Assembly (NCBI GenBank): GCA_001800315.1
Contig: MGVE01000007.1
Span: 124,001 to 188,000, forward strand
Reading direction: 5' to 3'
DNA length: 64,000 nucleotides
DNA from: Elusimicrobia bacterium RIFOXYA2_FULL_47_53
GTDB taxonomy: Bacteria > Elusimicrobiota > Endomicrobiia > Endomicrobiales > XYA2-FULL-47-53
In this document: piece after piece, positions 1 to 64,000 of the stretch
Numbering within the stretch: position 1 is the stretch's first letter
Layout: each line of letters opens with the position of its first letter
Program-made: the position numbers and the translations under genes
Notes under the pieces: generated by a model
What the model was told of the DNA's origin: nothing
Databases searched by the model: none
Seen by the model: only the letters and a program-made list of their open reading frames with translations

Positions 1-3
1 AGG

Positions 4-2292
4 TCAAGCGCTGCCTTTTTTAGCAACAACAACCCTGCCCCTGCCGGCGCGCTTCGCGCTATAGAGCGCCTTGTCCGCCGCTACAAGCAGTTCGTGGGCC
101 GTATCGCCGTGCTTAGGGAAGACGGCAACACCCGCCGAGATTCCTATCAGCTTGCCCGGGCTTTCCCCAATTTTAAAATCCATGTTTTTTATGTCTGAGG
201 CGACAAATTCCGCAAAACGAAGCGAAGCGTCCCGCGAAGCCTCGGGAAGTATTATTATAAACTCGTCGCCGCCGTACCGGCAGGCGACATCGCTGCCTCT
301 TATCTTTTTTAGCACGAAATCGCCGACCTTGCGGAGAATATTGTCTCCCGCCTCATGGCCCAGCGTATCGTTGTACTCCTTGAAATGGTCCAGATCAAAC
401 ATCAGTATCCCGAGAGACGCCTTATTTCTTTTAGCGCGCTGAATCTCAAGCTCAAGCGATTGCTCCATGAAACGCCTGTTGAAAAGCCCCGTAAGCGAGT
501 CCTTTATGGAATATTCCTGAAGCTTTTCCATCAGTTTGAGCCTTGAAAGCGAAACGCCGAGCCTTTCAGAAAACCTCAGTATGGAGCTGCTTCTGGACTC
601 TTCGCTTCCCCAGACATCAAAACTGTTCTCTTTAAGAGCGGAGAAATTTACGACCCCGATTATGTCGTTCTCGGAACCCAGCGGCACGCAGAGATACGCG
701 CCTTTTTCATCCCCCATATGCTTACAGCGCAGGCCCTTCGCCTCGTCAGTCGCGAAATAATGCTTTGCGAATTTCAAAGCGCAGCAGTCGTCATTGATCA
801 TGATATTGGAGCTCGGTTTTCTTCCTCCCCAGGAAACCACGGCCTCAAGGAAGGTTTTTGAAGGATTGTACAAATACAGAACTCCCGCCAATTGCGGATA
901 GAGCCTGTGAGCGAACTGTGCTATGACGGGGTAGGCGTCATTGAAACTCATACAGGACTGCAGTATCTCCACCATCTGCCTTAAAACATCCAGCTCTTTG
1001 TTGTTTCTCTCCAGCTCTTTGGTCCAGTAAAGCAACAGCTCGTTGGACCTGCTCAGTTCGGAGGTACGAACCATAACTTTGGTTTCAAGGTCTTCCTTGG
1101 CCCTGCCGAGTTCTTCCTGCGCTCTTCTGTGCTCTTCAAGCTCCTTCTGCAGTTTTTTATTTACTTCACTCAGTTCCTGCGTCCTCTCAAATATTTTCCG
1201 GGAAAGATTCGAGCTGTAAGAATCTATATATTCCTTATAACTTTTCAAGTCGCCGGCCATTTTCGCGAAAGAATTTACAAGCTTTCCCACTTCATCGTTT
1301 GAAGCACTCCTTAAGTTTACATTGTATTCACCTTTTGACACCGCGTTCGCGGCTTTACTTAACTGCTCTATTGGAATTGAGACAGAGAGAGCGAACAGAT
1401 AAATCGCCAATAATCCCAATATCGCGGTAAAGGCAAAAATCATAACGGTTTTCTTTAGCATTTCGTTCACAGGTTTTATCACTGCGCTCATCGGCTGCCT
1501 TAGAATCATAACCCAGTCATTACCTTTGAAATCCTCATAACCGGGCTCGGCATAAAAGACATACAGATAATTATCATTTATTCCGCTGCCGTGTCTTTTG
1601 CCCTTTCTAATTTGAGCGTTAACCAGGTTCCAGGCGGGCGCTGTTTTGTCAAGCACCAGGCTTTCATCATAATTTGAAAATATCACAAGCCCGTCTTTAT
1701 TAGCCAGGTCAACTTTAGCTCCGAGAGCCTTGTCTCCTTCCAAAAACCTCGCGGAGATTAATTCGTGCAAAACACCCAGCATCATTCTGGCGATCAGGAA
1801 ACCCTGTTTTTCACCGTCAACATCCCTGACATATTTAACAAAATACAGCGCCTCTTTATCTCCGTAATCAAGAATATCGGCACCCATGATAAACCTGCTG
1901 TCGCCTTCAAGAGGCGAGAAGCGCTTACTGAAACGGAACCGTTCGCCGATATATTTACCCGTGGTGCTTGCCACCTTTATGTCGTCGGAATCAAAATAAT
2001 CAAGTGACTTGTAGGCCGGATAAATGGACCTGAAGTCCCTGAATATTTTTCCTATCACCGCGCCGTTATAGACACCCGACAGGGAAGCGGAAAGCATCTC
2101 CATATCAAGCATTCGTTCATAAAACAACTGGTCAATATCAATAAAAACATGAAAAGCCGACTTCCTCAGGCTGGCCGCCGCGTTCTCTTCCAGCGTTTTC
2201 CGGACCATAGAATAACTGACTAATATGGCGACAGAATATATCGCTAATAAAACAGAGAAGAACAAGAGGGTTAATTTGACTGAGAATTTCAT
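4..2292 (-). CDS. Membrane-bound diguanylate cyclase (sensor-HAMP-GAF-GGDEF)
   Basis: This 762-residue protein is predicted to make cyclic di-GMP from two GTP in response to an outside signal. It has an N-terminal membrane helix (about residues 8-28), a periplasmic sensor region of about 250 residues (Cache-like), a second helix near 285-305, a HAMP linker, a coiled coil (about 365-440), a GAF-like domain (about 450-590) and a C-terminal GGDEF domain. The active-site motif RYGGDEF is intact near residue 675, and an RGSD inhibitory-site motif sits five residues before it, so both synthesis and product feedback are expected. The stop codon lies at the extreme left of the window, so the gene is complete. 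The signal sensed is unknown. Confidence 0.93.
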   Translation of the reverse strand: MKFSVKLTLLFFSVLLAIYSVAILVSYSMVRKTLEENAAASLRKSAFHVFIDIDQLFYERMLDMEMLSASLSGVYNGAVIGKIFRDFRSIYPAYKSLDYFDSDDIKVASTTGKYIGERFRFSKRFSPLEGDSRFIMGADILDYGDKEALYFVKYVRDVDGEKQGFLIARMMLGVLHELISARFLEGDKALGAKVDLANKDGLVIFSNYDESLVLDKTAPAWNLVNAQIRKGKRHGSGINDNYLYVFYAEPGYEDFKGNDWVMILRQPMSAVIKPVNEMLKKTVMIFAFTAILGLLAIYLFALSVSIPIEQLSKAANAVSKGEYNVNLRSASNDEVGKLVNSFAKMAGDLKSYKEYIDSYSSNLSRKIFERTQELSEVNKKLQKELEEHRRAQEELGRAKEDLETKVMVRTSELSRSNELLLYWTKELERNNKELDVLRQMVEILQSCMSFNDAYPVIAQFAHRLYPQLAGVLYLYNPSKTFLEAVVSWGGRKPSSNIMINDDCCALKFAKHYFATDEAKGLRCKHMGDEKGAYLCVPLGSENDIIGVVNFSALKENSFDVWGSEESRSSSILRFSERLGVSLSRLKLMEKLQEYSIKDSLTGLFNRRFMEQSLELEIQRAKRNKASLGILMFDLDHFKEYNDTLGHEAGDNILRKVGDFVLKKIRGSDVACRYGGDEFIIILPEASRDASLRFAEFVASDIKNMDFKIGESPGKLIGISAGVAVFPKHGDTAHELLVAADKALYSAKRAGRGRVVVAKKGSA

Positions 2293-2320
2293 TTGTCAGC
2301 GCCCCATAAAAAAATAAACA

Positions 2321-2348
2321 AAAAAAACCGCGCCTCTGTTCGCGCGGT
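2321..2348 (-). terminator. Intrinsic terminator
   Basis: The inverted repeat ACCGCGC/GCGCGGT (2327-2333 with 2342-2348) is followed on the minus strand by a T run (complement of the A run at 2321-2327). It lies between the methyltransferase and the diguanylate cyclase and probably ends transcription of the former. Confidence 0.75.
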
Positions 2349-2420
2349 TATGGTTTCGGAATTTTTTATCATATAAGCCTCCGGCACCGCTATGGCAATG
2401 CGGTCCCGAGAAAACTGCTT

Positions 2421-3266
2421 TTATTGCAAAGTTTTTTTATAAAGCATGAGCCTGTAAGACTTAAACCTGGCAAAATTATCGGCGTTTCTTTCGCCGCTGA
2501 AATACTTCTTATTAATCTTGGCTATTTTCTTCTTGAACTTCCATAGCAGTATCCCGTAAAGGAAGGGATGCCGTGAATGGATAAAATCAAAAAGCATGTT
2601 CCATATCGGGTGGCCGACCTGTTTTAGCATATCATCAATAAGGGCGAGGTTCGGGGCCGTCTGCTTCGTTATATCGGTATCTTTCTGGAGCTGGAAAGGG
2701 TATTTTACCACCGTGGAATAGAATTCCTTCAGGTCATGGCCGCCGCCGAGCGCGCTTTCCCCCACGGCATCCGTTTTAAAGAAATCACAGATCAGCATGT
2801 AACCGCCGGGTTTTAAAAACTTGACCGTCTGCTGCATGGCGTTGGCCAGGTGTATATACTGGAAGCTTTCGCTGAAAATTACAATATCGTATTTTTTATC
2901 AGTCTCAACCTGTTCGTAGGTGCTCTCAAAGAATTCGCACTTATTATCAACAAGTTTTTTTGCTTCATTGGTAAGAATGGAACTGGGAGATACGCAGTCA
3001 ACGCTGTAGCCTTTGGCGATCAGCCTGCTGGCGAGAGATCCAGCACCGCAACCGACATCCAGCACCGATTTTACTTCGGGCGGTATAGCCGACAAAATAA
3101 GCCCGGAGTGATTCTCCTGCGCTATGGTTATGTTAGATATATCTACTTTAAGCCCGTCCGGCCAGTAACCGTAATGCAGGTCGTTAGTCTTAAAAAAGTA
3201 CTTGCCGAATATTATGGCCGAGGCCAGCCCGACTTCCTTTGAATCTATTTTTTTAATTTTATTCAT
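2421..3266 (-). CDS. Class I SAM-dependent methyltransferase
   Basis: This 281-residue protein has the Rossmann-fold SAM-binding motif I LDVGCGAGSLASRL near residues 92-105 and a motif IV-like stretch (DIVIFSESFQYIH), followed by the post-motif KPGGYMLICDF typical of small-molecule methyltransferases (UbiE/CPA-synthase-like group). The N-terminal region NDLHYGYW resembles sarcosine- or tocopherol-type methyltransferases. The substrate cannot be inferred from the sequence or from its neighbours (dinB upstream, a terminator downstream). Confidence 0.85.
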   Translation of the reverse strand: MNKIKKIDSKEVGLASAIIFGKYFFKTNDLHYGYWPDGLKVDISNITIAQENHSGLILSAIPPEVKSVLDVGCGAGSLASRLIAKGYSVDCVSPSSILTNEAKKLVDNKCEFFESTYEQVETDKKYDIVIFSESFQYIHLANAMQQTVKFLKPGGYMLICDFFKTDAVGESALGGGHDLKEFYSTVVKYPFQLQKDTDITKQTAPNLALIDDMLKQVGHPIWNMLFDFIHSRHPFLYGILLWKFKKKIAKINKKYFSGERNADNFARFKSYRLMLYKKTLQ

Positions 3267-3292
3267 TTTAGTGCTGACAGTCTACATTATTT

Positions 3293-4516
3293 TTACGGCT
3301 TTTTCAACATATGCCGCCCCCTCATGCCGCAGCCCTCGCTGACCCCGAATTTTTCCGCTATCAGCACCGACGACGGCTTTACGGTAAACTCGCCGTATTT
3401 TTTATTTAATTCATATATTTGTTCGGAAAGAACCCTGCTTTTATTTATGTCATCCAGCAGAAACTGCTGGCCGTCATCGCGCGACAGGCCGCTTACCCGG
3501 ATACCAACAAGCCGGACCGGGCCGGACAGGGGGAGCGCGGCAGCCAGTATATTTTTTGCGGCGCCGTATATCTCCTCGGGTGTTTTTACGCCATTTTTTA
3601 ATATATTCTGTTTTGAAAATGTCCGAAAATCCCCGTAGCGTATAACTATGGAAACCGTGCCTCCCGTAAGGCCGTAGCGCCTTAGCCTCTCGCCGGTTTT
3701 CTGCGAGAGCATCATAAGGTAAGACCTGACTACCGACATATCCCTGGTGTCGCGGGGCAGGGTGTGAGAGTGTCCCACGGATTTTATCTGGTCGTTCTCG
3801 GAATATTTTTTTACTCCCGCGTAGTCAAGCCCCAAACCGACATTTTTAAGGTAACTGCCCATGACGCCGAAATGAAACCTCAGGAAATCTTCGGAAGCGG
3901 CGCCGAGGCGCCCTGCCGTATAAATGCCCAGAAGCCTGAGTTTTGCCGATGTCTTGCGGCCCACGCCCACCCCCTGCAGCTCCTCCACGGGCAGGTTTTC
4001 AAGAAAGGCAGCCGCGGAACCGCTTTTTATCTCCACGAGCCCGTCCGGCTTCTCAAGTTTACTGGCCAGTTTTGCTATAACCTTGTTGGGCCCGATGCCC
4101 GCCGAGCACAGAAGGCCGAGCTCATTTTTAATGCGGCCTTTCATTTTTTTCGCCACATCTTTAGCACTGACACCTTTTGAGCAGAGGTGCGTGATGTCCA
4201 TAAAACACTCGTCTATGGAAAAAGGCTCCACCTGATCGGAAAAATCCAGCAGTATTTTATGTATCTTTAGAGAGGTGTCCACATACTTATCCATATTGCC
4301 GCAAACGGCTATAACCTGAGGGCAGAGCGCCCTGGCTTCGTAAAGCGACATCGCGGTTTTAACGCCGAATTTTCTCGCTTCGTAAGAAGCGGTAGTCACA
4401 ACCGTGCGGCCCTCGCCGCAGACGACTATCGGCTTGCCGCGGAGCAGGGGATTGGAAACCTGTTCAACGGAGGCGAAATACGCGTTCATGTCTATAAGCA
4501 CTATGGATTTTTCCAT
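3293..4516 (-). CDS. dinB: DNA polymerase IV (Y family)
   Basis: The error-prone translesion polymerase inserts nucleotides opposite damaged bases. The 407-residue protein shows the N-terminal metal-binding motif VLIDMNAYFASVEQ and the second catalytic motif SIDECFMD near residue 105, followed by the helix-hairpin-helix region (LQGVGVGRKTSAKL) and the little-finger domain. It ends CGMRGRHMLKKP and has no obvious canonical C-terminal clamp-binding motif. It is the third gene of a lexA / small protein / dinB operon with 5-15 bp spacing, so SOS control is likely. Confidence 0.95.
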   Translation of the reverse strand: MEKSIVLIDMNAYFASVEQVSNPLLRGKPIVVCGEGRTVVTTASYEARKFGVKTAMSLYEARALCPQVIAVCGNMDKYVDTSLKIHKILLDFSDQVEPFSIDECFMDITHLCSKGVSAKDVAKKMKGRIKNELGLLCSAGIGPNKVIAKLASKLEKPDGLVEIKSGSAAAFLENLPVEELQGVGVGRKTSAKLRLLGIYTAGRLGAASEDFLRFHFGVMGSYLKNVGLGLDYAGVKKYSENDQIKSVGHSHTLPRDTRDMSVVRSYLMMLSQKTGERLRRYGLTGGTVSIVIRYGDFRTFSKQNILKNGVKTPEEIYGAAKNILAAALPLSGPVRLVGIRVSGLSRDDGQQFLLDDINKSRVLSEQIYELNKKYGEFTVKPSSVLIAEKFGVSEGCGMRGRHMLKKP

Positions 4517-4521
4517 ACAGG

Positions 4522-4770
4522 TTAAAGGACGGAGGTTTTCTCAAGCCGCCAGACAAGAGAGTTCTTGTCCAGGGAAAGCTCAAAGGAGGTGGCACCGTCT
4601 GAGACCGCGAAACAGGCCAGGTCTTTTTCGCCGGCCCTTGAGTTCCAGATATAGGAAACTTCTTTTATCTCGTATTTTCTGTTCTTCCAGACGAACCACC
4701 GGGGGTTTACGGAATTTTTCTTAAACACGGCGGCGACATCTATTATCTCGTTTATATCAACTGTTTCCAT
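4522..4770 (-). CDS. Small conserved-type protein in SOS operon (DUF6504-like)
   Basis: This 82-residue protein is encoded between lexA and dinB with very short spacers (15 bp to lexA, 5 bp to dinB). The central pattern RWFVWKNRKYEIKEV followed by W and a C-terminal VWRLEK resembles the small DUF6504-type proteins often found beside translesion polymerase genes in Actinobacteria. That similarity is from memory of the motif and is tentative. No catalytic residues, signal peptide or membrane segment are visible. It may assist or regulate DNA polymerase IV. Confidence 0.7.
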   Translation of the reverse strand: METVDINEIIDVAAVFKKNSVNPRWFVWKNRKYEIKEVSYIWNSRAGEKDLACFAVSDGATSFELSLDKNSLVWRLEKTSVL

Positions 4771-4785
4771 AAAGACGCTCCGGAC

Positions 4786-5376
4786 TCACTGGATTTTTCT
4801 TGAAAGGTGCACCACTTTTCCGAGGATTATAATAACAGGGGCCCGTATAGGCTTGTATTTAGGGTTTGTGGACTCAAGAAAAATATGGCCGTCTTTTTTC
4901 CTGAACCTTTTTACGGCGCCTTCGCCGTCCACCATGGCCACGACTATGTCTCCGTCGTCCGCGACGGGCTGTTTTCTTACAATGAGCGTATCGTTTTCAA
5001 ATATGCCGGAACCCGTCATGCTGTCGCCGCGGACTTTAAGGGCAAAATGCTCTCCCCCGCTTAAAATGCCGCTTTCCACATAAACATGGCCCTCGGCCGA
5101 TTCCCCGGGACTGTCGGGGATACCCGCCATTACCCTGCCCAGAACCGGCACGGCGGAAAGAGGCCTTCTGCCGGCTATATCTATGCCCCGCGATAAACCG
5201 GGCGTGTGGCGCAGGTACCCCTTTCTTACAAGGGCCCGCAGGTGTTTCTGGGCCGGGCCTATGGTTATGCCGAAATGGGAAGAAACCTCTCTGACTGTGG
5301 GCGCGTGGCCGAACTCGTCAAAGTGCGATTTTATGTAATCCAGTATGCTTTTTTGCCTCGCGGTTATATATTTCAT
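4786..5376 (-). CDS. lexA: LexA repressor, self-cleaving SOS regulator
   Basis: The protein (196 aa) has an N-terminal winged-helix domain (residues 1-65, ITARQKSILDYI) and a C-terminal S24 peptidase domain. The autocleavage site is Ala84-Gly85 (RVMAGIP), with catalytic Ser119 (GDSM) and Lys156 (GAVKRF), so RecA-stimulated self-cleavage should work. It leads the operon with the small protein and dinB. Two near-identical palindromic repeats upstream (5409-5435 and 5495-5520) are candidate operators, although they could also be dispersed repeats. Confidence 0.96.
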   Translation of the reverse strand: MKYITARQKSILDYIKSHFDEFGHAPTVREVSSHFGITIGPAQKHLRALVRKGYLRHTPGLSRGIDIAGRRPLSAVPVLGRVMAGIPDSPGESAEGHVYVESGILSGGEHFALKVRGDSMTGSGIFENDTLIVRKQPVADDGDIVVAMVDGEGAVKRFRKKDGHIFLESTNPKYKPIRAPVIIILGKVVHLSRKIQ

Positions 5377-5408
5377 ATAAAATACATTGAATTATCGGCA
5401 GAATGAAA

Positions 5409-5435
5409 CTCCGCACCCACAAGGGGTGCGGTATC
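5409..5435. repeat. Palindromic repeat copy 1 upstream of lexA
   Basis: Inverted repeat with arms CCGCACCC and GGGTGCGG (5411-5418 and 5424-5431), followed by TATC. It closely matches copy 2 at 5495-5520. It starts about 33 bp upstream of the lexA start codon. It may be a regulatory operator or a REP-type unit. Confidence 0.7.
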
Positions 5436-5494
5436 TTAGCTATGCTTAATTTCAGGTGCAAACTTATACTTTCCACAACAGTCAACTACGTCTC

Positions 5495-5520
5495 CTCCGC
5501 ACCTCAAGAGGTGCGGTATC
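5495..5520. repeat. Palindromic repeat copy 2 upstream of lexA
   Basis: Perfect 9-bp inverted repeat CCGCACCTC-AA-GAGGTGCGG at 5497-5516, followed by the same TATC as copy 1. The rest of 5377-5831 holds no convincing gene. A 67-codon minus-strand reading frame at 5482-5685 runs through repeat sequence and has no ribosome-binding site. Confidence 0.7.
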
Positions 5521-5606
5521 CGACAGAGGAATAGAGAAATGAATATAGCATACATTTGTATCCCTGTCAAGGCATCCCAAGAAACCTACCCCACCCGCCC
5601 CATCTG

Positions 5607-5737
5607 AGTGTCCAGAGCCTGACGGTAAAGATTTCCATAGACATGTAAAGTCACCCTGAACCAAGTGAAGGGGCCCGTCTTTCATCCAACGACGAGATTC
5701 TTCTCTCCCTGCGGGAGATCAGAAGGACCGCGCCGCC
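5607..5737. repeat. Dispersed ~130-bp repeat, family R2, copy 1
   Basis: This segment shares long stretches with 43155-43281: a CCTGACGG block, AAAGTCACCCTGAAC, TTTCATCCAACRACGAGATT and GGGAGATCAGAA. A short part (GTCACCCTGAACGAAGTG) recurs at 48005-48026. It is intergenic and has no coding potential. This type of degenerate hairpin repeat is common between genes in candidate-phylum genomes. Confidence 0.75.
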
Positions 5738-5781
5738 TTACCAGAGGCCGGGCACAAACAAACCGTAACGGCAAAATAAAA

Positions 5782-5809
5782 AAAACCGTGCCATAAAAAA
5801 ACACGGTTT
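5782..5809 (-). terminator. Intrinsic terminator after the FKBP gene
   Basis: The inverted repeat AAACCGTG/CACGGTTT (5783-5790 and 5802-5809) with an 11-base loop is followed on the minus strand by a T-rich run (complement of 5771-5782). It lies just downstream of the FKBP stop codon at 5832. Confidence 0.75.
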
Positions 5810-5831
5810 TATATATTTTTTCAGTCTAAAA

Positions 5832-6266
5832 CTACACTTTTGGCTCTACGGAGACCAGCTTTATGTCAAATATCAGCTCCTTGCCGGCCATCGGGTGGTT
5901 TAAATCCACTACTATATCGGTTTCCGAAACATCCATAATTGTCGCCGGCACGCTGCCGCCGTTCGGAAGATGAAGCGTCAGCACCATTCCGTTCTGCGGC
6001 TTCAGATTGTCAGGCAAAAGGTTCTTGCCGAATTTCCTGACAAGGCTCTCGTCTCTGGGGCCGTAAGCGTTTTCCGCGGCTATCGTTATTGTTTTCTGCT
6101 CATTTAAGCTCATATCTTCAACTGCCACTTCAAAACCCGCTATCAGCCTGCCGTCGCCTAACACAAACTCCAGAGGCTCACCTTCTTTTGACTTATCAAA
6201 AACAGTGCCGTCATTGAACCTGCCGGTGTACTCAACTTTAACTTTTGACCCTACGCTTACCGCCAT
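5832..6266 (-). CDS. FKBP-type peptidyl-prolyl isomerase, SlyD-like
   Basis: This 144-residue cytoplasmic protein isomerises Xaa-Pro bonds during folding. It has the FKBP signature VEYTGRFNDGTVFDKS and GDGRLIAGFEVAVEDM, then an inserted flap (about residues 70-125) and the closing VVDLNHPMAGKELIFDI, which is the SlyD arrangement. Unlike E. coli SlyD it has no His/Cys-rich metal-binding tail and ends LVSVEPKV. In organisms with [NiFe] hydrogenases SlyD can aid nickel insertion, but without the tail that role is doubtful here. A Shine-Dalgarno-like AAAAGGGG precedes the ATG. Confidence 0.92.
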   Translation of the reverse strand: MAVSVGSKVKVEYTGRFNDGTVFDKSKEGEPLEFVLGDGRLIAGFEVAVEDMSLNEQKTITIAAENAYGPRDESLVRKFGKNLLPDNLKPQNGMVLTLHLPNGGSVPATIMDVSETDIVVDLNHPMAGKELIFDIKLVSVEPKV

Positions 6267-6278
6267 AAAATTCCCCTT

Positions 6279-6725
6279 TTAAGATTTTATTAAATTCCTG
6301 GACTTTAACATTATGGTTTTTACGGCCGGATAGCTGGCCGCCGCTACAAACAATGAAACAACCATGCTTCCGGTCAAATAAATCATAGTTATGCTGCCTA
6401 TTTCGCCGTAGAAATGGCCGTTCCTGACAGCCTCTATTATCATCTTTGAATCCCGCGAAAAAATAAGCCCGCCGGCAAGCGCGCTTAAACCCCAGAAAAA
6501 CGGCGTTGTCAACGGGTTCATCACTATAAAGGAACCGGCTATAGCCGAGACATAATTAAGCCTGAAAACAGCGCAGAGGGCCACCGCCAGAACCGTGCCT
6601 GCCCCGAAAGTCGGGAACACGCCCAGGAAAGCCCCGACCGAAAAACCAAGCGCTACCTTGTGCGGGCTGTCGTTTGAATGAAGGAGCTTATGCCAGTAAT
6701 TTTTTATTTTTTCTTTTAATAACAT
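6279..6725 (-). CDS. DUF2062 family membrane protein
   Basis: This 148-residue protein matches the DUF2062 pattern: a short basic N-terminus (KIKNYWHKLL), then SPHKVALGFSVGAFLGVFP near residues 20-38, a second hydrophobic segment with AIAGSFIVMNPLTTPFFW, and a final membrane helix near residues 110-135. The family is widespread, membrane-bound and of unknown function. The gene lies 12 bp upstream of the FKBP gene and is probably co-transcribed with it. Confidence 0.85.
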   Translation of the reverse strand: MLLKEKIKNYWHKLLHSNDSPHKVALGFSVGAFLGVFPTFGAGTVLAVALCAVFRLNYVSAIAGSFIVMNPLTTPFFWGLSALAGGLIFSRDSKMIIEAVRNGHFYGEIGSITMIYLTGSMVVSLFVAAASYPAVKTIMLKSRNLIKS

Positions 6726-6767
6726 AATTTATTCAAGTGCAGCGCCACCGGCCCTGCGCTTCATTTC

Positions 6768-6943
6768 AACTTTCTTTGCGCGCGCAAAGAAAGTAACAAA
6801 GAAACGCGCTCCCCGGTCCATTCGCAAAACTGTTTTCGGCAGGTTTGAACTCGTCCGTCGGCTTCGCCAGGACGGACTCAGACATGCAAACCTGAGACAA
6901 CCCGAAAAAGTTTTAGCTCATAACCGGACCGAAAGGAGTTTTC
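6768..6943. repeat. Dispersed ~175-bp repeat, family R1, copy A
   Basis: It begins with the palindrome AACTTTCTTTG/CAAAGAAAGT around CGCGCG, continues with AAAGAAACGCGC, CCATTCGCAAA and an inner inverted repeat, and ends with GCTCATAA and a GG-rich stretch. It matches copy B (55899-56074) and, inverted, copy C (48434-48665). It fills most of the gap between the DUF2062 gene and atpC. No gene is seen in 6726-6980. Confidence 0.8.
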
Positions 6944-6980
6944 ATAAAACCGATTTAACTGCGCGGCAATAAGCGGAGAA

Positions 6981-7241
6981 TTATATCTGAACTGATTCGG
7001 TAAGCACAGTCACGCGGCCTTTCTTTACTTCCAGCACTCCGCTTTTTATTTTAAAAACCCTGGCGCTGCCCGAGGCTTCGGCTACGGAAACAGTTCCGCG
7101 CCTGAGATGAGCCAAAAGATCCGCGTGTCCCGGGAGTATGCCGAGTTCGCCGTTCTCGGCGGGGCATACCAGGGACGACACGGCCCCGCTGAAAACTATT
7201 TTTTCCGGCGTAATGATTTCAAGCGTTAAAATGTTAGCCAT
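6981..7241 (-). CDS. atpC: F1F0-ATP synthase epsilon subunit (short form)
   Basis: The epsilon subunit joins the rotor stalk to the c-ring and can brake ATP hydrolysis. This copy has 86 residues and comprises only the N-terminal beta-sandwich (LTLEIITPEKIVFSG, CPAENGELGILPGHADLLAHL). The C-terminal two-helix domain that inhibits ATPase activity in E. coli is absent. It is the last gene of the ATP synthase operon, 2 bp after atpD. Confidence 0.93.
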   Translation of the reverse strand: MANILTLEIITPEKIVFSGAVSSLVCPAENGELGILPGHADLLAHLRRGTVSVAEASGSARVFKIKSGVLEVKKGRVTVLTESVQI

Positions 7242-7243
7242 TT

Positions 7244-8671
<1,428 letters not shown>

Positions 8672-8675
8672 TTAT

Positions 8676-9542
8676 TTATATAGAATTTGAAACAAGCTCT
8701 GCCAGTTCACTGGTAATTTTTTCCTGACGCAGTTTGTTTGCCTGCAGAGTCAGCTGGCTTATAACTTCCTGGGCATTGTTCGTGGCGTTTTCCATAGACG
8801 ACATCCTTGCCGCGTGCTCGGCGGCAGAAGAATCGGAAAGTATGCCGTAGAGCATAGCCTTTAAATAATAAGGTATCATCAGCTCCGTCATTTTAAGGTC
8901 GCCGGGCTCAAAAAGGCAGTTCGGAACCGCGGCCTTCGCGGGAATTTCAAAAGGCATAAGCCTTTTGATCACAACCGGCTGCTGAATAATATTTTTGAAA
9001 GTGGAATGCAGAACGAATACTTCCTTGATATTCTCGTACAAAAACAACTCCAGAAGCCTGCAGGCGATCTCCGAGGCATCGGCAAAACCCGGCGCGCCCG
9101 AAGAGTTTTGAAACTCATAATCCACCCTGATGCCCCTGTGAGCCATGACGCTTTTAATCTTTTTTCCGACCGCTACAATTTCTATCTTTTTGGAAGGGTT
9201 TTCAGCGATAAAATCAAAGGCTTTTCGGATGATGTTTGAGTTATAGCTTCCGCAAAGCCCGCGGTCCGATGTGACAACAACCAATACCGTCTTGCCCCTC
9301 TTTTTTTCTTCAAAAAGAGAGAATATGCTGGAAAGCTCCGGCTCCCGGGCTTTAAGCTCGCCGTAATTTGCCGCGAGCGTAGAAAGCAGAGAAGACATCC
9401 TCTCGGCAAAAGGCCTGGACGCGGACAGCCTCTCCCGGGCGTGCTTAAGCTTAATGGAAGAAACCATCTTCATGGCCTTGGTAATCTGCTGAATTGATTT
9501 GACTGTTTTTGTTTTACGCCTTAAGCCGCGAAGCGAAATCAT
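8676..9542 (-). CDS. atpG: F1F0-ATP synthase gamma subunit
   Basis: The central rotor shaft subunit is 288 residues long. The N-terminal coiled helix has the pattern [21 protein letters not shown] and the C-terminal helix has [20 protein letters not shown], both typical of the family. The start codon lies 29 bp inside the end of atpA, an unusually long overlap that suggests translational coupling. Confidence 0.97.
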
Positions 9543-11040
9543 TATTAAACTCTTTTATTGCCGCGTCTAAAGCCGCGGCCGTTTCATCGGAAATAGCCTT
9601 TGTCTGTTTTATTTCAGATACAAGATTGCCGTATTTTGAATCCATGAACTTGAGCAATTCGCCTTCGTACCGCAGGAGCGAATCAACGGGCAGTTCGTCC
9701 AAAAATCCGTTTACTCCGGCGTAGATTATTACAATCTGTTTTTCAACCGGCATCGGCTTATGCTGGCCCTGCTTTAATATTTCCGACATTCTTTCGCCGC
9801 GCGAAAGCTGCTGCTTGGTGGATTTGTCCAGGTCGCTTGAGAACTGAGCGAAAGCCGCAAGGGCGCTGTACTGGGCCAGGTCAATTCTCAGCTTTCCGGC
9901 TACCCGGCGCATGGCCTTTATCTGAGCAGAGCCTCCGACTCGGGAAACCGACAATCCCGCGTTAATGGCGGGCCTTATTCCCGAATAGAAAAGGTTGGAT
10001 TCAAGGTATATCTGTCCGTCGGTAATGGATATTACATTCGTGGGAATATAAGCCGATATGTCGCCGGCCTGCGTTTCAATAATAGGCAGAGCCGTAAGAG
10101 ATCCCCCGCCGTTCTTTTCGTTTAATTTACACGCTCTTTCCAGAAGCCTGGAATGCAGGTAAAAAACATCGCCCGGGTAGGCCTCTCTGCCCGGCGGGCG
10201 GCGCAGAAGCAGGGAAAGCTGCCTGTAAGCCTGGGCGTGCTTGCTTAGATCGTCGTAAATGCACAGGACATCCTGGCCCTTCCACATAAAATACTCGCCC
10301 ATGGCGCAGCCTGAATAGGGAGCTATGTACTGCAGAGGAGCCGGATCGGAAGAAGTCGCATTTACCACGATGGTGTACTCCATGGCGCCGTTGTCTTCAA
10401 GAGTTTTAACCATTCTGGCGATAACCGACTGTTTCTGGCCTATGGCGACATATATGCAGATCGGCCGTTTTGCCTCGTTTTTCTGGTTAATTATGGCGTC
10501 AATGGCGAGCACCGATTTTCCGGTCTGCCTGTCGCCTATGATAAGCTCTCTCTGGCCGCGGCCTATCGGAATCATTGAATCAATGGCCTTCCAGCCGGTC
10601 TGTAGCGGTTCTCTCACCGGCTGTCTTTCAACCACATGAGGAGCTATAACTTCAATAAGCCTGTTATTTTTTGTCTTAATCGGGCCCTTGCCGTCAAGCG
10701 GAGCGCCCAGAGGGCTCACCACCCGCCCGAGAAGCTCCTCTCCGACGGGAACTTCCATAACCTTTCTGGTGCGCTTGACCTGGTCTCCCTCTTTAATCAG
10801 CTTGTCGGCACCAAAAAGCACGCAGCTCACGGTCTCATTTTCCAGATTCATAACCATGCCGAAAAGCCCGTTGGGAAACTCAAGCAGTTCGCCCATCAAT
10901 ACATCGTCTAACCCCTGCAGAAGCGCCACGCCGTCTCCGACGCGCAGGACATAGCCGACCTCGCTGAGTTCTATTTTGGACTCGTATTTCTCAAGCTGCT
11001 GCCTGATAAGGCCCACCACTTCTTCTCTCTGGATCGTCAT
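9514..11040 (-). CDS. atpA: F1F0-ATP synthase alpha subunit
   Basis: The non-catalytic nucleotide-binding subunit of F1 has 508 residues. The P-loop is [11 protein letters not shown] near residue 170 (Ser where most homologues have Thr, a conservative change). The signature [17 protein letters not shown] lies near 370. It overlaps atpH by 4 bp upstream and atpG by 29 bp downstream. Confidence 0.98.
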
Positions 11041-11573
11041 TTTAATTCCTCTGTGATCTCATTTCTTATTATCTTCAGTTGCCTGCTAAGGCTCGCGTCA
11101 ATCACTTTATCTTCGTACTTTATCAAAAGCCCGGCCAGAAGGCTCCCGTCTACCTCGTAGGAGGCCTCGGGTTTTCTTCCAAACATCTTTTTAAGCTTAC
11201 TCTCAAGCAGAGAGCGGGACGGCTCGTCAAGCGGGTGAGCCGAGAATACGCGCACCGGCGCTCTTCCTTTCGCGCTGTCTAAGACCTTTTTGTATTCGGC
11301 GGCTATAGAGGGCAGAAGGCCAAACGCCTTTCTTCTCACGCATAGATCCAGAAAATTCTTAAAAAGCCGGCTTCCGTGAAACGCCCTGGCAACCAGCTCG
11401 GTCTTTTCGCTTACCGCAAAAGCCGGGCAAAGCAAAAAATCCCTGAGCTTATCCAGGCCCGCGACACTGCTCGCGGCTTCATGCAGTTCAACGCACATCT
11501 GATTTTCTATTTTATGCTCGCAGGCTACTGCAAAAAGCGCCCGGGCAAAATCTCTGGCAGATCCAAAAGCCAT
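11037..11573 (-). CDS. atpH: F1F0-ATP synthase delta subunit
   Basis: The peripheral-stalk subunit that anchors F1 to subunit b is 178 residues long, the usual size. The N-terminal [15 protein letters not shown] and C-terminal [21 protein letters not shown] regions fit the OSCP/delta family. It lies 14 bp after atpF and overlaps atpA by 4 bp. Confidence 0.95.
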
Positions 11574-11587
11574 GCTCTATATCCTTA

Positions 11588-12082
11588 TCAGTTAACCGGA
11601 TGCTTGTCAATATTATCAAGAACATCCTTTAAGACTTTTTCCTGCACGCCCTTATCTATGGTTTTTTCTATCAGTTTTTTTGATATCTCAACGGCGAGGC
11701 CCGCCACTTCCCCGCGCAGTTCCTTGACCAGCCTTTCTTTCTCAATTACAAGCTCTTTTCTCGCGCCGGAAGCTATTTTACCGGCCTCCTCTTTGGCGGT
11801 TCTTATAATCTCGTCGCGCTCTTTCTGGGCGTCTTTGACGGCCTGGGAGAATATGCTCTGCGACTCTTCCCTGATAGCTCCGAGCTGGATCTCGTAATCC
11901 TTTTTGAGCACCTCGGCCTGCTGGCGCTCCTCTTTGGATTTTTCAATATTTTCCCTTACGATATCCTCTCTGCGGCGCATCATGGAGACAAGCGGCCCCC
12001 AGGCTATTTTCCACACGATATAGAGAGCCACAAGAAAAGTCAGTATCTGGGCTATAAGTATTGGCAGGTTTATGTCAATCAT
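11588..12082 (-). CDS. atpF: F1F0-ATP synthase b subunit
   Basis: The 164-residue peripheral-stalk subunit has one N-terminal membrane helix (LPILIAQILTFLVALYIVW) and a long charged coiled coil that dimerises and holds F1 against rotation. There is one b gene only, with no b-prime paralogue. It sits 20 bp after atpE. Confidence 0.95.
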   Translation of the reverse strand: MIDINLPILIAQILTFLVALYIVWKIAWGPLVSMMRRREDIVRENIEKSKEERQQAEVLKKDYEIQLGAIREESQSIFSQAVKDAQKERDEIIRTAKEEAGKIASGARKELVIEKERLVKELRGEVAGLAVEISKKLIEKTIDKGVQEKVLKDVLDNIDKHPVN

Positions 12083-12102
12083 TCAGATTCTCCGCTGCTT
12101 AA

Positions 12103-12471
12103 TTATTGCAGGTACTTTATAAACGGATTGGCGAACAAAAGTATTATGTTAATGAAAAGCGCGAAAAGCGCCAGAGACTCAATGAACGCGAGCCCAAGAA
12201 GCATGGTTATCTGAATCTTGTCGCTGGCCTCGGGCTGTCTTGCTATGCCTTCCAACCCGCCCTTAATGGCTATCCCCTGGCCCAGTCCGCAGACGGCGGT
12301 GGTAAACGCGAAACCTACGGCTATCGCGGCGGTCGCCCACACAAAATAGGGAATGGAAGCGAGGTTCTTTACGCCCTCGGCTACAACGCCTTCACCCTCG
12401 GCGGCAAACAAAACAGCGGTACAAAACATCGGCACTGCGAAACTGACCAGACGGCTTAACTTTCTTTTCAT
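12103..12471 (-). CDS. atpE: F1F0-ATP synthase c subunit (rotor ring)
   Basis: The proteolipid that forms the ion-translocating ring. The start at 12471 (122 aa) is chosen because AAGGAGAA precedes this ATG at good spacing. The protein has an extra N-terminal hydrophobic, signal-peptide-like stretch (residues 1-25) before the usual two-helix hairpin. The ion-binding carboxylate is Glu98 (AFIESL), with Gln65 (GLGQG) and Ser99 present. Gln, Glu and Ser together recall Na+-type rings, but the next Thr and the Tyr of the full Na+ signature are replaced by Leu and Phe, so the coupling ion is unresolved. Confidence 0.95.
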
Positions 12472-12491
12472 AACAGTTCTCCTTTTGTTTT

Positions 12492-12641
12492 GAGTCAATT
12501 GAAAAAGCCTGTTTCAGGCCGTCTTTGCGAGGAGTGAAACGACGAAGCAATCTCGTCGTTCCCGACGGAAAAGCGAGATTGCTTCTCTCCCTGCGGGAGA
12601 TCGCAATGACAGGGCCTTGTTAAGGGTTTTTCAACTGACTC
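12492..12641. mobile_element. MITE-like element R3, copy 1, inside the ATP synthase operon
   Basis: A 150-bp element with terminal inverted repeats GAGTCAATTGAAAAA and TTTTTCAACTGACTC. The inside carries a long imperfect hairpin (GCAATCTCGTCG, GCGAGATTGCTTC). Flanks GTTTT and ATTTT give an imperfect 5-bp target duplication. It matches, in inverted orientation, 48056-48202. It encodes no protein and lies between atpB and atpE. Confidence 0.8.
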
Positions 12642-12730
12642 ATTTTATTGTTTCTGTTCATACGCGTCCTAAATGGACAGCACGGTTGGACGAAAACCGC
12701 ATTATGAGACTTAAAACCACTAACCAAATT

Positions 12731-12826
12731 GTCATCCCCGAATGGTTCTGTCGGGGATCCAGAACGACGACATTTATGAATGCCTTTTTGAAATGGATAC
12801 CCGACTGTGGCCTCGGGTATGACCTT
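12731..12826. repeat. Short hairpin repeats between atpB and atpE
   Basis: Two short inverted-repeat units occur: GTCATCCCCGA...TCGGGGATCCAG at 12731-12762 and GGATACCCGA...TCGGGTATGACC at 12797-12826. Together they look like the two ends of a degenerate repeat of the GTCAT...ATCC type, also seen at 48240-48345. No gene is visible in 12642-12867. Confidence 0.6.
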
Positions 12827-12867
12827 TAAAGACTCAATTTAGACAGCCATGATTTCTGTTCCTGTCT

Positions 12868-13596
12868 TTAATGCCCTTCTTTTACCGCTCCGGCCACATA
12901 AATAATAGATAGAGCCGCGAAAATAAACGCCTGGACAAAGCTCACCAGAACGCCCAGAAGAATTATAAGGGGCCTTAGGAAAAATACCGCGACCGACAAG
13001 CCTTTTTCTATAAGCGTGGGGCCGAGAAAAAACGCGAGAAACAAACTCGCGAGTATGCCCAGGAGCACTTCCTTGGCGAAAATGTTGCAAAACAGGCGGA
13101 GCGAAAGCGAAATAACACGGGCGAAGTGGCTTATAATCTCAACGAAAAACATAAGCACATTAATTGGTGTCAGATACCACGGCAGCCTTGGCCCGAAAAA
13201 ATGAAGCAGGTATTTTGCCCCGTGTTTTTTCACTCCCTGGTACTGGTAGTAAGTAAAAGAAATTATGGCAAGGCCGAGAGTTATGTTGATATTGGCGGTG
13301 GGAGACGAAAAACCCGGCACCAGGCCTATAAAATTACCCACCAGCACAAACACAAACACTCCAAGAAAAAGCGGGTAGTAGCGCGGCGCTTCAGGCCCTA
13401 TCGCGCTGTCGGCCGAGTTAAATATAAAAGAAAAGATAAGCTCAAAAAAACCGCTTATCCCGCGCGGGATCATGGACATCTTAAGCCGCATGTACAGGGA
13501 AACGGATATTATTATCCCCCAGGTTAACAGCATCATCAGCACGGGAGAAGGGATATTCAGGATATGGTATTCTACGGCTTCCGGGACTATTGACAT
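12868..13596 (-). CDS. atpB: F1F0-ATP synthase a subunit
   Basis: The membrane stator subunit that forms the ion half-channels. The start at 13596 (242 aa, MSIVPEAVEYHI) overlaps atpI by 10 bp and gives a normal length; the longer reading frame from 13668 would overlap by 82 bp. The essential helix carries LSLRLFCNIFAKEVLL with the conserved Arg, and the C-terminus has VQAFIFAALSIIYVAGAV. A gap of about 400 bp with repeats separates it from atpE. Confidence 0.94.
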   Translation of the reverse strand: MSIVPEAVEYHILNIPSPVLMMLLTWGIIISVSLYMRLKMSMIPRGISGFFELIFSFIFNSADSAIGPEAPRYYPLFLGVFVFVLVGNFIGLVPGFSSPTANINITLGLAIISFTYYQYQGVKKHGAKYLLHFFGPRLPWYLTPINVLMFFVEIISHFARVISLSLRLFCNIFAKEVLLGILASLFLAFFLGPTLIEKGLSVAVFFLRPLIILLGVLVSFVQAFIFAALSIIYVAGAVKEGH

Positions 13597-13967
13597 TTTT
13601 TCGCTCTTAAAACCTCGGAGATAAAAATTATTATTGAGGCCAGAAGGCCGGTTATAAGCCCCAGCCATTCAATACCAAGATATTTTACAAAAATAAAAAC
13701 GAGTATTGCCAAAACAGCGAATTTTATTATTGTCCGGACGAAATAACCGGCCAGACTTTTAAAAACCCGGTTTTTCTCTCCGGCGGCCGGCGCGGATTTA
13801 AAAATCGCGCTTACCGATGACTGCAAAAACATAAAATTGGCCGTGCCGAGTATTATCCCCAGCAGAAAGCCCGGCAGAAGAGCCGAGGTCCTGGTAAACA
13901 GTGAAAGAACCGCGGCGGCGGCCATGACCACTAATGTTCTGATTAAAAGGCTGCCTCGCGGATTCAT
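13587..13967 (-). CDS. atpI: ATP synthase subunit I-type membrane protein
   Basis: This 126-residue protein has four predicted membrane helices (about residues 8-28, 32-50, 72-92, 98-118), as in the ATP-synt_I family thought to help c-ring assembly. Its place between atpZ and atpB, with overlaps at both ends, supports this. The sequence itself is poorly conserved, as is usual for the family. Confidence 0.8.
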   Translation of the reverse strand: MNPRGSLLIRTLVVMAAAAVLSLFTRTSALLPGFLLGIILGTANFMFLQSSVSAIFKSAPAAGEKNRVFKSLAGYFVRTIIKFAVLAILVFIFVKYLGIEWLGLITGLLASIIIFISEVLRAKKCQ

Positions 13968-14173
13968 TTGTTTTTACGCGTTACTTCCTTATAGATTGAC
14001 CAGAAGCCCGCGGCTACGCCCACAAAAAGCATTACCAGAGTAAATACGGGGGAGGTCTTAAGCCATTTGTCCAGATAAAAACCTGAGAAAAAACCTATAG
14101 CCACACAGGCCACCAGCACTATGCCAAGGGAGCTGGCCGAGTAGATGTCAAAATACTTGTTTTTATTGTCCAT
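13964..14173 (-). CDS. atpZ: AtpZ/AtpI-type accessory protein of ATP synthase
   Basis: This 69-residue protein has two membrane helices. It shows the family pattern SLGIVLVACVAIGFFSGFYL then DKWLKTSPVFTLVMLFVGV and GFWSIYKEV. The family is encoded at the head of F-ATPase operons and has been linked to Mg2+/Ca2+ uptake and c-ring assembly. It starts 22 bp after the hydrogenase protease gene, so the ATPase operon may be read from the hydrogenase promoter. Confidence 0.88.
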   Translation of the reverse strand: MDNKNKYFDIYSASSLGIVLVACVAIGFFSGFYLDKWLKTSPVFTLVMLFVGVAAGFWSIYKEVTRKNK

Positions 14174-14195
14174 GCGGCACCTCTTTGCGCCAGGA

Positions 14196-14684
14196 CTATT
14201 TTAGCAAAGATTTAAGGGTATTAATCAGTCCGTTCAGAGAGTTTTCCGCTTCGGCGCTTAACGCCTCGCCAAATTCAAGATTGCGCGGCTGCATCAGAAG
14301 AAAATAAACTTTACATTCGGCCCTCTCCTCAAGCATCAGAGCCAGGCTCCGCAGAGACATGCGGTGCGAAAGCGGACCTTCAGGAGCGATATCGGCCGTA
14401 TCAAAAAAACGCAAGGCGCCCGGCTTGACATCCAGATGAGCGCTGTCGCAAACGAGTACTGCAGAGGGTTTTGTTTTTACTATGGGCTTGATGTAGCTTT
14501 CCGGAAGCGTAGACCCCCAAATAAAGCTGACTTGCGGCAGGCTCAGGCCTTTGAAAGCGTTTATTAAATGAAAAGGCCAGGCATCGTCCCCCCTTAACTC
14601 CGATCCAACTCCAAGGATAACAAGGGGCCTATGTCCGGCTATTTCTTTTAGCTTATTATTAAGTTCAGCCGCGTCGTTATTCAT
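14196..14684 (-). CDS. hycI: [NiFe] hydrogenase maturation endopeptidase (HycI family)
   Basis: This 162-residue protease trims the C-terminus of the hydrogenase large subunit after nickel insertion. The family motifs are present: GVGSELRGDDA (first metal-ligand Asp), LVCDSAH (second Asp) and SHRMSL (His). Its place just downstream of the hydrogenase genes matches its substrate at 16087-17268, which has a 32-residue tail after its last metal-binding motif. Confidence 0.9.
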   Translation of the reverse strand: MNNDAAELNNKLKEIAGHRPLVILGVGSELRGDDAWPFHLINAFKGLSLPQVSFIWGSTLPESYIKPIVKTKPSAVLVCDSAHLDVKPGALRFFDTADIAPEGPLSHRMSLRSLALMLEERAECKVYFLLMQPRNLEFGEALSAEAENSLNGLINTLKSLLK

Positions 14685-14698
14685 CGCAGCGCCAATTA

Positions 14699-15070
14699 TT
14701 ACTTGGGCTGCTGCGGCGCGCCTTTCTTATATTCTTTAAGAACCGATTTATCTATGCACGCGAGCTCATAATCATGGGTCATGGTTATGCTCTTGCGGGG
14801 GCAGGACTCGGCGCACTGGCCGCAGTAAATGCATCTATCAAGGTAAAAAGTGCAGGCGAATGTTTTCTCAGCGAGTTTCTCTATTTTTACCGCTTCCGAA
14901 GGGCAATCTCTGACGCACATCATGCAGCCAATGCAGGTTGAAGGCTCAAATACGGGCTTTCCGCGGACCGCGTAGGGTATCGCCATTCTCTCCGCGGGAT
15001 AAAGCACCGTTACGGGCTTTCTCAAGAGATTTTTTACGAGTTCACGCCATATCGCACCGGGGCGCATCAT
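14699..15070 (-). CDS. NuoI/MbhN-like 2x[4Fe-4S] ferredoxin subunit of hydrogenase
   Basis: This 123-residue electron-transfer subunit has two eight-iron-type motifs, CIGCMMCVRDCP and CIYCGQCAESCP. It would pass electrons from ferredoxin to the small subunit. It overlaps the NuoH-like gene by 4 bp. No NuoE, F or G genes are in the cluster, which fits a ferredoxin-linked rather than an NADH-linked complex. Confidence 0.93.
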   Translation of the reverse strand: MMRPGAIWRELVKNLLRKPVTVLYPAERMAIPYAVRGKPVFEPSTCIGCMMCVRDCPSEAVKIEKLAEKTFACTFYLDRCIYCGQCAESCPRKSITMTHDYELACIDKSVLKEYKKGAPQQPK

Positions 15071-16023
15071 AGTATTCCTCCCATATGCAATAGTACGACC
15101 AGAAGAATTCCAAGAAGGCTCAGAGGAGCAAGCACCATCCAGCCGAAATCAATCATCTGGTTAATCTTGATTCGCGCTACCGCTGTTTTTATGTAAGCGA
15201 GTATAAACAGGACAAATATTGTTTTTACAAGGTATGAAACTATCGCCAGAGCGCCGCTGAAAGGATAAACGCCTCCGAGAAAAACCGCGACCAGCAGAGA
15301 AACTCCGACTATCATTTCCATGTCAAGAGAGAGGCGGAAAATGCCGAAGAGCCTGCCGGAATATTCAGTAAAGGGGCCGGCCACGATTTCGGTTTCGGCG
15401 TCCGCGATGTCAAAAGGTTTTCTCTCAAGCTTGCCCTGAAGGGCTATTATGCCGACCATAAACGCCACGGCTACGGGCAAAATATAAATAGGGTGAGCGA
15501 CTATCATGCCGGGAAGGCCTTTGGAGATCTCGTTGATATTCCAGGTTCCGAGCATCAAAGCCGGAGTCAAAAGTGAAAGAAAATACGGCACTTCATATGA
15601 AAACAGCTGGCTTAAGCAGCGGATACCGCCGATTATGCTGTAAGGCGTAGCCGAAACCCATCCCGAGAGTGAAAGCACAAGTGTCGGAATAGTCAGCAGG
15701 TACGCAACTATCACCAAATCTCCGTCTATTGAGGTTATCGGGCTGTCCATTATGGGAAGGAAAAGAAAAGATGTGGCCACGGCCGCGAAAGCGAAATAAG
15801 GCAGAATTCTGAAAAGCACCGGATCCACGCTTTTGGGTATGATTGTTTCTTTTGAAAAAAGCTTCACTATGTCCGCCAGAGGCTGGATAAACCTCGGGCC
15901 TACGCGGTTCTGCATGCGGGCGTAGAGTTTTCTGTCAAGCCACTGCGCGAACATCGCGTAGGCGAACAGGAAAACAAGTCCCGGAAAAACAAGAATTTTT
16001 GCAAGTTCAATTACCATAATCAA
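15067..16023 (-). CDS. NuoH/MbhM-like membrane anchor subunit of hydrogenase
   Basis: This 318-residue protein has about eight membrane helices. It contains the family motif WLDRKLYARMQNRVGPRF near residues 28-45 and ERKPFDIADAETEIVAGP near 200, the acidic loop at the junction of hydrophilic and membrane arms. It joins the catalytic module to the ion-pumping subunits. It begins about 60 bp after the large-subunit gene. Confidence 0.94.
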   Translation of the reverse strand: MIMVIELAKILVFPGLVFLFAYAMFAQWLDRKLYARMQNRVGPRFIQPLADIVKLFSKETIIPKSVDPVLFRILPYFAFAAVATSFLFLPIMDSPITSIDGDLVIVAYLLTIPTLVLSLSGWVSATPYSIIGGIRCLSQLFSYEVPYFLSLLTPALMLGTWNINEISKGLPGMIVAHPIYILPVAVAFMVGIIALQGKLERKPFDIADAETEIVAGPFTEYSGRLFGIFRLSLDMEMIVGVSLLVAVFLGGVYPFSGALAIVSYLVKTIFVLFILAYIKTAVARIKINQMIDFGWMVLAPLSLLGILLVVLLHMGGIL

Positions 16024-16086
16024 TCCTTATGAGGCTAAAGACAGTCCTGCGCCAGAAACAGCTTTCCGGACGGCATACCGTCAGCC

Positions 16087-17268
16087 TTATTTTAGAGGTT
16101 TACTTATAAGACTGCGTTTTCTAAGCTCCGCCCAGTCTATCTCTTCCGTTTTGGGCGAACCGTCCTGCTTTAAAATAACCGAGGTGCGGTCGGTGCATGA
16201 AAGGCACGGGTCAATCGCCGCCACGATAATGGGAATATCCGCGACCGTCTGATTTAACAAAGTGTGCCTTACCGAGGCCAGATTGGCAAGCGTGGGGGCT
16301 CTCACTTTAATTCTATCCGGTTTTTCGGTGCCGTTCGCGCGGGCATAGAGCACAGCTTCACCTCTGGGGGCTTCGTAACGCGAGAAAGCTTCGCCAGGCT
16401 GTACTTTTCTGGGGACTTTCGCTGTTATCGGCCCTGAAGGCAGGTGTTCTATGGCGTAACGGACAATATTTATAGCTTCAAGGGTTTCGCCGACTCTGAC
16501 AATGGTGCGGCCGAGCACATCGCCCCTGTCGGAAGTAATAACATTAAACGGAATCTCGCCGTAAGCGGCATAGGGCAGGTCGCGCCTGACATCAATATCC
16601 ACTCCCGATCCTCTCGCGGTCGGGCCAACGGCGCAGTGAGACAACGCGACTTCCTTAGGCAGATAACCTACTCCGGCGACGCGGCCTATGAAAGTGGTTT
16701 CTTTCGTGGCGACATCGGCGAAATATTTGGTCTGTTCTTCAAGAACCTTAAGACCCTTGATCGTCTGGTCAATCTCTTCTTTGGAAAGGTCCTTGCGGAC
16801 TCCGCCGATGGTGTTAAAGCTGTAATTTACCCTGTTGCCGGTAATAATCTCAAGCAGGTCCTGGACAATTTCCCTGTCGCGCCAGGAAAGCATGAACAAG
16901 GTATCAAAACCGATCTCGTGGCCGGCGACTCCGAGCCACAGCAGGTGGCTGTGAATTCTCTCAAGCTCGCCTACTATTACTCTTAAATATTTCGCCCTCT
17001 GAGGGATTTCAACTTTAAGTATATCTTCGGTTGCCTGCGCGAAATTCGTGGAATGCACGAACGAGCATATTCCGCAGATGCGCTCAACCATATAAAGGTC
17101 CTGCAGATAGGTTCTCTCTTCGCAGGCCTTTTCAATTCCGCGGTGATTGTAACCCAGACGGATATCCGCGTCTACGATTTTCTCGCCTTCAAGCGTGAAT
17201 TTAAAATGTGTCGGTTCCTTAAGAAGCGGGTGCTGAGGCCCGATGGGCAATATCATCCTTTCGCTCAT
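16087..17268 (-). CDS. Group 4 [NiFe] hydrogenase large (catalytic) subunit, NuoD-like
   Basis: This 393-residue protein reduces protons to H2 or the reverse. Although it resembles NuoD of complex I, it keeps both nickel-binding pairs: Cys65/Cys68 in RICGICSF and Cys355/Cys358 in DPCLSCTDR. A 32-residue tail after Arg361 is the expected target of the HycI-type protease. The start at 17268 overlaps the NuoC-like stop codon as ATGA; a longer upstream reading frame is not supported. Confidence 0.96.
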   Translation of the reverse strand: MSERMILPIGPQHPLLKEPTHFKFTLEGEKIVDADIRLGYNHRGIEKACEERTYLQDLYMVERICGICSFVHSTNFAQATEDILKVEIPQRAKYLRVIVGELERIHSHLLWLGVAGHEIGFDTLFMLSWRDREIVQDLLEIITGNRVNYSFNTIGGVRKDLSKEEIDQTIKGLKVLEEQTKYFADVATKETTFIGRVAGVGYLPKEVALSHCAVGPTARGSGVDIDVRRDLPYAAYGEIPFNVITSDRGDVLGRTIVRVGETLEAINIVRYAIEHLPSGPITAKVPRKVQPGEAFSRYEAPRGEAVLYARANGTEKPDRIKVRAPTLANLASVRHTLLNQTVADIPIIVAAIDPCLSCTDRTSVILKQDGSPKTEEIDWAELRKRSLISKPLK

Positions 17269-17648
17269 TTGTGCGCCTCCTTGGAAACATGGTAATCTTT
17301 TCTCAAAGGATATACCCCCTCCGGCCACTGCTCCGGAAGTATCATCCTTCTGCCGTCCACTATATCGTCAAATTTTATGCCGAGCAAATCCTGAATTTCG
17401 CGTTCGTAAAGCACCGCGCCCACAAGTATGGGCGTTATGGAAGGGATCTTCGCTTCGGAAAGCGGAGTAGCGACACGGACATTCACCGCTCCGTCCGTTG
17501 TGAAAAAGTGATAAAGCACATTGAGTTTATCGCCGTCCTGATAGCCGGTCATGGTAGAAAGCAGTTTGAATTTGCCCGCATCCATCAGTTCCGAAACCCA
17601 TTTGCGTATTTCTTTAGGAGAAACTTCTATCCACTGGGAATTAGCCAT
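17265..17648 (-). CDS. NuoC-like (30-kDa type) subunit of hydrogenase
   Basis: This 127-residue protein matches the complex-I 30-kDa subunit family: hydrophilic, with PLSEAKIPSITPI and the conserved ending ILPEQWPEGVYPLRKD. It packs against the small and large subunits and carries no cofactor. It lies 14 bp after the small-subunit gene and overlaps the large-subunit gene by 4 bp. Confidence 0.92.
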   Translation of the reverse strand: MANSQWIEVSPKEIRKWVSELMDAGKFKLLSTMTGYQDGDKLNVLYHFFTTDGAVNVRVATPLSEAKIPSITPILVGAVLYEREIQDLLGIKFDDIVDGRRMILPEQWPEGVYPLRKDYHVSKEAHK

Positions 17649-17662
17649 TTTTTGCTCCTGGT

Positions 17663-18142
17663 TTAACCTTTCTTTAAACTGCCTAAAAGCTTGTACACGC
17701 CGTCTATTATGGCATCGGGCCTTGGAGGGCAGCCCGGAATATATGCCGAAACAGGCAGAACATCGTCTATGCCGCCGAGAGAATTATAGCAACCCTTGAA
17801 AACTCCGCCGGAAGCGGCGCAGGCGCCGACAGCCACAACGAATTTCGGATTCGGCATCTGGTCGTATATTCTTTTGAGCCTGCTTTTTATCTGCTCATTC
17901 ACGGGCCCTGTCACCACAAGCACATCTGCGTGCCTGGGGGTTCCCTTAAGCAGAATGCCAAAGCGCTCCACATCAAAAAGAGGAGTAAGCGCGGCCAAAA
18001 CCTCAATATCACAGCCGTTACAGCCACCCGCGTTGAAATGAATTATCCACGGAGAACTTATGCGCGACCAGTTGGCGAGCTTGGTCATCATGGATTTTTT
18101 TGTCTTTTTTGGCGGTTTTTCAGGAATTACGATATCAACCAT
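17663..18142 (-). CDS. Group 4 [NiFe] hydrogenase small subunit, NuoB-like
   Basis: This 159-residue subunit carries the proximal [4Fe-4S] cluster. The four ligands are Cys41 and Cys44 (GGCNGCDIE), Cys108 (VGACAASGG) and Cys138 (IPGCPPRPD), the normal NuoB/EchC set. The charged N-terminus (residues 1-25, PEKPPKKTKKSMM) is probably a membrane-surface anchor. Confidence 0.95.
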   Translation of the reverse strand: MVDIVIPEKPPKKTKKSMMTKLANWSRISSPWIIHFNAGGCNGCDIEVLAALTPLFDVERFGILLKGTPRHADVLVVTGPVNEQIKSRLKRIYDQMPNPKFVVAVGACAASGGVFKGCYNSLGGIDDVLPVSAYIPGCPPRPDAIIDGVYKLLGSLKKG

Positions 18143-18184
18143 TTTTTTACCCCGTTATATATTTTTTACAATAGATTCCCAGTC

Positions 18185-18499
18185 TTACCTAAGCACGAGA
18201 AGCAGAAGCGTGAAACTTACTATGCCGGCGTAAATCAAGCCGAGCGCCGCCGCTCCGGCAGGCAGAAGGCCCAGTATCAGAGCCAGAACATGCAGCACCG
18301 TAAAAAACAGCGCTATCGGGTAAAACAGCTTGTAGCCGGGAAAGCTTTTTTTTCCCTCTATATCCTCTCCTCCGGCGTAAGAAGTTTCGGATTCAGGGTT
18401 GCCTCCGGACTTGGGAGCGAACTTGGTGGCTCCGTATCCGAAAAGAAACGCAAGGGCCAGAAAAAGGATAAACGCGAACGGCGGAATTAAACTGAACAT
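18185..18499 (-). CDS. NuoA-like membrane subunit of hydrogenase
   Basis: This 104-residue protein has three membrane helices and the loop ESETSYAGGED, corresponding to the pYECG loop of NuoA, followed by FYPIALFFTVLHVLAL. The acidic residues normally found in the second helix of NuoA (FDvE) are replaced by LHVL. A NuoA homologue is not part of simple Ech- or Mbh-type hydrogenases, so this links the complex to complex I. Confidence 0.82.
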   Translation of the reverse strand: MFSLIPPFAFILFLALAFLFGYGATKFAPKSGGNPESETSYAGGEDIEGKKSFPGYKLFYPIALFFTVLHVLALILGLLPAGAAALGLIYAGIVSFTLLLLVLR

Positions 18500-18539
18500 T
18501 TTAAACCTCTTGACTGAATTATTTATATATCAAGTAAAA

Positions 18540-20012
18540 CTAAAATCCGCCCTGAAGCATTGAAACAGCCTGCGCGGCCCAGCTGCGGACCGGGTCGGGC
18601 ATTACGCCGAGATAAATCGTCACAAGCGCGAGAACGACCAGCATTGAAGACATCATAAACGGAACTTCTTTCGCCTTGGTGGAGGCGGCCGTCGTATCCT
18701 TTGAGTACAGCGCCCCTACGGCCGGAAGATAATAACCAAGCGAAAGAACCGAGTTAAATATCGCTATAAGGGAAACAGCCCAGCCGACCGTGGTCGCGGC
18801 CTGAATACCTGATTTATAAATAAGCAGTTTGCTCATAAAGCCCGAGAAAGGAGGAACGCCGGCCAGCGAGAGAACCGCAATGGTGAAAGCAAGCCCTGTC
18901 ACCGGCATTTTCCAGGCCACGCCGTGCATGTCTTCAATCTTGCCGCTGCCTATCCTATGGATTATGGCGCCGGCGCAAAGGAAGGCCAGCCCCTTCATGA
19001 AGGCATGAGTAATTATATGAAATATTCCGCCTGTTGTGCCTGCGGCAATGCCGTAATGGATACCTACTCCAAGGCCGAGCACAATATAACCCATCTGAGC
19101 CACGGAAGAATACGCAAGCATTCTCTTGAGGCTCTTCTGTGTCAGCGCCATGATATTTCCGGCCGTCATTGTCAGCACAGCGAAAATTATAAACATCTTT
19201 CCCCACGGCAGAGAAGCGCCCATGGAAAGCATAATTCTGAGAAGCGCGAAAAGACCTACCTCAATAACTATACCCGAGAGCATCGCCGAAATTCCGGAGG
19301 GCGCCTCGGCATGAGCGTCGGGCAGCCAGGTATGAAGCGGAAATATGGCGGCCTTTATGCCGAAACCAACCGTGAAAAGCGAAAGCGGAAGCCACAGGCC
19401 GCCCGCGGGATTGGCGGCTATCATCTGATAAATCACTTTCAGGTCCAGAGAGCCGAAATTCATGTAGACAAGCGCGACTCCGAGAAGTATCATCGCCGAG
19501 CCGGTCGCCGACATCACCAGAAACTTTATGCCGGCTTCAACCGGATCCCACTGGTCTTTTCTGAAAGCCACAAGCGTAAACGATGTTATGGAGAGCAGTT
19601 CAAAGAAGAGATAAAGGTTAAAGAGGTCAAAGGTAAACGAAAGGCCCAATACCGAGATTACAAGCAGAAGCAGAAGCGGGAAGAATTTGTTTGTGCCCGT
19701 GTCTTCGTCCATGTAGGAAAGAGAATAAACCGCGACCACAAGTGCCAAGGCTATGCCAGTCATCGCTATGATAAGCCCGAGAAGGTCGGCGCTCAAGGGA
19801 AGAAATCCGAAAAGCACAACGGCGCTGCTGCCAGCCATTAAAAACGGGACAAGCTCAAAAGCCGCCACAAGAGAACCGATAAGCGCCGCCGCGGCAAGCG
19901 CGCCGGAAACTATTCTTTCATGCTTTTTGAAAAGCGCCCCTCCGAGATAGGAAACTATGACGCCGAAAAGCAGGTACAAAACCATGCTTTCCAAAAGGGA
20001 AGTTATATTCAT
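18540..20012 (-). CDS. NuoN-like antiporter subunit of hydrogenase
   Basis: This 490-residue protein has about 14 membrane helices of the MrpD/NuoLMN family. The conserved discontinuous helices appear as FAFLPLHTWLPDAHAE-type sequence (IFPLHTWLPDAHAEAP near residue 225) and LKRMLAYSSVAQMGY near 310. It probably moves ions across the membrane when driven by the redox module. It directly abuts the NuoM-like gene. Confidence 0.94.
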   Translation of the reverse strand: MNITSLLESMVLYLLFGVIVSYLGGALFKKHERIVSGALAAAALIGSLVAAFELVPFLMAGSSAVVLFGFLPLSADLLGLIIAMTGIALALVVAVYSLSYMDEDTGTNKFFPLLLLLVISVLGLSFTFDLFNLYLFFELLSITSFTLVAFRKDQWDPVEAGIKFLVMSATGSAMILLGVALVYMNFGSLDLKVIYQMIAANPAGGLWLPLSLFTVGFGIKAAIFPLHTWLPDAHAEAPSGISAMLSGIVIEVGLFALLRIMLSMGASLPWGKMFIIFAVLTMTAGNIMALTQKSLKRMLAYSSVAQMGYIVLGLGVGIHYGIAAGTTGGIFHIITHAFMKGLAFLCAGAIIHRIGSGKIEDMHGVAWKMPVTGLAFTIAVLSLAGVPPFSGFMSKLLIYKSGIQAATTVGWAVSLIAIFNSVLSLGYYLPAVGALYSKDTTAASTKAKEVPFMMSSMLVVLALVTIYLGVMPDPVRSWAAQAVSMLQGGF

Positions 20013-21467
20013 CTATTGTCCTCCTAAGAAATATCCGAGTGAACTTATGGCCTGCTTGACAACCCCAAAAACCGGGCCCGGGTAAACGCCGAGAATGACG
20101 AGCGTCAATATACCGCCGGCCATGGCGAGCGAGCTGTTCCATCCGTTATTTACAATGGCGGTTGTATGTTTGCCGCTGAGAGGCCCGAAGAATACTTTTC
20201 TAACAAGCCGGAGAGCGTAGGCCGCTGAAAGCACCGTGGCTATAAGGCCCAGGGAAGCTATGTAATAACTGCCCGTGGAATAGGCGGCGGAAAAAGTCAG
20301 CAGTTCAGGCCAGAAACCCACCAGAGGCGGGGCTCCCACCAGCGAAAGGGCCGCGAAAACAGAAGCTATGGCCGCAAGAGGCAGTTTCTTTGCCCAGCCG
20401 CCCATTTCGTCAATAAAATATGTTGAAGAGTGCTCAACGACCACACCCACGCAAATAAACAAAGTCAGTTTCGTGGCGGCCTGGTTGATAATGTTAAACA
20501 CTGAAGCTGCCATTCCGGAGGGCACTAAGGTCGCGTAGGCCAGAAGCACATAGCCCATCTGGCTTATGGATGAATAGGCCACTATCTTTTTAATATTTCT
20601 TTCGGAGAGCGCCATAAAGCCGCCGTAAAACATCGTCACAAGAGCCGCCAGCATAAGCGGTTTGCTTAGAATGCTCATGGATGCCACCGGGAAGAACGGC
20701 ACGAACCTTGCCATCGCGTAGACGCCGATATTTGTCATAACCCCTACAAGAATAAGAGTTACGGGCATTACAGAAGTCGTATAAGCGTCGGGAAGCCAGG
20801 TATGAAAAGGGAAAATCGCGAGTTTGACTATGAAGCCCATTAAGAAAAGTATGGCCATTATGGCGACCGTGTTGACCGGCAGAGTGGGAAGCAGTGAAGC
20901 CAGAGCGGTCATATTGGTCGTACCGGTAAGTGAGTATATCCAGAGTATTGAGGAAAGCATAAGCACCGCGCCTATATGAGTGATAATGAAGAACTTAAGG
21001 CCGGTGTATTTTGCCCTGGCCGGTTCTTCGTTCCAGTATACCACCAGCACCCAGGCCGGAATAAGCATGGCTTCCCAGAAAACATAAAACTGAATAAGGT
21101 CGCGGGCAAGCGCCACGCCGACAGTTCCGAAAAGCACCAGCAGCATAAGCGAATAAAACGAAGGAGACCTCTCGGGATCCTGTTTGCGTGAAAATGAGTA
21201 AAGGGAAGCCACAAAAGTGGCAACCGAAATTACCGCTATGGTGACGGATGTAAGTTTATCAAGGGCGAAGGAAAGCGTCACTCCGAAGGCAAGCGGCCAG
21301 GTGAGCGAACAGCCGCAGGAAATATACTTCAGCGCGAGGGCCGCCTGGGCCAGCGCGAAGGCCATCGCGGCCACGGCAGCTAAATCTGACTTTTTCCTCG
21401 GCAGCAGCAGAACAAGCAGCGCTCCGATAAGCGGAAGAAACTGAATGGCAATTATTGATTTGCTCAT
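20013..21467 (-). CDS. NuoM-like antiporter subunit of hydrogenase
   Basis: This 484-residue membrane protein belongs to the same antiporter family. It has the conserved Glu helix (FYVFWEAMLIPAWVLV) near residue 130, KLAIFPFHTWLPDAYTT near 210 and KKIVAYSSISQMGYVLLAY near 295. It overlaps the NuoL-like gene by 4 bp. It is the second of three ion-pumping subunits. Confidence 0.95.
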   Translation of the reverse strand: MSKSIIAIQFLPLIGALLVLLLPRKKSDLAAVAAMAFALAQAALALKYISCGCSLTWPLAFGVTLSFALDKLTSVTIAVISVATFVASLYSFSRKQDPERSPSFYSLMLLVLFGTVGVALARDLIQFYVFWEAMLIPAWVLVVYWNEEPARAKYTGLKFFIITHIGAVLMLSSILWIYSLTGTTNMTALASLLPTLPVNTVAIMAILFLMGFIVKLAIFPFHTWLPDAYTTSVMPVTLILVGVMTNIGVYAMARFVPFFPVASMSILSKPLMLAALVTMFYGGFMALSERNIKKIVAYSSISQMGYVLLAYATLVPSGMAASVFNIINQAATKLTLFICVGVVVEHSSTYFIDEMGGWAKKLPLAAIASVFAALSLVGAPPLVGFWPELLTFSAAYSTGSYYIASLGLIATVLSAAYALRLVRKVFFGPLSGKHTTAIVNNGWNSSLAMAGGILTLVILGVYPGPVFGVVKQAISSLGYFLGGQ

Positions 21468-23284
21468 AGGACCATCCCCAATAAGATAATTAGAGTTATT
21501 ACTATATAGACCAGGTTCCAGTGAATATCGCCGGTCTGCATTTTTCGGGCAAGCAGGCTTGACAGGACGGCAACAGCGCCGGTAACTTTATTTATGCCTT
21601 CCATAATATATTCTTCCCAGATGTTTCTGGCAAATCCCGCGAAGCCGTAAACAAAAGCCACGAAACCGCCGTAAACCGCGTCAAAGCCAAGCCCTATGCC
21701 GGCCGATTTTCCTACCACGGGCAGCTTTGAGCCGAGGAAATTTCCTATAGCGGTCTTTTTCATATACATCAAATAGCCGGCGATTATCGCGCCCGCCGTC
21801 ATCATAAAAGCTTTTGAAACAAAGGTTTCATGGGCAAGAGCCTTCCAGCCGATTATCTCCCCTTCAAAACCGCTCAGGGACCAGGAAGCAGTTATTCTGC
21901 CTATCAGAAGCCACGAAAAAACAGCTCCTATGGAAAGAATCACCAGCGGAGTTGTCATGGAAGCCGGAGCCTCATGCACATGCTTGGTGTTTCTCTGCTG
22001 GCCCCAGAAAACCATCGCCGTGGTTCTAAGGGAATAAAACGCGGTCAGCACCGCGGCTATTACAGCCAGAGAAAGCGGGCCGAATGAGTTATGCTCATAA
22101 GCCTGTTCAAGAATCATGTCCTTAGAGAAAAATCCGTTAAAAAGCGGAAGGCCCATCAGCGCGAGCGCGCCGACGAAAAACGCCATGCCGGTAAGCGGCA
22201 TCTCTTTGTTTAATCCGCCCATTTCCCTTACATCGCGAGTGCCGAGCTCGTGAATAACCGCTCCGGCGCAAAGGAAGAGAAGAGCTTTAAATATAGCGTG
22301 CGAAAATAAGTGAAACTGGGAAGCGAATACGCCGCCGACCCCTATGGCAAAAACCATGTAGCCAAGCTGGGAAACGGTTGAATAGGCAAGTATTCTTTTA
22401 AGGTCATTGTTAAATGTGGCAAGGAAAGCACCGAGGAGCGCCGTTATAGCGCCTATCCACTGGAGCGTCTCAACCGAAACCGGCACCTGAGCCAGCAACG
22501 GGTGAACTCTCGCGAGAAGGTAAACGCCGGCGTTAACCATCGTGGCGGCATGGATCAGCGCCGATATGGTTGTGGGGGCTTCCATGGCGTCGGGAAGCCA
22601 TACATGAAGAGGAACCTGGGCAGATTTGCCTACGGCTCCGACTATAAAACCAAACGAGATAGCGGTGAGAAGCGGCAGGCCTATTTTTGAAGCGTAGGCA
22701 AGGTTAGCCGATATCTCAAAGCTGCCGGACAGGACATATAATATAAGTATGGCGCCGAAAAGCGCCACATCTCCGATTCTTGTAACTATGAAGGCCTTTA
22801 CTCCGGCCGCCGCCGCTTTAGGATCGGCGTAAAAGAAACCGATCAGCAGGTATGAGCAGACGCCCATGACTTCCCAGAAAAAGAAAAGCGAGAGGAAGTT
22901 GTCTGAAAGCGACATACCCACCATGGAACCTATAAAGAGAAGAACCAGAGAGTAATACCTGGAAAGGTTTTCCTCTTTCTTCATGTATCCTATGGAGTAT
23001 ATCAGGACGAGAAAACCTATCCATGTGGCTATAAGGGCCGGCACGATGGATAAGGTATCAAGCAGAAGTCCGGTCTTAAAAACTCCCGGAAGAACCTCGT
23101 AAGAAAAATACACTCCGGGCTTCATTCCGAAAGGAAGAAAAAACGCGATTACGGCAGAGGCCAGCCCGACCAGCACGGCAAAAGCCGGAACTATCCTCGG
23201 TGACAACAGATTCAGCAGGGGAACCAAAGCCGCCCCCGCGAACGGCACTAAAAGTATCAATAAAGCGGAAAACTCTGAGCTCAT
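21464..23284 (-). CDS. NuoL-like antiporter subunit of hydrogenase
   Basis: This 606-residue protein has about 16 membrane helices with a C-terminal extension (about residues 500-606), as in NuoL with its long lateral helix. Motifs include FFWEVMGVCSYLLIGF near 133, SAQVPLHVWLPDAMEAPTT near 220 and LKRILAYSTVSQLGYMVF near 300. It overlaps the NuoK-like gene by 4 bp. Confidence 0.95.
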   Translation of the reverse strand: MSSEFSALLILLVPFAGAALVPLLNLLSPRIVPAFAVLVGLASAVIAFFLPFGMKPGVYFSYEVLPGVFKTGLLLDTLSIVPALIATWIGFLVLIYSIGYMKKEENLSRYYSLVLLFIGSMVGMSLSDNFLSLFFFWEVMGVCSYLLIGFFYADPKAAAAGVKAFIVTRIGDVALFGAILILYVLSGSFEISANLAYASKIGLPLLTAISFGFIVGAVGKSAQVPLHVWLPDAMEAPTTISALIHAATMVNAGVYLLARVHPLLAQVPVSVETLQWIGAITALLGAFLATFNNDLKRILAYSTVSQLGYMVFAIGVGGVFASQFHLFSHAIFKALLFLCAGAVIHELGTRDVREMGGLNKEMPLTGMAFFVGALALMGLPLFNGFFSKDMILEQAYEHNSFGPLSLAVIAAVLTAFYSLRTTAMVFWGQQRNTKHVHEAPASMTTPLVILSIGAVFSWLLIGRITASWSLSGFEGEIIGWKALAHETFVSKAFMMTAGAIIAGYLMYMKKTAIGNFLGSKLPVVGKSAGIGLGFDAVYGGFVAFVYGFAGFARNIWEEYIMEGINKVTGAVAVLSSLLARKMQTGDIHWNLVYIVITLIILLGMVL

Positions 23285-23574
23285 CCTTTTAACCTCCGCA
23301 ATTCTTCCGTATCAAGCGTATTGCTCTGCTGATAAAAAGCGTATATTAGGCCTAAGAAAACGGCGACGACCATCACCTCTATTACTATTATTACTATGGC
23401 AAGGCTCTGGTTATAGGCTACTGTGTTTTTAAGAACTCCGCTCCAGACAATGGCAAGCGTGGTGGCTTTGCCGAGCAGTTCCAGACCTATCAGAAGCTTT
23501 ACAAGGTTATGTTTGGTTACAAGACAGAAAACTCCAAGCCCGAACAAAACGAAAATCAGCGGCAGAAGATTCAT
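23281..23574 (-). CDS. NuoK/MrpC-like membrane subunit of hydrogenase
   Basis: This 97-residue protein has three membrane helices. KLLIGLELLGKATTLAI carries the conserved Glu of helix 2, and IVIIVIEVMVVAVFLGLI the Glu of helix 3, both on the central ion-translocation axis of complex I. It shares one base with the NuoJ-like gene's stop codon (TAATG) and overlaps the NuoL-like gene. Confidence 0.92.
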   Translation of the reverse strand: MNLLPLIFVLFGLGVFCLVTKHNLVKLLIGLELLGKATTLAIVWSGVLKNTVAYNQSLAIVIIVIEVMVVAVFLGLIYAFYQQSNTLDTEELRRLKG

Positions 23575-24050
23575 TATTTCTCCTCCCCTTTGCCCGACCG
23601 AAGCAGGGCCAGTATGCCGAAAGCCGCGGACAAAACAACGAGCGCCTGCGGAAAAAGGTCAAAGGAGCGGGTTTTCCAGAGTATCTCGCCAACCTCAGAC
23701 CACCTTGCCGGAAGCAGAGCGACCGAACTCGCGCGCGGCGCTAACATATATAGTATATAAGCAAGCGCGGCTGAAATAATTACTGAAAACACCACCCAGA
23801 CAGCCTTGGGCTTGCGGCCCTGCTCGCGGCGTTCCTGAATAAAGCTGATTGTTAATACGATCAGCACGGTGATAAGGCCCGCTCCCACGGACAATTCCAA
23901 AACACCCGCGACGGGAGCGCCCAGCTGAAAGAAAAGAATAGAAAGAAGAGTTGAAACAACTGCCAGCGAAAGCACGCTCATCAGCACATCGTGAAGAACG
24001 ACGGCGAAAAGAGCGAAGAGAATCATGAGCCCGATTACAAGATAGATCAT
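23574..24050 (-). CDS. NuoJ-like membrane subunit of hydrogenase (first gene of operon)
   Basis: This 158-residue protein has about five membrane helices and the NuoJ/MbhD pattern DVLMSVLSLAVVSTLLSILF followed by GVLELSVGAGLITVLIV. It is the first gene after a strong predicted promoter at 24234-24262 and a leader of about 175 bases. The operon order J-K-L-M-N-A-B-C-D-H-I follows. Confidence 0.88.
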   Translation of the reverse strand: MIYLVIGLMILFALFAVVLHDVLMSVLSLAVVSTLLSILFFQLGAPVAGVLELSVGAGLITVLIVLTISFIQERREQGRKPKAVWVVFSVIISAALAYILYMLAPRASSVALLPARWSEVGEILWKTRSFDLFPQALVVLSAAFGILALLRSGKGEEK

Positions 24051-24233
24051 TATTAACCTCTCAAAAAAAACATCCGCGCGGCATGGACTTACCGAAACCG
24101 GCAGAGCCCTGCCCTGCAGACACGCAATAACTACAAATCCAGGAAAGTTTTTGACTGGTATTTGCTTAGTAGTCTAATAGAAAGGAACTACTTTTGAAAA
24201 CTGTAAGATCATCAAGGAACACTGAACGCATAA

Positions 24234-24262
24234 TTTATACAAAAAATTATTTAAGTTGTCAA
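24234..24262 (-). promoter_or_regulatory. Sigma-70 promoter for the hydrogenase operon
   Basis: On the minus strand TTGACA (24257-24262) is separated by 17 bp from TATAAA (24234-24239). This is near-consensus and lies about 185 bp upstream of the NuoJ-like start and 19 bp downstream of the metF stop. The gap of 230 bp holds no gene. Confidence 0.75.
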
Positions 24263-24280
24263 GCAACAACTAAATTGAAT

Positions 24281-25168
24281 TTATTTTGACTTTATTCCGG
24301 CCTGTCTGAGTATCTCGGGAATATGCTCTTCCATGCCTATGGCCATGATGTGAACTCCGTCAGCAATTCCCCTCAGACGGCTGATAGTTTCAGCGCAGAT
24401 TTTTATGCCCTCAGCAAGCTGGTCGGGCGCGCGCTCTATGCGGTCCACCGTTGCCTGGGGAATGTTCACGCCCGGCAGGCCCAGAAGAAATTTCACAAAC
24501 TTAGCCGACTTTAAAAGAGCCACTCCCGGCAGGATTCTTACTTTTTGGGCGCCCGTCACGGGCCTTACTTTTCCAAGGAAATCCTCATATTGCGAAACAT
24601 CAAATATCGGCTGGGTCTGGAAGAAAACAGCCCCCGCGTTTATTTTTTTCTCAAGCATCATAATCTGCAGTTCAACAGGGTTCGCGGTCGGATTTACCAC
24701 GGCTCCGAGGCAAAAACTCGGGGTTCCCGAGAGATTTTTACCGGCAAGATCCGTTCCCTTAATTAGCATTCCGGCCGCCGTAAGAAGCTGTACCGTGTCA
24801 AGATCGTAAACAGGCTTGGCGTCTTTGTATTCGCCGTTCAACGGATGGTCGCCGCTTAATATAAGTACATTCTCTATGCCGAGAGCGGACGCGCTTAACA
24901 GGTCCGACTGCAGCGCTATGCGGTTACGGTCGCGGCAGGTCATCTGCATTATAGGCTCAACGCCCATTTCCTTTATCAGCCTTGAAACCGCCATGGAACC
25001 GAGCCTCATGGAGGCGCGCTGGTTGTCTGTCACATTGATGGCGTCCACGAAGGGCTTTAAAAAATCGGCTTTCTTTAAAAGAGCCGAGGCGTCGTTTCCC
25101 TTAGGAGGGAAAAGTTCGGCTGTCACGGAAAATCCGCCGTTTATTATCTTGTCGCGAAATATGTTCAT
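24281..25168 (-). CDS. metF: 5,10-methylenetetrahydrofolate reductase
   Basis: This 295-residue TIM-barrel flavoprotein reduces methylene- to methyl-tetrahydrofolate. Conserved segments include FSVTAELFPPKG at the N-terminus (catalytic Glu), VTDNQRASMRLG near 48, MTCRDRNR near 79 and FFQTQPIFD near 183. It overlaps metV by 4 bp. The MetV-MetF pair is the form found in acetogens and other Wood-Ljungdahl organisms, where the electron donor is not simple NADH. Confidence 0.94.
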   Translation of the reverse strand: MNIFRDKIINGGFSVTAELFPPKGNDASALLKKADFLKPFVDAINVTDNQRASMRLGSMAVSRLIKEMGVEPIMQMTCRDRNRIALQSDLLSASALGIENVLILSGDHPLNGEYKDAKPVYDLDTVQLLTAAGMLIKGTDLAGKNLSGTPSFCLGAVVNPTANPVELQIMMLEKKINAGAVFFQTQPIFDVSQYEDFLGKVRPVTGAQKVRILPGVALLKSAKFVKFLLGLPGVNIPQATVDRIERAPDQLAEGIKICAETISRLRGIADGVHIMAIGMEEHIPEILRQAGIKSK

Positions 25169-25791
25169 AAAGTTGTTTTCTTGTGCCTGCCTATATTTTT
25201 GGGTTTAATAAAAGACCTCGGAGGCATATAGTCTTTCAAAATACCCTTGCCCTTTGTTTTTTCCAGTATCAGGGCCCAGGCGCAATCGCTGTCGGGGTCG
25301 GCCTCGCATTTGCCGTTTACCGCTCCGCCGCAGGGGCCGTTTATAAGGCTTTTCGCGCACCTGGTTATGGGACAAATTCCTCCGGTTCCGGCCAGCATGC
25401 AGCTGCCGCAAAGAGCACAGTACTCGTGATAAATGCCAATCCTTTCAACGGTGCCGGTAAAAACCGGGTCAAGCGCCGGCACAAGCGGCGCCGATGTAAC
25501 CTTTTCCACGGACTGGACGCCGGCGCCGCAGCCGAGAATAAGAAAAACTCCCGCGGAAACATTTTTCAGGTCCCTTTTTGCGACACGAATATCACAGGGG
25601 GTATCAAGGACCGCCGAACCCGAAACTTTTTTACCGGCTTTTTTCAGTTCCTCGGAAATCTTTTTTACGGCTTCTTCTCCGCCGGTCTGGCATTTCGTGG
25701 CGCAGGCGGCGCAGCCGACTATGAAAACATTATCGTAATCTTTCAGGGAATCAAGGATTTCGGGAAGTGGTTTCTGAACGGTTATTATCAT
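25165..25791 (-). CDS. metV: MetV-type zinc/iron-sulfur partner of methylenetetrahydrofolate reductase
   Basis: This 208-residue protein matches the MTHFR_C (MetV) family. It has many Cys: VGCAACATKCQTGG at the N-terminus and, near residues 120-175, YCALCGSCMLAGTGGICP, RCAKSLINGPCGG and CEADPDSDCAW, which would hold Zn and a [4Fe-4S] cluster. In acetogens MetV is needed for MetF activity and passes electrons to it. The start is 3 bp after the pth stop codon. Confidence 0.93.
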   Translation of the reverse strand: MIITVQKPLPEILDSLKDYDNVFIVGCAACATKCQTGGEEAVKKISEELKKAGKKVSGSAVLDTPCDIRVAKRDLKNVSAGVFLILGCGAGVQSVEKVTSAPLVPALDPVFTGTVERIGIYHEYCALCGSCMLAGTGGICPITRCAKSLINGPCGGAVNGKCEADPDSDCAWALILEKTKGKGILKDYMPPRSFIKPKNIGRHKKTTL

Positions 25792-25794
25792 ATA

Positions 25795-26358
25795 TTAGGT
25801 TATCTTTGAAATGGCTTTTTCAACGCCGAGCGACAAAACCGAGTGGATTAAATCGGCGCTCCTGTCAATCATCGCAAGCGCGTCTTTTCTTTCCAAAGCG
25901 GAGAAATCCGAAAGCACGAAATCGGCGGGATCAGTTTTCTCGGGCAGGGGCCCCATGCCGAGCCTTAAGCGGGCGAATTCGCTTGTGCCGATATGTTCAA
26001 TTATGGAGGAGAGGCCGTTATGCCCGCCCGCGGATCCGCCGGTTCTCAAACGCATTTTTCCCAAAGGCAGAGCGAAATCGTCCACAACGACAAGCAGTTC
26101 ATCGTGCTTAATTTTCAAATAACTCATCAGGCCCTTCACGGCCTGGCCGGAGTTATTCATAAAATTCTGCGGTTTCAAAAGCACAGCCTTGCTTTCGCCG
26201 TCTAAGCGGGCTATAAGCCCGGAGGAATCCCAGCTCTTCCAGGAGAGAGAGTTTTTTTCGGCGAATCTGTCCAGCGCGTCAAACCCCAGGTTATGCCTGG
26301 TTCCGCCGTACTTTGCGCCCGGATTTCCCAGCCCAGCTATCAGTTTAATTGCCGGCAT
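25795..26358 (-). CDS. pth: Peptidyl-tRNA hydrolase
   Basis: This 187-residue enzyme frees tRNA from peptidyl-tRNA released by stalled ribosomes. The family residues are present: GLGNPGAKYGGTRHNLGFD with the catalytic His, KPQNFMNNSG, VVDDFALPLGKMRLR and GGHNGLSSI. It lies 25 bp after rplY, a common rplY-pth pairing. Confidence 0.97.
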   Translation of the reverse strand: MPAIKLIAGLGNPGAKYGGTRHNLGFDALDRFAEKNSLSWKSWDSSGLIARLDGESKAVLLKPQNFMNNSGQAVKGLMSYLKIKHDELLVVVDDFALPLGKMRLRTGGSAGGHNGLSSIIEHIGTSEFARLRLGMGPLPEKTDPADFVLSDFSALERKDALAMIDRSADLIHSVLSLGVEKAISKIT

Positions 26359-26383
26359 ATTTTATATCACTAAACTTATGAGG

Positions 26384-27097
26384 CTATTTTTTCTGCTCGG
26401 CTCCTGCGGCAGGCGCGGCTTTTTTATCCGCTCCGGCTGCTGGCGCGGCGCCCTCTTCCTTGTCTTTCTTGCCCTTGGCTATTACTTCCGGCTCGGCCGT
26501 GGCGGCTGCAGCGGCGGCCGCGACTGGAGTTTCCTCAAGCTCGGTGGGAGCGACGATGTTGACAATGATTGAAGCGGGATCCGAAATAAACTCCAGGCCT
26601 TCGGTTATTGGAAGGTCTCTTACGGCAATGGCGTGGTTAATATCCAGTTTGGAAACATCCACGACGATATGCTGGGGAATATCCGTTGGCAGGCAGCGGA
26701 CTTTAACCTCGCGGAGTATATGCTCAAGAACGCCTCCTCCGATTTTAACTCCGGGCGCCTCGCCCTCAATCTTAAGATGGACGCTGACCTCAATCTTCTT
26801 CTTAAGCGAAACTCCCTGAAAGTCAATGTGAATGGGCTTCTCGGTTATAATGTGGTTCTGGATCTCCTTAATAATGACCATTTTGTTCTGGCCGGCGATA
26901 TTAAGGTTGATAAGAGCGTTGCTGCCCATTCCGCCGCCAAGAAGTTTTTCAAAGTTCTTGGTATCAACGAAAATAGATACGGGCTGCTCGCCTTCCGCGT
27001 AAAACACGGCCGGAATCTTTCCGCTCTCGCGAAGAGCTTTTAGATTGTGTTTTGTCGTTACATCCCTTTTTTCAGCTGCGATTGCAATTTCCTTCAT
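26384..27097 (-). CDS. rplY: Ribosomal protein bL25, long (CTC/TL5) form
   Basis: This 237-residue 5S-rRNA-binding protein has the N-terminal L25 domain (KRDVTTKHNLKALRESGKIP) and the C-terminal beta domain of the CTC form (LPTDIPQHIVVDVSKLDI near 135). It ends with a low-complexity Ala/Glu/Lys-rich tail of about 50 residues that is probably disordered. It lies between prs and pth. Confidence 0.95.
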   Translation of the reverse strand: MKEIAIAAEKRDVTTKHNLKALRESGKIPAVFYAEGEQPVSIFVDTKNFEKLLGGGMGSNALINLNIAGQNKMVIIKEIQNHIITEKPIHIDFQGVSLKKKIEVSVHLKIEGEAPGVKIGGGVLEHILREVKVRCLPTDIPQHIVVDVSKLDINHAIAVRDLPITEGLEFISDPASIIVNIVAPTELEETPVAAAAAAATAEPEVIAKGKKDKEEGAAPAAGADKKAAPAAGAEQKK

Positions 27098-27151
27098 TTT
27101 TACTTCCTCCCGCCACTTAGGCTCACCGCTTAAGCGGTTTTATTTTTATTA

Positions 27152-28081
27152 TCAGACAAACAATGCGCTAATAGATTCGTCATTGTGAATATTTTTTATC
27201 GCACTGGCAAGAAGAGGCGCTATGGTGAGCACCTTAACCTTGGGCGACTTGGACAGGTCCAGCGGTATAGAATCGGTGACTATGAGCTCCTCAAGCGCCG
27301 ATTCCTCTATTTTCCTGCAGGCTTCTCCCGAGAGCACGCCGTGAGAACACGCGGCCAGCACTCTTGAGGCTCCGTTTTTCTTTATGGCGTTGGCGACCTT
27401 GCAGAGAGTTCCGGCCGTATCAACGATATCGTCAAGAATTACAGCCGTCTTTCCGTTAACATCGCCGATGACATTCATTATCTCGGCCTCATTGGCCTTG
27501 GGGCGGCGTTTATCAACTATGACAAGGTCCGCGTTGAGGCGTTTGGCGAAGGCTCTGGCTCTTTCCACGCCTCCGGCATCCGGAGAAACTATGGTCAGGT
27601 CGCGCAGGTTTTTTCCTTTGAGATACTCCAGAAAAACCGGCATGGCGTAAAGATGGTCAACGGGGATGTCAAAGAAACCCTGTATCTGTCCGGCGTGAAG
27701 GTCCATGGCAAGCAGCCTGTTTACGCCCGAAGCCACTATGAGGTTTGCCACAAGCTTTGAGGAAATCGGAACCCTGGGTTCGGCCTTTCTGTCCTGCCGG
27801 CCGTATCCGTAGTACGGCAGCACCGCGGTAATGCGCCTCGCCGAAGAACGCCTCAGCGCGTCGCAGATTACGAGCAGTTCCATAACGCTCTCGTTGACCG
27901 GCGAGCAGGTCGGCTGGATGACGAAGCAGTCGGTGCCGCGCACATTATCCTCTATCTTGACCTGCGTCTCTCCGTCGCTGAAACGGTTTACCTTGGCGGC
28001 GCAGAGCTTTATCCCTAAATTTTTTGCTATCTCCTCTGCAAGCGCCCTGTTAGAATTCCCCGTGATGACCTGAATTTCCAT
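27152..28081 (-). CDS. prs: Ribose-phosphate pyrophosphokinase
   Basis: This 309-residue enzyme makes PRPP from ribose 5-phosphate and ATP for nucleotide, His and Trp synthesis. Motifs: ATP-binding YYGYGRQDRKAEPRVPIS near residue 95, MDLHAGQIQGFFDIPVDHL near 125, and the PRPP loop VILDDIVDTAGTL near 215. It directly follows glmU (1 bp), a conserved gene pairing. Confidence 0.97.
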   Translation of the reverse strand: MEIQVITGNSNRALAEEIAKNLGIKLCAAKVNRFSDGETQVKIEDNVRGTDCFVIQPTCSPVNESVMELLVICDALRRSSARRITAVLPYYGYGRQDRKAEPRVPISSKLVANLIVASGVNRLLAMDLHAGQIQGFFDIPVDHLYAMPVFLEYLKGKNLRDLTIVSPDAGGVERARAFAKRLNADLVIVDKRRPKANEAEIMNVIGDVNGKTAVILDDIVDTAGTLCKVANAIKKNGASRVLAACSHGVLSGEACRKIEESALEELIVTDSIPLDLSKSPKVKVLTIAPLLASAIKNIHNDESISALFV

Positions 28082-28082
28082 A

Positions 28083-29444
28083 TTAGCCTCTTTTCTTTCT
28101 TGGTTTTATTATCTGTCGCGTTCTCGCTATCGCGAGCGTGCCGGCCGGCACATCTTCCGTTATTGTGGAGCCGGCCGCTATCAGGACATTCTTCCCTATT
28201 TTAACCGGAGCCACCAGGTTCACATTTGATCCCACAAAAGAACCGTCGCCGATATAGGTTTTATGTTTATTGACTCCGTCGTAATTGCATGTAATGGCGC
28301 CGGCGCCCACATTTATATCAACTCCCAGCTCGGTGTCGCCGATGTAGGCCAGATGGCTGACTTTAGTGCCTCTTCCCACCACGGACTTTTTGATCTCCGT
28401 GAAATTCCCTATGCGCGCGTTTTCTTTCAGCAGCGTGCCGGGCCTAATATGGGCAAAGGGGCCGATCTTAACGCCGTCACTGACCTCCGAATCATAGATG
28501 TAGGATATCCTGACTTCGCAAAAACTGCCTATCTTTGAATTTTTAATAAAAGCGTTGGGGCCGATAACCGAACCGGCGCCAATGCTGCTCGCCCCTTCAA
28601 CTATCGTGCCGGGATAAATTACGCTGTCTCTTCCCACCGTCGTTTCGGGAGAGATATAAGTGTTTGCCGGATCAAGAACCGTTACACCCTCGGCCATTAT
28701 CTTTTCAAGGGCTCTTTTTCTCAGCACAGCCTCGGCCTTGGCAAGCTCAACGCGCGAGTTTACTCCGAGTATTTCTTCCACTCCGCGGATCTTATAGGCC
28801 CCCACCGGTCTTGAAAGCGCGTTAAGAATAGCTATTGAATCCGTAAGGTAATATTCTTTTTTTGCGTTGTTATTTTTAATTTTTCCGAGCACTTTCCACA
28901 GGGCCGGGCTTTTGAAACAATAGATGCCGCTGTTAATCTCTCTTATCCTTTTGACCGGCAGGCTGGCGTCTTTTTCTTCCACAATTTTTGCGACCTGCCC
29001 GGATGAATGCCTCAGGATCCGGCCATAACCGAAAGGATTGTCCAGCTCGGAAGACAGCACGCTCGCCTCATTGCCCTGAGCGCCGTGAAAACTTACGAAC
29101 TCGCGGAGCGTTTCAGCCTTTATCAGAGGGGCGTCTCCGCACAGGACCAGGACATCTCCCTTGAAAGCCTTAAGGGTTTTCGCGGCCTGCATAAGGGCAT
29201 GGCCCGAACCCAGCTGTCTGGCCTGTTCAACAAAGACGATATTTTTTCCGGCGAACTCTTTTTTGACTTTTTCGCTGTGATGGCCCACCACAACACAGAG
29301 TTTCGCGGGCTTTAAAACTTCCAGGGCGGCCAGCACGCGTCCGAGCATAGGAACCCCGCCTACCTTATGCAGAACTTTTGGGGTATCGGATTTCATCCTG
29401 GTGCCTTCGCCTGCCGCTAAAATTACAACCGCTATTTTTTTCAT
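28083..29444 (-). CDS. glmU: Bifunctional UDP-GlcNAc pyrophosphorylase / GlcN-1-P acetyltransferase
   Basis: This 453-residue protein supplies UDP-GlcNAc for peptidoglycan and lipid A. The N-terminal uridylyltransferase has AAGEGTRMKSDTPKVLHKV near residues 10-28. The C-terminal left-handed beta-helix (about 245-450) has IGPFAHIRPGT and ends in hexapeptide repeats with the acetyltransferase His (IGDTELG, GAGAITCNYDG). It is full length. Confidence 0.97.
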   Translation of the reverse strand: MKKIAVVILAAGEGTRMKSDTPKVLHKVGGVPMLGRVLAALEVLKPAKLCVVVGHHSEKVKKEFAGKNIVFVEQARQLGSGHALMQAAKTLKAFKGDVLVLCGDAPLIKAETLREFVSFHGAQGNEASVLSSELDNPFGYGRILRHSSGQVAKIVEEKDASLPVKRIREINSGIYCFKSPALWKVLGKIKNNNAKKEYYLTDSIAILNALSRPVGAYKIRGVEEILGVNSRVELAKAEAVLRKRALEKIMAEGVTVLDPANTYISPETTVGRDSVIYPGTIVEGASSIGAGSVIGPNAFIKNSKIGSFCEVRISYIYDSEVSDGVKIGPFAHIRPGTLLKENARIGNFTEIKKSVVGRGTKVSHLAYIGDTELGVDINVGAGAITCNYDGVNKHKTYIGDGSFVGSNVNLVAPVKIGKNVLIAAGSTITEDVPAGTLAIARTRQIIKPRKKRG

Positions 29445-29490
29445 ATTTTTATTTTTGCCTTACAATTTTTTTCCGGACAGGTAAAACAAA

Positions 29491-29561
29491 CTCCGGGGCA
29501 CGGATTCGAACCATGACAAAGGGATCCAAATTCCCTTGTGCTACCGTTACACCACCCCGGA
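29491..29561 (-). tRNA. tRNA-Gln (anticodon UUG)
   Basis: On the minus strand a 71-base cloverleaf can be folded: acceptor TCCGGGG/CCCCGGA, D arm GTGTAACGGTAGCAC, anticodon stem AGGGA/TCCCT with loop ATTTGGA (anticodon TTG), and T arm CATGG/CCGTG around TTCGAAT. The CCA end is not encoded. Confidence 0.95.
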
Positions 29562-29635
29562 ACTTAAACTGCCTGCTGATTTATTCTGTCTTTTTGGACG
29601 GTTATTTGAGCTTGTTGAAAAACAAGGCGGGAAGT

Positions 29636-29911
29636 TTAGAGCGAACCACCTTTGTCCTGCTTGAGTTTCTCTTCAAACGCAGCCAAAACTTTTTGTTCCA
29701 GAGTATGCCTGAACTCATTTGAAATAGGGTGAGCGATATCTTTAAAAGTGCCGTCATTTTTCTTTCGCGACGGCATGCAGACCATAAGGCCTCGTTCGCC
29801 TTTGACTATCCTGATATTATGCACTACAAAAACATCGTCAAATGTTACCGCGGCGTATGCCTTGAGCTTTTCTTCTTCTTTCGGAAAAATTCGAACCTCG
29901 GTGATGTTCAT
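29636..29911 (-). CDS. spoVG: SpoVG family regulatory protein
   Basis: This 91-residue protein matches SpoVG (MNITEVRIFP at the start, GLMVCMPSRKKNDGTFKDIAHPI in two blocks). The family binds nucleic acids in Firmicutes and spirochaetes and affects many genes. The start has GGAGGAGCT before the ATG. The gene lies 20 bp after ispE, giving the ispE-spoVG-glmU-prs order also known from Bacillus (purR-yabJ-spoVG-glmU-prs), here with tRNA-Gln in between. Confidence 0.95.
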   Translation of the reverse strand: MNITEVRIFPKEEEKLKAYAAVTFDDVFVVHNIRIVKGERGLMVCMPSRKKNDGTFKDIAHPISNEFRHTLEQKVLAAFEEKLKQDKGGSL

Positions 29912-29931
29912 AGCTCCTCCGAAAAACCATA

Positions 29932-30771
29932 TCAGACCGTCTCCACCAGAAATATCCGGCGGCCCGGCCCGGACAAAGCTGATTTTATATTTCTTCCTTC
30001 TTCAAAGTTTTTAATTAAACCAAAGATCGTGGAGCCTGAACCCGACATCATGCCGAGGCATCCCAAACGCAAAAGTTCCCCTTTGAGCGCTTTAAGCTCA
30101 GGGAACAATGGAAAAACCGCTTCTTCAAGCCTGTTGAACATAAGCCCGCCCCAGGAGGCCGGGCCTAAACCCTGCTCCATGAGGTTTTGTATTCTATTAA
30201 TTTTTTGTTTTTTTGTCAATGGGAGGCTCAGCTTAGAGTAGGCGAGAGCCGTTGAAACCGGGAAGCCCGGGTATATTAAAATATAGCTGGCAGGGGCGGT
30301 ACGGTTTATTTTATGGAGCTTTTCCCCAACGCCCGAAGCCGCGCAGGTTCCCCCGGAAAGAAAAAACGGAACATCGGCCCCCAGGGAAAGGGCTATTTTT
30401 GAGATTTCCTTCTTTGAGACGCTCAGCTTCCACAGCTTCGCCAGGCCTTTGAGGACAGCGGCCGCGTCCGAGGAACCGCCGCCAAGCCCGGCCCCCATGG
30501 GAATATTTTTTTCCAGGTGAATATCGGCGCCCAGGGATTTGCCGCTCGCCCTTAAAAGTGCCGAGGCGGCCCTGTAAACAATGTTTCTTTCATCCACAGG
30601 CAGAGACTTGTCGCTGCAGGTAAGGTTTATGCCGCCGCTTCTGATTTTAAGCTTTATTTTGTCATAGAGGCTGACGGTCTGAAAAACAGTCTCAAGCGTG
30701 TGGTAGCCGTCAGGCCTTTTTCCGGTAATTTCCAGGAAGAGATTGAGTTTTGCCGGCGCGAGAAGTTCCAT
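29932..30771 (-). CDS. ispE: 4-diphosphocytidyl-2-C-methyl-D-erythritol kinase
   Basis: This 279-residue GHMP kinase phosphorylates CDP-methylerythritol in the MEP isoprenoid pathway. It has the N-terminal APAKLNLFLEITGKRPDGYH and the ATP loop PMGAGLGGGSSDAAAVL near residue 92, with the third GHMP motif MMSGSGSTIFGL near 245. It lies 2 bp after the TPR protein gene. Confidence 0.96.
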   Translation of the reverse strand: MELLAPAKLNLFLEITGKRPDGYHTLETVFQTVSLYDKIKLKIRSGGINLTCSDKSLPVDERNIVYRAASALLRASGKSLGADIHLEKNIPMGAGLGGGSSDAAAVLKGLAKLWKLSVSKKEISKIALSLGADVPFFLSGGTCAASGVGEKLHKINRTAPASYILIYPGFPVSTALAYSKLSLPLTKKQKINRIQNLMEQGLGPASWGGLMFNRLEEAVFPLFPELKALKGELLRLGCLGMMSGSGSTIFGLIKNFEEGRNIKSALSGPGRRIFLVETV

Positions 30772-30773
30772 AG

Positions 30774-32924
30774 TTAATCTTCCAGTGCGAAAACGGATTT
30801 ATCAATCCTGGTGTTGACCGAGGCGTCTTTAAGCTCAATTAGAGCTTCCAGCCCCAGCTTGAAAATCCGGATATTCACTTTTGACGGGATATAAAGCCCC
30901 TCTACAAGCGCGTGGCCGGAAAATTGCACGGAAAGCTCGTTGCCGGAAACAAAACGGGAAACGGTGCCGGTATGGGAATCTATTTCAAGTTCTTTGCCGG
31001 CAAGTTTGTAATAGAATATGCTGCCGCGCCTTTCGGTCTTTACATCCGGCGAATCAAACTGCTTTAAAACGGATGCGTTGAGAAAATTGCCCACCTGATT
31101 TGCGGCAAGGCTGCCGTACACATAGGGATCAACAGCCATAGCTCTGGGATAAAATTTAAGTCCGCCGTTTTCTATTATAACAAGCGAAGGGGCCATAAAA
31201 TTTCCGAGGATATCAACTCTCCACATGCCCGGCCTTAAATAGCTGAAATGCCCGAACGACCTGTAATTATATTCGCGGCTTTTGGCTGAAATCAAAACCG
31301 ATGCCTTAATGGAAGAAATCTGCAGCAGGTTCCCCTCGGCTCTCTTTAATACTTTCCTCTGAATCGTGCTCGGCAAAACCAGTTTCTCCAGGCCGCGGAG
31401 CTTGTTTTTAAGCGAGCCGCTCCTGCCCGGGAGAGAAACCGCTTTGGAGTATGCGTCCCAGGCTCCCGCCTGATCTCCGGATTTTAAATACGCGTCGCCC
31501 AGATGCTCAAGGATAACCGGGTCATTTATTTTTGCCGCCGCGAAGGAAAGTTTTTCAACAGCCTTGTCAAATTCCCCCTTGCGGAAATACAGCCAGCCCA
31601 GGGAATCTATGAAGGCCGGATTCTCCGGCTCAATGCCAATGGCCAGCAGGATGTATTTTTCCGCGTCGTCAAGATTAATATTCCTGTCGGCGTAGGAGTA
31701 ACCGAGATAGTTGAGCGCCGCCGCGTTCTTCGGGTTTAACTCTATGGTTTTTTTTAAAACGGGCTCGGCTTTGGGGAAATTGCCGGACTGGTCGTACATT
31801 ACCCCCATATTAAAATACACCTCTTCAAATTTCGGGCTAATCTCAATGGCGCGCAGAAAATGTTTCTCGGATTTCGCGTATTTCTTTGTGTCCATGTAAG
31901 CCAGCGCCAGAAGATAATGGGAGCTCGCGCTGTCCGGCTCCAGTTCGGCCACCCTGATGAGGCACTTGAGGGCCTTTGTGTGCTCTTTCATCATGGAATA
32001 ATAATAACCGAGCCTGGCGAGTACACCGGAATTCTCTTCCTGCTTTCTTAAATACTCAAAATACGCAGCCGCGGAAACCCAGTCCTTGCGCTGTTCTGCG
32101 AGAAGGCCGAGCCAGAAATTTACGCCCTGATCCTTAGGGTTTAAACCATAAGCCCTGCGGTAGGCCGCCTCGGCCGCGCTGTAATCCTTGAGCCTGTAAT
32201 AAAGGCCCGCGAGATAACTCAGCAGAGTGAAATTTTCGCGATCGTATTCAACGGCTTTTTCGTAGTTTCTTACGGCCGAATCAAACTCGCGCCTGTTCTC
32301 GTAAATCTGGGCCAGCGCGAGCCTTGCTTCCGTCATATCCGGTTTTATAGAAAGCGCTTTCTCAAGCGAAACAATGGCTTCTTCGTAATTGCCCGACTTT
32401 TCCTGCGCAATGCCGATCTGATAAAAACCCTCCGGTATTTCGGGCTCGTTCTTCATGAACTTGCGCCAGAGCTTGACCGATTCCTGCGGGTCTTCGGAAA
32501 GATTATAAGCGGCGAGATAAACCGTGGCGGTCTCGTTGTCGGGGTCAAGCGAGAGAGTTTTTTCCCATGACTCTTTGGCCTTGCGGCTGTCGCCGGCCAT
32601 CAGATAAAAGCTTCCCAGAAACAGATGCGTCTGCGGGTTCTCGGGATCGGCGTTTAAGAATTTTCGCGCGGCATCAAAGGCCTTTTGCCTGTCTCCGGAC
32701 TGCAAATACAGAAGCGCGAGGTCTTTTAAAACCGAAACGGCCCCGCTGTCCAGGTTTAAAACATGTTCGTAGGCCTGACGGGCAAGCATGGAATTGCCCG
32801 AGCGGTTGGCAAGAAGCCCAAGCACATAGGACTGATAAGCCTCATTTGGCGCGCAGAAAACCGCCGGCGGCAAAATCAGCGCGGCAATTAAAATCAATAT
32901 TTTTTTTGTCATAATGTTTTTCAC
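30774..32924 (-). CDS. Exported TPR-repeat protein with LolA/LolB-like C-terminal domain
   Basis: This 716-residue protein has an N-terminal export signal (ILILIAALILPPAVFCAP), then about 13 tetratricopeptide repeats (residues 30-510) and a C-terminal domain (about 520-716) resembling the LolA/LolB or DUF4292 fold (LLQISSIKASVLISAKSREY, GMWRVDILGNFMAPSLVI). The fold binds lipid anchors of lipoproteins. A role in outer-membrane or lipoprotein assembly is inferred. The first codon is GTG with AAGGA before it, overlapping the rimI stop by 4 bp. Confidence 0.85.
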   Translation of the reverse strand: MKNIMTKKILILIAALILPPAVFCAPNEAYQSYVLGLLANRSGNSMLARQAYEHVLNLDSGAVSVLKDLALLYLQSGDRQKAFDAARKFLNADPENPQTHLFLGSFYLMAGDSRKAKESWEKTLSLDPDNETATVYLAAYNLSEDPQESVKLWRKFMKNEPEIPEGFYQIGIAQEKSGNYEEAIVSLEKALSIKPDMTEARLALAQIYENRREFDSAVRNYEKAVEYDRENFTLLSYLAGLYYRLKDYSAAEAAYRRAYGLNPKDQGVNFWLGLLAEQRKDWVSAAAYFEYLRKQEENSGVLARLGYYYSMMKEHTKALKCLIRVAELEPDSASSHYLLALAYMDTKKYAKSEKHFLRAIEISPKFEEVYFNMGVMYDQSGNFPKAEPVLKKTIELNPKNAAALNYLGYSYADRNINLDDAEKYILLAIGIEPENPAFIDSLGWLYFRKGEFDKAVEKLSFAAAKINDPVILEHLGDAYLKSGDQAGAWDAYSKAVSLPGRSGSLKNKLRGLEKLVLPSTIQRKVLKRAEGNLLQISSIKASVLISAKSREYNYRSFGHFSYLRPGMWRVDILGNFMAPSLVIIENGGLKFYPRAMAVDPYVYGSLAANQVGNFLNASVLKQFDSPDVKTERRGSIFYYKLAGKELEIDSHTGTVSRFVSGNELSVQFSGHALVEGLYIPSKVNIRIFKLGLEALIELKDASVNTRIDKSVFALED

Positions 32925-33391
32925 AGGTCCTTATGCATAAGAACGGCATCTTCATCGCCATAATACTTTGGCCTTATGCCGCTTACCTCAAAACCGAATC
33001 GCCTGTAAAGGCTCTGAGCCGCGCTGTTGCTTTTTCTTACCTCAAGCAGCATTCTGGAAAGCTTGCGCCCGGCGGAGTCCTTAATCAGAAAAGACAGAAA
33101 CTCCTTTCCGAGGCCTTTTGACCTTTCCGAGGGATGAACCGCAATGTTGACCAGGTGGGCTTCGCAGTCTATGGCCCAGTAGCCGCCGTAGGCGACGAGC
33201 CTTTCGCCGGACATAGCCACAAAAAAGCGCGATATCGCAAGGCCTATCTCGCGCTCAAACATTTCACGCGTCCATGGAACCGGAAACGAGGTTTTTTCTA
33301 TTTCAAGAATATCCGAAAGATGTTCTTTGGTTAATGGCAGAATTTTTATATCCAACGGTAAGATTTTATAATAATTTGACGGATTATTCAA
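32921..33391 (-). CDS. rimI: GNAT N-acetyltransferase, RimI-like
   Basis: This 156-residue protein matches RimI, which acetylates the N-terminus of ribosomal protein bS18. It shows FPVPWTREMFEREI, the acetyl-CoA loop VNIAVHPSERSKGLGKEFL (about residues 81-99) and the ending LEVRKSNSAAQSLYRRFGF. The listed start is TTG; a second TTG 13 codons later is possible, and no strong ribosome-binding site decides between them. Confidence 0.87.
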   Translation of the reverse strand: MNNPSNYYKILPLDIKILPLTKEHLSDILEIEKTSFPVPWTREMFEREIGLAISRFFVAMSGERLVAYGGYWAIDCEAHLVNIAVHPSERSKGLGKEFLSFLIKDSAGRKLSRMLLEVRKSNSAAQSLYRRFGFEVSGIRPKYYGDEDAVLMHKDL

Positions 33392-33488
33392 CCGATTCTA
33401 TCCGCGGGTGTGTTCCGCTCTCCGCGGTCAGGCCATGCGGATGAAAATAACTCAGATGCCTTTGACGCATGAAACTTCTCTTGCCCTG

Positions 33489-34427
33489 TTACCGGGCCAG
33501 CAGCGCGGCTGTCTTTATGGCTTCAATCATGGAAGACTCGTCAGCGATATTCCTGCCGGCTATATCAAAAGCTGTTCCGTGGCCAGGAGAGGTCCTGACA
33601 AAAGGCAGTCCCAGCGTGATATTTACTATCTTCTCCGCGGCCAGGCATTTCAACGGAGTCATAACCTGGTCGTGGTACATGCAGACCAGCAGGTCAAACA
33701 AACCGTTTTTCATTTTAAGCCAGGCGCTGTCATTGGGAAGCGGCCCCTGCGCCGAAAGTCCTCTTTTAACCAGGCGCTTTACTGCCGGAAGGATTATGAT
33801 GTTCTCCTCGCCGCCGAGGTGGCCGCCCTCTCCGGCGTGGGGATTGAGAGCGCAGACGCCCAGGCGCGGTTTTCTAAAACGAAAATATTTTTTCAGGAAA
33901 TCATCGGCAAGCAGGCAGGCCCTTATTATGTTATCGGCGTTCAGGGAAGAAGGCACATCACTGACAGGCAGATGCCTTGTAACCATAACGGCTCTTAAGT
34001 TTTGAGCCGCCATCATCATAGCGTAGTTTTTTGTTTTGGTGAGTTCTGCGAGAAGTTCGGTGTGGCCGCTGTATTTTTTGCCGGCCATATGAAAAGCTGC
34101 TTTTGAAATGGGAGCTGTCACAAGCGCGCGCGCCCGCTTGCTTTTTATAAGTCCAACTGCGGTTAATATGTACTCAAACGAAGCCGCCCCTGTGCCGGCT
34201 GATTCTATTCCGGGAACAAATTTAGTTTTGCCCTGGGGTAAAACTTCAACGAATTGAACGGGAAAGCGGCGGCTTATCGCGCGAAGAGCTAAACCCATTC
34301 CGGCGGAGCCAACCACTACGGGCCTGCAGAGTTTGTAAACAGAAGGCTCCTTAAGAGCCTTTATGGTCACTTCGGGGCCTATACCGGCGGGATCACCTGC
34401 TGTGATGGCAACTATAGGAAGCGGCAT
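33489..34427 (-). CDS. pdxA: 4-hydroxythreonine-4-phosphate dehydrogenase
   Basis: This 312-residue enzyme oxidises 4-phosphohydroxythreonine in the DXP-dependent vitamin B6 pathway. It has AITAGDPAGIGPEV at the N-terminus, metal-binding histidines in SGHTELLAELT, CALNPHAGEGG and CMYHDQVM, and ends RTSPGHGTAFDIAG. It follows a SurA-like gene, as in the E. coli surA-pdxA order. Confidence 0.96.
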   Translation of the reverse strand: MPLPIVAITAGDPAGIGPEVTIKALKEPSVYKLCRPVVVGSAGMGLALRAISRRFPVQFVEVLPQGKTKFVPGIESAGTGAASFEYILTAVGLIKSKRARALVTAPISKAAFHMAGKKYSGHTELLAELTKTKNYAMMMAAQNLRAVMVTRHLPVSDVPSSLNADNIIRACLLADDFLKKYFRFRKPRLGVCALNPHAGEGGHLGGEENIIILPAVKRLVKRGLSAQGPLPNDSAWLKMKNGLFDLLVCMYHDQVMTPLKCLAAEKIVNITLGLPFVRTSPGHGTAFDIAGRNIADESSMIEAIKTAALLAR

Positions 34428-34474
34428 AGCGCAAAAGCCGGAACTGCTTTATACCACAAAACAGCCCCGGGCGT

Positions 34475-35527
34475 TTAGTCCTGTGAGTTTATCTTTATGC
34501 TTGATTTCGCGCGCAGGCCTTTGAGGTATTCTTCATATTTGACCTGAGCCGACTTCTGGTAGAGGTATTGTTTAAGGTCGTTCTGGGCATCTTCAAAAGA
34601 AAGGCGTTTGCTGGCCTTCTTTTCATCAACCTTAATTATGTGGTATCCGAAATCGGTCAGCACCGGCTCGGAAACCTGTCCGACCTGAAGAGAGAAAGCG
34701 GCTTTTTCAAATTCCGGAACCATATCGCCCTTGGCGAAATAACCGAGGTCGCCGCCGCGGTTTTTTGAGCCCGGGTCGTCGGAATACTTCTTCGCGAGCT
34801 CCGAAAAATCAGCGCCGCCCTTTAATTCTTTCTGAACCTTCTTAATCTTAGCCAGAGCCGCTGACTTTTCAGCCATAGTGGCGTTTTTATCAATGGTGAC
34901 AAGAATATGCTTTGCGCGAACCTGCTCGGAGCTTACCCGGTTAAAGAGTTTCGCCAGCGTCTCAAGTTCATCCTCTTCCTTTTTATCAAGGCCGAGCTTT
35001 TTGCCTTCTATTTTACCCTGGATCTGGTCGTACAATTTCTTAACATCGCCCTCCGCCGGCTGGCTGAGTTTGCTCTTTATTTCCTGCTCTATAAGCTTCA
35101 TGACCATGAGCTGGTCCTCTATTCTTTTTTCAAACTGCAGGCTTGTAAGCCCTTCTTTTTTAAGCTCGCCCTGAAACTCGGTCTCGGAAGGAAAACGGGA
35201 ACGGACCTCTTTTACGCCCTGCTCCACATCCCTTTTTGAAACGCGGATCTTATCTTTCTTAGCCTGCTGTTTTAATATTCTGTCATCCACCATCTGGTCA
35301 AGCAGTTTGGTCTTAAATTCTTTTATTTTCTCGTCCGACAATTCCGACTCGGGAACCGAAGTTTTGTACTGTTCCAGAACCGGCATTACGGCCTTGTCAA
35401 ATTCGGAGGACATAATAGCCTCGCCGTTGACAACCGCGATGGTTTTATCAACAACCTTGGCGAAAACCGAAGCTGAAAAAACCGCAAGAAGCGCTGCAAG
35501 TGCCACAAATTTACGATTAAAAAACAT
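34475..35527 (-). CDS. SurA-like periplasmic chaperone / parvulin isomerase
   Basis: This 350-residue protein has a signal peptide (FVALAALLAVFSASVFA), a SurA N-terminal helical domain (IAVVNGEAIMSSEFDKAV onward, residues 25-180) and one parvulin domain (RAKHILVTID, FSELAKKYSDDPGSKNRGG, GYHIIKVDEK; about 200-310). E. coli SurA has two parvulin domains. It probably helps fold outer-membrane proteins. AAAGGAG lies 6 bp before the ATG. Confidence 0.92.
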   Translation of the reverse strand: MFFNRKFVALAALLAVFSASVFAKVVDKTIAVVNGEAIMSSEFDKAVMPVLEQYKTSVPESELSDEKIKEFKTKLLDQMVDDRILKQQAKKDKIRVSKRDVEQGVKEVRSRFPSETEFQGELKKEGLTSLQFEKRIEDQLMVMKLIEQEIKSKLSQPAEGDVKKLYDQIQGKIEGKKLGLDKKEEDELETLAKLFNRVSSEQVRAKHILVTIDKNATMAEKSAALAKIKKVQKELKGGADFSELAKKYSDDPGSKNRGGDLGYFAKGDMVPEFEKAAFSLQVGQVSEPVLTDFGYHIIKVDEKKASKRLSFEDAQNDLKQYLYQKSAQVKYEEYLKGLRAKSSIKINSQD

Positions 35528-35553
35528 TTCTGTCTCCTTTGTAACTCTCTTTC

Positions 35554-36471
35554 TTAGTTCTTTACCGACGCCGTCTTGCCCTGCCGGGGCGCGGGCGCGG
35601 CCTCCGCTTCAGCCGGAGTGACGGGTATCTCTTTTAAAAGGTCGTAATCAACCTTCAGTTTGTATTTGAGCTTCTGCGCTTCAATCCAGGCGTCAAACTT
35701 GTTCTTTTCCACAAGACGCTTAATCTCCGTCATGGTTTCTTCTTTGGATTTGGAGGCGATGCGCTTTTCCGATATTTTCTTAATGATGTGGTAGCCGAAC
35801 TGCGTTTCAACTATATCGGATACCCGGCCGAGCTTCAAATTAAAAACCGCGTTTTCAAACTCCGGCACAAGCTCGCCCTTTCTGAAGGGCCCGATCTCTC
35901 CGCCTCTGGGCGCCGATACGGTATCGGTAGAAAGCTCTTTGACAAGCTTAACGAAATCCTCTCCCGCCTTAACTCTTTTTAGGGCTGCCTCGGCGGCCTC
36001 TCTGGTGGGAAGAAGAATATGCCGCACCGATATTTCAACCGGCCTGTCGTAATCTTTTTTGTGGTCGGCGTAATATTTATCAACTTCCTCGTCGCTGGCT
36101 TTTATGGACTTGGCGTGGAGATCGCTTATAAACATCTCCATCTTAAGGTTATCTTCATACTCTTTGAGCCTCCGGGCCTGGTCCGCCTTAAAATCGTTCA
36201 TTGACTTAATGTAGTCTTTCCGCTTGGCGATGCCGGCGCGGCGGGCGTCTTCCATGACAAGGCGCTCTCTTATTATAAGGTCCACAAACTGTTTTCTGCC
36301 GGCCTGTGTGTCAAGATAGCCTCTGTAAGCGGGCGGTGTTTCCTTAAGGCGCTCCTCTATCATACCGAGCGTAACCCTGTCTTTGCCGATTACGGCGACA
36401 ATTTTGCCGCTGTTTGAACAGGCAGAAAACCCGGCCAACACGGCAAACGCGAAAAACAATATTTTTTTCAT
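35554..36471 (-). CDS. Parvulin-type peptidyl-prolyl isomerase, lipoprotein
   Basis: This 305-residue protein has a lipoprotein signal ending FSACSNSG, so it should be anchored by lipid at Cys18. A SurA_N-like helical region precedes one parvulin domain (SVRHILLPTREAAE, VKELSTDTVSAPRGG, FGYHIIKKISEK; about residues 145-240). It resembles PrsA/PpiC foldases. It lies 26 bp upstream of the SurA-like gene, so the pair is probably co-transcribed with pdxA. Confidence 0.92.
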   Translation of the reverse strand: MKKILFFAFAVLAGFSACSNSGKIVAVIGKDRVTLGMIEERLKETPPAYRGYLDTQAGRKQFVDLIIRERLVMEDARRAGIAKRKDYIKSMNDFKADQARRLKEYEDNLKMEMFISDLHAKSIKASDEEVDKYYADHKKDYDRPVEISVRHILLPTREAAEAALKRVKAGEDFVKLVKELSTDTVSAPRGGEIGPFRKGELVPEFENAVFNLKLGRVSDIVETQFGYHIIKKISEKRIASKSKEETMTEIKRLVEKNKFDAWIEAQKLKYKLKVDYDLLKEIPVTPAEAEAAPAPRQGKTASVKN

Positions 36472-36560
36472 TATATTTATCTCTCCCTCTGCTTAAAATG
36501 AAGTTTAATGTTAACAAATTTATTATTTAAAAGTCAATTATCTTTTCACCCCCTTTATCA

Positions 36561-36680
36561 GTGATAAGGGATAAGTGGTAAGTGATAAGTGAGCGTCAAC
36601 GGCGGTTATAAGTTTTAAGCTCTAAGTTATAGGATGACGGCGCTCTACGGAACGCGCAGCAAGCTGCGCAGCTACAAAAT
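36561..36680. repeat. TAAG-rich spacer and short hairpin repeat
   Basis: A run of degenerate (G)TGATAAGT/GGTAAGT/TTATAAG units occupies 36561-36630, like that at 54041-54122. It is followed by a GATGACGGCGCT block, an AACGCGCAGCAAGCTGCGCA hairpin and CTACAAA at about 36633-36680, which recurs at 48836-48884. No gene is supported in 36472-36926. Confidence 0.7.
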
Positions 36681-36706
36681 CATTTACTGCGGGATCGCTT
36701 TTCGCT

Positions 36707-36814
36707 ACTGAACCCTTGGCGAACTGTCCCGCCACTGAACCGTTGGCGGGCTGACCCGCCACTGAACCTTCGGCGGGCTGACCCGCCACTGAACCTTCGG
36801 CGGGCTGACCCGCC
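36707..36814. repeat. 27-bp tandem repeat, four copies
   Basis: Four head-to-tail 27-bp units at 36707, 36734, 36761 and 36788. Units 3 and 4 are identical and units 1 and 2 are increasingly diverged. Each contains the hairpin GGCGGG-CTGA-CCCGCC. Read on the minus strand the unit gives a nonapeptide GQPAEGSVA, but the frame has no ribosome-binding site, so a gene is doubtful. A single diverged unit lies near 48911. Confidence 0.85.
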
Positions 36815-36847
36815 GCACTGGGCCTCGGCATAACAGCAAAGGCCGCG

Positions 36848-36877
36848 AAATAAAAAACGCGCCTCTAAAAGACGCGC
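36848..36877 (-). terminator. Intrinsic terminator after the mfd operon
   Basis: On the minus strand the hairpin CGCGTCT/AGAGGCGCG (36858-36876, one G-U pair) is followed by TTTTTTATTT. It lies about 50 bp after the stop of the 97-residue protein gene. Confidence 0.75.
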
Positions 36878-36926
36878 AATAAAAATTCCAAACGGCTCTC
36901 GCAAAGTTAAGCCGCAGCACTGAAAA

Positions 36927-37220
36927 CTAATAGTTTTCGTAAGCTTCCATAATAGCTTCATCTCTGCTTATTTTTTCCATTTTAAGGTATATGCCGTTGT
37001 ATCTCCAGGTGTTTCCGTCCATGTCCAGGCAAAGGTATCTGCGGGTATTTTTATGTTTGTAGCGGTATATCACAGTGTTACCCTTAATTTCAAACCTGTT
37101 CACATAGGCGAAATCCTCAACGCGGTCCGCTCCGATAAATTTCTCCAGAGCGTCGTAGTTAGGGTCTCCGAGTTCACAGTCAAATATTGTTATCTTTTCC
37201 CCGTCAACCGGCTCTTTCAT
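36927..37220 (-). CDS. Hypothetical protein downstream of mfd
   Basis: This 97-residue soluble protein is not recognised. The start at 37220 is preferred because CGGAG lies 7 bp before the ATG. It is rich in aromatic and charged residues (YVNRFEIKGNTVIYRYKHKN, RRYLCLDMDGNTWRYNG), suggesting a small beta-sheet fold. It follows mfd by 123 bp and is closed off by a terminator. No function can be assigned. Confidence 0.72.
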   Translation of the reverse strand: MKEPVDGEKITIFDCELGDPNYDALEKFIGADRVEDFAYVNRFEIKGNTVIYRYKHKNTRRYLCLDMDGNTWRYNGIYLKMEKISRDEAIMEAYENY

Positions 37221-37343
37221 CAGTTTACTCCGAAAGTAAAAGTTTTGGCCATCCATTCAAATAATTGTTCGCGTAATTCTACATATTTCAAGAGCATTTT
37301 ACAAACACACCATCCCGGAGCTTTAAGGCCTCCGAGTTGCACA

Positions 37344-40304
37344 TTAGAGGTACCTTTTGAAACCTGAAACGAAAGCCTTAATATAGCCTATCACGGGCGC
37401 GCCGAACATATCCTTTCTGAGCCTTATCCCGTAACTTTCGCCCCTGATAAACTCCAGGAGACCGGAATAATCCGAAGCCATGGAAAGCACTTTCTCGGGA
37501 GCCACATTTATGCCGGGCTCAAAATAGAGCGAAACGAATGTTTTGTCCTCAACAATGCTTTTAACCTTCTGTTTTCGCGCCGCCTGTTTTATTTTTGTAA
37601 TCTCCAGAAGGTTTTCCACGGCTCCAGGCATCCTGCCGAAACGATCCAGCATCTCCTCCTTTACCGCGGCGATATCATCTTCGGTCGCGCAAAGGCCCAG
37701 CTTTCTATAAAAAAGAATTCTCACATCCTCGGCCTCAATATATTCCGAGGGGATAAAGGCGGGCGCCATAAAATCCACGGCAGTCCTGGCTTCCTCATCC
37801 CCGCCTTCCTGCAAAGCAGCCCCTTTGAGCTTTTTGCTGGCCTCGTCAATAAGCCTTGAATAAAGCTCAAATCCGATTTCACGAACGAAACCGTGCTGTT
37901 CGGCCCCGAGTATATTGCCCGCGCCTCTTATTTCCAGATCCCTTAAAGCGAGACGGAACCCTGAGCCCAGCTCGCCGAATTCCTGAAGAGCCTCTAAGCG
38001 CTTGGACGCCTCTTCGGTGATGGTTTTGGCCGTGTAAAAAAGGTAACAGAAAGCTTTCTGTTTTTCCCTGCCGACCCTGCCCCTTAGCTGGTAGAGCTGG
38101 GAGAGCCCGAAGTTTTCGGCTTCCTCAATAATTATCGTGTTGACTGAAGGAATATCAAGCCCCGACTCTATTATGGTAGTGGCGATAAGCGCGTCTAATT
38201 TCTTGTGCATGAAATCCCACATAACCTTTTCTATCTGATGCCCTCCCATCTGTCCGTGCACGACCCCGAAACGCGCCTCCGGCACGAGTTTTTTTAACTC
38301 ATCGGCCTTGGCGAGTATGGTTTCCACCCTGTTGTGCACATAGTAAACCTGTCCGCCGCGGGACATTTCCGCGGCTATAATTGTTTTCACGGCTTTTTCA
38401 TCGTAGGAACTCAGATGGGTTTCTATGGGCAGACGGCCGTAGGGCGGAGTTTCTATGACCGAGAGGTCCTTGAGGTTGGAAAGCGCGAAGGAAAGCGTCC
38501 GCGGGATGGGTGTTGCCGTCATCATGAGCACATCTATATTCTTCCTCATCGCTTTAATCTTTTCTTTTTGTTTGACTCCGAAGCGGTGTTCCTCGTCAAT
38601 TATCAGAAGGCCCAGGTCCTTAAATGAAATATCTTTCTGAATCAGCCTGTGGGTGCCGATTACTATATCCAGCTCACCGGCCTTAATATCTTCAATTATT
38701 TTTGCCTGCTCTTTTTTTGTCTGAAAGCGGCTTAAAAGGGCTATTTTTACGGGGAAGGGCGAGAGGCGGTTGGAAAATGTGTTGTAGTGCTGTTCGGCGA
38801 GCACCGTCGTGGGCACAAGCACCGCGACCTGCCTTGAGTTGACGGCCACCTTAAAAGCGGCTCGCACCGCGACCTCGGTTTTCCCGAAACCCACATCGCC
38901 GCAGACCAGCCGCTCCATGGGCCGGGGCTGTTCTAAGTCGCGCATAACTTCTTCAATGCTTCTCTGCTGATCCTCGGTCTCGCTGAAGGGAAAAGAATCG
39001 GCGAGCTCTTTTTCCCAGAGAGTCTCGCGCGGGAACGAATAGCCCTGCAGGCCCTGCCTCTGGGCGTAAAGTTTCAGTAATTCTTCCGCGAGAGCCTTGG
39101 CTCCTTCCTTTGCCCTGTGGGTCGCCTTCTCCCAGGCGCCCGTATCAAGCGAATAAAGCCTGGGCCTCTGGCCCTCCAGCCCCACATATTTTTTTACCAC
39201 GCCAAAATCATCCGGCGGGATGTAGAGCTTATCGCCGCCTTTATACTCAATGCAAAGATATTCGGATTCCTGCTCGGGCCTTGTTATCCGGCGCAGGCCC
39301 AGATAACGGCCTATGCCGTATTTCTCGTGCACTACATAATCGTTTTTTGATATCTCCCATAACCCCTCAAGCCTGCGCCCGCTTTTAAACTTCGGGAAAC
39401 TTACCTGCTTGCGCTTATAGAGTATCTCCTGGGCCGCGAAAACCGCGATTTTTCTATTCGGCGAAAAAAAGCCGTCTGCCAGCGCTCCGAAGTAAAGCGG
39501 CGGCATAACCTCTGAACGCAAATTCTCGGAAAATATGTCCTCCACGCGTTCCTTCTCGCCCTGGTTGGCGCAGAAAATCATGGATTTATATCCGCCGGCG
39601 GCGAATTTAGCAAACTCATTTAAAAAAAGTTTGTAATTTGCCCCCCACCTGACAAACGGCCTGAAATTCGCGTCTTCCGCGTTAAGCGTGTCGGTGACGG
39701 GAGAATTTATCAGGAGGTTGTAATTTTTTAACAGAGGAATATTCTGAGCGTATTCTGGAGAATCAATAAAAGCTTTTGTGTCCCGCGGCAGATAGTCCGA
39801 AAGATAAGAATCGGCATTTTCTTTTGCCGGCGATATAGAGCAGGAATTCAGGAATTTTCCTGAACGCTGGCTGGCGCTGTCAAACTCCCGGATGGATTCC
39901 ACGCACTCTAAATTAAAAACTATTCTAAAGGGCCCTTCCCGGTCAACCGGCCAGATGTCAAAAACCTCGCCGCGCCTTGCAAACTGCCCTCTTTCCTCCA
40001 CGAAATCACAGCGCGCGTAGCCGAGCTCCATGCACAGGAAAAAAAGGGTTTCAAAGCTAACAGTATCGCCGAGAGAAAATACTTTCAGCAGCGACTTGAA
40101 ACGCGCGGGAGAATTCGTTTTGGCCGCCAGGGATTCCGGCGTGGCAAGCACAATGCCGCGCGCCGATTCAATAAGGCTTTTAAGGGTGTTTACCCGTTCC
40201 TGCTGGTTAAAAGAGGAATATTCCAGTATTTTCGGGTTACCGAAAATCTGCGCCAGCGAAACAAAAGAATCGTGCAGAGCGCCGTAATCTTCCTCAGAAA
40301 CCAC
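37344..40304 (-). CDS. mfd: Transcription-repair coupling factor Mfd
   Basis: Mfd removes RNA polymerase stalled at DNA damage and recruits UvrA. At least 986 residues are seen, in order: UvrB-like domains (1-300), a CarD-like RNA-polymerase-binding domain (EYLCIEYKGGDKLYIPPDD near 345-365), a RecG-like helicase with Walker A GDVGFGKTEVAV and box IIDEEHRFG, TATPIPRTL, and a C-terminal TRCF domain. The listed start is GTG. In-frame, family-like sequence (LSGLSGSSKAFYLL) continues about 30 codons upstream without ATG, GTG or TTG; see findings. Confidence 0.95.
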   Translation of the reverse strand: MVSEEDYGALHDSFVSLAQIFGNPKILEYSSFNQQERVNTLKSLIESARGIVLATPESLAAKTNSPARFKSLLKVFSLGDTVSFETLFFLCMELGYARCDFVEERGQFARRGEVFDIWPVDREGPFRIVFNLECVESIREFDSASQRSGKFLNSCSISPAKENADSYLSDYLPRDTKAFIDSPEYAQNIPLLKNYNLLINSPVTDTLNAEDANFRPFVRWGANYKLFLNEFAKFAAGGYKSMIFCANQGEKERVEDIFSENLRSEVMPPLYFGALADGFFSPNRKIAVFAAQEILYKRKQVSFPKFKSGRRLEGLWEISKNDYVVHEKYGIGRYLGLRRITRPEQESEYLCIEYKGGDKLYIPPDDFGVVKKYVGLEGQRPRLYSLDTGAWEKATHRAKEGAKALAEELLKLYAQRQGLQGYSFPRETLWEKELADSFPFSETEDQQRSIEEVMRDLEQPRPMERLVCGDVGFGKTEVAVRAAFKVAVNSRQVAVLVPTTVLAEQHYNTFSNRLSPFPVKIALLSRFQTKKEQAKIIEDIKAGELDIVIGTHRLIQKDISFKDLGLLIIDEEHRFGVKQKEKIKAMRKNIDVLMMTATPIPRTLSFALSNLKDLSVIETPPYGRLPIETHLSSYDEKAVKTIIAAEMSRGGQVYYVHNRVETILAKADELKKLVPEARFGVVHGQMGGHQIEKVMWDFMHKKLDALIATTIIESGLDIPSVNTIIIEEAENFGLSQLYQLRGRVGREKQKAFCYLFYTAKTITEEASKRLEALQEFGELGSGFRLALRDLEIRGAGNILGAEQHGFVREIGFELYSRLIDEASKKLKGAALQEGGDEEARTAVDFMAPAFIPSEYIEAEDVRILFYRKLGLCATEDDIAAVKEEMLDRFGRMPGAVENLLEITKIKQAARKQKVKSIVEDKTFVSLYFEPGINVAPEKVLSMASDYSGLLEFIRGESYGIRLRKDMFGAPVIGYIKAFVSGFKRYL

Positions 40305-40427
40305 TACAAGCAGAGCCTCCCCTTTGGCATAATTCTCAAGAAGGTAGAATGCTTTTGAACTGCCGGATAATCCGCTTAATTTTTTATGTGTCAGACATTT
40401 CTCCGATTTTCTAGCTTTCTCTGCGAT

Positions 40428-40474
40428 ATTCTACCATAATTTTGACTTATATATTGAGTCAAATTTGCTATAAT
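40428..40474. promoter_or_regulatory. Divergent promoter region with shared palindrome (mfd / Memo-AMMECR1)
   Basis: An inverted repeat TTTGACT/AGTCAAA (40441-40447 and 40457-40463) lies between two extended -10 elements: TGCTATAAT on the plus strand (TATAAT at 40469-40474) and TGGTAGAAT on the minus strand (TAGAAT at 40428-40433). The plus-strand start point would fall only about 2 bases before the ATG at 40483, giving a nearly leaderless message. Confidence 0.65.
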
Positions 40475-40482
40475 TTTGGTGT

Positions 40483-42057
40483 ATGAACATTAAGCTTCTT
40501 CTGCTTCTACTGGCGGCGCCTCAGGTTATTTTTTCAGCGCCCCGCCCCGCGGCCGCGGCCGGCGGTTTTTATCCGTCGGGCAGAAACGAGCTGATAGCCG
40601 CCGTTGACAGATTTCTTGCCCAAGCTCCGCTGACGCCGCTTAAATCCCGCGCTATCGCGATACTTGTGCCGCACGCGGGATATGAATATTCCGGGCAGGT
40701 TGCCGCCTCGGCCTACAAAACCGTTAACAGCCGCGGCATAAACACCGTTATCGTTATAGGCAACAGCCATCATTTTCTTTTAAAAAAAGGTGCGGTTTAT
40801 CCTTCCGGTAGTTTTGCCACTCCTTTGGGTTCGGTGGAAATAGATTCGGAACTCGCCTCCCGTATTCTGGCGCGCACAGGCCTGCTAAGAGCAGACAAGG
40901 AACCTCATGACCCCGAGCATTCCATTGAAGTTCAGCTTCCTTTTCTCCAGAGAGTTCTCCCTGAATTTAAAATAGTGCCCATACTGCTTTCATCCATGAC
41001 GCTTGAGGACACAGAAAAAATAGCCGGAGCCATAGCAGCTTCTCTCAAAGAGCTTGGCCTCTCAAAAACGACTTTGCTGATAGCCTCCTCTGATTTATCT
41101 CACTATCCGGGTTACGCTGACGCCGTCATCTCCGATTCTAAAGCCCTATCGGCGATAACAGCGATGGACCCGCCCCTTCTGCAAAAACAGATATTTTCCA
41201 TAGAAGGCTCTGCAGCGCCGAAGCTGGAGTGCGTATTATGCGCGAGGGAAAGCGTATATACCGTTCTATACACGGCAAAAATGCTCGGAGCCGATTCAGC
41301 GAAAGTGCTTTCCCGCGCCAACTCAGGAGACATAACCGGCGGCCGAGACAAAGTCGTGGGCTACGCCGCAGCGGTATTTTTTTCTTCGCGCGGACAGCGC
41401 CCGGAGATTACAAAGAGTAAACCTTCAGACAGTTATACGGTAAATAAGGCGCAATCATGCGATTACCGGCAAACCCCGAAAAAAGAGCTAAAAAAGGAGC
41501 AAAAAATGACTGGATTTTCTGTAAGCCCTCAAGGGCAGAAAGAACTGCTTGCCGCGGCGAGATACTCCATTGAACGGACGCTTGAAACAGGAAAGACTCC
41601 CCGAATCAACTCAAAAACCGAAGAACTGAAAAAACCGGCCGCTGTTTTTGTGACCTTAAACGAGCAGGGCAGCCTGAGGGGATGCATAGGCACTACCGCG
41701 CCGAGAGAGCCGCTTATTGACGCTGTAACGCAGATGGCCGCAGCCGCAGCCTTTGAAGACCCGAGGTTTAACCGTGTAAGCGCCGGCGAATTAAAAGATA
41801 TTAAGATTGAAATTTCCGTGCTCTCTCCGATGCAGAGAGTAAAAGATGCCGGCGAGATAAAGGAAAATATTCACGGCGTAATGGTGAAAAAAGGCCCGCG
41901 GTCCGGCCTTTTTCTGCCGCAGGTTTGGGAGCACTTCAACAGAAAGGAAGATTTCTTAAACGAACTATGTTCTCAGAAGGCGGGGCTTGAGGCGGACGCG
42001 TGGAAAAAACCGGAAACAGAACTGTACATCTTTACGGTCTTCGCGTTTGAAGAATAG
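40483..42057 (+). CDS. Memo-AMMECR1 fusion (AmmeMemoRadiSam system proteins B and A)
   Basis: This 524-residue protein has an N-terminal hydrophobic export-like segment (LLLLLLAAPQVIFSAP), a Memo domain (about residues 25-300) and an AMMECR1 domain (about 345-520). The Memo metal-site residues appear as PHAGYEYSG, GNSHHF, SSDLSHYPGY and a Cys in LECVLCARESVY. The AMMECR1 part has the signature SLRGCIGTTAPREPL. In bacteria the two proteins usually co-occur with a radical SAM enzyme; none of that type is next to it here. The role is unknown. Confidence 0.93.
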   Translation: MNIKLLLLLLAAPQVIFSAPRPAAAAGGFYPSGRNELIAAVDRFLAQAPLTPLKSRAIAILVPHAGYEYSGQVAASAYKTVNSRGINTVIVIGNSHHFLLKKGAVYPSGSFATPLGSVEIDSELASRILARTGLLRADKEPHDPEHSIEVQLPFLQRVLPEFKIVPILLSSMTLEDTEKIAGAIAASLKELGLSKTTLLIASSDLSHYPGYADAVISDSKALSAITAMDPPLLQKQIFSIEGSAAPKLECVLCARESVYTVLYTAKMLGADSAKVLSRANSGDITGGRDKVVGYAAAVFFSSRGQRPEITKSKPSDSYTVNKAQSCDYRQTPKKELKKEQKMTGFSVSPQGQKELLAAARYSIERTLETGKTPRINSKTEELKKPAAVFVTLNEQGSLRGCIGTTAPREPLIDAVTQMAAAAAFEDPRFNRVSAGELKDIKIEISVLSPMQRVKDAGEIKENIHGVMVKKGPRSGLFLPQVWEHFNRKEDFLNELCSQKAGLEADAWKKPETELYIFTVFAFEE

Positions 42058-42197
42058 CGGCGAGTATTCGGAAACAGGAAGCGAAGCAAATGAAAAGCCG
42101 GACATTTATAATTGAAGCAAAAACTTAACGCGACGGCCGCGCCTTCAATTGGACTTTGCGATGATACTGAGCGGGAAATATTTCGCGGTAAATTTGA

Positions 42198-42872
42198 TTA
42201 AAAGGTGTAGCCAAGTTTCGCGCCCATAATAGTCGCGCCTGAAACCGCATTATTCCCGATACCCATTGTCATACCCAAATCAAAAAGCGTAGCGGTAAGA
42301 TGAGCGGTTCTCAATTCAAACAACGATACGGATGCGTAGAGGCCAAATGTTGAAACAGCCGCCATTCCGTCTTCGGGTTTCGGCTGTCTTAAAGCGCTAT
42401 AGGAAGCATGGTAACGCTTGAAATAATTTCCGCTATTGGCTGTTAAGCCCACACCGTAGTTAAGAATCGTAAAAGGACCGACGGTGTTAATGCCGGAAGC
42501 GCGAGCGGAAGAAAGAGTTGTTGTTCTATAAAATGAATTCTCACTTACCGACCCAAAACCAATAATATCGGGATGCATAATTCTTAAGCCTATTACCGTG
42601 GTATTAATATTTTCCCCGGCAACATGCTCGGCAAACCAGGCAAGCCATCCGTTATTCGCCCTGTATTCCACGCCTCCGCCGCAGCCGCAACCACGAATCT
42701 CATCGTAATCAAAAGTTTCCGATTCATCGCCCACATCGCCTGTTACCACCCTGATACTGGACGCGGAACCGTAAAACGAAAAATAACTTTTCGCATCCGC
42801 CGGATCAGTCAAAAATGAACCGATAAGGCCTGCGAGAAAAAACACTCCGACAAAATGAACAACAGTCTTCAC
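42198..42872 (-). CDS. Putative outer-membrane or exported protein, unknown
   Basis: This 224-residue protein starts at a GTG preceded by AGGAGAGAGA. The signal peptide (VVHFVGVFFLAGLIGSFL) ends near residue 30. The rest is rich in Gly, Ser and alternating hydrophobic residues, has a Cys-Gly cluster (RGCGCGGGVEYRANNGW) and ends GAKLGYTF. The final Phe and the strand-like pattern suggest a small beta-barrel. The function is not recognised. The longer ATG frame from 42992 would overlap the upstream small gene. Confidence 0.72.
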   Translation of the reverse strand: MKTVVHFVGVFFLAGLIGSFLTDPADAKSYFSFYGSASSIRVVTGDVGDESETFDYDEIRGCGCGGGVEYRANNGWLAWFAEHVAGENINTTVIGLRIMHPDIIGFGSVSENSFYRTTTLSSARASGINTVGPFTILNYGVGLTANSGNYFKRYHASYSALRQPKPEDGMAAVSTFGLYASVSLFELRTAHLTATLFDLGMTMGIGNNAVSGATIMGAKLGYTF

Positions 42873-42888
42873 TCTCTCTCCTTTTTCA

Positions 42889-42918
42889 TAAAAAAAACCG
42901 GGCAGGCACCTACTGCGG
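42889..42918 (-). terminator. Probable intrinsic terminator after the 55-residue gene
   Basis: On the minus strand a GC-rich imperfect hairpin (CCGCAG...CTGCCCGG, 42898-42918) is followed directly by eight T. It overlaps the stop codon of the small gene and precedes the exported protein's start. Confidence 0.5.
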
Positions 42919-43077
42919 TTTGTCGTGTTTTGCCACGAATTTCTTAATGTCTTCAATATTCTCAATGATGAGTTTGGCTTTTTTAATGCCAAACGAGAAC
43001 GGGTATTTATCGTCCTCGCTGTTTTTTATAACCAATGTCGGGTTGCCTTTGAACTCTGACTCGGAAACAATCGCCAT
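42910..43077 (-). CDS. Small hypothetical protein (55 aa)
   Basis: A short gene with a clear AAGGAG 6 bp before its ATG. The protein begins MAIVSESEFKGNPTLVIK and ends IKKFVAKHDKPQ, charged and soluble, with the central DDKYPFSFGIKKAKLI. It looks like a folded micro-protein rather than a leader. A TTGCTT-17-TAGAAT promoter precedes it and a hairpin with eight T follows it, so it may be its own transcript. The function is unknown. Confidence 0.72.
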   Translation of the reverse strand: MAIVSESEFKGNPTLVIKNSEDDKYPFSFGIKKAKLIIENIEDIKKFVAKHDKPQ

Positions 43078-43106
43078 GTTTTTCTCCTTTTTTAAGACTT
43101 TCGTAA

Positions 43107-43135
43107 ATTCTAATATTTTACGCGAAAAAAAGCAA
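43107..43135 (-). promoter_or_regulatory. Predicted promoter for the 55-residue gene
   Basis: On the minus strand TTGCTT (43130-43135), 17 bp, then TAGAAT (43107-43112), ending 30 bp before the start codon. Confidence 0.45.
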
Positions 43136-43154
43136 ACGGTATCAAAATCAGGAA

Positions 43155-43281
43155 GTGCCCAGGGCCTGACGGAGAAGATTTCACCGAACAGGCAAAGTCA
43201 CCCTGAACGAAGTGGAGGGCATCGTTTTTCATCCAACAACGAGATTCTTCTCGCCCTGTGGGAGATCAGAACGACGGCGCC
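43155..43281. repeat. Dispersed ~130-bp repeat, family R2, copy 2
   Basis: It matches 5607-5737 in order and orientation (CCTGACGG, AAGTCACCCTGAACGAAGTG, TTTCATCCAACAACGAGATT, GGGAGATCAGAA). It fills the gap between the small gene and the amidotransferase gene. Confidence 0.75.
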
Positions 43282-43354
43282 ATAGATACTTTCCTCCGTG
43301 GCATACAGACAACCTGCTGTTCCGCGGCCACGAAAGAGGCACAGCCGTGCCTGA

Positions 43355-44041
43355 TTAGCTGTTCATTATATCAAGAAAATTCAGGAATATTTTGTCTGCC
43401 CTGTCTTTGTACCCTTCAAACAGCCTGCCGGTATCCTTTTCAATGGCGGCGGCTTTTTCTTTTGTCGTCTCGGCCGTATCCTTAAGCCAGCAATTTATTA
43501 TCTCAGAAGTAACTTCAATATGAAACTGCAGGGCATAGGCCTTTTTCCCCAGCCTGAAGGCCTGGCCGCAGACCGGCGATGAGCCGAGCAGGACGCCGCC
43601 TTCGGGAACTTCAAATTTGTCGCCGTGCCACTGGAAAACCTCAAGCTCCCGTCCGAGCCCGTTAAACAGGGGGTCTGTTTCACCCGCGGCGCTTAGGGAA
43701 ATTTTGTGCCAGCCGATCTCTTTTTCGGCCGCCTTAGATACTTTCGCGCCGAAAGCTTTTGCCATAAGCTGAGCTCCGAGACAGATACCCATCACGGGCA
43801 GTCCAGCGCGCACGGCCTCAGTAATAAAATAACCTTCCTCCGACAGGAAACCATATTTTTCGGTTTCATACACATTCATCGGGCCGCCCATAATAAACAC
43901 CGCGTTTATACCGAGCAGGTTTTCGGGGAGTTTTTCCCCTTCGCCAAGCTCCACTGTTTTAATTATATATCCGCGGGAGGCAAAAAAACTCTCTATCATT
44001 CCGGGGCCTTCAATTTTAATGTTTTTGATTACCAGTATCAT
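43355..44041 (-). CDS. Type 1 (class I) glutamine amidotransferase-like protein
   Basis: This 228-residue stand-alone amidotransferase domain has the nucleophile elbow MGICLGAQLMA (Cys near residue 87) and the catalytic His in ALQFHIEVTSE, with a Glu two residues later. FQWHGDKFEVP is typical of the GMP-synthase-like GATase1 group. It releases ammonia from glutamine; the acceptor domain or partner is not encoded beside it. It lies 2 bp after the second PII gene, inside the nitrogen operon. Confidence 0.88.
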   Translation of the reverse strand: MILVIKNIKIEGPGMIESFFASRGYIIKTVELGEGEKLPENLLGINAVFIMGGPMNVYETEKYGFLSEEGYFITEAVRAGLPVMGICLGAQLMAKAFGAKVSKAAEKEIGWHKISLSAAGETDPLFNGLGRELEVFQWHGDKFEVPEGGVLLGSSPVCGQAFRLGKKAYALQFHIEVTSEIINCWLKDTAETTKEKAAAIEKDTGRLFEGYKDRADKIFLNFLDIMNS

Positions 44042-44043
44042 GG

Positions 44044-44382
44044 CTAAAGCGCAGCCTCGCCCGTTTCATCATTTCTTATTCTATAAGCTTCGGCTATTTC
44101 CGAAACAAATATTTTTCCGTCGCCTATGCCTCCGGTTCTCGCGGAAGATTTAATTATGCTTATTATCTTGTCAACATCCTGATAATTCACAATCATCTCC
44201 AGTTTGACTTTAGGCAGAAGCTCAATGCGGTAGCTTTCGCCGTTCCATTCCTGCGTAATACCCTTCTGTTTGCCGTGCCCCATCATATCAATGAGGGAAA
44301 TGCCGTTAAAACCGGCTTCTTCAAGTTTCTCCCTGACCAGGTCTATCTTGTCGGGTTTTAATATGGCTTCTATTTTTTTCAT
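44044..44382 (-). CDS. glnB: PII nitrogen regulatory protein (GlnB/GlnK type)
   Basis: This 112-residue signal protein senses 2-oxoglutarate and ATP/ADP. The start at 44382 has AGGAGG 5 bp before the ATG. The T-loop reads GHGKQKGITQEWNGESYRIE, keeping the Tyr51 position (ESY) used for uridylylation while position 46 is Trp. The C-terminal signature [11 protein letters not shown] is present. It is the second of two tandem PII genes after amtB. Confidence 0.94.
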   Translation of the reverse strand: MKKIEAILKPDKIDLVREKLEEAGFNGISLIDMMGHGKQKGITQEWNGESYRIELLPKVKLEMIVNYQDVDKIISIIKSSARTGGIGDGKIFVSEIAEAYRIRNDETGEAAL

Positions 44383-44453
44383 AACATCCTCCTGAGCCAT
44401 CATCCCGGAGCGGAAGCGGGAGTACCGCGCTTCCGCTCCGGACATGGCTATAT

Positions 44454-44795
44454 TTATCCTATGGCTGTGCTGCCTTTTTCACCTGTGCGAATCCTTATGC
44501 AGTCCTGAAGATCCAGCACGAATATCTTTCCGTCCCCTATATCTCCGGAACACGCGCCTTTCCTAATGGCGCTTATGGTAGGTTCAACGAAGTTTTCGTT
44601 GACGGCGATCTCCAGCTGAATTTTTCTCAGCAGGTTGCCGGTCTCCTTGACTCCGCGGTAAACCTCGGTCACCCCCATCTGCCTTCCATGCCCGAGCACC
44701 TCGGTGACGGTTATAAGGTTTACTTCGGCCTTATAGAGTTCTTCCTTGACAGTTTCCAGCTTATCAGGCTGAATTACGGCTATAATTAGTTTCAT
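44454..44795 (-). CDS. glnK: PII nitrogen regulatory protein, AmtB-linked GlnK-like variant
   Basis: This 113-residue PII protein starts at 44795, with AAGGA 7 bp before the ATG. Its T-loop ([20 protein letters not shown]) has Tyr46 but no Tyr51, so regulation by uridylylation at that site is not expected. [14 protein letters not shown] is the C-terminal signature. Directly downstream of amtB, it is the likely plug of the ammonium channel. Confidence 0.94.
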
Positions 44796-44853
44796 TTTAT
44801 TTTCCTTCGTCCGCCGGCCTGACATAAAGCGGCGGGCTTTTTTTATTTTTGTG

Positions 44854-46230
44854 TTATTCCAGGACCGTATAAGCGCCTTCGTGGTGTTGCGAGAGGTCAA
44901 GGCCTAAAACCTCGTCCTTCTCGCTGGCACGGACACCAAACAGGGCGTTCACAAGTTTTAATATCAACCAGGTGACAACCAGGCTGTAAAGAGCGGTTAT
45001 AAGCACCGCCTTAAGCTGAATGACGAATTGAGCCGGGTTACCGTAAAACAATCCGTCCGCGCCGGCGGGATTGACGGCTTTTGAGGCAAAAAGCCCTGTC
45101 GCGAGAGCGCCCCAGATGCCTCCGATGCCGTGGACTCCGAAAGCGTCAAGCGAATCGTCGTAGCCGAGTTTTGTTTTAACAAAGGCAACCATAACAAAAC
45201 AGATAAGGCTGACGACAACGCCTATAAGTATCGCCGGCATAACGCCTACATAACCTGCCGCAGGAGTTATCGCGACAAGCCCGGCAACAAGGCCCGTGGC
45301 AACGCCGAGAGTTGTGGGCGTGCCGTTATGCAGCCATTCTATCAAGGCCCAGGTAAGGCCCGCGGCCGCGGCCGCCGTATTTGTAGTGACGAAAGCTCCG
45401 ACCGCGAGGCCGTTGGCGCCGAGCGCGCTGCCCGCGTTAAATCCGAACCAGCCGAACCACAGCAGGCCCGCTCCTAACACCGTGAAAGGAAGGTTGTGCG
45501 GAGGAACCGGTTGGTTGGCATAGCCTTTGCGCTTGCCTAACATGAGCGCCGCGACTATCGCTGCTACGCCGGCATTGATATGAACGACGGTTCCGCCCGC
45601 GAAATCAAGAGCTCCCATGTTTCTAAGCCAGCCTCCCAGCCCCCAGACCCAGTGAGCAACCGGGTCATACACCAAAGTGGCCCAGAGTATGCTGAAAACA
45701 AGGAAGGCCGAGAACTTCATCCTTTCGGCGAAAGCGCCGATTATAAGCGCCGGGGTTATGACCGCGAACATGCCTTGAAAAATCATAAAGGCTTGATGCG
45801 GTATAGTGGCCGCGTAGTCAGGGTAAGGCGTAAGCCCCACTCCGTTTAAGCCCAGCCATTTCAGGCCTCCGATGAATCCGTTGCCCGGAGAAAATGAAAG
45901 GCTGTAACCGAAAAGCACCCATTGAAGCGTGATAACGCAGAGCATTATTCCGCTTTGCATGAGAATGCTTAAAACATTTTTCTTTCTGACAAGGCCGCCG
46001 TAGAAAAACGCGAGGCCCGGAAGGGTCATGAGCATTACAAAAGCGCTTGAAGTCATTACCCAGGCCGTGTCGCCCGTGTCAATCTTGGCGGGCGCGGGCG
46101 CGGGAGCCTCAACCGCCACGGCCGTCATTTCGGCAGGCGCGGCCGCCGGCGCCGAGATTTCTTCGGCAATAGCCGGCCCGGCTAATCCCATAAATAATCC
46201 AAACAATGTTAAACTTAATAATTTTTTCAT
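44854..46230 (-). CDS. amtB: Ammonium transporter
   Basis: This 458-residue channel has a signal-like N-terminus, an Ala/Pro-rich stretch (residues 25-52), then 11 membrane helices. Amt motifs include [31 protein letters not shown], a pore region [13 protein letters not shown] with the first region of aromatic gating, [15 protein letters not shown] (pore His) and [18 protein letters not shown] (second pore His). The start at 46230 follows AAGGAG. It forms an operon with two PII genes. Confidence 0.96.
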
Positions 46231-46305
46231 TTTATTATCTCCTTGCCCGGAGCTTGCCATCCGTTGAGAATGATCAGGCGGGCTATATAAGCTTTCGTTT
46301 GGCGC

Positions 46306-47004
46306 TTAGAAATTAATGTCCAACTGAGTTGAAAACTGGTTATTTGGATTGATCGCCGTATTGTTGTAGACGACATATCCGAATATAACTCCCGTGTTAG
46401 GCGCGAAAGCATAAGAAAGGCCGTAGCTCAGGCAGCCATAAAAGCTCTGCCCGGAGGCATAGTCAACCGAGGCCCATATCTTGTCCGTCAGCTGCCTGTC
46501 CCAGGTGGCAATAAAACCCGTATTCGCGCTCTCTCCTTTATCGTCAAGCAACAGTTTGCTGTTGCCGGAGTAATAGCCGAGAGTGACGCGTCCCACGGGC
46601 TTAATAACTTTCGCGGCGGCGCCGTACAAAATGTTGTAGTTGGTGCTGTCTGTTTTTGTCCCGACGCTGAACGCGCCAACAGCCAGAGCCGGCACCATGC
46701 CGTTTTCGGGCAGGCCGTATTTGGCGTTAAAGTAAAGCGGATCCGCGCTCGGCTCCATGAAATCAATGCCGACCTCCAGGTTCTTAAGCAGGCCGTAGGT
46801 AAGGCCGATGTCGGTTGGCAGAGCGTAAGGCTTGTCGGCGTTATTAAAAACCGAAAAGTAATTATCAATTCCCAGATGAAGCGTCTTCTCGGCCTGTATG
46901 TCTGTTGACGGGTTCCATATCTGCGTTGACGGGGTGGCGTAAACATAGCCCGACAAAGAAGCGATAAAACCGCAAACTACCGATATTTTCCTTAATTTAT
47001 TCAT
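46306..47004 (-). CDS. Putative outer-membrane porin-like protein linked to amtB
   Basis: This 232-residue protein starts at 47004 with GGGAGG 6 bp before the ATG. It has a signal peptide (ISVVCGFIASLSGYVYA) and a body of alternating strands, ending NNQFSTQLDINF with a terminal Phe, as outer-membrane barrels do. Position upstream of amtB suggests it carries ammonium or another nitrogen source across the outer membrane; a similar porin-amtB association is known in proteobacteria. The family is not firmly recognised. Confidence 0.78.
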   Translation of the reverse strand: MNKLRKISVVCGFIASLSGYVYATPSTQIWNPSTDIQAEKTLHLGIDNYFSVFNNADKPYALPTDIGLTYGLLKNLEVGIDFMEPSADPLYFNAKYGLPENGMVPALAVGAFSVGTKTDSTNYNILYGAAAKVIKPVGRVTLGYYSGNSKLLLDDKGESANTGFIATWDRQLTDKIWASVDYASGQSFYGCLSYGLSYAFAPNTGVIFGYVVYNNTAINPNNQFSTQLDINF

Positions 47005-47090
47005 TTTATTCCTCCCTGAGATTTTTGCTCTCCCAATCGCTGGGCAGACAGCAGCCTTGCTTACGCGCGGACACCGATGTCCGAAAACAT

Positions 47091-47771
47091 TTATATATTG
47101 TTCAACTGACACTCTTCCAGAAAACTCCCGTTTTTGTTTACTATAATCAGCTCGCCCTTTTCCATCTCTATCCAATCCGTGCCGCTAAGCCGTTCGGAAC
47201 AAAACACAAAGGACCCGAAAGAATATGAATAATAAAGCTTATTCCCCGTTTTATCGCAGTACCCGATTAAATGATCTTTATTGCTCAAAACAAATGTCAG
47301 CGGTGAACCCGGACACTGCGACTCAACCCGGCCGCAAAGGCTAAGGATGCTTTCTCTGTAGTTTCTAAGCGATTTTTGCTCAAGTGCCATAGTTATATAA
47401 TTCAAAAATTTGTCCGAACCGCCGCAGGGCCCGTTCCCGCCATTGGCGCCGATTTTTGAAAAGTAACCCAAATCCCCGCTATGGGCAAAAATATATTCGC
47501 GGTTTACAATAGGCGCCGGAGCTTCCCCGAACTTGGCTATCAGCACCTTTGAACCGGAACTTAAAGCCTTGGCGAGCGGCAACTCATACGCGCCAAACTC
47601 AACAAGAGCCTCGCAAAAGCGAACCGCCAAAGCGCCGAGGTATCCGGCTACCCCGAGAAAACCGCCGGTTTCACCGGCATTCCGGGCGCCCCTGCGGGAA
47701 TTATTTAAAAAACTGTCAAATATGCTCTTCTGTACCCCGTCCGCGGACGCTACCGCCATAATTAAACCCAT
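47091..47771 (-). CDS. Class II glutamine amidotransferase-like protein lacking the catalytic Cys
   Basis: This 226-residue protein resembles the YafJ-type class II amidotransferases: YIFAHSGDLGYF matches their AHNG segment, GGSDKFL their TDSE segment, and FCSERLSGTDWIEMEKGEL the closing region. In that family Cys2 is the nucleophile. Here GGAGG lies 5 bp before ATG GGT, so residue 2 is Gly. The protein is therefore probably not a glutaminase. It is first in the nitrogen operon. Confidence 0.72.
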   Translation of the reverse strand: MGLIMAVASADGVQKSIFDSFLNNSRRGARNAGETGGFLGVAGYLGALAVRFCEALVEFGAYELPLAKALSSGSKVLIAKFGEAPAPIVNREYIFAHSGDLGYFSKIGANGGNGPCGGSDKFLNYITMALEQKSLRNYRESILSLCGRVESQCPGSPLTFVLSNKDHLIGYCDKTGNKLYYSYSFGSFVFCSERLSGTDWIEMEKGELIIVNKNGSFLEECQLNNI

Positions 47772-47910
47772 ATATTCCTCCGCCTTCAAATAAAAAAAGC
47801 CTTTAATCCACTTATACCAAAGTGAACTAAAGACTCCCGTGTCTTCGCGTCTGTGCCGCCTTCACTGGCGGCAAAACCAATAATAAATATTTACATTTGC
47901 AAATAAAAAT

Positions 47911-47955
47911 CCCCGCCGATCACCTCTGATCGCGGGGACAACTTTGTCCTTGCGC
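47911..47955 (-). promoter_or_regulatory. Leader attenuator or small-RNA hairpins
   Basis: Downstream of the promoter at 47960-47988 the transcript can form GGACAA/TTGTCC, then a stronger imperfect hairpin CCCCGCGATC/GATCGGCGGGG (47911-47937) followed by ATTTTTATTT, a classic terminator. The two hairpins touch at shared C residues, so they could exclude each other. It ends about 130 bp before the first gene. Confidence 0.65.
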
Positions 47956-47959
47956 TAAC

Positions 47960-47988
47960 ATTATAACGCAATTAAAAAAATTTGTCAA
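47960..47988 (-). promoter_or_regulatory. Consensus sigma-70 promoter for the nitrogen operon leader
   Basis: On the minus strand TTGACA (47983-47988), 17 bp, TATAAT (47960-47965): a perfect match to consensus. Transcription would start near 47953, about 180 bp before the amidotransferase-like start codon. Confidence 0.85.
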
Positions 47989-48055
47989 GCCTTTTTTACC
48001 TGTAAAGTCACCCTGAACGAAGTGAAGTGCCTCGTTATATTTTAAGTTATAAGTT

Positions 48056-48202
48056 GAGTCAATTGAAAAACCTTAACAAGACCCTGTCATTGCGATCTCC
48101 CGAAGGGAGAGAAGCAATCTCGCTTTTCCGTCGGAAGCGACGAGATTGCTTTGTCGTTGCACTCCTCGCAAAGACGGCCTGAAACACTTTTTCAACTGAC
48201 TC
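48056..48202. mobile_element. MITE-like element R3, copy 2
   Basis: A 147-bp element, inverted relative to 12492-12641, with the same ends GAGTCAATTGAAAAA and TTTTTCAACTGACTC. It is flanked by a perfect 5-bp direct repeat AAGTT (48051-48055 and 48203-48207), which looks like a target-site duplication. No coding sequence is inside. Confidence 0.82.
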
Positions 48203-48237
48203 AAGTTGTAAGCTTTAAGTGAACGGCGGACTTTTTC

Positions 48238-48400
48238 GTGTCGTCATACCAGCGGAAGCTGGTATCCAGAGGTTTAACTGGTTTCCTGTTTTCACAGGGA
48301 TGACAGGCCTTGATGGATCCCAGACTGAACATTTCTGGGATGACGGCAAGGGAACATCAGCCGAGCAAGCTCGGCGACTACAAAGATGAAAGGATGACGG
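48238..48400. repeat. Short hairpin repeats of the GTCAT...ATCC type
   Basis: Contains GTCATACCAGC/GCTGGTATCCAG (48240-48268) and TGGATCCCAG/CTGGGATGACGG (48315-48345), then GAGCAAGCTCGGCGACTACAA (48363-48382). These are degenerate hairpin units related to 12731-12826 and 36633-36680. No gene is seen between 47990 and 48966. Confidence 0.65.
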
Positions 48401-48433
48401 CACTTTTGATTTTGAGTCTTCAGAGGCCTTTTG

Positions 48434-48665
48434 TTTTTATACCCCTTCCGAGCCGGTTATGAGCAAAAGTTTTTTTGGAGGCCTTCAGTCTTGCCTGTTT
48501 GACCTGCCGAGAAGGCAGGGAGTTTGCAAGACTGCCTAAAATACTTTTGCGAATGGCTCGCGTGGGCGAATGTCCGCACGAATAAGTGCGGACTTCCATG
48601 AGGACGCCGAGATGGTGAGGCGTCGCGTTTCTTTATTAACTTTCTTTGAGCGCTCAAAGAAAGTT
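48434..48665. repeat. Dispersed repeat, family R1, copy C (inverted, with extra hairpin)
   Basis: The reverse complement of copies A and B, from TATACCCCTTCCGAGCCGG to the palindrome AACTTTCTTTGAGCGC and its complement. Compared with copy B it carries about 56 extra bp near 48568-48625 that include another perfect hairpin, GTCCGCAC/GTGCGGAC. Confidence 0.8.
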
Positions 48666-48835
48666 AGAAAGGGGTGCAGGGGCAACAGCCCCGCGACTTT
48701 GTTTCTTTCTGAAAGAACTTTTAAAATTCTGGTTTCCTGTGTGTGCTCACATCTCGCGCCCGTTGCAAGCTTGCGCGGCTTATTCGCCGCACTGCAACTA
48801 CAGGTGACGGCAAGGAAGATCCTTCGTTTCTCTCA

Positions 48836-48955
48836 GGATGACGGCGCTTTGCGGAACGCGCAGCAAGCTGCGCAACTACAAAACCAACCGCGAGTTTGCT
48901 TCGCCACTGAAGCTTTGGCGGACTATCGCGCCGCCTTAACGGAGGATTCGGGCAC
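48836..48955. repeat. Hairpin repeat block shared with 36633-36760
   Basis: Contains GATGACGGCGCTTTGCGGAA, the CGCAGCAAGCTGCG hairpin and a diverged single copy of the 27-bp unit (CCACTGAAGCTTTGGCGG). It matches the array upstream of the 97-residue protein terminator and shows that those units move or spread as a block. Confidence 0.65.
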
Positions 48956-48966
48956 CGGCAGCGAGT

Positions 48967-49452
48967 TCAGATAAAAAGATTAATCTTTGACTTCTGGGCC
49001 TCTCCTAAAAACGCCGCGGCCCCCATCTGGCCGTCAACGCCTTCAATCATATTGGAATTATCAACGCCCATTATGCCGCAGGAAGTGGAACAGGCGTATA
49101 TCTTTACATTAAAAGCCTTTGCCATCTTAAAAAATTCTTCAAGCGAGGGAGTTTTGGTGCTTTCCATAAGCTTTTTCATCATGGCCGGCCCCAGGCCCAT
49201 CATGTTCATGGAAGTCAGCGGAAGCTTGGAGCGGCTGGAGGGCATCATAAACTCCATCATTTTCTGCAGTATGCTTTTTCCTTTGTACACTCTTCCCTTT
49301 TTAAGAAAGTTAAGCCCCCAGAATGTGAAAAATATGCTGACATCCATATTCATGGAAGCGGCCGTTGTGGCAAGGATCATGGCGGCTATGGCTTTGTCCA
49401 TGGTGCCGGAAAAAAATATTATCGTCATTTTTTCTTTTTGCTGTTCGCTCAT
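48967..49452 (-). CDS. DsrE/DsrF/DrsH-like family protein
   Basis: This 161-residue cytoplasmic protein matches the DsrE2-type family: TIIFFSGTMDKAIAAMILAT at the N-terminus, FFTFWGLNFLKKG near 43, a Met-rich middle (MNMMGLGPAMMKKLM) and Cys residues in KIYACSTSCGIMGV near 118. The family takes part in sulfur relay or persulfide binding. It lies 8 bp after the oxidoreductase beta gene and probably joins the redox/sulfur gene group further on. Confidence 0.88.
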   Translation of the reverse strand: MSEQQKEKMTIIFFSGTMDKAIAAMILATTAASMNMDVSIFFTFWGLNFLKKGRVYKGKSILQKMMEFMMPSSRSKLPLTSMNMMGLGPAMMKKLMESTKTPSLEEFFKMAKAFNVKIYACSTSCGIMGVDNSNMIEGVDGQMGAAAFLGEAQKSKINLFI

Positions 49453-49459
49453 ATAGCCC

Positions 49460-50320
49460 TCACCTCATGGAGTTTAATAATTCCTCCAGCAAATTCGTCC
49501 TTGCGGTTTTCCTGAAAACAATGGGAACAGCGTCTTTTTTATAGGCCGTGACATTTTCCTCAAAAGTGGGTTTGGGAGCGCTTTTGTAAATGACTCCCAG
49601 CGGGAACTTGTCGGGCTCAATGGCTTTTTTGAAAGCTTCAACCCTGTCCGAAGGGTCATAGTTTGAGTCTAAATAATACGACCGTTCTTTAAACCATTGG
49701 AATGTGTTGACCTTATTGAAAGAAACGCAGGGTTGAAGGATATCCACAAGCGCGTACCCCTTGTGGGCAACGGCTTTTTTAAGTATCTCTTTCGTCTGAT
49801 CCATATCTCCAGCGAAGGCCCGCGCCACAAAAGAAGCGTTCAGTGAAACCGCGACAGCCACGGGGTTAAACGGCTCTTCAAATACTCCGCTCACCTGCAC
49901 CGGAGTATGAAAACCTGCCTGGCTTGTGGGAGAAGCCTGTCCCTTCGTAAGGCCGTAAACCATGTTGTTATGCACAATATTGGTTATATCGGGATTGCGC
50001 CTTATGGTATGAATAAAATGATTGCCGCCTTCACCGTAGGTATCCCCCTCGCCGCTTTCAGCTATGACTGTCAGGGAAGGATTCGCGGCCTTAACGGCCG
50101 TTGCGGGCGGAAGGGCCCTGCCGTGCAGGCCGTTAAAAAAGTGCGCCTTGATATAATGAGGGATTTTCGCGGCCTGGCCTATTCCGGAAACCATGACGAG
50201 CCGCAGCGGGTCAATATTGAGCTCGCTTAAGGCGGCTTTTAACGCCTTATGAATAGGAAAATTGCCGCAGCCCGGGCACCAGGCTATATCAATATTATCC
50301 AGGTCAAAATTATTCGCCAT
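49460..50320 (-). CDS. 2-oxoacid:ferredoxin oxidoreductase, beta subunit
   Basis: This 286-residue subunit binds thiamine diphosphate and a [4Fe-4S] cluster. It has [16 protein letters not shown] at residues 12-27, the TPP-Mg region [14 protein letters not shown] near 92, and the following [16 protein letters not shown]. With the alpha subunit it oxidises pyruvate, 2-oxoglutarate or a similar acid to acyl-CoA and reduces ferredoxin, which could feed the hydrogenase. The exact substrate is not decided by sequence. Confidence 0.93.
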
Positions 50321-50321
50321 A

Positions 50322-52037
50322 TTATTTCACCGCCGTGAATTTTTTAAGCTCCGCGACGGCTTCTTCCAGAGAAAACGGAGCGCCGTCGTATTTTAACACT
50401 TTGCCGCCTGTTTCAACTCCGGCGTATAGTTTGAGTATTTTAGCGAACTGGCCCGAAAAGTTATTTTCAAAGACAACCGCCTTCTTTGCCCTGCCGATAA
50501 TCTCCCGGGCTCCCGAGTGAAGCGGAAAAATCTGCGAAAAGTGGAGTACGGCCAGTTTGGGATTGTTCACCTGTTCCGCGGCTTCTTTCAAAACGCCGTA
50601 ATTTGAACCCCAGCAAACGGCAAGATACTCAAAATCGCCGCTGCCTATAAGGGAGGGCGGCTCGGCTTCTTTTGTCATAAGCTCAAGTTTGGCCATGCGC
50701 TTTTGGGACATCTGTTTTCTGATATTTTTGTCTTCCGTGATATTGCCGTTCTCATCGTGTTCGTCGGAATCCGCGTGGACAAAGCCATCGCCAAAACCCG
50801 GAATGCCGCGGGGCGAAATACCGTCGGCGGAAAAGGCATACCTTTTATAGCCCGGGCCGGTTTTAACTATATGCTCCTGCGCGCTTATTTTTGAAAAATC
50901 AAAGGGCGGTATATTGGCGTAGGCATCCACGAAATACTGGTCGCTTAAAATAATCACCGGGCACTGATGCTTGTCCGCGAGGTTAAATGCCTTTGCCGTA
51001 AGCTCAACAGCCTGCGCAGCGCTGCCGGGAGCAAGGATTATCCTGGGGAACTCGCCATGTCCGGCGTAAAGCGCGAATTCCAGGTCGCCCTGTTCGGTCC
51101 TTGTGGGAAGCCCTGTCGCTGGGGCCGGCCTCTGGCCCAGGCTTATAACCAAAGGCGTTTCTATCATGCCGCTTAGGCTCAACGCCTCAGCCATAAGGGC
51201 AAACCCGCCGCCCGCCGTGCAGACAAAACCGCGGGCTCCCGCGTACCAGGCTCCGAGAGCCATATTGGCAGCCGCTATCTCGTCCTCGGCCTGCTCGGTT
51301 AAGATGCCGAATTTTTCACTGTTTGCGGCAAGAAAGGTCAGTATCCCTGTTGAGGGCGTCATGGGGTAAGCTGAAACAAAATTGCAGCCGCCGGCTATCG
51401 CGCCAAGGCCTATAGCCTCGGCTCCGTTTACCAGAACCTGGCCGCTTACTTCATGGCTTCTCGCGAGCAAAATTTCAATTTTGCCGGGCCCGGAAACGGA
51501 AGCGGCGTATTCAAACCCTTTCTCGGCGGCCTGAAGGTTGGGTTTAAGCGTCTCGGGTTTTTTAGAACCTATAGTTGAACTTACAAAATCCTGAATATCT
51601 TTTAAGCCAAGCCCGAAAAGCCCCATTAAAAGCCCGAGGGCCGCGGTATTGGCGTAAATAGCCCCGCCGGCTTCAGCCGCTATTTTTGAAAATGGAACAT
51701 CAACCAGATCCGTGTCCGCGCCGAGAACTGATTTGTCGCCGAATATAATTGTTTGTTCAGTAATTTTATCTTTAAGGTGAGCGATTGCGCCGCTATCAAG
51801 AGGTATGAGCAGGTCTATCCTGTCCACATAACTGCTTCTGGGCTGCGAGGAGACCCTGAGCTGGGTTGAGTTGCTTCCGCCGCGAACGCGCGACATGTAT
51901 TCTTTTGTGGCGAAAATATTAAAACCCGAATCCTTCAAGGCCTTTACGAGCAGTTTTTCAACCGTGACTATGCCCTGCCCCGCTTCTCCGCATAGCACGA
52001 CTGACACATCGTCTTTAAAAACCCGCGAAAGATTCAT
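50322..52037 (-). CDS. 2-oxoacid:acceptor oxidoreductase, fused gamma-alpha subunit
   Basis: This 571-residue protein has an N-terminal gamma domain ([18 protein letters not shown], residues 13-30; to about 185) followed by the alpha pyrimidine-binding domain ([20 protein letters not shown] near 203; [19 protein letters not shown] near 247) and a C-terminal transketolase-like domain. This gamma-alpha fusion is the two-subunit KorAB/archaeal layout. It lies 1 bp upstream of the beta gene. Confidence 0.93.
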
Positions 52038-52106
52038 AGATCCCCATCAAAACTTAACGGCGCCCGCGTAACCGGTTTCGTCCGGTTAAACGGACGCCGC
52101 GCAAGA

Positions 52107-52682
52107 TCACCAGTTTTCGGCAAGCACTTCAAAATACGCTTTCGGATGAAGGCAGGCCGGGCATTTATCCGGAGCCTCATTGGACTCGTGAACGAACCCG
52201 CAATTGGCACAGCGCCACTTTATCGCGGACGGCTTTTTAAATACTTTCTCGCCCTTAACATTTTCCAAAAGCGCCCTGTATCGTTTCTCGTGCTGTCTCT
52301 CGGCGATTGAAATCTTCCTGAAGGCCTCGGCAACATCGGGAAAACCTTCTTTCTCGGCCACATCGGCAAACCCCGGATATAGCTTGGAATGCTCAAACTG
52401 CTCGCCGTTGGCGGCCGCAAGCAGGTTGTCTTTCGTGGCCCCAATAACTCCGGCCGGATACGCCGCGGTTATCTCAACCTCGCCGCCTTCAAGAAATTTA
52501 AAGAAGCGCTTCGCGTGCTCCTTTTCATTTTCAGCCGTTTCAAGGAAAATAAAGCCTATCTGCTCAAAACCCTCTTTTTTGGCCGCGGACGCGAAATATG
52601 TGTAACGGTTCCTTGCCTGGGACTCTCCCGCGAAAGCCGCCAAAAGATTCTTTTCAGTCTTTGTGCCCTTAATGCTTTTCAT
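52107..52682 (-). CDS. rbr: Rubrerythrin
   Basis: This 191-residue peroxidase removes H2O2 in anaerobes. The ferritin-like domain (1-145) carries the di-iron ExxH ligands (FAGESQARNRY, ENEKEHAKRF, AERQHEKRY) and the C-terminal rubredoxin has CANCGFVH and CPACLHP. It sits in a cluster with superoxide reductase, whose product it would remove. Confidence 0.97.
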   Translation of the reverse strand: MKSIKGTKTEKNLLAAFAGESQARNRYTYFASAAKKEGFEQIGFIFLETAENEKEHAKRFFKFLEGGEVEITAAYPAGVIGATKDNLLAAANGEQFEHSKLYPGFADVAEKEGFPDVAEAFRKISIAERQHEKRYRALLENVKGEKVFKKPSAIKWRCANCGFVHESNEAPDKCPACLHPKAYFEVLAENW

Positions 52683-52688
52683 AACACT

Positions 52689-52808
52689 CTCCTTTTCAAT
52701 AATCGTTTTCGGATACGGTTTAGGTCAAACGGAATGCGCGGCAAGCCGCGCGACTACAGACGAATTATTGAGCCGTTACAACTTTCAACTTATAACTTAA
52801 AACTTTGT
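52689..52808. repeat. Short repeat remnants between rubrerythrin and superoxide reductase
   Basis: The interval carries the hairpin GCGCGGCAAGCCGCGCGACTA (52738 on) and a TTATAACTTAAAAC run, relatives of units at 36600-36680 and 48363. No gene is seen. Confidence 0.5.
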
Positions 52809-53186
52809 TCACGATTTCCACAACCCGTGCAGGTTGCAGTATTCCCTGGCGGTAACCTGAGTGCCCTCAACGCAAAATTCAGCCTCGGGTTTGTCTCCCG
52901 GCTTTAAGAACTTTCTGCAGGCGTTGCCGTCAACAATCAGTTCTATCCACTGGATATAGTGCTTGTCTTCCATGGGGTGAGCGACACTGCCGACCGTCAC
53001 TTTATAACCGCATCTGACTTTTTCAAGCACCGGGACATGTTTTTCCTTTGAGGCGTCAACGGTGTTCTCAACCTGGAGTATCATGGGCTTTCCGCAACAG
53101 ACCAGTTCTCCGCCGCCGACAAAAATCACTTCAACCATGTTGCCGCAAACACTGCATTTGTAAACTTCCAAAGGATTTTTAACCAT
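52809..53186 (-). CDS. Desulfoferrodoxin (2Fe superoxide reductase)
   Basis: This 125-residue enzyme reduces superoxide to H2O2. The desulforedoxin domain binds Fe with Cys11, Cys14, Cys30 and Cys31. The catalytic centre II ligands are His50 (KHVPV), His70, His76 ([13 protein letters not shown]), Cys117 and His120 (CNLHGLW), with Glu48-Lys49 beside the site. All ligands are intact. Confidence 0.97.
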
Positions 53187-53200
53187 AACAACCTCCTGTC

Positions 53201-53443
53201 TTACTTTTTCTTTACATACCCTTTATACAAATTGCCCTCTTTTATCAGCGAGAGAAATATCTCTCCCGTCATCTCGCACCAGACCGGCAGGTCTTTTTCA
53301 AAACCCGGGTCGTCGGCTATAACCTCAAGAATCTCTCCCGACTTCATGGTTTCAAGCTCAAGTTTTGTTTTTACAACCGGCATGGGACAGAACAGCCCTA
53401 TGCAATCCAGAGTCCTTGCCGGCTTTAAACTGCTCTCAGGCAT
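53201..53443 (-). CDS. TusA/SirA-family sulfurtransferase
   Basis: This 80-residue protein has the TusA pattern [20 protein letters not shown] with the active Cys in the CPxP motif and the closing [11 protein letters not shown]. It moves persulfide sulfur. The start at 53443 follows GGAGAG and overlaps the zinc-ribbon gene by 8 bp. Its place between superoxide reductase and NifU/IscS suggests sulfur supply for iron-sulfur work. Confidence 0.92.
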
Positions 53444-53618
53444 GTTTCTCTCCGCATTTCGGGCATTTCTCAAGCTTAGAGCTGTAGGATTGTTCGCACT
53501 TGGCGCACTTTATGAACTCCACCTCGCAGGGGGAGCAGAATACCGGTTCAAAACAGGACATTTTCAGCTCGTCTTCACAAAAGCCACATCCGCATTTTTG
53601 CGTTTTATCTTTTTTCAT
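53436..53618 (-). CDS. Small Cys-rich zinc-ribbon protein
   Basis: This 60-residue protein has ten Cys in short spacing: CGCGFC, CFEPVFCSPC, and two CxxC pairs CAKCEQSY and CPKCGEKHA that form a zinc or iron ribbon. It overlaps the TusA-type gene by 8 bp and follows nifU by 23 bp, so it is likely translated and coupled to them. It may serve as a metal or sulfur carrier; the function is not recognised. Confidence 0.75.
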   Translation of the reverse strand: MKKDKTQKCGCGFCEDELKMSCFEPVFCSPCEVEFIKCAKCEQSYSSKLEKCPKCGEKHA

Positions 53619-53641
53619 CTCCGGCTCCTTGCCTGTTACGG

Positions 53642-54019
53642 CTATTTACCGTGCTTTTTGGAATAGTCTTCTATCGCCTTATGCAGAGCATCAGCGCCCA
53701 GGTTTGAACAGTGCATTTTGTTTGGCGGCAGGCCTCCGAGCTCCTTTGCCACGAGATCGTTTGTTATCTTCATCGCCTCATCAACGGTTTTTCCCTTGGC
53801 CATCTCGGCGACCATTGAAGAAACGGCTATCGCGGCGCCGCAGCCAAAGGTCTTAAACTTTACATCCTCCAAAACATTGTCTTTGACCTTCACATAAAAG
53901 GTCATCATGTCGCCGCAGACCGGATTGCCGACCTCGCCAACACCGTCGGCATCCTTTATTTCGCCGACATTTCTTGGATTTTGAAAATGATCCATTACCT
54001 TCTCTGAATAAAACGGCAT
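53642..54019 (-). CDS. nifU: Iron-sulfur cluster scaffold protein NifU/IscU type
   Basis: This 125-residue protein is the scaffold on which iron-sulfur clusters are built. Its three ligand Cys are seen in NPVCGD, FGCGAA and MHCSNLG, with the opening MPFYSEKVMDHFQNPRN. It has only the N-terminal (IscU) domain. iscS lies upstream, separated by about 105 bp of repeat. Confidence 0.96.
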   Translation of the reverse strand: MPFYSEKVMDHFQNPRNVGEIKDADGVGEVGNPVCGDMMTFYVKVKDNVLEDVKFKTFGCGAAIAVSSMVAEMAKGKTVDEAMKITNDLVAKELGGLPPNKMHCSNLGADALHKAIEDYSKKHGK

Positions 54020-54040
54020 CTGTTTTCTCCTTGGACTTCA

Positions 54041-54122
54041 GTGGTAAGCTGTAAGTTGTAAGTGATAAGTGACTTATTTCAACTGTCTTTGTCCTTACCG
54101 CTTACCCCTTACCACTTACCCC
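54041..54122. repeat. TAAG-rich inverted spacer between iscS and nifU
   Basis: The left half is a run of GGTAAGCTGTAAGTTGTAAG units and the right half a run of their reverse complements (CTTACCCCTTACCACTTACC), so the transcript can fold into a long weak hairpin. Similar runs lie at 36561-36630 and beside the R3 copy at 48040-48215. Confidence 0.6.
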
Positions 54123-54125
54123 TGG

Positions 54126-55364
54126 TTATTCCTGTTCCTCGTGATCGTGGTGGTGGTCGTAATCGGTACCCGGCCCGGCCTCCTGCCTTTTGCCGGTTTT
54201 CTGAAAGTAATTATAAAGAGGCGACATATCTCGCAGCTTTTTTACTATCGCCGGGAACTCGTTTAAAACATAATCGGCGTCATCGGTTGAATTGTATTTT
54301 GAGAGGCTCATTAAAATTGAACCCTGCGCCACGGCCGCGTCTATTTTTATAGCCGAAAGCACATGAGACATCTTAAGCGCTTTTGAGGCGCAGGCAGAAC
54401 CGCTGGAGACGCATATTCCTTTCTGATCCAGGAAAAGCATCATGGCCTCGCCTTCAACAAACTCAACGGAAAAATTAACATTATTGGGAAGCCTGGCCGT
54501 CGGATGGCCGTTTAAATAAATATACTCTATTTTTTTGGGCAGTTCGGTTATTATCCTGTCTCTTATGGCGGCAGTTTTCTTTGAATTCTGCTCCATCTCG
54601 TTCTTAGCCAGCTCGCAGGCCTTTCCGAAACCCACTATAGCGGGAACATTTTCAGTGCCGGCGCGCCGGCCGTTCTCCTGAATGCCGCCGTCTATCTGAG
54701 GTATTATCCTGGCGCCTTTCCTGACATAAAGAGCCGCGGCTCCCCTGGGGCCGTAAAACTGGGCTCCCGAAAAGGTCAGAAGGTCGGCTCCGAGCGCGTT
54801 TACATCCACCGGAATCTGTCCGGCAGAAGCCACCGCGTCGCAATGAAACGGTATTTTTTTGGCCCGGACAATTCTGGATATTTCGGGTATGTTCTGAATC
54901 GTGCCAATTTCGGTATTGGCATGCTGAATGGAAACTATGGCGGTGTCGGGCCTCAGGGCCTTTTCCACATCAGAGGGCGAAACCATGCCGTATTTGTCAA
55001 CCGGCAGATAAGTAACCTCAAAACCTGCCTGAGAGAGGCGCCGGGCCGAGTAAAGAACGGAAAAATGCTCTACGGAGGATACAACTATATGTTTTGCCTT
55101 TGCTGAATTAGCCTCGGCAACGCCCTTAATGGCCAAGTTATTGGCCTCGGAACCGCAGGAGGTGAAATAAATCTCCTGCTCATTGGCGCCCACAAGCGCG
55201 GCGGCCTGTTTTCTCGCGTTTTCAATAGCGTCTTTGGATCTCGCGCCCAGGGTATGCATGCTCTGGGCATTGCCATAGTTTTCCCTTAAGAAAGGCAGCA
55301 TTTCATTAAAAACTCTTTCGCTTATTTTCGTGTTCGCCTGATTATCAAGATATATCTCTTTCAT
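54126..55364 (-). CDS. iscS: Cysteine desulfurase, NifS/IscS type
   Basis: This 412-residue PLP enzyme takes sulfur from cysteine for cluster assembly. The N-terminus is IYLDNQANTKI, the PLP Lys is replaced in the usual position by LTFSGAQFYGPRGAAAL near residues 200-215 (Lys absent; see findings), and the active Cys loop is VSSGSACASKALKMS near 330. The C-terminus ends in a His/Asp-rich tail (DYDHHHDHEEQE), probably metal-binding. Confidence 0.9.
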   Translation of the reverse strand: MKEIYLDNQANTKISERVFNEMLPFLRENYGNAQSMHTLGARSKDAIENARKQAAALVGANEQEIYFTSCGSEANNLAIKGVAEANSAKAKHIVVSSVEHFSVLYSARRLSQAGFEVTYLPVDKYGMVSPSDVEKALRPDTAIVSIQHANTEIGTIQNIPEISRIVRAKKIPFHCDAVASAGQIPVDVNALGADLLTFSGAQFYGPRGAAALYVRKGARIIPQIDGGIQENGRRAGTENVPAIVGFGKACELAKNEMEQNSKKTAAIRDRIITELPKKIEYIYLNGHPTARLPNNVNFSVEFVEGEAMMLFLDQKGICVSSGSACASKALKMSHVLSAIKIDAAVAQGSILMSLSKYNSTDDADYVLNEFPAIVKKLRDMSPLYNYFQKTGKRQEAGPGTDYDHHHDHEEQE

Positions 55365-55365
55365 A

Positions 55366-55797
55366 TTACCGCCTCAACTCCAATTTGTTGTAGAACTCAA
55401 TAAGTTTTTCCATGTGGTATTTTTCGTTCTGCATTATCCCGCTGACCGCCAGCTCAAAATCCTTACTCATGGAATATCCCATGATTTTCTTATAGTGGTT
55501 ATAGGCGTGCATCTCGTTTTCAATGTGCTTGTCCAGAATCTTGTGAATAGAGCTCTCTGTCTCCAGTTCGGCGAATTTCCAGACCGGTTTTCCGCCAAGC
55601 GAAATTATCTCGCTTGAAAGTCTGTCGGCGTGGCGAAGCTCGGTCATACTGAACTCCTCAAACATTTTCGCGAGTTTCTCGCCGTCTCTGAGTTTTCTTT
55701 TTACCCTTTCAGCCTCCCGAAGATAGAGAAACACATCATTATACTCCATCTCAAAGGCATGGGATAAAAGGTTTAGCAGTTCTTTAGCGTCTTTCAT
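55366..55797 (-). CDS. Ferritin-like (bacterioferritin/rubrerythrin-type) protein
   Basis: This 143-residue four-helix protein has the di-iron pattern EMEYNDVFLY, MTELRHADRL (ExxH), ENEMHAYNHY and QNEKYHMEKL (ExxH). It has no rubredoxin domain. It lies 1 bp upstream of iscS, so it could store or deliver iron for cluster assembly. Confidence 0.88.
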   Translation of the reverse strand: MKDAKELLNLLSHAFEMEYNDVFLYLREAERVKRKLRDGEKLAKMFEEFSMTELRHADRLSSEIISLGGKPVWKFAELETESSIHKILDKHIENEMHAYNHYKKIMGYSMSKDFELAVSGIMQNEKYHMEKLIEFYNKLELRR

Positions 55798-55898
55798 AGG
55801 AAATATATTTTATACCTATAATTTATGGTTGTCAATATTACCACTCGGAATCAGTTTTCTTGCCGGTCGGCGTTGTCCACATCCCAACGCCTGATTTT

Positions 55899-56074
55899 AA
55901 CTTTCTTTGGGCGCGCAAAGAAAGTTAATAAAGAAACGCGCCCCCGCGAGCCATTCGCAAAGTATTTTTGGCAGTCTTGCAAACTCCCTGCCCTGTCGGC
56001 AGGTCAAACAGGCAAGACTGAAAACCTCCAAAAATACTTATGCTCATAATCGGCTCGGAAGGGGTATAAAAAAA
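55899..56074. repeat. Dispersed ~175-bp repeat, family R1, copy B
   Basis: Starts with the AACTTTCTTTG...CAAAGAAAGTT palindrome and ends TCGGAAGGGGTATAAAA. The inner hairpin is GCAGTCTTGC...GCAAGACTG around a CTGCC/GGCAG core. It occupies most of the 55798-56133 gap, where no gene is seen. Confidence 0.8.
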
Positions 56075-56133
56075 CTCTAATCTGAAATACAGAAACTAAC
56101 TGCCGGCTCGCCCTTACATTAGGCCGTGGCAGG

Positions 56134-58410
56134 CTACCGCGGACGCCTTTTTGAGAAGTTTCTTATAAGCAGTGAATTTGTAACCACCGAGACCGAGCTG
56201 AAAGCCATCGCGGCGCCAGCTATCATAGGATTAAGAAGAAACGCGAAAAATGGATACAGAACCCCTGCCGCCACGGGTATGCCTATGACATTGTAGAAAA
56301 AGGCCCAGAAAAGGTTCTGCCTTATCTTTCTCATGGCAAAACGGCTCAGCCTCACCGACTCAAGAACATCCCTGATATCGCTTTTTATAAGCACTATCTG
56401 GGCCGCCTCAATTGCCACATCGGTTCCGGAGCCGATAGCTATGCCGATATCGGAGGCGGCAAGCGCGGGGGCGTCATTGACGCCGTCTCCGACCATAGCC
56501 ACGGCTTTGGAGTTTTTTCTGAGCTCCGCGATTTTTACCGCTTTCTGGGCCGGCATAACGCCTGCTATAACCTCATCAATACCGAGTTTTCTGCCCATAG
56601 CGGAAGCTGTTTTTTCATTGTCTCCGGTAATCATTATAACCCGTATGCCGAGTTTCTTTATTTCTTTAATTGTTTCCAGCGCGAAATCTTTCGGCGTGTC
56701 GGCTATGGCAAATATTGCCTTGCACTCGGAGTTTTCTGAAACCCAGACCACCGTCTTGCCCTGCGAGGCGAACTCCTGAGCCGCTTTGTCCAACTCATCG
56801 GATATCCTTACACCTTTTGAAACTAACAGGCCCCTGCTTCCCACAAGAACATTGGCGCCGCCCGCCTGAGCATAAACTCCCATGCCTTCAAGAGCGCTGA
56901 AGTTTGAAATCTCTTGTGCCTCGGCGTTATTCTTTCTGGCGTATTCAACTATAGCCGGAGCCAGGGAGTGTTCGGAGCGGCTCTCCGCCGACAAAGCCAG
57001 CGACAGTATTCTTGATGACTCCGCGGCCGCGGCGGAAATAAAATCAGTTACAACAGGCTCTCCCCTGGTGAGGGTTCCTGTTTTATCAAAAACAATAACA
57101 TCAGTTTTCTCGGCAAGCTGAAGCGCCTGCGCGTTTTTAACAAGGATCCCGTTTTTAGCCGCTATGCCGGTTGCCACCATTACCGCGGTGGGTGTCGCAA
57201 GCCCTAAAGAACAGGGACAGGCGATTATCAACACCGCGATAAAGATCGTAAGCGCGAAAACGAAACTCGCCCCCGAAAGAAGCCAGACAACCAGCGACAC
57301 CACCGCTATCGCGGCTACCGTCGGGACAAAATACGCCGCGACTTTGTCGGCTAAGGCCTGTACCGGGGCTTTGGAGCCCTGGGCATCCTCAACAAGTTTT
57401 ATTATCTGGGAAAGCGTCGTCTCGCTGCCAACTCTTGTGGCCTTAAATGTGAAGGTGCCGCTTTTGTTTATGGTGCCGTCAATTACATCGTTCCCGGGCT
57501 TTTTCTCCACCGGCAGGCTTTCACCGGTGACCATGGATTCATCCACGCTGGAGTAGCCTTCTAAAACAATGCCCCCTACGGGAATTTTCTGGCCCGGCTT
57601 TACTATTACGATATCTCCGGCCTTAACTTTTTCAATGGCCACTTCGCGTTCCGCTCCGTCAATGATCAGAATCGCCGTTTTGGCCCTTAACCCCATGAGC
57701 TTTTTTATGGCCGCCGAAGTTTTGCCCTTGGCAAGCGCCTCAAACCATTTTCCCAATAGAATGAAAACCAGGAGCATACCCGCCACCTCAAAATAGAGGT
57801 CCTGCGAAGTATAGGAGCCGCGCCCCAGCAGTATGAAGAAAGTTATAAAAAGGCTGTAAATGTAGGCGGAGCCGGTTCCTATTGCTATCAGCGTGTCCAT
57901 ATTCGCGGTCTTTGTCTTGATAAGCGAAATAATCCCCCGCGTGTAAAACTGATAACCCGCCGCGAGTATAGGAGTGGCGAGCATCAGCTGAACCACCGCG
58001 AGAAACGCCGAAGGAAGATTTATGTGTAAACCGATGTCATGCGACATGGCCAGGAAAGTCAAAGGAAGCCCGAACCCCAGCGAAATTAAAAATTTGATTT
58101 TAAGGCTGTTTACTTCCTTATCTCTCGCGGCCTGCTCGTAATCCCGCGGCTCGGCAGGTTTTGAGCCGGCCTCAACCGGCGTTTCCGCGGGAGCTTTTAT
58201 GACTTCATAACCCGAGTCCTCAATGACTTTATGCAGTTCCTCCAGAGAAACCGTTTGGGCGTCAAATTCCACGAATGCCTTGCCGGCGGCGTAATTTACG
58301 CCGGCGTTCTTAACGCCGGCCGTCTCTTTAAGAGCGCCTTCAATATTTAGGCTGCAGGAGACGCAGTGCATCCCCGAAATAAGTATTGTTTCTTTCTTAA
58401 TATCTTCCAC
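56134..58410 (-). CDS. copA: Copper-translocating P1B-type ATPase
   Basis: This 758-residue pump exports Cu(I). An N-terminal heavy-metal domain has GMHCVSCSLNIE (residues 13-24), eight membrane helices follow with the transport motif ACPCSLGLATP, the actuator motif MVTGESLPVE, the phosphorylation site FDKTGTLTRG and the hinge MVGDGVNDAPALA. The domain set is complete, with a single metal-binding domain. Confidence 0.96.
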   Translation of the reverse strand: MEDIKKETILISGMHCVSCSLNIEGALKETAGVKNAGVNYAAGKAFVEFDAQTVSLEELHKVIEDSGYEVIKAPAETPVEAGSKPAEPRDYEQAARDKEVNSLKIKFLISLGFGLPLTFLAMSHDIGLHINLPSAFLAVVQLMLATPILAAGYQFYTRGIISLIKTKTANMDTLIAIGTGSAYIYSLFITFFILLGRGSYTSQDLYFEVAGMLLVFILLGKWFEALAKGKTSAAIKKLMGLRAKTAILIIDGAEREVAIEKVKAGDIVIVKPGQKIPVGGIVLEGYSSVDESMVTGESLPVEKKPGNDVIDGTINKSGTFTFKATRVGSETTLSQIIKLVEDAQGSKAPVQALADKVAAYFVPTVAAIAVVSLVVWLLSGASFVFALTIFIAVLIIACPCSLGLATPTAVMVATGIAAKNGILVKNAQALQLAEKTDVIVFDKTGTLTRGEPVVTDFISAAAAESSRILSLALSAESRSEHSLAPAIVEYARKNNAEAQEISNFSALEGMGVYAQAGGANVLVGSRGLLVSKGVRISDELDKAAQEFASQGKTVVWVSENSECKAIFAIADTPKDFALETIKEIKKLGIRVIMITGDNEKTASAMGRKLGIDEVIAGVMPAQKAVKIAELRKNSKAVAMVGDGVNDAPALAASDIGIAIGSGTDVAIEAAQIVLIKSDIRDVLESVRLSRFAMRKIRQNLFWAFFYNVIGIPVAAGVLYPFFAFLLNPMIAGAAMAFSSVSVVTNSLLIRNFSKRRPR

Positions 58411-58868
58411 TATTTTTTCCTCTCATAAAGGCCGACCAGTTCGGCTTTATCTATAATATGGCCCTGCATCGCTTTTTCCAAAGCGGCCTTATCCGGCGCG
58501 TGTTCAAGTTTAAGCTCCGAGTCCAGGGCATAGAGCTTGAAGAAATACCTGTGGGTTCCCGAAGGAGGGCAGGGCCCGTCGTAGGTTTTTTTGCGGTAGC
58601 TGTTCCGGCCCGCGCTCCCGGGCATTGAATTCTGTTTAATGAACACCGTTTGCGGGGGAATATTAAAAACAACCCAGTGGACGAAATTTCCGGAAACTGC
58701 GTCGGGATCGTCCATTATAAGAGCAAGGCTTACGGCCCTGGCGGGCACGGCGCTTAGCTCAAGGGCCGGATTGATATTTTCACCGTCACAGGTAACCTTG
58801 GCCGGCATAACCGACATATTGCCGAAATCCGGGGAAGATATTTTCACGGGATGCCTCCTGCACTTCAC
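58410..58868 (-). CDS. YbhB/YbcL-type phosphatidylethanolamine-binding-like protein
   Basis: This 152-residue protein matches the bacterial Raf-kinase-inhibitor-like family: NPALELSAVPA, LIMDDPDAVSGNFVHWVVFN near 52-71, PGSAGRNSYRKKTYDGPCPP near 83-102 and GTHRYFFKLYALD near 104. The family's bacterial role is unclear. It shares one base with the copper ATPase gene. Confidence 0.93.
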   Translation of the reverse strand: MKCRRHPVKISSPDFGNMSVMPAKVTCDGENINPALELSAVPARAVSLALIMDDPDAVSGNFVHWVVFNIPPQTVFIKQNSMPGSAGRNSYRKKTYDGPCPPSGTHRYFFKLYALDSELKLEHAPDKAALEKAMQGHIIDKAELVGLYERKK

Positions 58869-58882
58869 GGTTATTAGGGGAG

Positions 58883-59794
58883 TTATTCGCTGCGGGAATA
58901 CTCAAGCATCTTATCTATGGATATTTTTGCTTTTTCAGCGATAACGGGGTCCACCTTAATTTCGTAGCGCATCTCTTCTAAGGCCCAGAGCACCTTTTCA
59001 AGGCTCGTTTTCTTCATATTGGAGCAGACGGCCAGCTCTAAGGCGGGATAAAATTTCTTTAAAGGGTTCTCTTTCCTGAGCCTGTGCAGTATTCCCGTCT
59101 CGGTGGCGATAATCATTTCCGAAGATTTTGAAGAGGCCGCGTATTCCAGCATACCGCTTGTGGAAAGCACCTTGTCGGCAAGGGCCGAGACATCGGGGTT
59201 ACACTCCGGATGAGCCACAACCTCGGCTTTGGGGTGCTTATGCTTCGCGTCCTTGATGTGCTGGGCCAGTATTCTTGAATGCACATGGCAGTAACCGTCA
59301 TAAATTATCATCTCGCAGCCGGCCTTTGAGGAAGCGTAAGAGCCGAGGTTCCTGTCGGGAACAAAAATTACTTTCCTGCCGGAGAGGGTGCGCAGAATCT
59401 TTTCCGCGTTTGCCGAGGTACAGCAGATATCGGTCTCGGCTTTGACTTCAGCAGTGGTATTTACATAGCTTACCACCAGCGCCCCGGGATTTTCTTTCTT
59501 TAATTCCCGCAGTTTCGCAGCGGTTATCATGTCCGCCATGGGACAGCCGGCGTTTTTTTCGGGCAAAAGCACTTTTTTCCCGGGCGCGAGTATAGCGGCT
59601 GTCTCGGCCATAAAATGCACCCCGCAGAACACTATTACAGCGGCGTCTGATTGGGCGGCCCTGCGGCTTAAATCAAGCGAATCGCCGGTAAAATCAGCTA
59701 TATCCTGAACCTCGGACAGCTGATAGTTATGCGCCAGAATAACCGCGTTTCTTTCCTTCTTAAGTTTTTGAATTTTTTCTATCAAAGAATCCAT
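58883..59794 (-). CDS. nadA: Quinolinate synthase A
   Basis: This 303-residue [4Fe-4S] enzyme condenses iminoaspartate and DHAP in NAD synthesis. It has ILAHNYQLSEVQDIADFTGD near residue 20, the cluster Cys in LPEKNAGCPMADM, and further Cys in DICCTSANAEK and VCSNMKKT, with the conserved HPECNPDV. No nadB or nadC lies beside it. Confidence 0.96.
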   Translation of the reverse strand: MDSLIEKIQKLKKERNAVILAHNYQLSEVQDIADFTGDSLDLSRRAAQSDAAVIVFCGVHFMAETAAILAPGKKVLLPEKNAGCPMADMITAAKLRELKKENPGALVVSYVNTTAEVKAETDICCTSANAEKILRTLSGRKVIFVPDRNLGSYASSKAGCEMIIYDGYCHVHSRILAQHIKDAKHKHPKAEVVAHPECNPDVSALADKVLSTSGMLEYAASSKSSEMIIATETGILHRLRKENPLKKFYPALELAVCSNMKKTSLEKVLWALEEMRYEIKVDPVIAEKAKISIDKMLEYSRSE

Positions 59795-59805
59795 ATATAT
59801 ATGTA

Positions 59806-60345
59806 TCAGGTGTTCATCCAGTTCCAGACTTTGCCTTCCTCCTCCATCATCCAGTCTCCCGGCTCGGTCAGATAGCGGTAAACATTCACAATCGCGTCAA
59901 GGTGCTGTTTTTCCTCCTGCATCAGAAATTCAAAAAACTTCTTTTCTTCGGGTGAAGAGGCTTTTTTGCTGAAGTCCCGGTAGGTGGCGTAGCTTTTCTT
60001 CTCTAACTCCATCGCCAGCTCATAGCCAGCTGTGTTTCCCGCGCTGTTCTTAAGGCTGGTTTTATTGGCTCTGGTAAAAAAATCCTTTATCGCGGCTTCA
60101 ACGGACGGCATGTTCTTGGGAAGCGAAACCTTACCCTTAGAACCGGTCTTTATCATATTATACATCTCGTCAATTTTCTGGGCGTGCACAACTTCCTCTC
60201 CCGCCAGCGAATAAAAAAGCTTCTTGGTAAGAATATTTCTGGACTTTGCGGCCAGTTTCAGATAAAAGTTGACGCCTTTAACCTCTAACCCTATGGAAAA
60301 ACCAAGGGAAGTAAGCTTACCGGACAATCCTGACGCTTTGACCAT
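59806..60345 (-). CDS. Ferritin-like rubrerythrin-type protein
   Basis: This 179-residue protein starts at 60345, chosen because AGGAGG lies 4 bp before this ATG, whereas the longer frame from 60384 overlaps the promoter -10. The four-helix domain has GLEVKGVNFYLKLA, LAGEEVVHAQKIDEM (ExxH), AMELEKKSYATYRDF and MQEEKQHLDAI (ExxH). It has no rubredoxin domain. It probably handles iron or peroxide. Confidence 0.87.
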   Translation of the reverse strand: MVKASGLSGKLTSLGFSIGLEVKGVNFYLKLAAKSRNILTKKLFYSLAGEEVVHAQKIDEMYNMIKTGSKGKVSLPKNMPSVEAAIKDFFTRANKTSLKNSAGNTAGYELAMELEKKSYATYRDFSKKASSPEEKKFFEFLMQEEKQHLDAIVNVYRYLTEPGDWMMEEEGKVWNWMNT

Positions 60346-60379
60346 AACTCCTCCTTTTGCCTTTGCTGACTCTTTTTTT

Positions 60380-60408
60380 ATCATATTAAATTAAACCACC
60401 TAAGTCAA
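60380..60408 (-). promoter_or_regulatory. Promoter for the ferritin-like gene
   Basis: On the minus strand TTGACT (60403-60408), 17 bp, TATGAT (60380-60385). Confidence 0.7.
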
Positions 60409-60483
60409 ACCGCAAACCGTAAATCTCTCTTTCGCGGTAATTTTACCTTCAATAATAACATAAGCCGGCGCAAAAAATATCTC

Positions 60484-60512
60484 TTGACAAAAAAACCGCC
60501 TTGTTGTATAAT
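60484..60512 (+). promoter_or_regulatory. Consensus promoter and likely operator for the ArsR operon
   Basis: TTGACA (60484-60489), 17 bp, TATAAT (60507-60512): a perfect sigma-70 match. Just downstream lie two direct TTAAC units (ATATTAACTTATTAACA, about 60521-60537), a possible ArsR-type operator overlapping the start point. Confidence 0.8.
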
Positions 60513-60581
60513 TAATGAAAATATTAACTTATTAACATCTAAACTGAGGCTATGAAAAGCCTTTTCAAAAGGAGAGTGCCT

Positions 60582-60944
60582 GTGAACAGCGAGAATTTTG
60601 AGAAGAAAATCTTTGAGATGCATGCCGAGCTCTGCAAAACCCTGTCAAACCCCAAGAGGCTTGAGATCCTGAGCATTCTCAGGGGCGGCGAAAAGCAGGC
60701 CGGAGAGATTTCAACATACCTGAAAATCAGCAAAGCCAATCTGTCCCAGCACCTCTCTATTTTAAAGCAAAAGAAACTTATACTGCAGAGGCGCAGCGGA
60801 GTAAACCTGTTTTACAGGGTGGCCGACCCCAGGGTTTACAAGGGCTACGACTGTTTAAGAGATATTCTCTTAACCCAGCTTCAGGAACACAACAAATTTT
60901 ATACTAACATCAACTTCAAGGAGGCCCAGAATGCCAATATTTGA
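60582..60944 (+). CDS. ArsR-family winged-helix regulator
   Basis: This 120-residue repressor-type protein starts at GTG 60582, with AAGGAG 8 bp before it. The recognition region is AGEISTYLKISKANLSQHL and the wing LQRRSGVNLFYRV. Only Cys18 region (ELCKTLSNPKRLEIL, here residue 17-18) and one later Cys are present; the CxC pair of classical arsenite sensors is missing, so the inducer is not clear. It probably controls the five genes downstream. Confidence 0.92.
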   Translation: MNSENFEKKIFEMHAELCKTLSNPKRLEILSILRGGEKQAGEISTYLKISKANLSQHLSILKQKKLILQRRSGVNLFYRVADPRVYKGYDCLRDILLTQLQEHNKFYTNINFKEAQNANI

Positions 60945-61143
60945 ATACAAATGCGGCAAATGCGGGCATAAATTTGAACAGCTGACTTTTGAGAGCGAAA
61001 GCAAAACCGTAAAATGCCCGAAATGTTCCTCTGAAAACACGGAGAAACAGTTTTCCCAGTTCGCAAGCGGCAATTCAAAATCCGGGCAGAAAAACTTTTC
61101 GTGCCCCACGGGCGGCTGCTGCCCCGGCTGCAATAACAATTGA
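60931..61143 (+). CDS. FmdB-family zinc-ribbon protein with Cys-rich tail
   Basis: This 70-residue protein has the FmdB zinc ribbon PIFEYKCGKCGHKFE and CPKCSSENTEKQF, then a Cys-rich tail CPTGGCCPGCNNN. It overlaps the regulator by 14 bp, with AAGGAGG before the ATG, so they are coupled. The tail would bind a thiophilic metal. The role is not known. Confidence 0.9.
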   Translation: MPIFEYKCGKCGHKFEQLTFESESKTVKCPKCSSENTEKQFSQFASGNSKSGQKNFSCPTGGCCPGCNNN

Positions 61144-61162
61144 CAATTAAACGGAAAATTCA

Positions 61163-61819
61163 ATGACCCTGGAAAATCAAATAAACATAAGATACGGCGA
61201 ACTCGCGGAAAGCAGCTGCTGCCTTTCCTGCGGAGGAGCCATTGATCACGCTAAGGCCCGCGAGGGAGAGACCTGCCTTGACCTCGGAAGCGGCAGAGGC
61301 CAGGACGCCCTGAAACTCGCGCAGGAAGTCGGCGATAAAGGCCTTGTTTACGGCATAGACTTATCCGACAAGATGATAGCCAAAGCCGAGCGCACTGCGC
61401 AAAAGCTCGGCATCAGCAATGTAAAATTCATCAGGTCAAACCTTGAAAACCTGCCCCTTGAAAGCTCATCGGTTGACCTAGTAATCTCCAACTGCACCAT
61501 AAATCACGCTTCGGACAAACAGGCGGTATGGCGCGAGATATACAGAGTGCTCAGAAAAGGCGGCCGTTTTGTTATAAGCGATATTTACGCCTTGCGGGAA
61601 GTTCCCCCTGAGTACAAAAACGATCCGGCAGCCGTGGCCGAATGCTGGGCCGGCGCTTCAACCCGCGAGGCATACCTGAAAACGCTTTGCGCTTCGGGGT
61701 TTCCCGAGGTCAGCATAATTGAAGAGAGCAAACCCTACGATAAAGGCAAAATAACGGTGGCAAGTTTTACGGTTTCGGGCATAAAAGACCCGAAACCCGT
61801 TTCCTGCTGCTGCAAATAG
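61163..61819 (+). CDS. ArsM-like SAM-dependent methyltransferase
   Basis: This 218-residue protein resembles arsenite methyltransferases: SAM motif CLDLGSGRGQDAL near residue 38, DLSDKMIAKAE, LENLPLESSSVDLVISNCTI near 100 and CWAGASTREAYL near 160. Cys in SNC and CWAGA correspond to the arsenite-binding positions of ArsM, and SSCCLSCGG near residue 18 adds more. The C-terminus ends PVSCCCK. It may methylate arsenite or another thiol-bound substrate. Confidence 0.88.
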   Translation: MTLENQINIRYGELAESSCCLSCGGAIDHAKAREGETCLDLGSGRGQDALKLAQEVGDKGLVYGIDLSDKMIAKAERTAQKLGISNVKFIRSNLENLPLESSSVDLVISNCTINHASDKQAVWREIYRVLRKGGRFVISDIYALREVPPEYKNDPAAVAECWAGASTREAYLKTLCASGFPEVSIIEESKPYDKGKITVASFTVSGIKDPKPVSCCCK

Positions 61820-61840
61820 AACCCTAAAAGGAGAAAGAAG

Positions 61841-61966
61841 ATGAAAGAGCAGACCGCCAGAAAAACAGGAATGAAAACGCTGATCGTCAAAAAAGCCAAA
61901 AACGAAAAGAAAATAGCCCAGTGCTGCGCGAAAATATCCGCTGTTGTCGCCGGCTGCCACGACTAA
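61841..61966 (+). CDS. Small Cys-containing peptide (41 aa), candidate precursor for the radical SAM enzyme
   Basis: This very short gene has AAGGAG 7 bp before its ATG. The peptide begins MKEQTARKTGMKTLIVKKAK, is Lys-rich for about 25 residues, and ends IAQCCAKISAVVAGCHD with three Cys in the last 14 residues. A basic leader plus a Cys-rich core directly before a radical SAM/SPASM gene is the layout of a ribosomally made, modified peptide. No homologue is recognised. Confidence 0.72.
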   Translation: MKEQTARKTGMKTLIVKKAKNEKKIAQCCAKISAVVAGCHD

Positions 61967-62004
61967 AGCGCCGCCTTATTACAATACCGCCGTTCCGGAG
62001 TTTT

Positions 62005-63315
62005 ATGTATTTCTCCAGGCACAACATATTCTCAAAGCTAAAGGATTCCGATAACTATTTTATCGTGAACCTGCTTACGGGCAGCGCGGATATACTCGCG
62101 CCCGAGAAGGCTGCCGAGATAAAACGCGGCGAGTACTCAGATATTGAGGAATACAAAAACAAAGGCTACCTGGCCGAGGAAGACTCCGAGAAGAAATTAT
62201 TCAACTCCAGGTATCTGGACTTTATCAGAAACCGCGAGAACGACGAGATGCAGCTGTTTTTCGTGCCCTGGTACGAATGCAACTTTAAGTGCAGTTACTG
62301 CTACCAGTCCGAATACAGCAACGAATCCGTTCAACTGCAAAAACCGGTCATAGACGCCTTCTTTGCGCACATCTCCGAAGCTTTCCGCGATAAAAGAAAA
62401 TACATAACAATTTTCGGCGGCGAGCCGCTTCTTTCCGGCAGTATCCAGAAGGAGATGATAACCTACCTTATCTCGGAAGCCGCAAAAAGAAATATTGACT
62501 TGGCCATAGTCACAAACGGATACAACATAACAGGCTACTCCGAAGTACTGGCAAAAGCGCCCTTGCGGGAGATACAGATCACGCTGGACGGCACCCGGGA
62601 AATCCATGATAAAAGGCGCGCTCTTAAAAACGGCGGAGGCACCTTTGATAAAATAGCCGAGGGGATTGATTTTTGTCTTTCCAAAAAAATACCGGTAAAC
62701 CTGCGGGTTGTAATTGATTCGGAGAATATCAATAACCTGGTTGAACTCTCCGGCTTCGCGGCCCGTAAAGGCTGGACTGACAGCCCGTTTTTTAAAACCC
62801 AGCTGGGCAGAAACTACGAACTCCACTCCTGCGGCAGCCATAAGCCGGCCCTTTTTGACAGGGCGAAAATGTACGAAGAACTCTACGAGCTTTTAAAAAT
62901 TCATCCCGATATTCTAAAATTCCACAAACCGGCGTTTTCAGTTTCAAAATTCCTTTCAGAAAACGGCGAGCTTCCCTCCCCCCTGTTTGACTCCTGCCCG
63001 GGATGCAAAACAGAATGGGCCTTTGACTATACCGGTTCCATTTATCCCTGCACGGCAACTGTTGGCAAAACCGGCGAGAAAATAGGAAGCTTTTACCCGA
63101 AAACATCTTTAGACGAAGGGCGAATTGAGGCATGGCAGGACAGGGATGTCACTTCCATAGAGAAATGCGGGGATTGCCCGCTGCAGCTCGCCTGCGGCGG
63201 AGGCTGCGGCTCCGTCGCCAGAAATAATACAGGAAAACTGCTAAGCCCGGACTGCAGGCCGGTAGACAAACTCCTTGAACTGGGCCTGTCGGCCTACTTC
63301 GGTGAAAAAATCTGA
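62005..63315 (+). CDS. Radical SAM/SPASM-domain peptide-maturase-like enzyme
   Basis: This 436-residue enzyme starts at ATG 62005 with GGAG 4 bp before. The radical SAM cluster motif is Cys92-xxx-Cys96-xx-Cys99 (CNFKCSYC), followed by FGGEPLL. The C-terminal SPASM set is complete: CX9GX4C (Cys334 to Cys349), CX2CX5CX3C (Cys388, 391, 397, 401) and a final Cys417, holding two extra clusters. The N-terminal 85 residues look like a peptide-binding region. The substrate is probably the upstream 41-residue peptide. Confidence 0.92.
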   Translation: MYFSRHNIFSKLKDSDNYFIVNLLTGSADILAPEKAAEIKRGEYSDIEEYKNKGYLAEEDSEKKLFNSRYLDFIRNRENDEMQLFFVPWYECNFKCSYCYQSEYSNESVQLQKPVIDAFFAHISEAFRDKRKYITIFGGEPLLSGSIQKEMITYLISEAAKRNIDLAIVTNGYNITGYSEVLAKAPLREIQITLDGTREIHDKRRALKNGGGTFDKIAEGIDFCLSKKIPVNLRVVIDSENINNLVELSGFAARKGWTDSPFFKTQLGRNYELHSCGSHKPALFDRAKMYEELYELLKIHPDILKFHKPAFSVSKFLSENGELPSPLFDSCPGCKTEWAFDYTGSIYPCTATVGKTGEKIGSFYPKTSLDEGRIEAWQDRDVTSIEKCGDCPLQLACGGGCGSVARNNTGKLLSPDCRPVDKLLELGLSAYFGEKI

Positions 63316-63333
63316 TTGCAAAAAGAGGCGCAA

Positions 63334-64000
63334 ATGACTGAAAAAATTACTTATGTCAACGGCGAAACTTTTGACAGCGAAGTGCTGAAATCCGCCTTAG
63401 CCGTTGTGGATTTCTATTCAACGGAATGCCCCCCCTGCGAAGCGCTCGCGGCCAAATTTGAACCGCTCTCGGAACTTTACGGAGGCGACATTAAATTTGT
63501 CAAAGTTTTCAGGCAGGAAAACAGGGCCCTGGCGGAATCGCTCTCGGTAAAATCTTCACCGACCGTTCTTTTTTTCGTAAACGGCAGGGAAACCGGAACC
63601 CGCCTGACCGGAGGCGTTAAGAGAAGCGAGCTTATTCAAAACCTGGATGCCATGCTAAACCCGAAAAGAGCCGCTGAAATTAAATCAAAAATCATACCGA
63701 TAGAAACCAAAACCGATGTGCTGATACTTGGAGCCGGTCCGGCCGGCCTTACCGCGGCCATTTACACCGCCCAGGCAAAACTTAACACAATTATCATTGA
63801 CAGAGCGCTTTCCGGCGGACAGGTCGCCACTACTCACCAGGTTTCCAATTTTCCGGGATTTACGCAGCCTGTCGCGGGATATGAGCTTATGCACCGCATG
63901 AACGAACAGGCCAAAATCGCCGGCGCTCAAACCAGGTACGCCGTGGATCTTACCAGAGTGGATCTTAAAACCAAAACCGTGACTATTGACGGCTTTGAGA
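63334..64000 (+). CDS. Thioredoxin-thioredoxin reductase fusion (partial, cut by window end)
   Basis: The first 222 residues are seen. Residues 1-110 form a thioredoxin domain with active site ECPPCEAL, a CPPC variant of the usual CGPC, and SSPTVLFFVNG after the cis-Pro. From about residue 128 a TrxB-type FAD domain begins (VLILGAGPAGLTAAIY, ALSGGQVATTHQVSNFPG). It reduces disulfides with NAD(P)H. GAGG lies before the ATG and it follows the radical SAM gene by 18 bp. The C-terminal half, with the reductase CxxC, lies beyond the window. Confidence 0.9.
   Translation, partial: MTEKITYVNGETFDSEVLKSALAVVDFYSTECPPCEALAAKFEPLSELYGGDIKFVKVFRQENRALAESLSVKSSPTVLFFVNGRETGTRLTGGVKRSELIQNLDAMLNPKRAAEIKSKIIPIETKTDVLILGAGPAGLTAAIYTAQAKLNTIIIDRALSGGQVATTHQVSNFPGFTQPVAGYELMHRMNEQAKIAGAQTRYAVDLTRVDLKTKTVTIDGFE

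Follow-up and report, generated by a model that had tools for sequence, protein, structure and literature searches.

A conserved four-gene module combining a cysteine peptide, its predicted radical SAM maturase, a compact ArsM-like methyltransferase and a thioredoxin-thioredoxin reductase fusion

SCIFF ranthipeptides, in which a short Cys-bearing precursor is encoded beside an RRE-SPASM radical SAM enzyme such as CteB, have a widely conserved core, which speaks against an antimicrobial role (PMC8326336). Radical SAM RiPPs like SCIFF, with an invariant core and no known role, constitute a long-standing puzzle. Cys-rich peptides are likewise the partners of the enzymes CefB (NF038107), TIGR04463 and PapB. 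Pairing of a radical SAM enzyme with the methyltransferase ArsM is found in both known organoarsenical pathways, arsinothricin and arsenosugar (PMC8552651), and MNIO enzymes reportedly make metal-binding RiPPs such as bufferins and thiooxazole metallophores (PMC12668002, PMC12538549). No published description of the module presented here was found in the literature searched, which misses most subscription papers, and the module is apparently undescribed so far.

The window, which is the whole 64,000-nucleotide stretch of DNA analysed from Elusimicrobia bacterium RIFOXYA2_FULL_47_53, contains one copy of the module. It lies in a locus spanning 60484-64617, where a promoter precedes six closely packed genes on the + strand, the last of which overruns the window end:

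60484..60512, + strand: sigma-70 promoter TTGACA-17-TATAAT (12/12 consensus match)
60582..60944, + strand: ArsR/SmtB family regulator (NF033788, 73 bits, cutoff 55)
60931..61143, + strand: FmdB family zinc ribbon with a CCPGC tail (TIGR02605, 60 bits, cutoff 31.3)
61163..61819, + strand: compact ArsM-like SAM methyltransferase with an SCCCK tail, assigned from its fold and alignment with CmArsM
61841..61966, + strand: precursor-like peptide of 41 aa, with the conserved part from Met11 (61871) and the C-terminal core AQCCAKxSxxxxGCHD
62005..63315, + strand: radical SAM/SPASM peptide maturase with an N-terminal RRE-like domain, assigned from motifs, model-library scores and predicted fold
63334..64000, continuing to about 64617, + strand: thioredoxin (CPPC)-thioredoxin reductase (CATC) fusion of 427 aa

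Gaps between successive genes amount to -14, 19, 21, 38 and 18 bases. The perfect promoter and tight gene spacing pointed out in the preliminary description were thus confirmed, and the Cys clusters it noted at the ends of three small products are real (CCPGC in FmdB, SCCCK in the methyltransferase and CC...C in the peptide). The idea of a six-gene system did not hold, as ArsR and FmdB accompany the module only in two Elusimicrobiota genomes, with FmdB present at one other locus. The ArsR gene at this locus is common only to the sister Elusimicrobia genome (L035/L006), and the CCPGC tail of FmdB is also kept in the sister genome (L035); both genes are local extras outside the conserved core. 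The conserved module consists of four genes, encoding the peptide, the radical SAM enzyme, the ArsM-like methyltransferase and the thioredoxin-thioredoxin reductase (Trx-TrxR) fusion, in agreement with the earlier placement of the latter two in one system with the peptide and its radical SAM enzyme.

When homologous radical SAM genes served as seeds, 77 of 81 loci had the peptide gene upstream of that for the maturase. A search with the peptide profile alone added 36 loci, belonging to Spirochaetota or to the phylum that includes a delta-proteobacterial MAG. Each of these has the same radical SAM enzyme and the ArsM-like gene, and 30 have the Trx-TrxR fusion as well. Genomes encoding the peptide and genomes encoding the maturase are the identical six of 396 Bacteroidota genomes, with two more containing a distant radical SAM enzyme alone (208-240 bits), and the identical two of 100 Elusimicrobiota genomes. 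Overall, the module is present in at least four bacterial phyla, and distance matrices of its enzymes correlate with a Mantel r of 0.83-0.89.

The peptide has no model in NCBIfam. Residues of its core AQCC(A)KxSxxxxGCHD are invariant over 112 peptides, the cysteines of its 31-residue form are residues 18, 19 and 29, and its N-terminal half is Lys-rich (MKSLxxKKK...). In the window, AAGGAG lies a few bases 5' of its ATG. The proposals that the 41-codon frame is conserved beside homologous radical SAM genes and is under purifying selection were both upheld, by the linkage given above and by a pN/pS of about 0.18, and a chance ORF was rejected on these two grounds. The 41-residue gene is real, but 41 residues is not the family length, as translation of most homologues begins at the residue corresponding to Met11, for a usual length of 30-39 residues. 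The N-terminal extension of the 41-residue form also occurs in the sister Elusimicrobia genome, there with its own Shine-Dalgarno sequence.

In the maturase, the radical SAM motif C92xxxC96xxC99 and a seven-Cys SPASM set are invariant among 44 homologues, in line with the complete SPASM motif reported initially. Its structure model (pLDDT 85) finds as best PDB match CteB over the full length, the closest solved structure (5WGG/5WHY), and within this match an N-terminal b-b-b-a-a-a arrangement, modelled at pLDDT above 90, is predicted to be an RRE-like domain of the leader-binding type. CteB is a thioether synthase, and for a non-alpha thioether link of the SCIFF/ranthipeptide kind this likeness in structure is the one pointer. 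As in SCIFF, the peptide core is broadly conserved. However, this peptide has three core cysteines and not six, the maturase scores only 80.9 bits against the TIGR03974 cutoff of 425, and the module has ArsM and Trx-TrxR partners and occurs in other phyla. CefB, TIGR04463 and PapB are the best sequence-model matches of all 44 maturase homologues examined, yet the maturase stays below their cutoffs (154 vs 600, 132 vs 525 and 126 vs 340 bits, respectively) and, unlike in CefAB, cysteines do not recur every five residues in the peptide. Sister radical SAM enzymes in loci L131-L135 were considered as further copies of the module and rejected as different systems, with neither the same peptide nor ArsM found beside them. 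Given a short precursor gene beside a maturase with CxxxCxxC, SPASM cysteines and an RRE-like domain, we judge the module to be a new radical SAM RiPP-type family, in which modification of the peptide is predicted.

The methyltransferase is a compact paralogue of ArsM: every one of its 13 top fold matches is an As(III) methyltransferase, while its NF008823 score of 200 bits falls under the NCBIfam cutoff of 263. Its C23, C111 and C161 align with the As(III) ligands C72, C174 and C224 of CmArsM, where C72 is the cysteine of LSCGG whose counterpart is kept in the compact form, and these three are invariant wherever covered (72/72, 75/75 and 75/75), whereas C19/C20 and the cysteines of the tail are dispensable. 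ArsM/AS3MT enzymes have the same fold and the same three cysteines as As(III) ligands. The compact form differs in lacking the C44-C72 loop and the 18-residue segment after C224, in carrying an invariant His115 where aligned canonical copies have Leu, within SNCxxN(L/H), and in its location outside ars operons. Replacement of the missing tail cysteines by selenocysteine was also considered and rejected, since stops are TAA/TAG and the single TGA has no Cys-like continuation. As for the Trx-TrxR fusion, which is cut by the window, the contig supplies the full 427 residues, and across loci its Trx motif is mostly CPPC and its TrxR motif CATC nearly invariant.

Two universal partners narrow the role of this invariant peptide: a thioredoxin system of its own and an ArsM-like enzyme that keeps exactly the cysteines used to bind As(III). 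As(III) handling, a plausible reading, is the leading candidate function of the module. Metalloid chemistry is favoured because the As(III)-ligand cysteines are invariant. With a chance that we set somewhat short of even, the four genes form a dedicated peptide-modification module in which the maturase would cross-link a thiol peptide, ArsM would methylate As(III) and Trx-TrxR would provide reduction. In such a scheme, the Lys-rich N-terminal half of a 30-45 residue peptide would dock on the RRE-like domain of the SPASM maturase. The maturase would then alter the invariant core of the peptide, most likely by forming a thioether or another radical-derived cross-link and so fixing the geometry of the three cysteines, with the product serving as an intracellular, fixed-function thiol ligand and not an antibiotic. 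The substrate bound and methylated by the compact ArsM would be a soft element in the trivalent state, with As(III) the likeliest, that the peptide thiolates may hold or pass on, and the Trx-TrxR fusion would re-reduce the cysteines of both peptide and methyltransferase. A further and more tentative step is that the modified peptide may be obligate for a specialised ArsM, as ligand of As(III) or another trivalent metalloid, as co-substrate or as scaffold, so that peptide-bound organoarsenicals or glutathione-independent As methylation with its own thioredoxin system would result. If the peptide binds arsenic, ribosomal metalloid ligands of a new kind would exist, and the arsenic biochemistry of anaerobes would gain a new branch. 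In concept this resembles the MNIO products, which reportedly are ribosomal Cys peptides modified for soft-metal binding but differ in both enzyme class and peptide. A point against the proposed scheme is that a thioether would consume cysteine thiols.

The genomic context calls for caution on the metalloid reading because of the lack of ars-operon linkage and the sulfur-type neighbours. No ars transporter or reductase recurs as a neighbour of module loci, ArsP lies near only 3 of 117 loci, and in none of the 24 genomes compared do Acr3 and the compact ArsM share a contig. A second ArsM is encoded in 11 genomes and in 9 of them this canonical copy adjoins Acr3, so that detoxification is served outside the module. 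No HgcA motif was found in the module loci examined or in the window, and a link to mercury methylation was dropped.

Among the alternatives, it is possible, though we consider it the less likely case, that the module serves sulfur or thiol chemistry, with the peptide carrying thiols or persulfides or acting as a redox cofactor, and with sulfur species or the peptide thiol, not arsenic, as what the ArsM paralogue methylates. This is consistent with operon neighbours in Bacteroidota, among which are rhodanese (6 of 102), OsmC (5), enzymes of the methionine gamma-lyase type (4), sulfur transporters of the YeeE type (3), flavoprotein oxidoreductases and, in 40 loci, lone thioredoxins, with the separately encoded canonical ArsM, with the His115 substitution, and with the automethylation of cysteines reported for AS3MT (PMC9013690). 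However, the set of neighbours differs between loci, none of the sulfur genes being universal, and a sulfur methyltransferase would have no obvious need for the exact As(III)-ligand triad, which is invariant while other cysteines are lost. A peptide that does handle sulfur would amount to a thiol cofactor of a new, peptide kind.

By analogy with arsinothricin and arsenosugar synthesis, the module might make an organoarsenical natural product on a ribosomal peptide scaffold, since the ArsM-radical SAM pairing of both known pathways is universal in the module. This appears improbable, as the maturase belongs to the SPASM/RRE type rather than to that of ArsL or ArsS, most secreted antibiotics do not have so invariant a core, and ArsP is rare near the module. 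The arsQML cluster and the arsenosugar ArsM/ArsS pair use another radical SAM class without a precursor peptide, and arsQML resides in an As-inducible ars operon while the module is outside such operons. Still more doubtful is a small redox cofactor excised from the core, as in PQQ or mycofactocin, and decorated by the methyltransferase; the invariant core and housekeeping-like distribution would suit it, but the conserved residues span 16 positions and not a di- or tripeptide, and no peptidase recurs among the neighbour families listed. An ordinary arsenic-resistance operon, with a small ORF arising by chance and a radical SAM gene that has nothing to do with it, is very improbable despite the ArsR and ArsM annotations in the window and the presence of Acr3 in 31/33 module genomes vs 124/198 sampled Bacteroidota genomes (p 0.0002 by Fisher test, with lineage and habitat as confounders), since ars genes are not regularly linked to the module and the conservation and linkage of the peptide across four or more phyla already refute a chance ORF. 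The ArsR family gene of the window has a GTG start with a Shine-Dalgarno sequence, and an ATG further upstream at 60552 is likewise open.

The + strand operon closing the window comprises six closely spaced genes behind a perfect sigma-70 promoter, encoding in order an ArsR family protein, an FmdB zinc ribbon protein, an ArsM-like methyltransferase, a 41-codon ORF, a radical SAM/SPASM enzyme and a Trx-TrxR fusion, which extends beyond the window end to ~64617; convergent genes lie downstream of it.

60484-60512, + strand, perfect sigma-70 promoter

The preliminary description is correct in the genes it lists and in its promoter, peptide, SPASM motif and Cys tails. Adjoining the promoter, a divergent gene (59806-60384, - strand) encodes a rubrerythrin/ferritin-like protein with weak similarity to the encapsulin cargo EncB, and directly downstream of the operon, outside the window, lies a convergent gene for a protein resembling a cation diffusion facilitator, judged from reading the sequence alone (L005:4640-5563, - strand). 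The operon locus is also present (as L035) in the same-family genome Elusimicrobia bacterium RIFOXYA2_FULL_50_26 (G001).

Using the radical SAM protein as genome-scan query, 80 loci (52-61% identical) were obtained from Bacteroidota, Ignavibacteria, Spirochaetota, Elusimicrobiota and one delta-proteobacterial MAG. Counting that of the window, 77 of 81 loci have, upstream of the maturase, a small gene whose product ends in AQCC(A)KxSxxxxGCH(D/N); two of the other four are cut at a contig end, and whole-genome search recovers the peptide in three of these four genomes. The mean pN/pS is 0.18 across leader and core codons with pN < pS in every pair, values to be read with the peptide-picking pattern itself fixing some core residues and with pS close to saturation; a looser peptide pattern and later profile searches are independent of the strict pattern. 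Among 112 peptides, numbered from the C terminus, A-16, C-14, C-13, K-11, G-4, C-3 and H-2 are invariant and Q-15, S-9 and D-1 near-invariant. The 41-codon ORF is a real gene. In some peptides (loci L195-L198, L205 and L208-L209), the variable leader contains an additional CC pair ahead of the invariant core (e.g. SCCSTA, SCCAPA).

Co-occurrence was followed in hosts that are nearly all draft genomes or MAGs. Among 396 Bacteroidota genomes, the peptide profile and the family-level radical SAM profile (>690 bits) match the same six, and two further genomes have a distant radical SAM enzyme only (208-240 bits, no peptide); among 100 Elusimicrobiota relatives, the peptide and a radical SAM match >160 bits occur only in the same two (G000 and G001). 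Searching by peptide only found it in 31/198 genomes in the phylum of the spirochaete locus L037 and in 11/284 in that of the delta-proteobacterial locus L098. Thirty-four of these genomes supplied 36 loci for comparison: every one has both the ArsM-like and the radical SAM gene, and 30 have Trx-TrxR within the fetched DNA, with five of the remaining six on truncated contigs and L208 a real or apparent exception. L208 has no Trx-TrxR gene within 11 kb, whereas its close relative L209 has one. Genome G921 contains three complete modules (L202, L203, L204) with different leaders and nearly identical cores, and the three enzymes have correlated distance matrices (r 0.83-0.89), partly through common species history. 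The proposed peptide-radical SAM-ArsM trio is confirmed well outside this genome by locus and profile searches in several phyla. ArsR and FmdB, originally included as members, fall outside the conserved system.

In the radical SAM protein family, CxxxCxxC and the SPASM cysteines are invariant. The AlphaFold model of the maturase (pLDDT 85) has a confident N-terminal beta-beta-beta-alpha-alpha-alpha domain, which by the order of its fold elements would be an RRE, and matches over its full extent the thioether synthase CteB, to which sequence comparison likewise points. The maturase belongs to an unnamed family, because its best NCBIfam matches (CefB, TIGR04463 and PapB, the top families also for all 44 homologues) leave the window protein far below every cutoff; neither the peptide nor this maturase family has an NCBIfam model. 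Near distantly related SPASM enzymes of Bacteroidota (208-240 bits), a different small Cys ORF ending CEFCDPIFCAPVKPTE or CIGKCDSICSPVVQLD (L131:5582-5737 and L132:5026-5208, both - strand) may represent a separate peptide system.

The methyltransferase scores 200 bits against the NCBIfam arsenite methyltransferase model (cutoff 263), and each of the 13 structures that match it best is an As(III) methyltransferase. Aligned with CmArsM, its C23, C111 and C161 occupy the positions of the As(III)-site residues C72, C174 and C224 (for the sites in human AS3MT, see PMC3877260). This triad is kept in every covered sequence, including divergent spirochaete copies without C19/C20 and the Cys tail; the tail is common but dispensable. 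Unlike canonical ArsM copies in the same genomes, the compact family lacks the loop between C44 and C72 and the segment after C224, and has SNCxxNH in place of SNCxxNL. We infer from these sequence differences a more open active site, fitting a larger substrate that is perhaps peptide-bound. In the fusion, the Trx motif is mostly CPPC and that of the reductase CATC.

An invariant core, a variable leader and the lack of a recurrent exporter or peptidase among the 25 commonest Pfam families tallied as neighbours in each set suggest that the product works inside the cell and has one fixed function. A role in arsenic chemistry is favoured by the invariant methyltransferase triad, by three invariant core cysteines, the number required by a tris-thiolate As(III) site, by the known dependence of ArsM enzymes on thiol reductants, and by Acr3 being found in 31/33 module genomes versus 124/198 in the phylum sample (p 0.0002, confounded by lineage and habitat). 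However, Acr3 never lies on the compact-ArsM contig (24 genomes compared) and a second ArsM adjoins Acr3 in nine of the 11 genomes having one, and therefore classical detoxification is separate. The module's neighbours in Bacteroidota (rhodanese, OsmC, methionine gamma-lyase, YeeE type and extra thioredoxins) point towards a sulfur-related role; in other groups they are mixed. On this balance, a trivalent metalloid ligand is the leading reading, with the previously suggested metalloid carrier still hypothetical, and a thiol/sulfur carrier its main rival.

A search covering open-licence papers found no description of the module. In 30/81 radical SAM-seeded loci, a 79-residue membrane protein ending PCSSC, with no Pfam match, is encoded, often just upstream of the ArsM-like gene (e.g. 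L096:855-1091). Other recurrent products belong to DUF302 (32 loci) and DUF1847 (16 loci).
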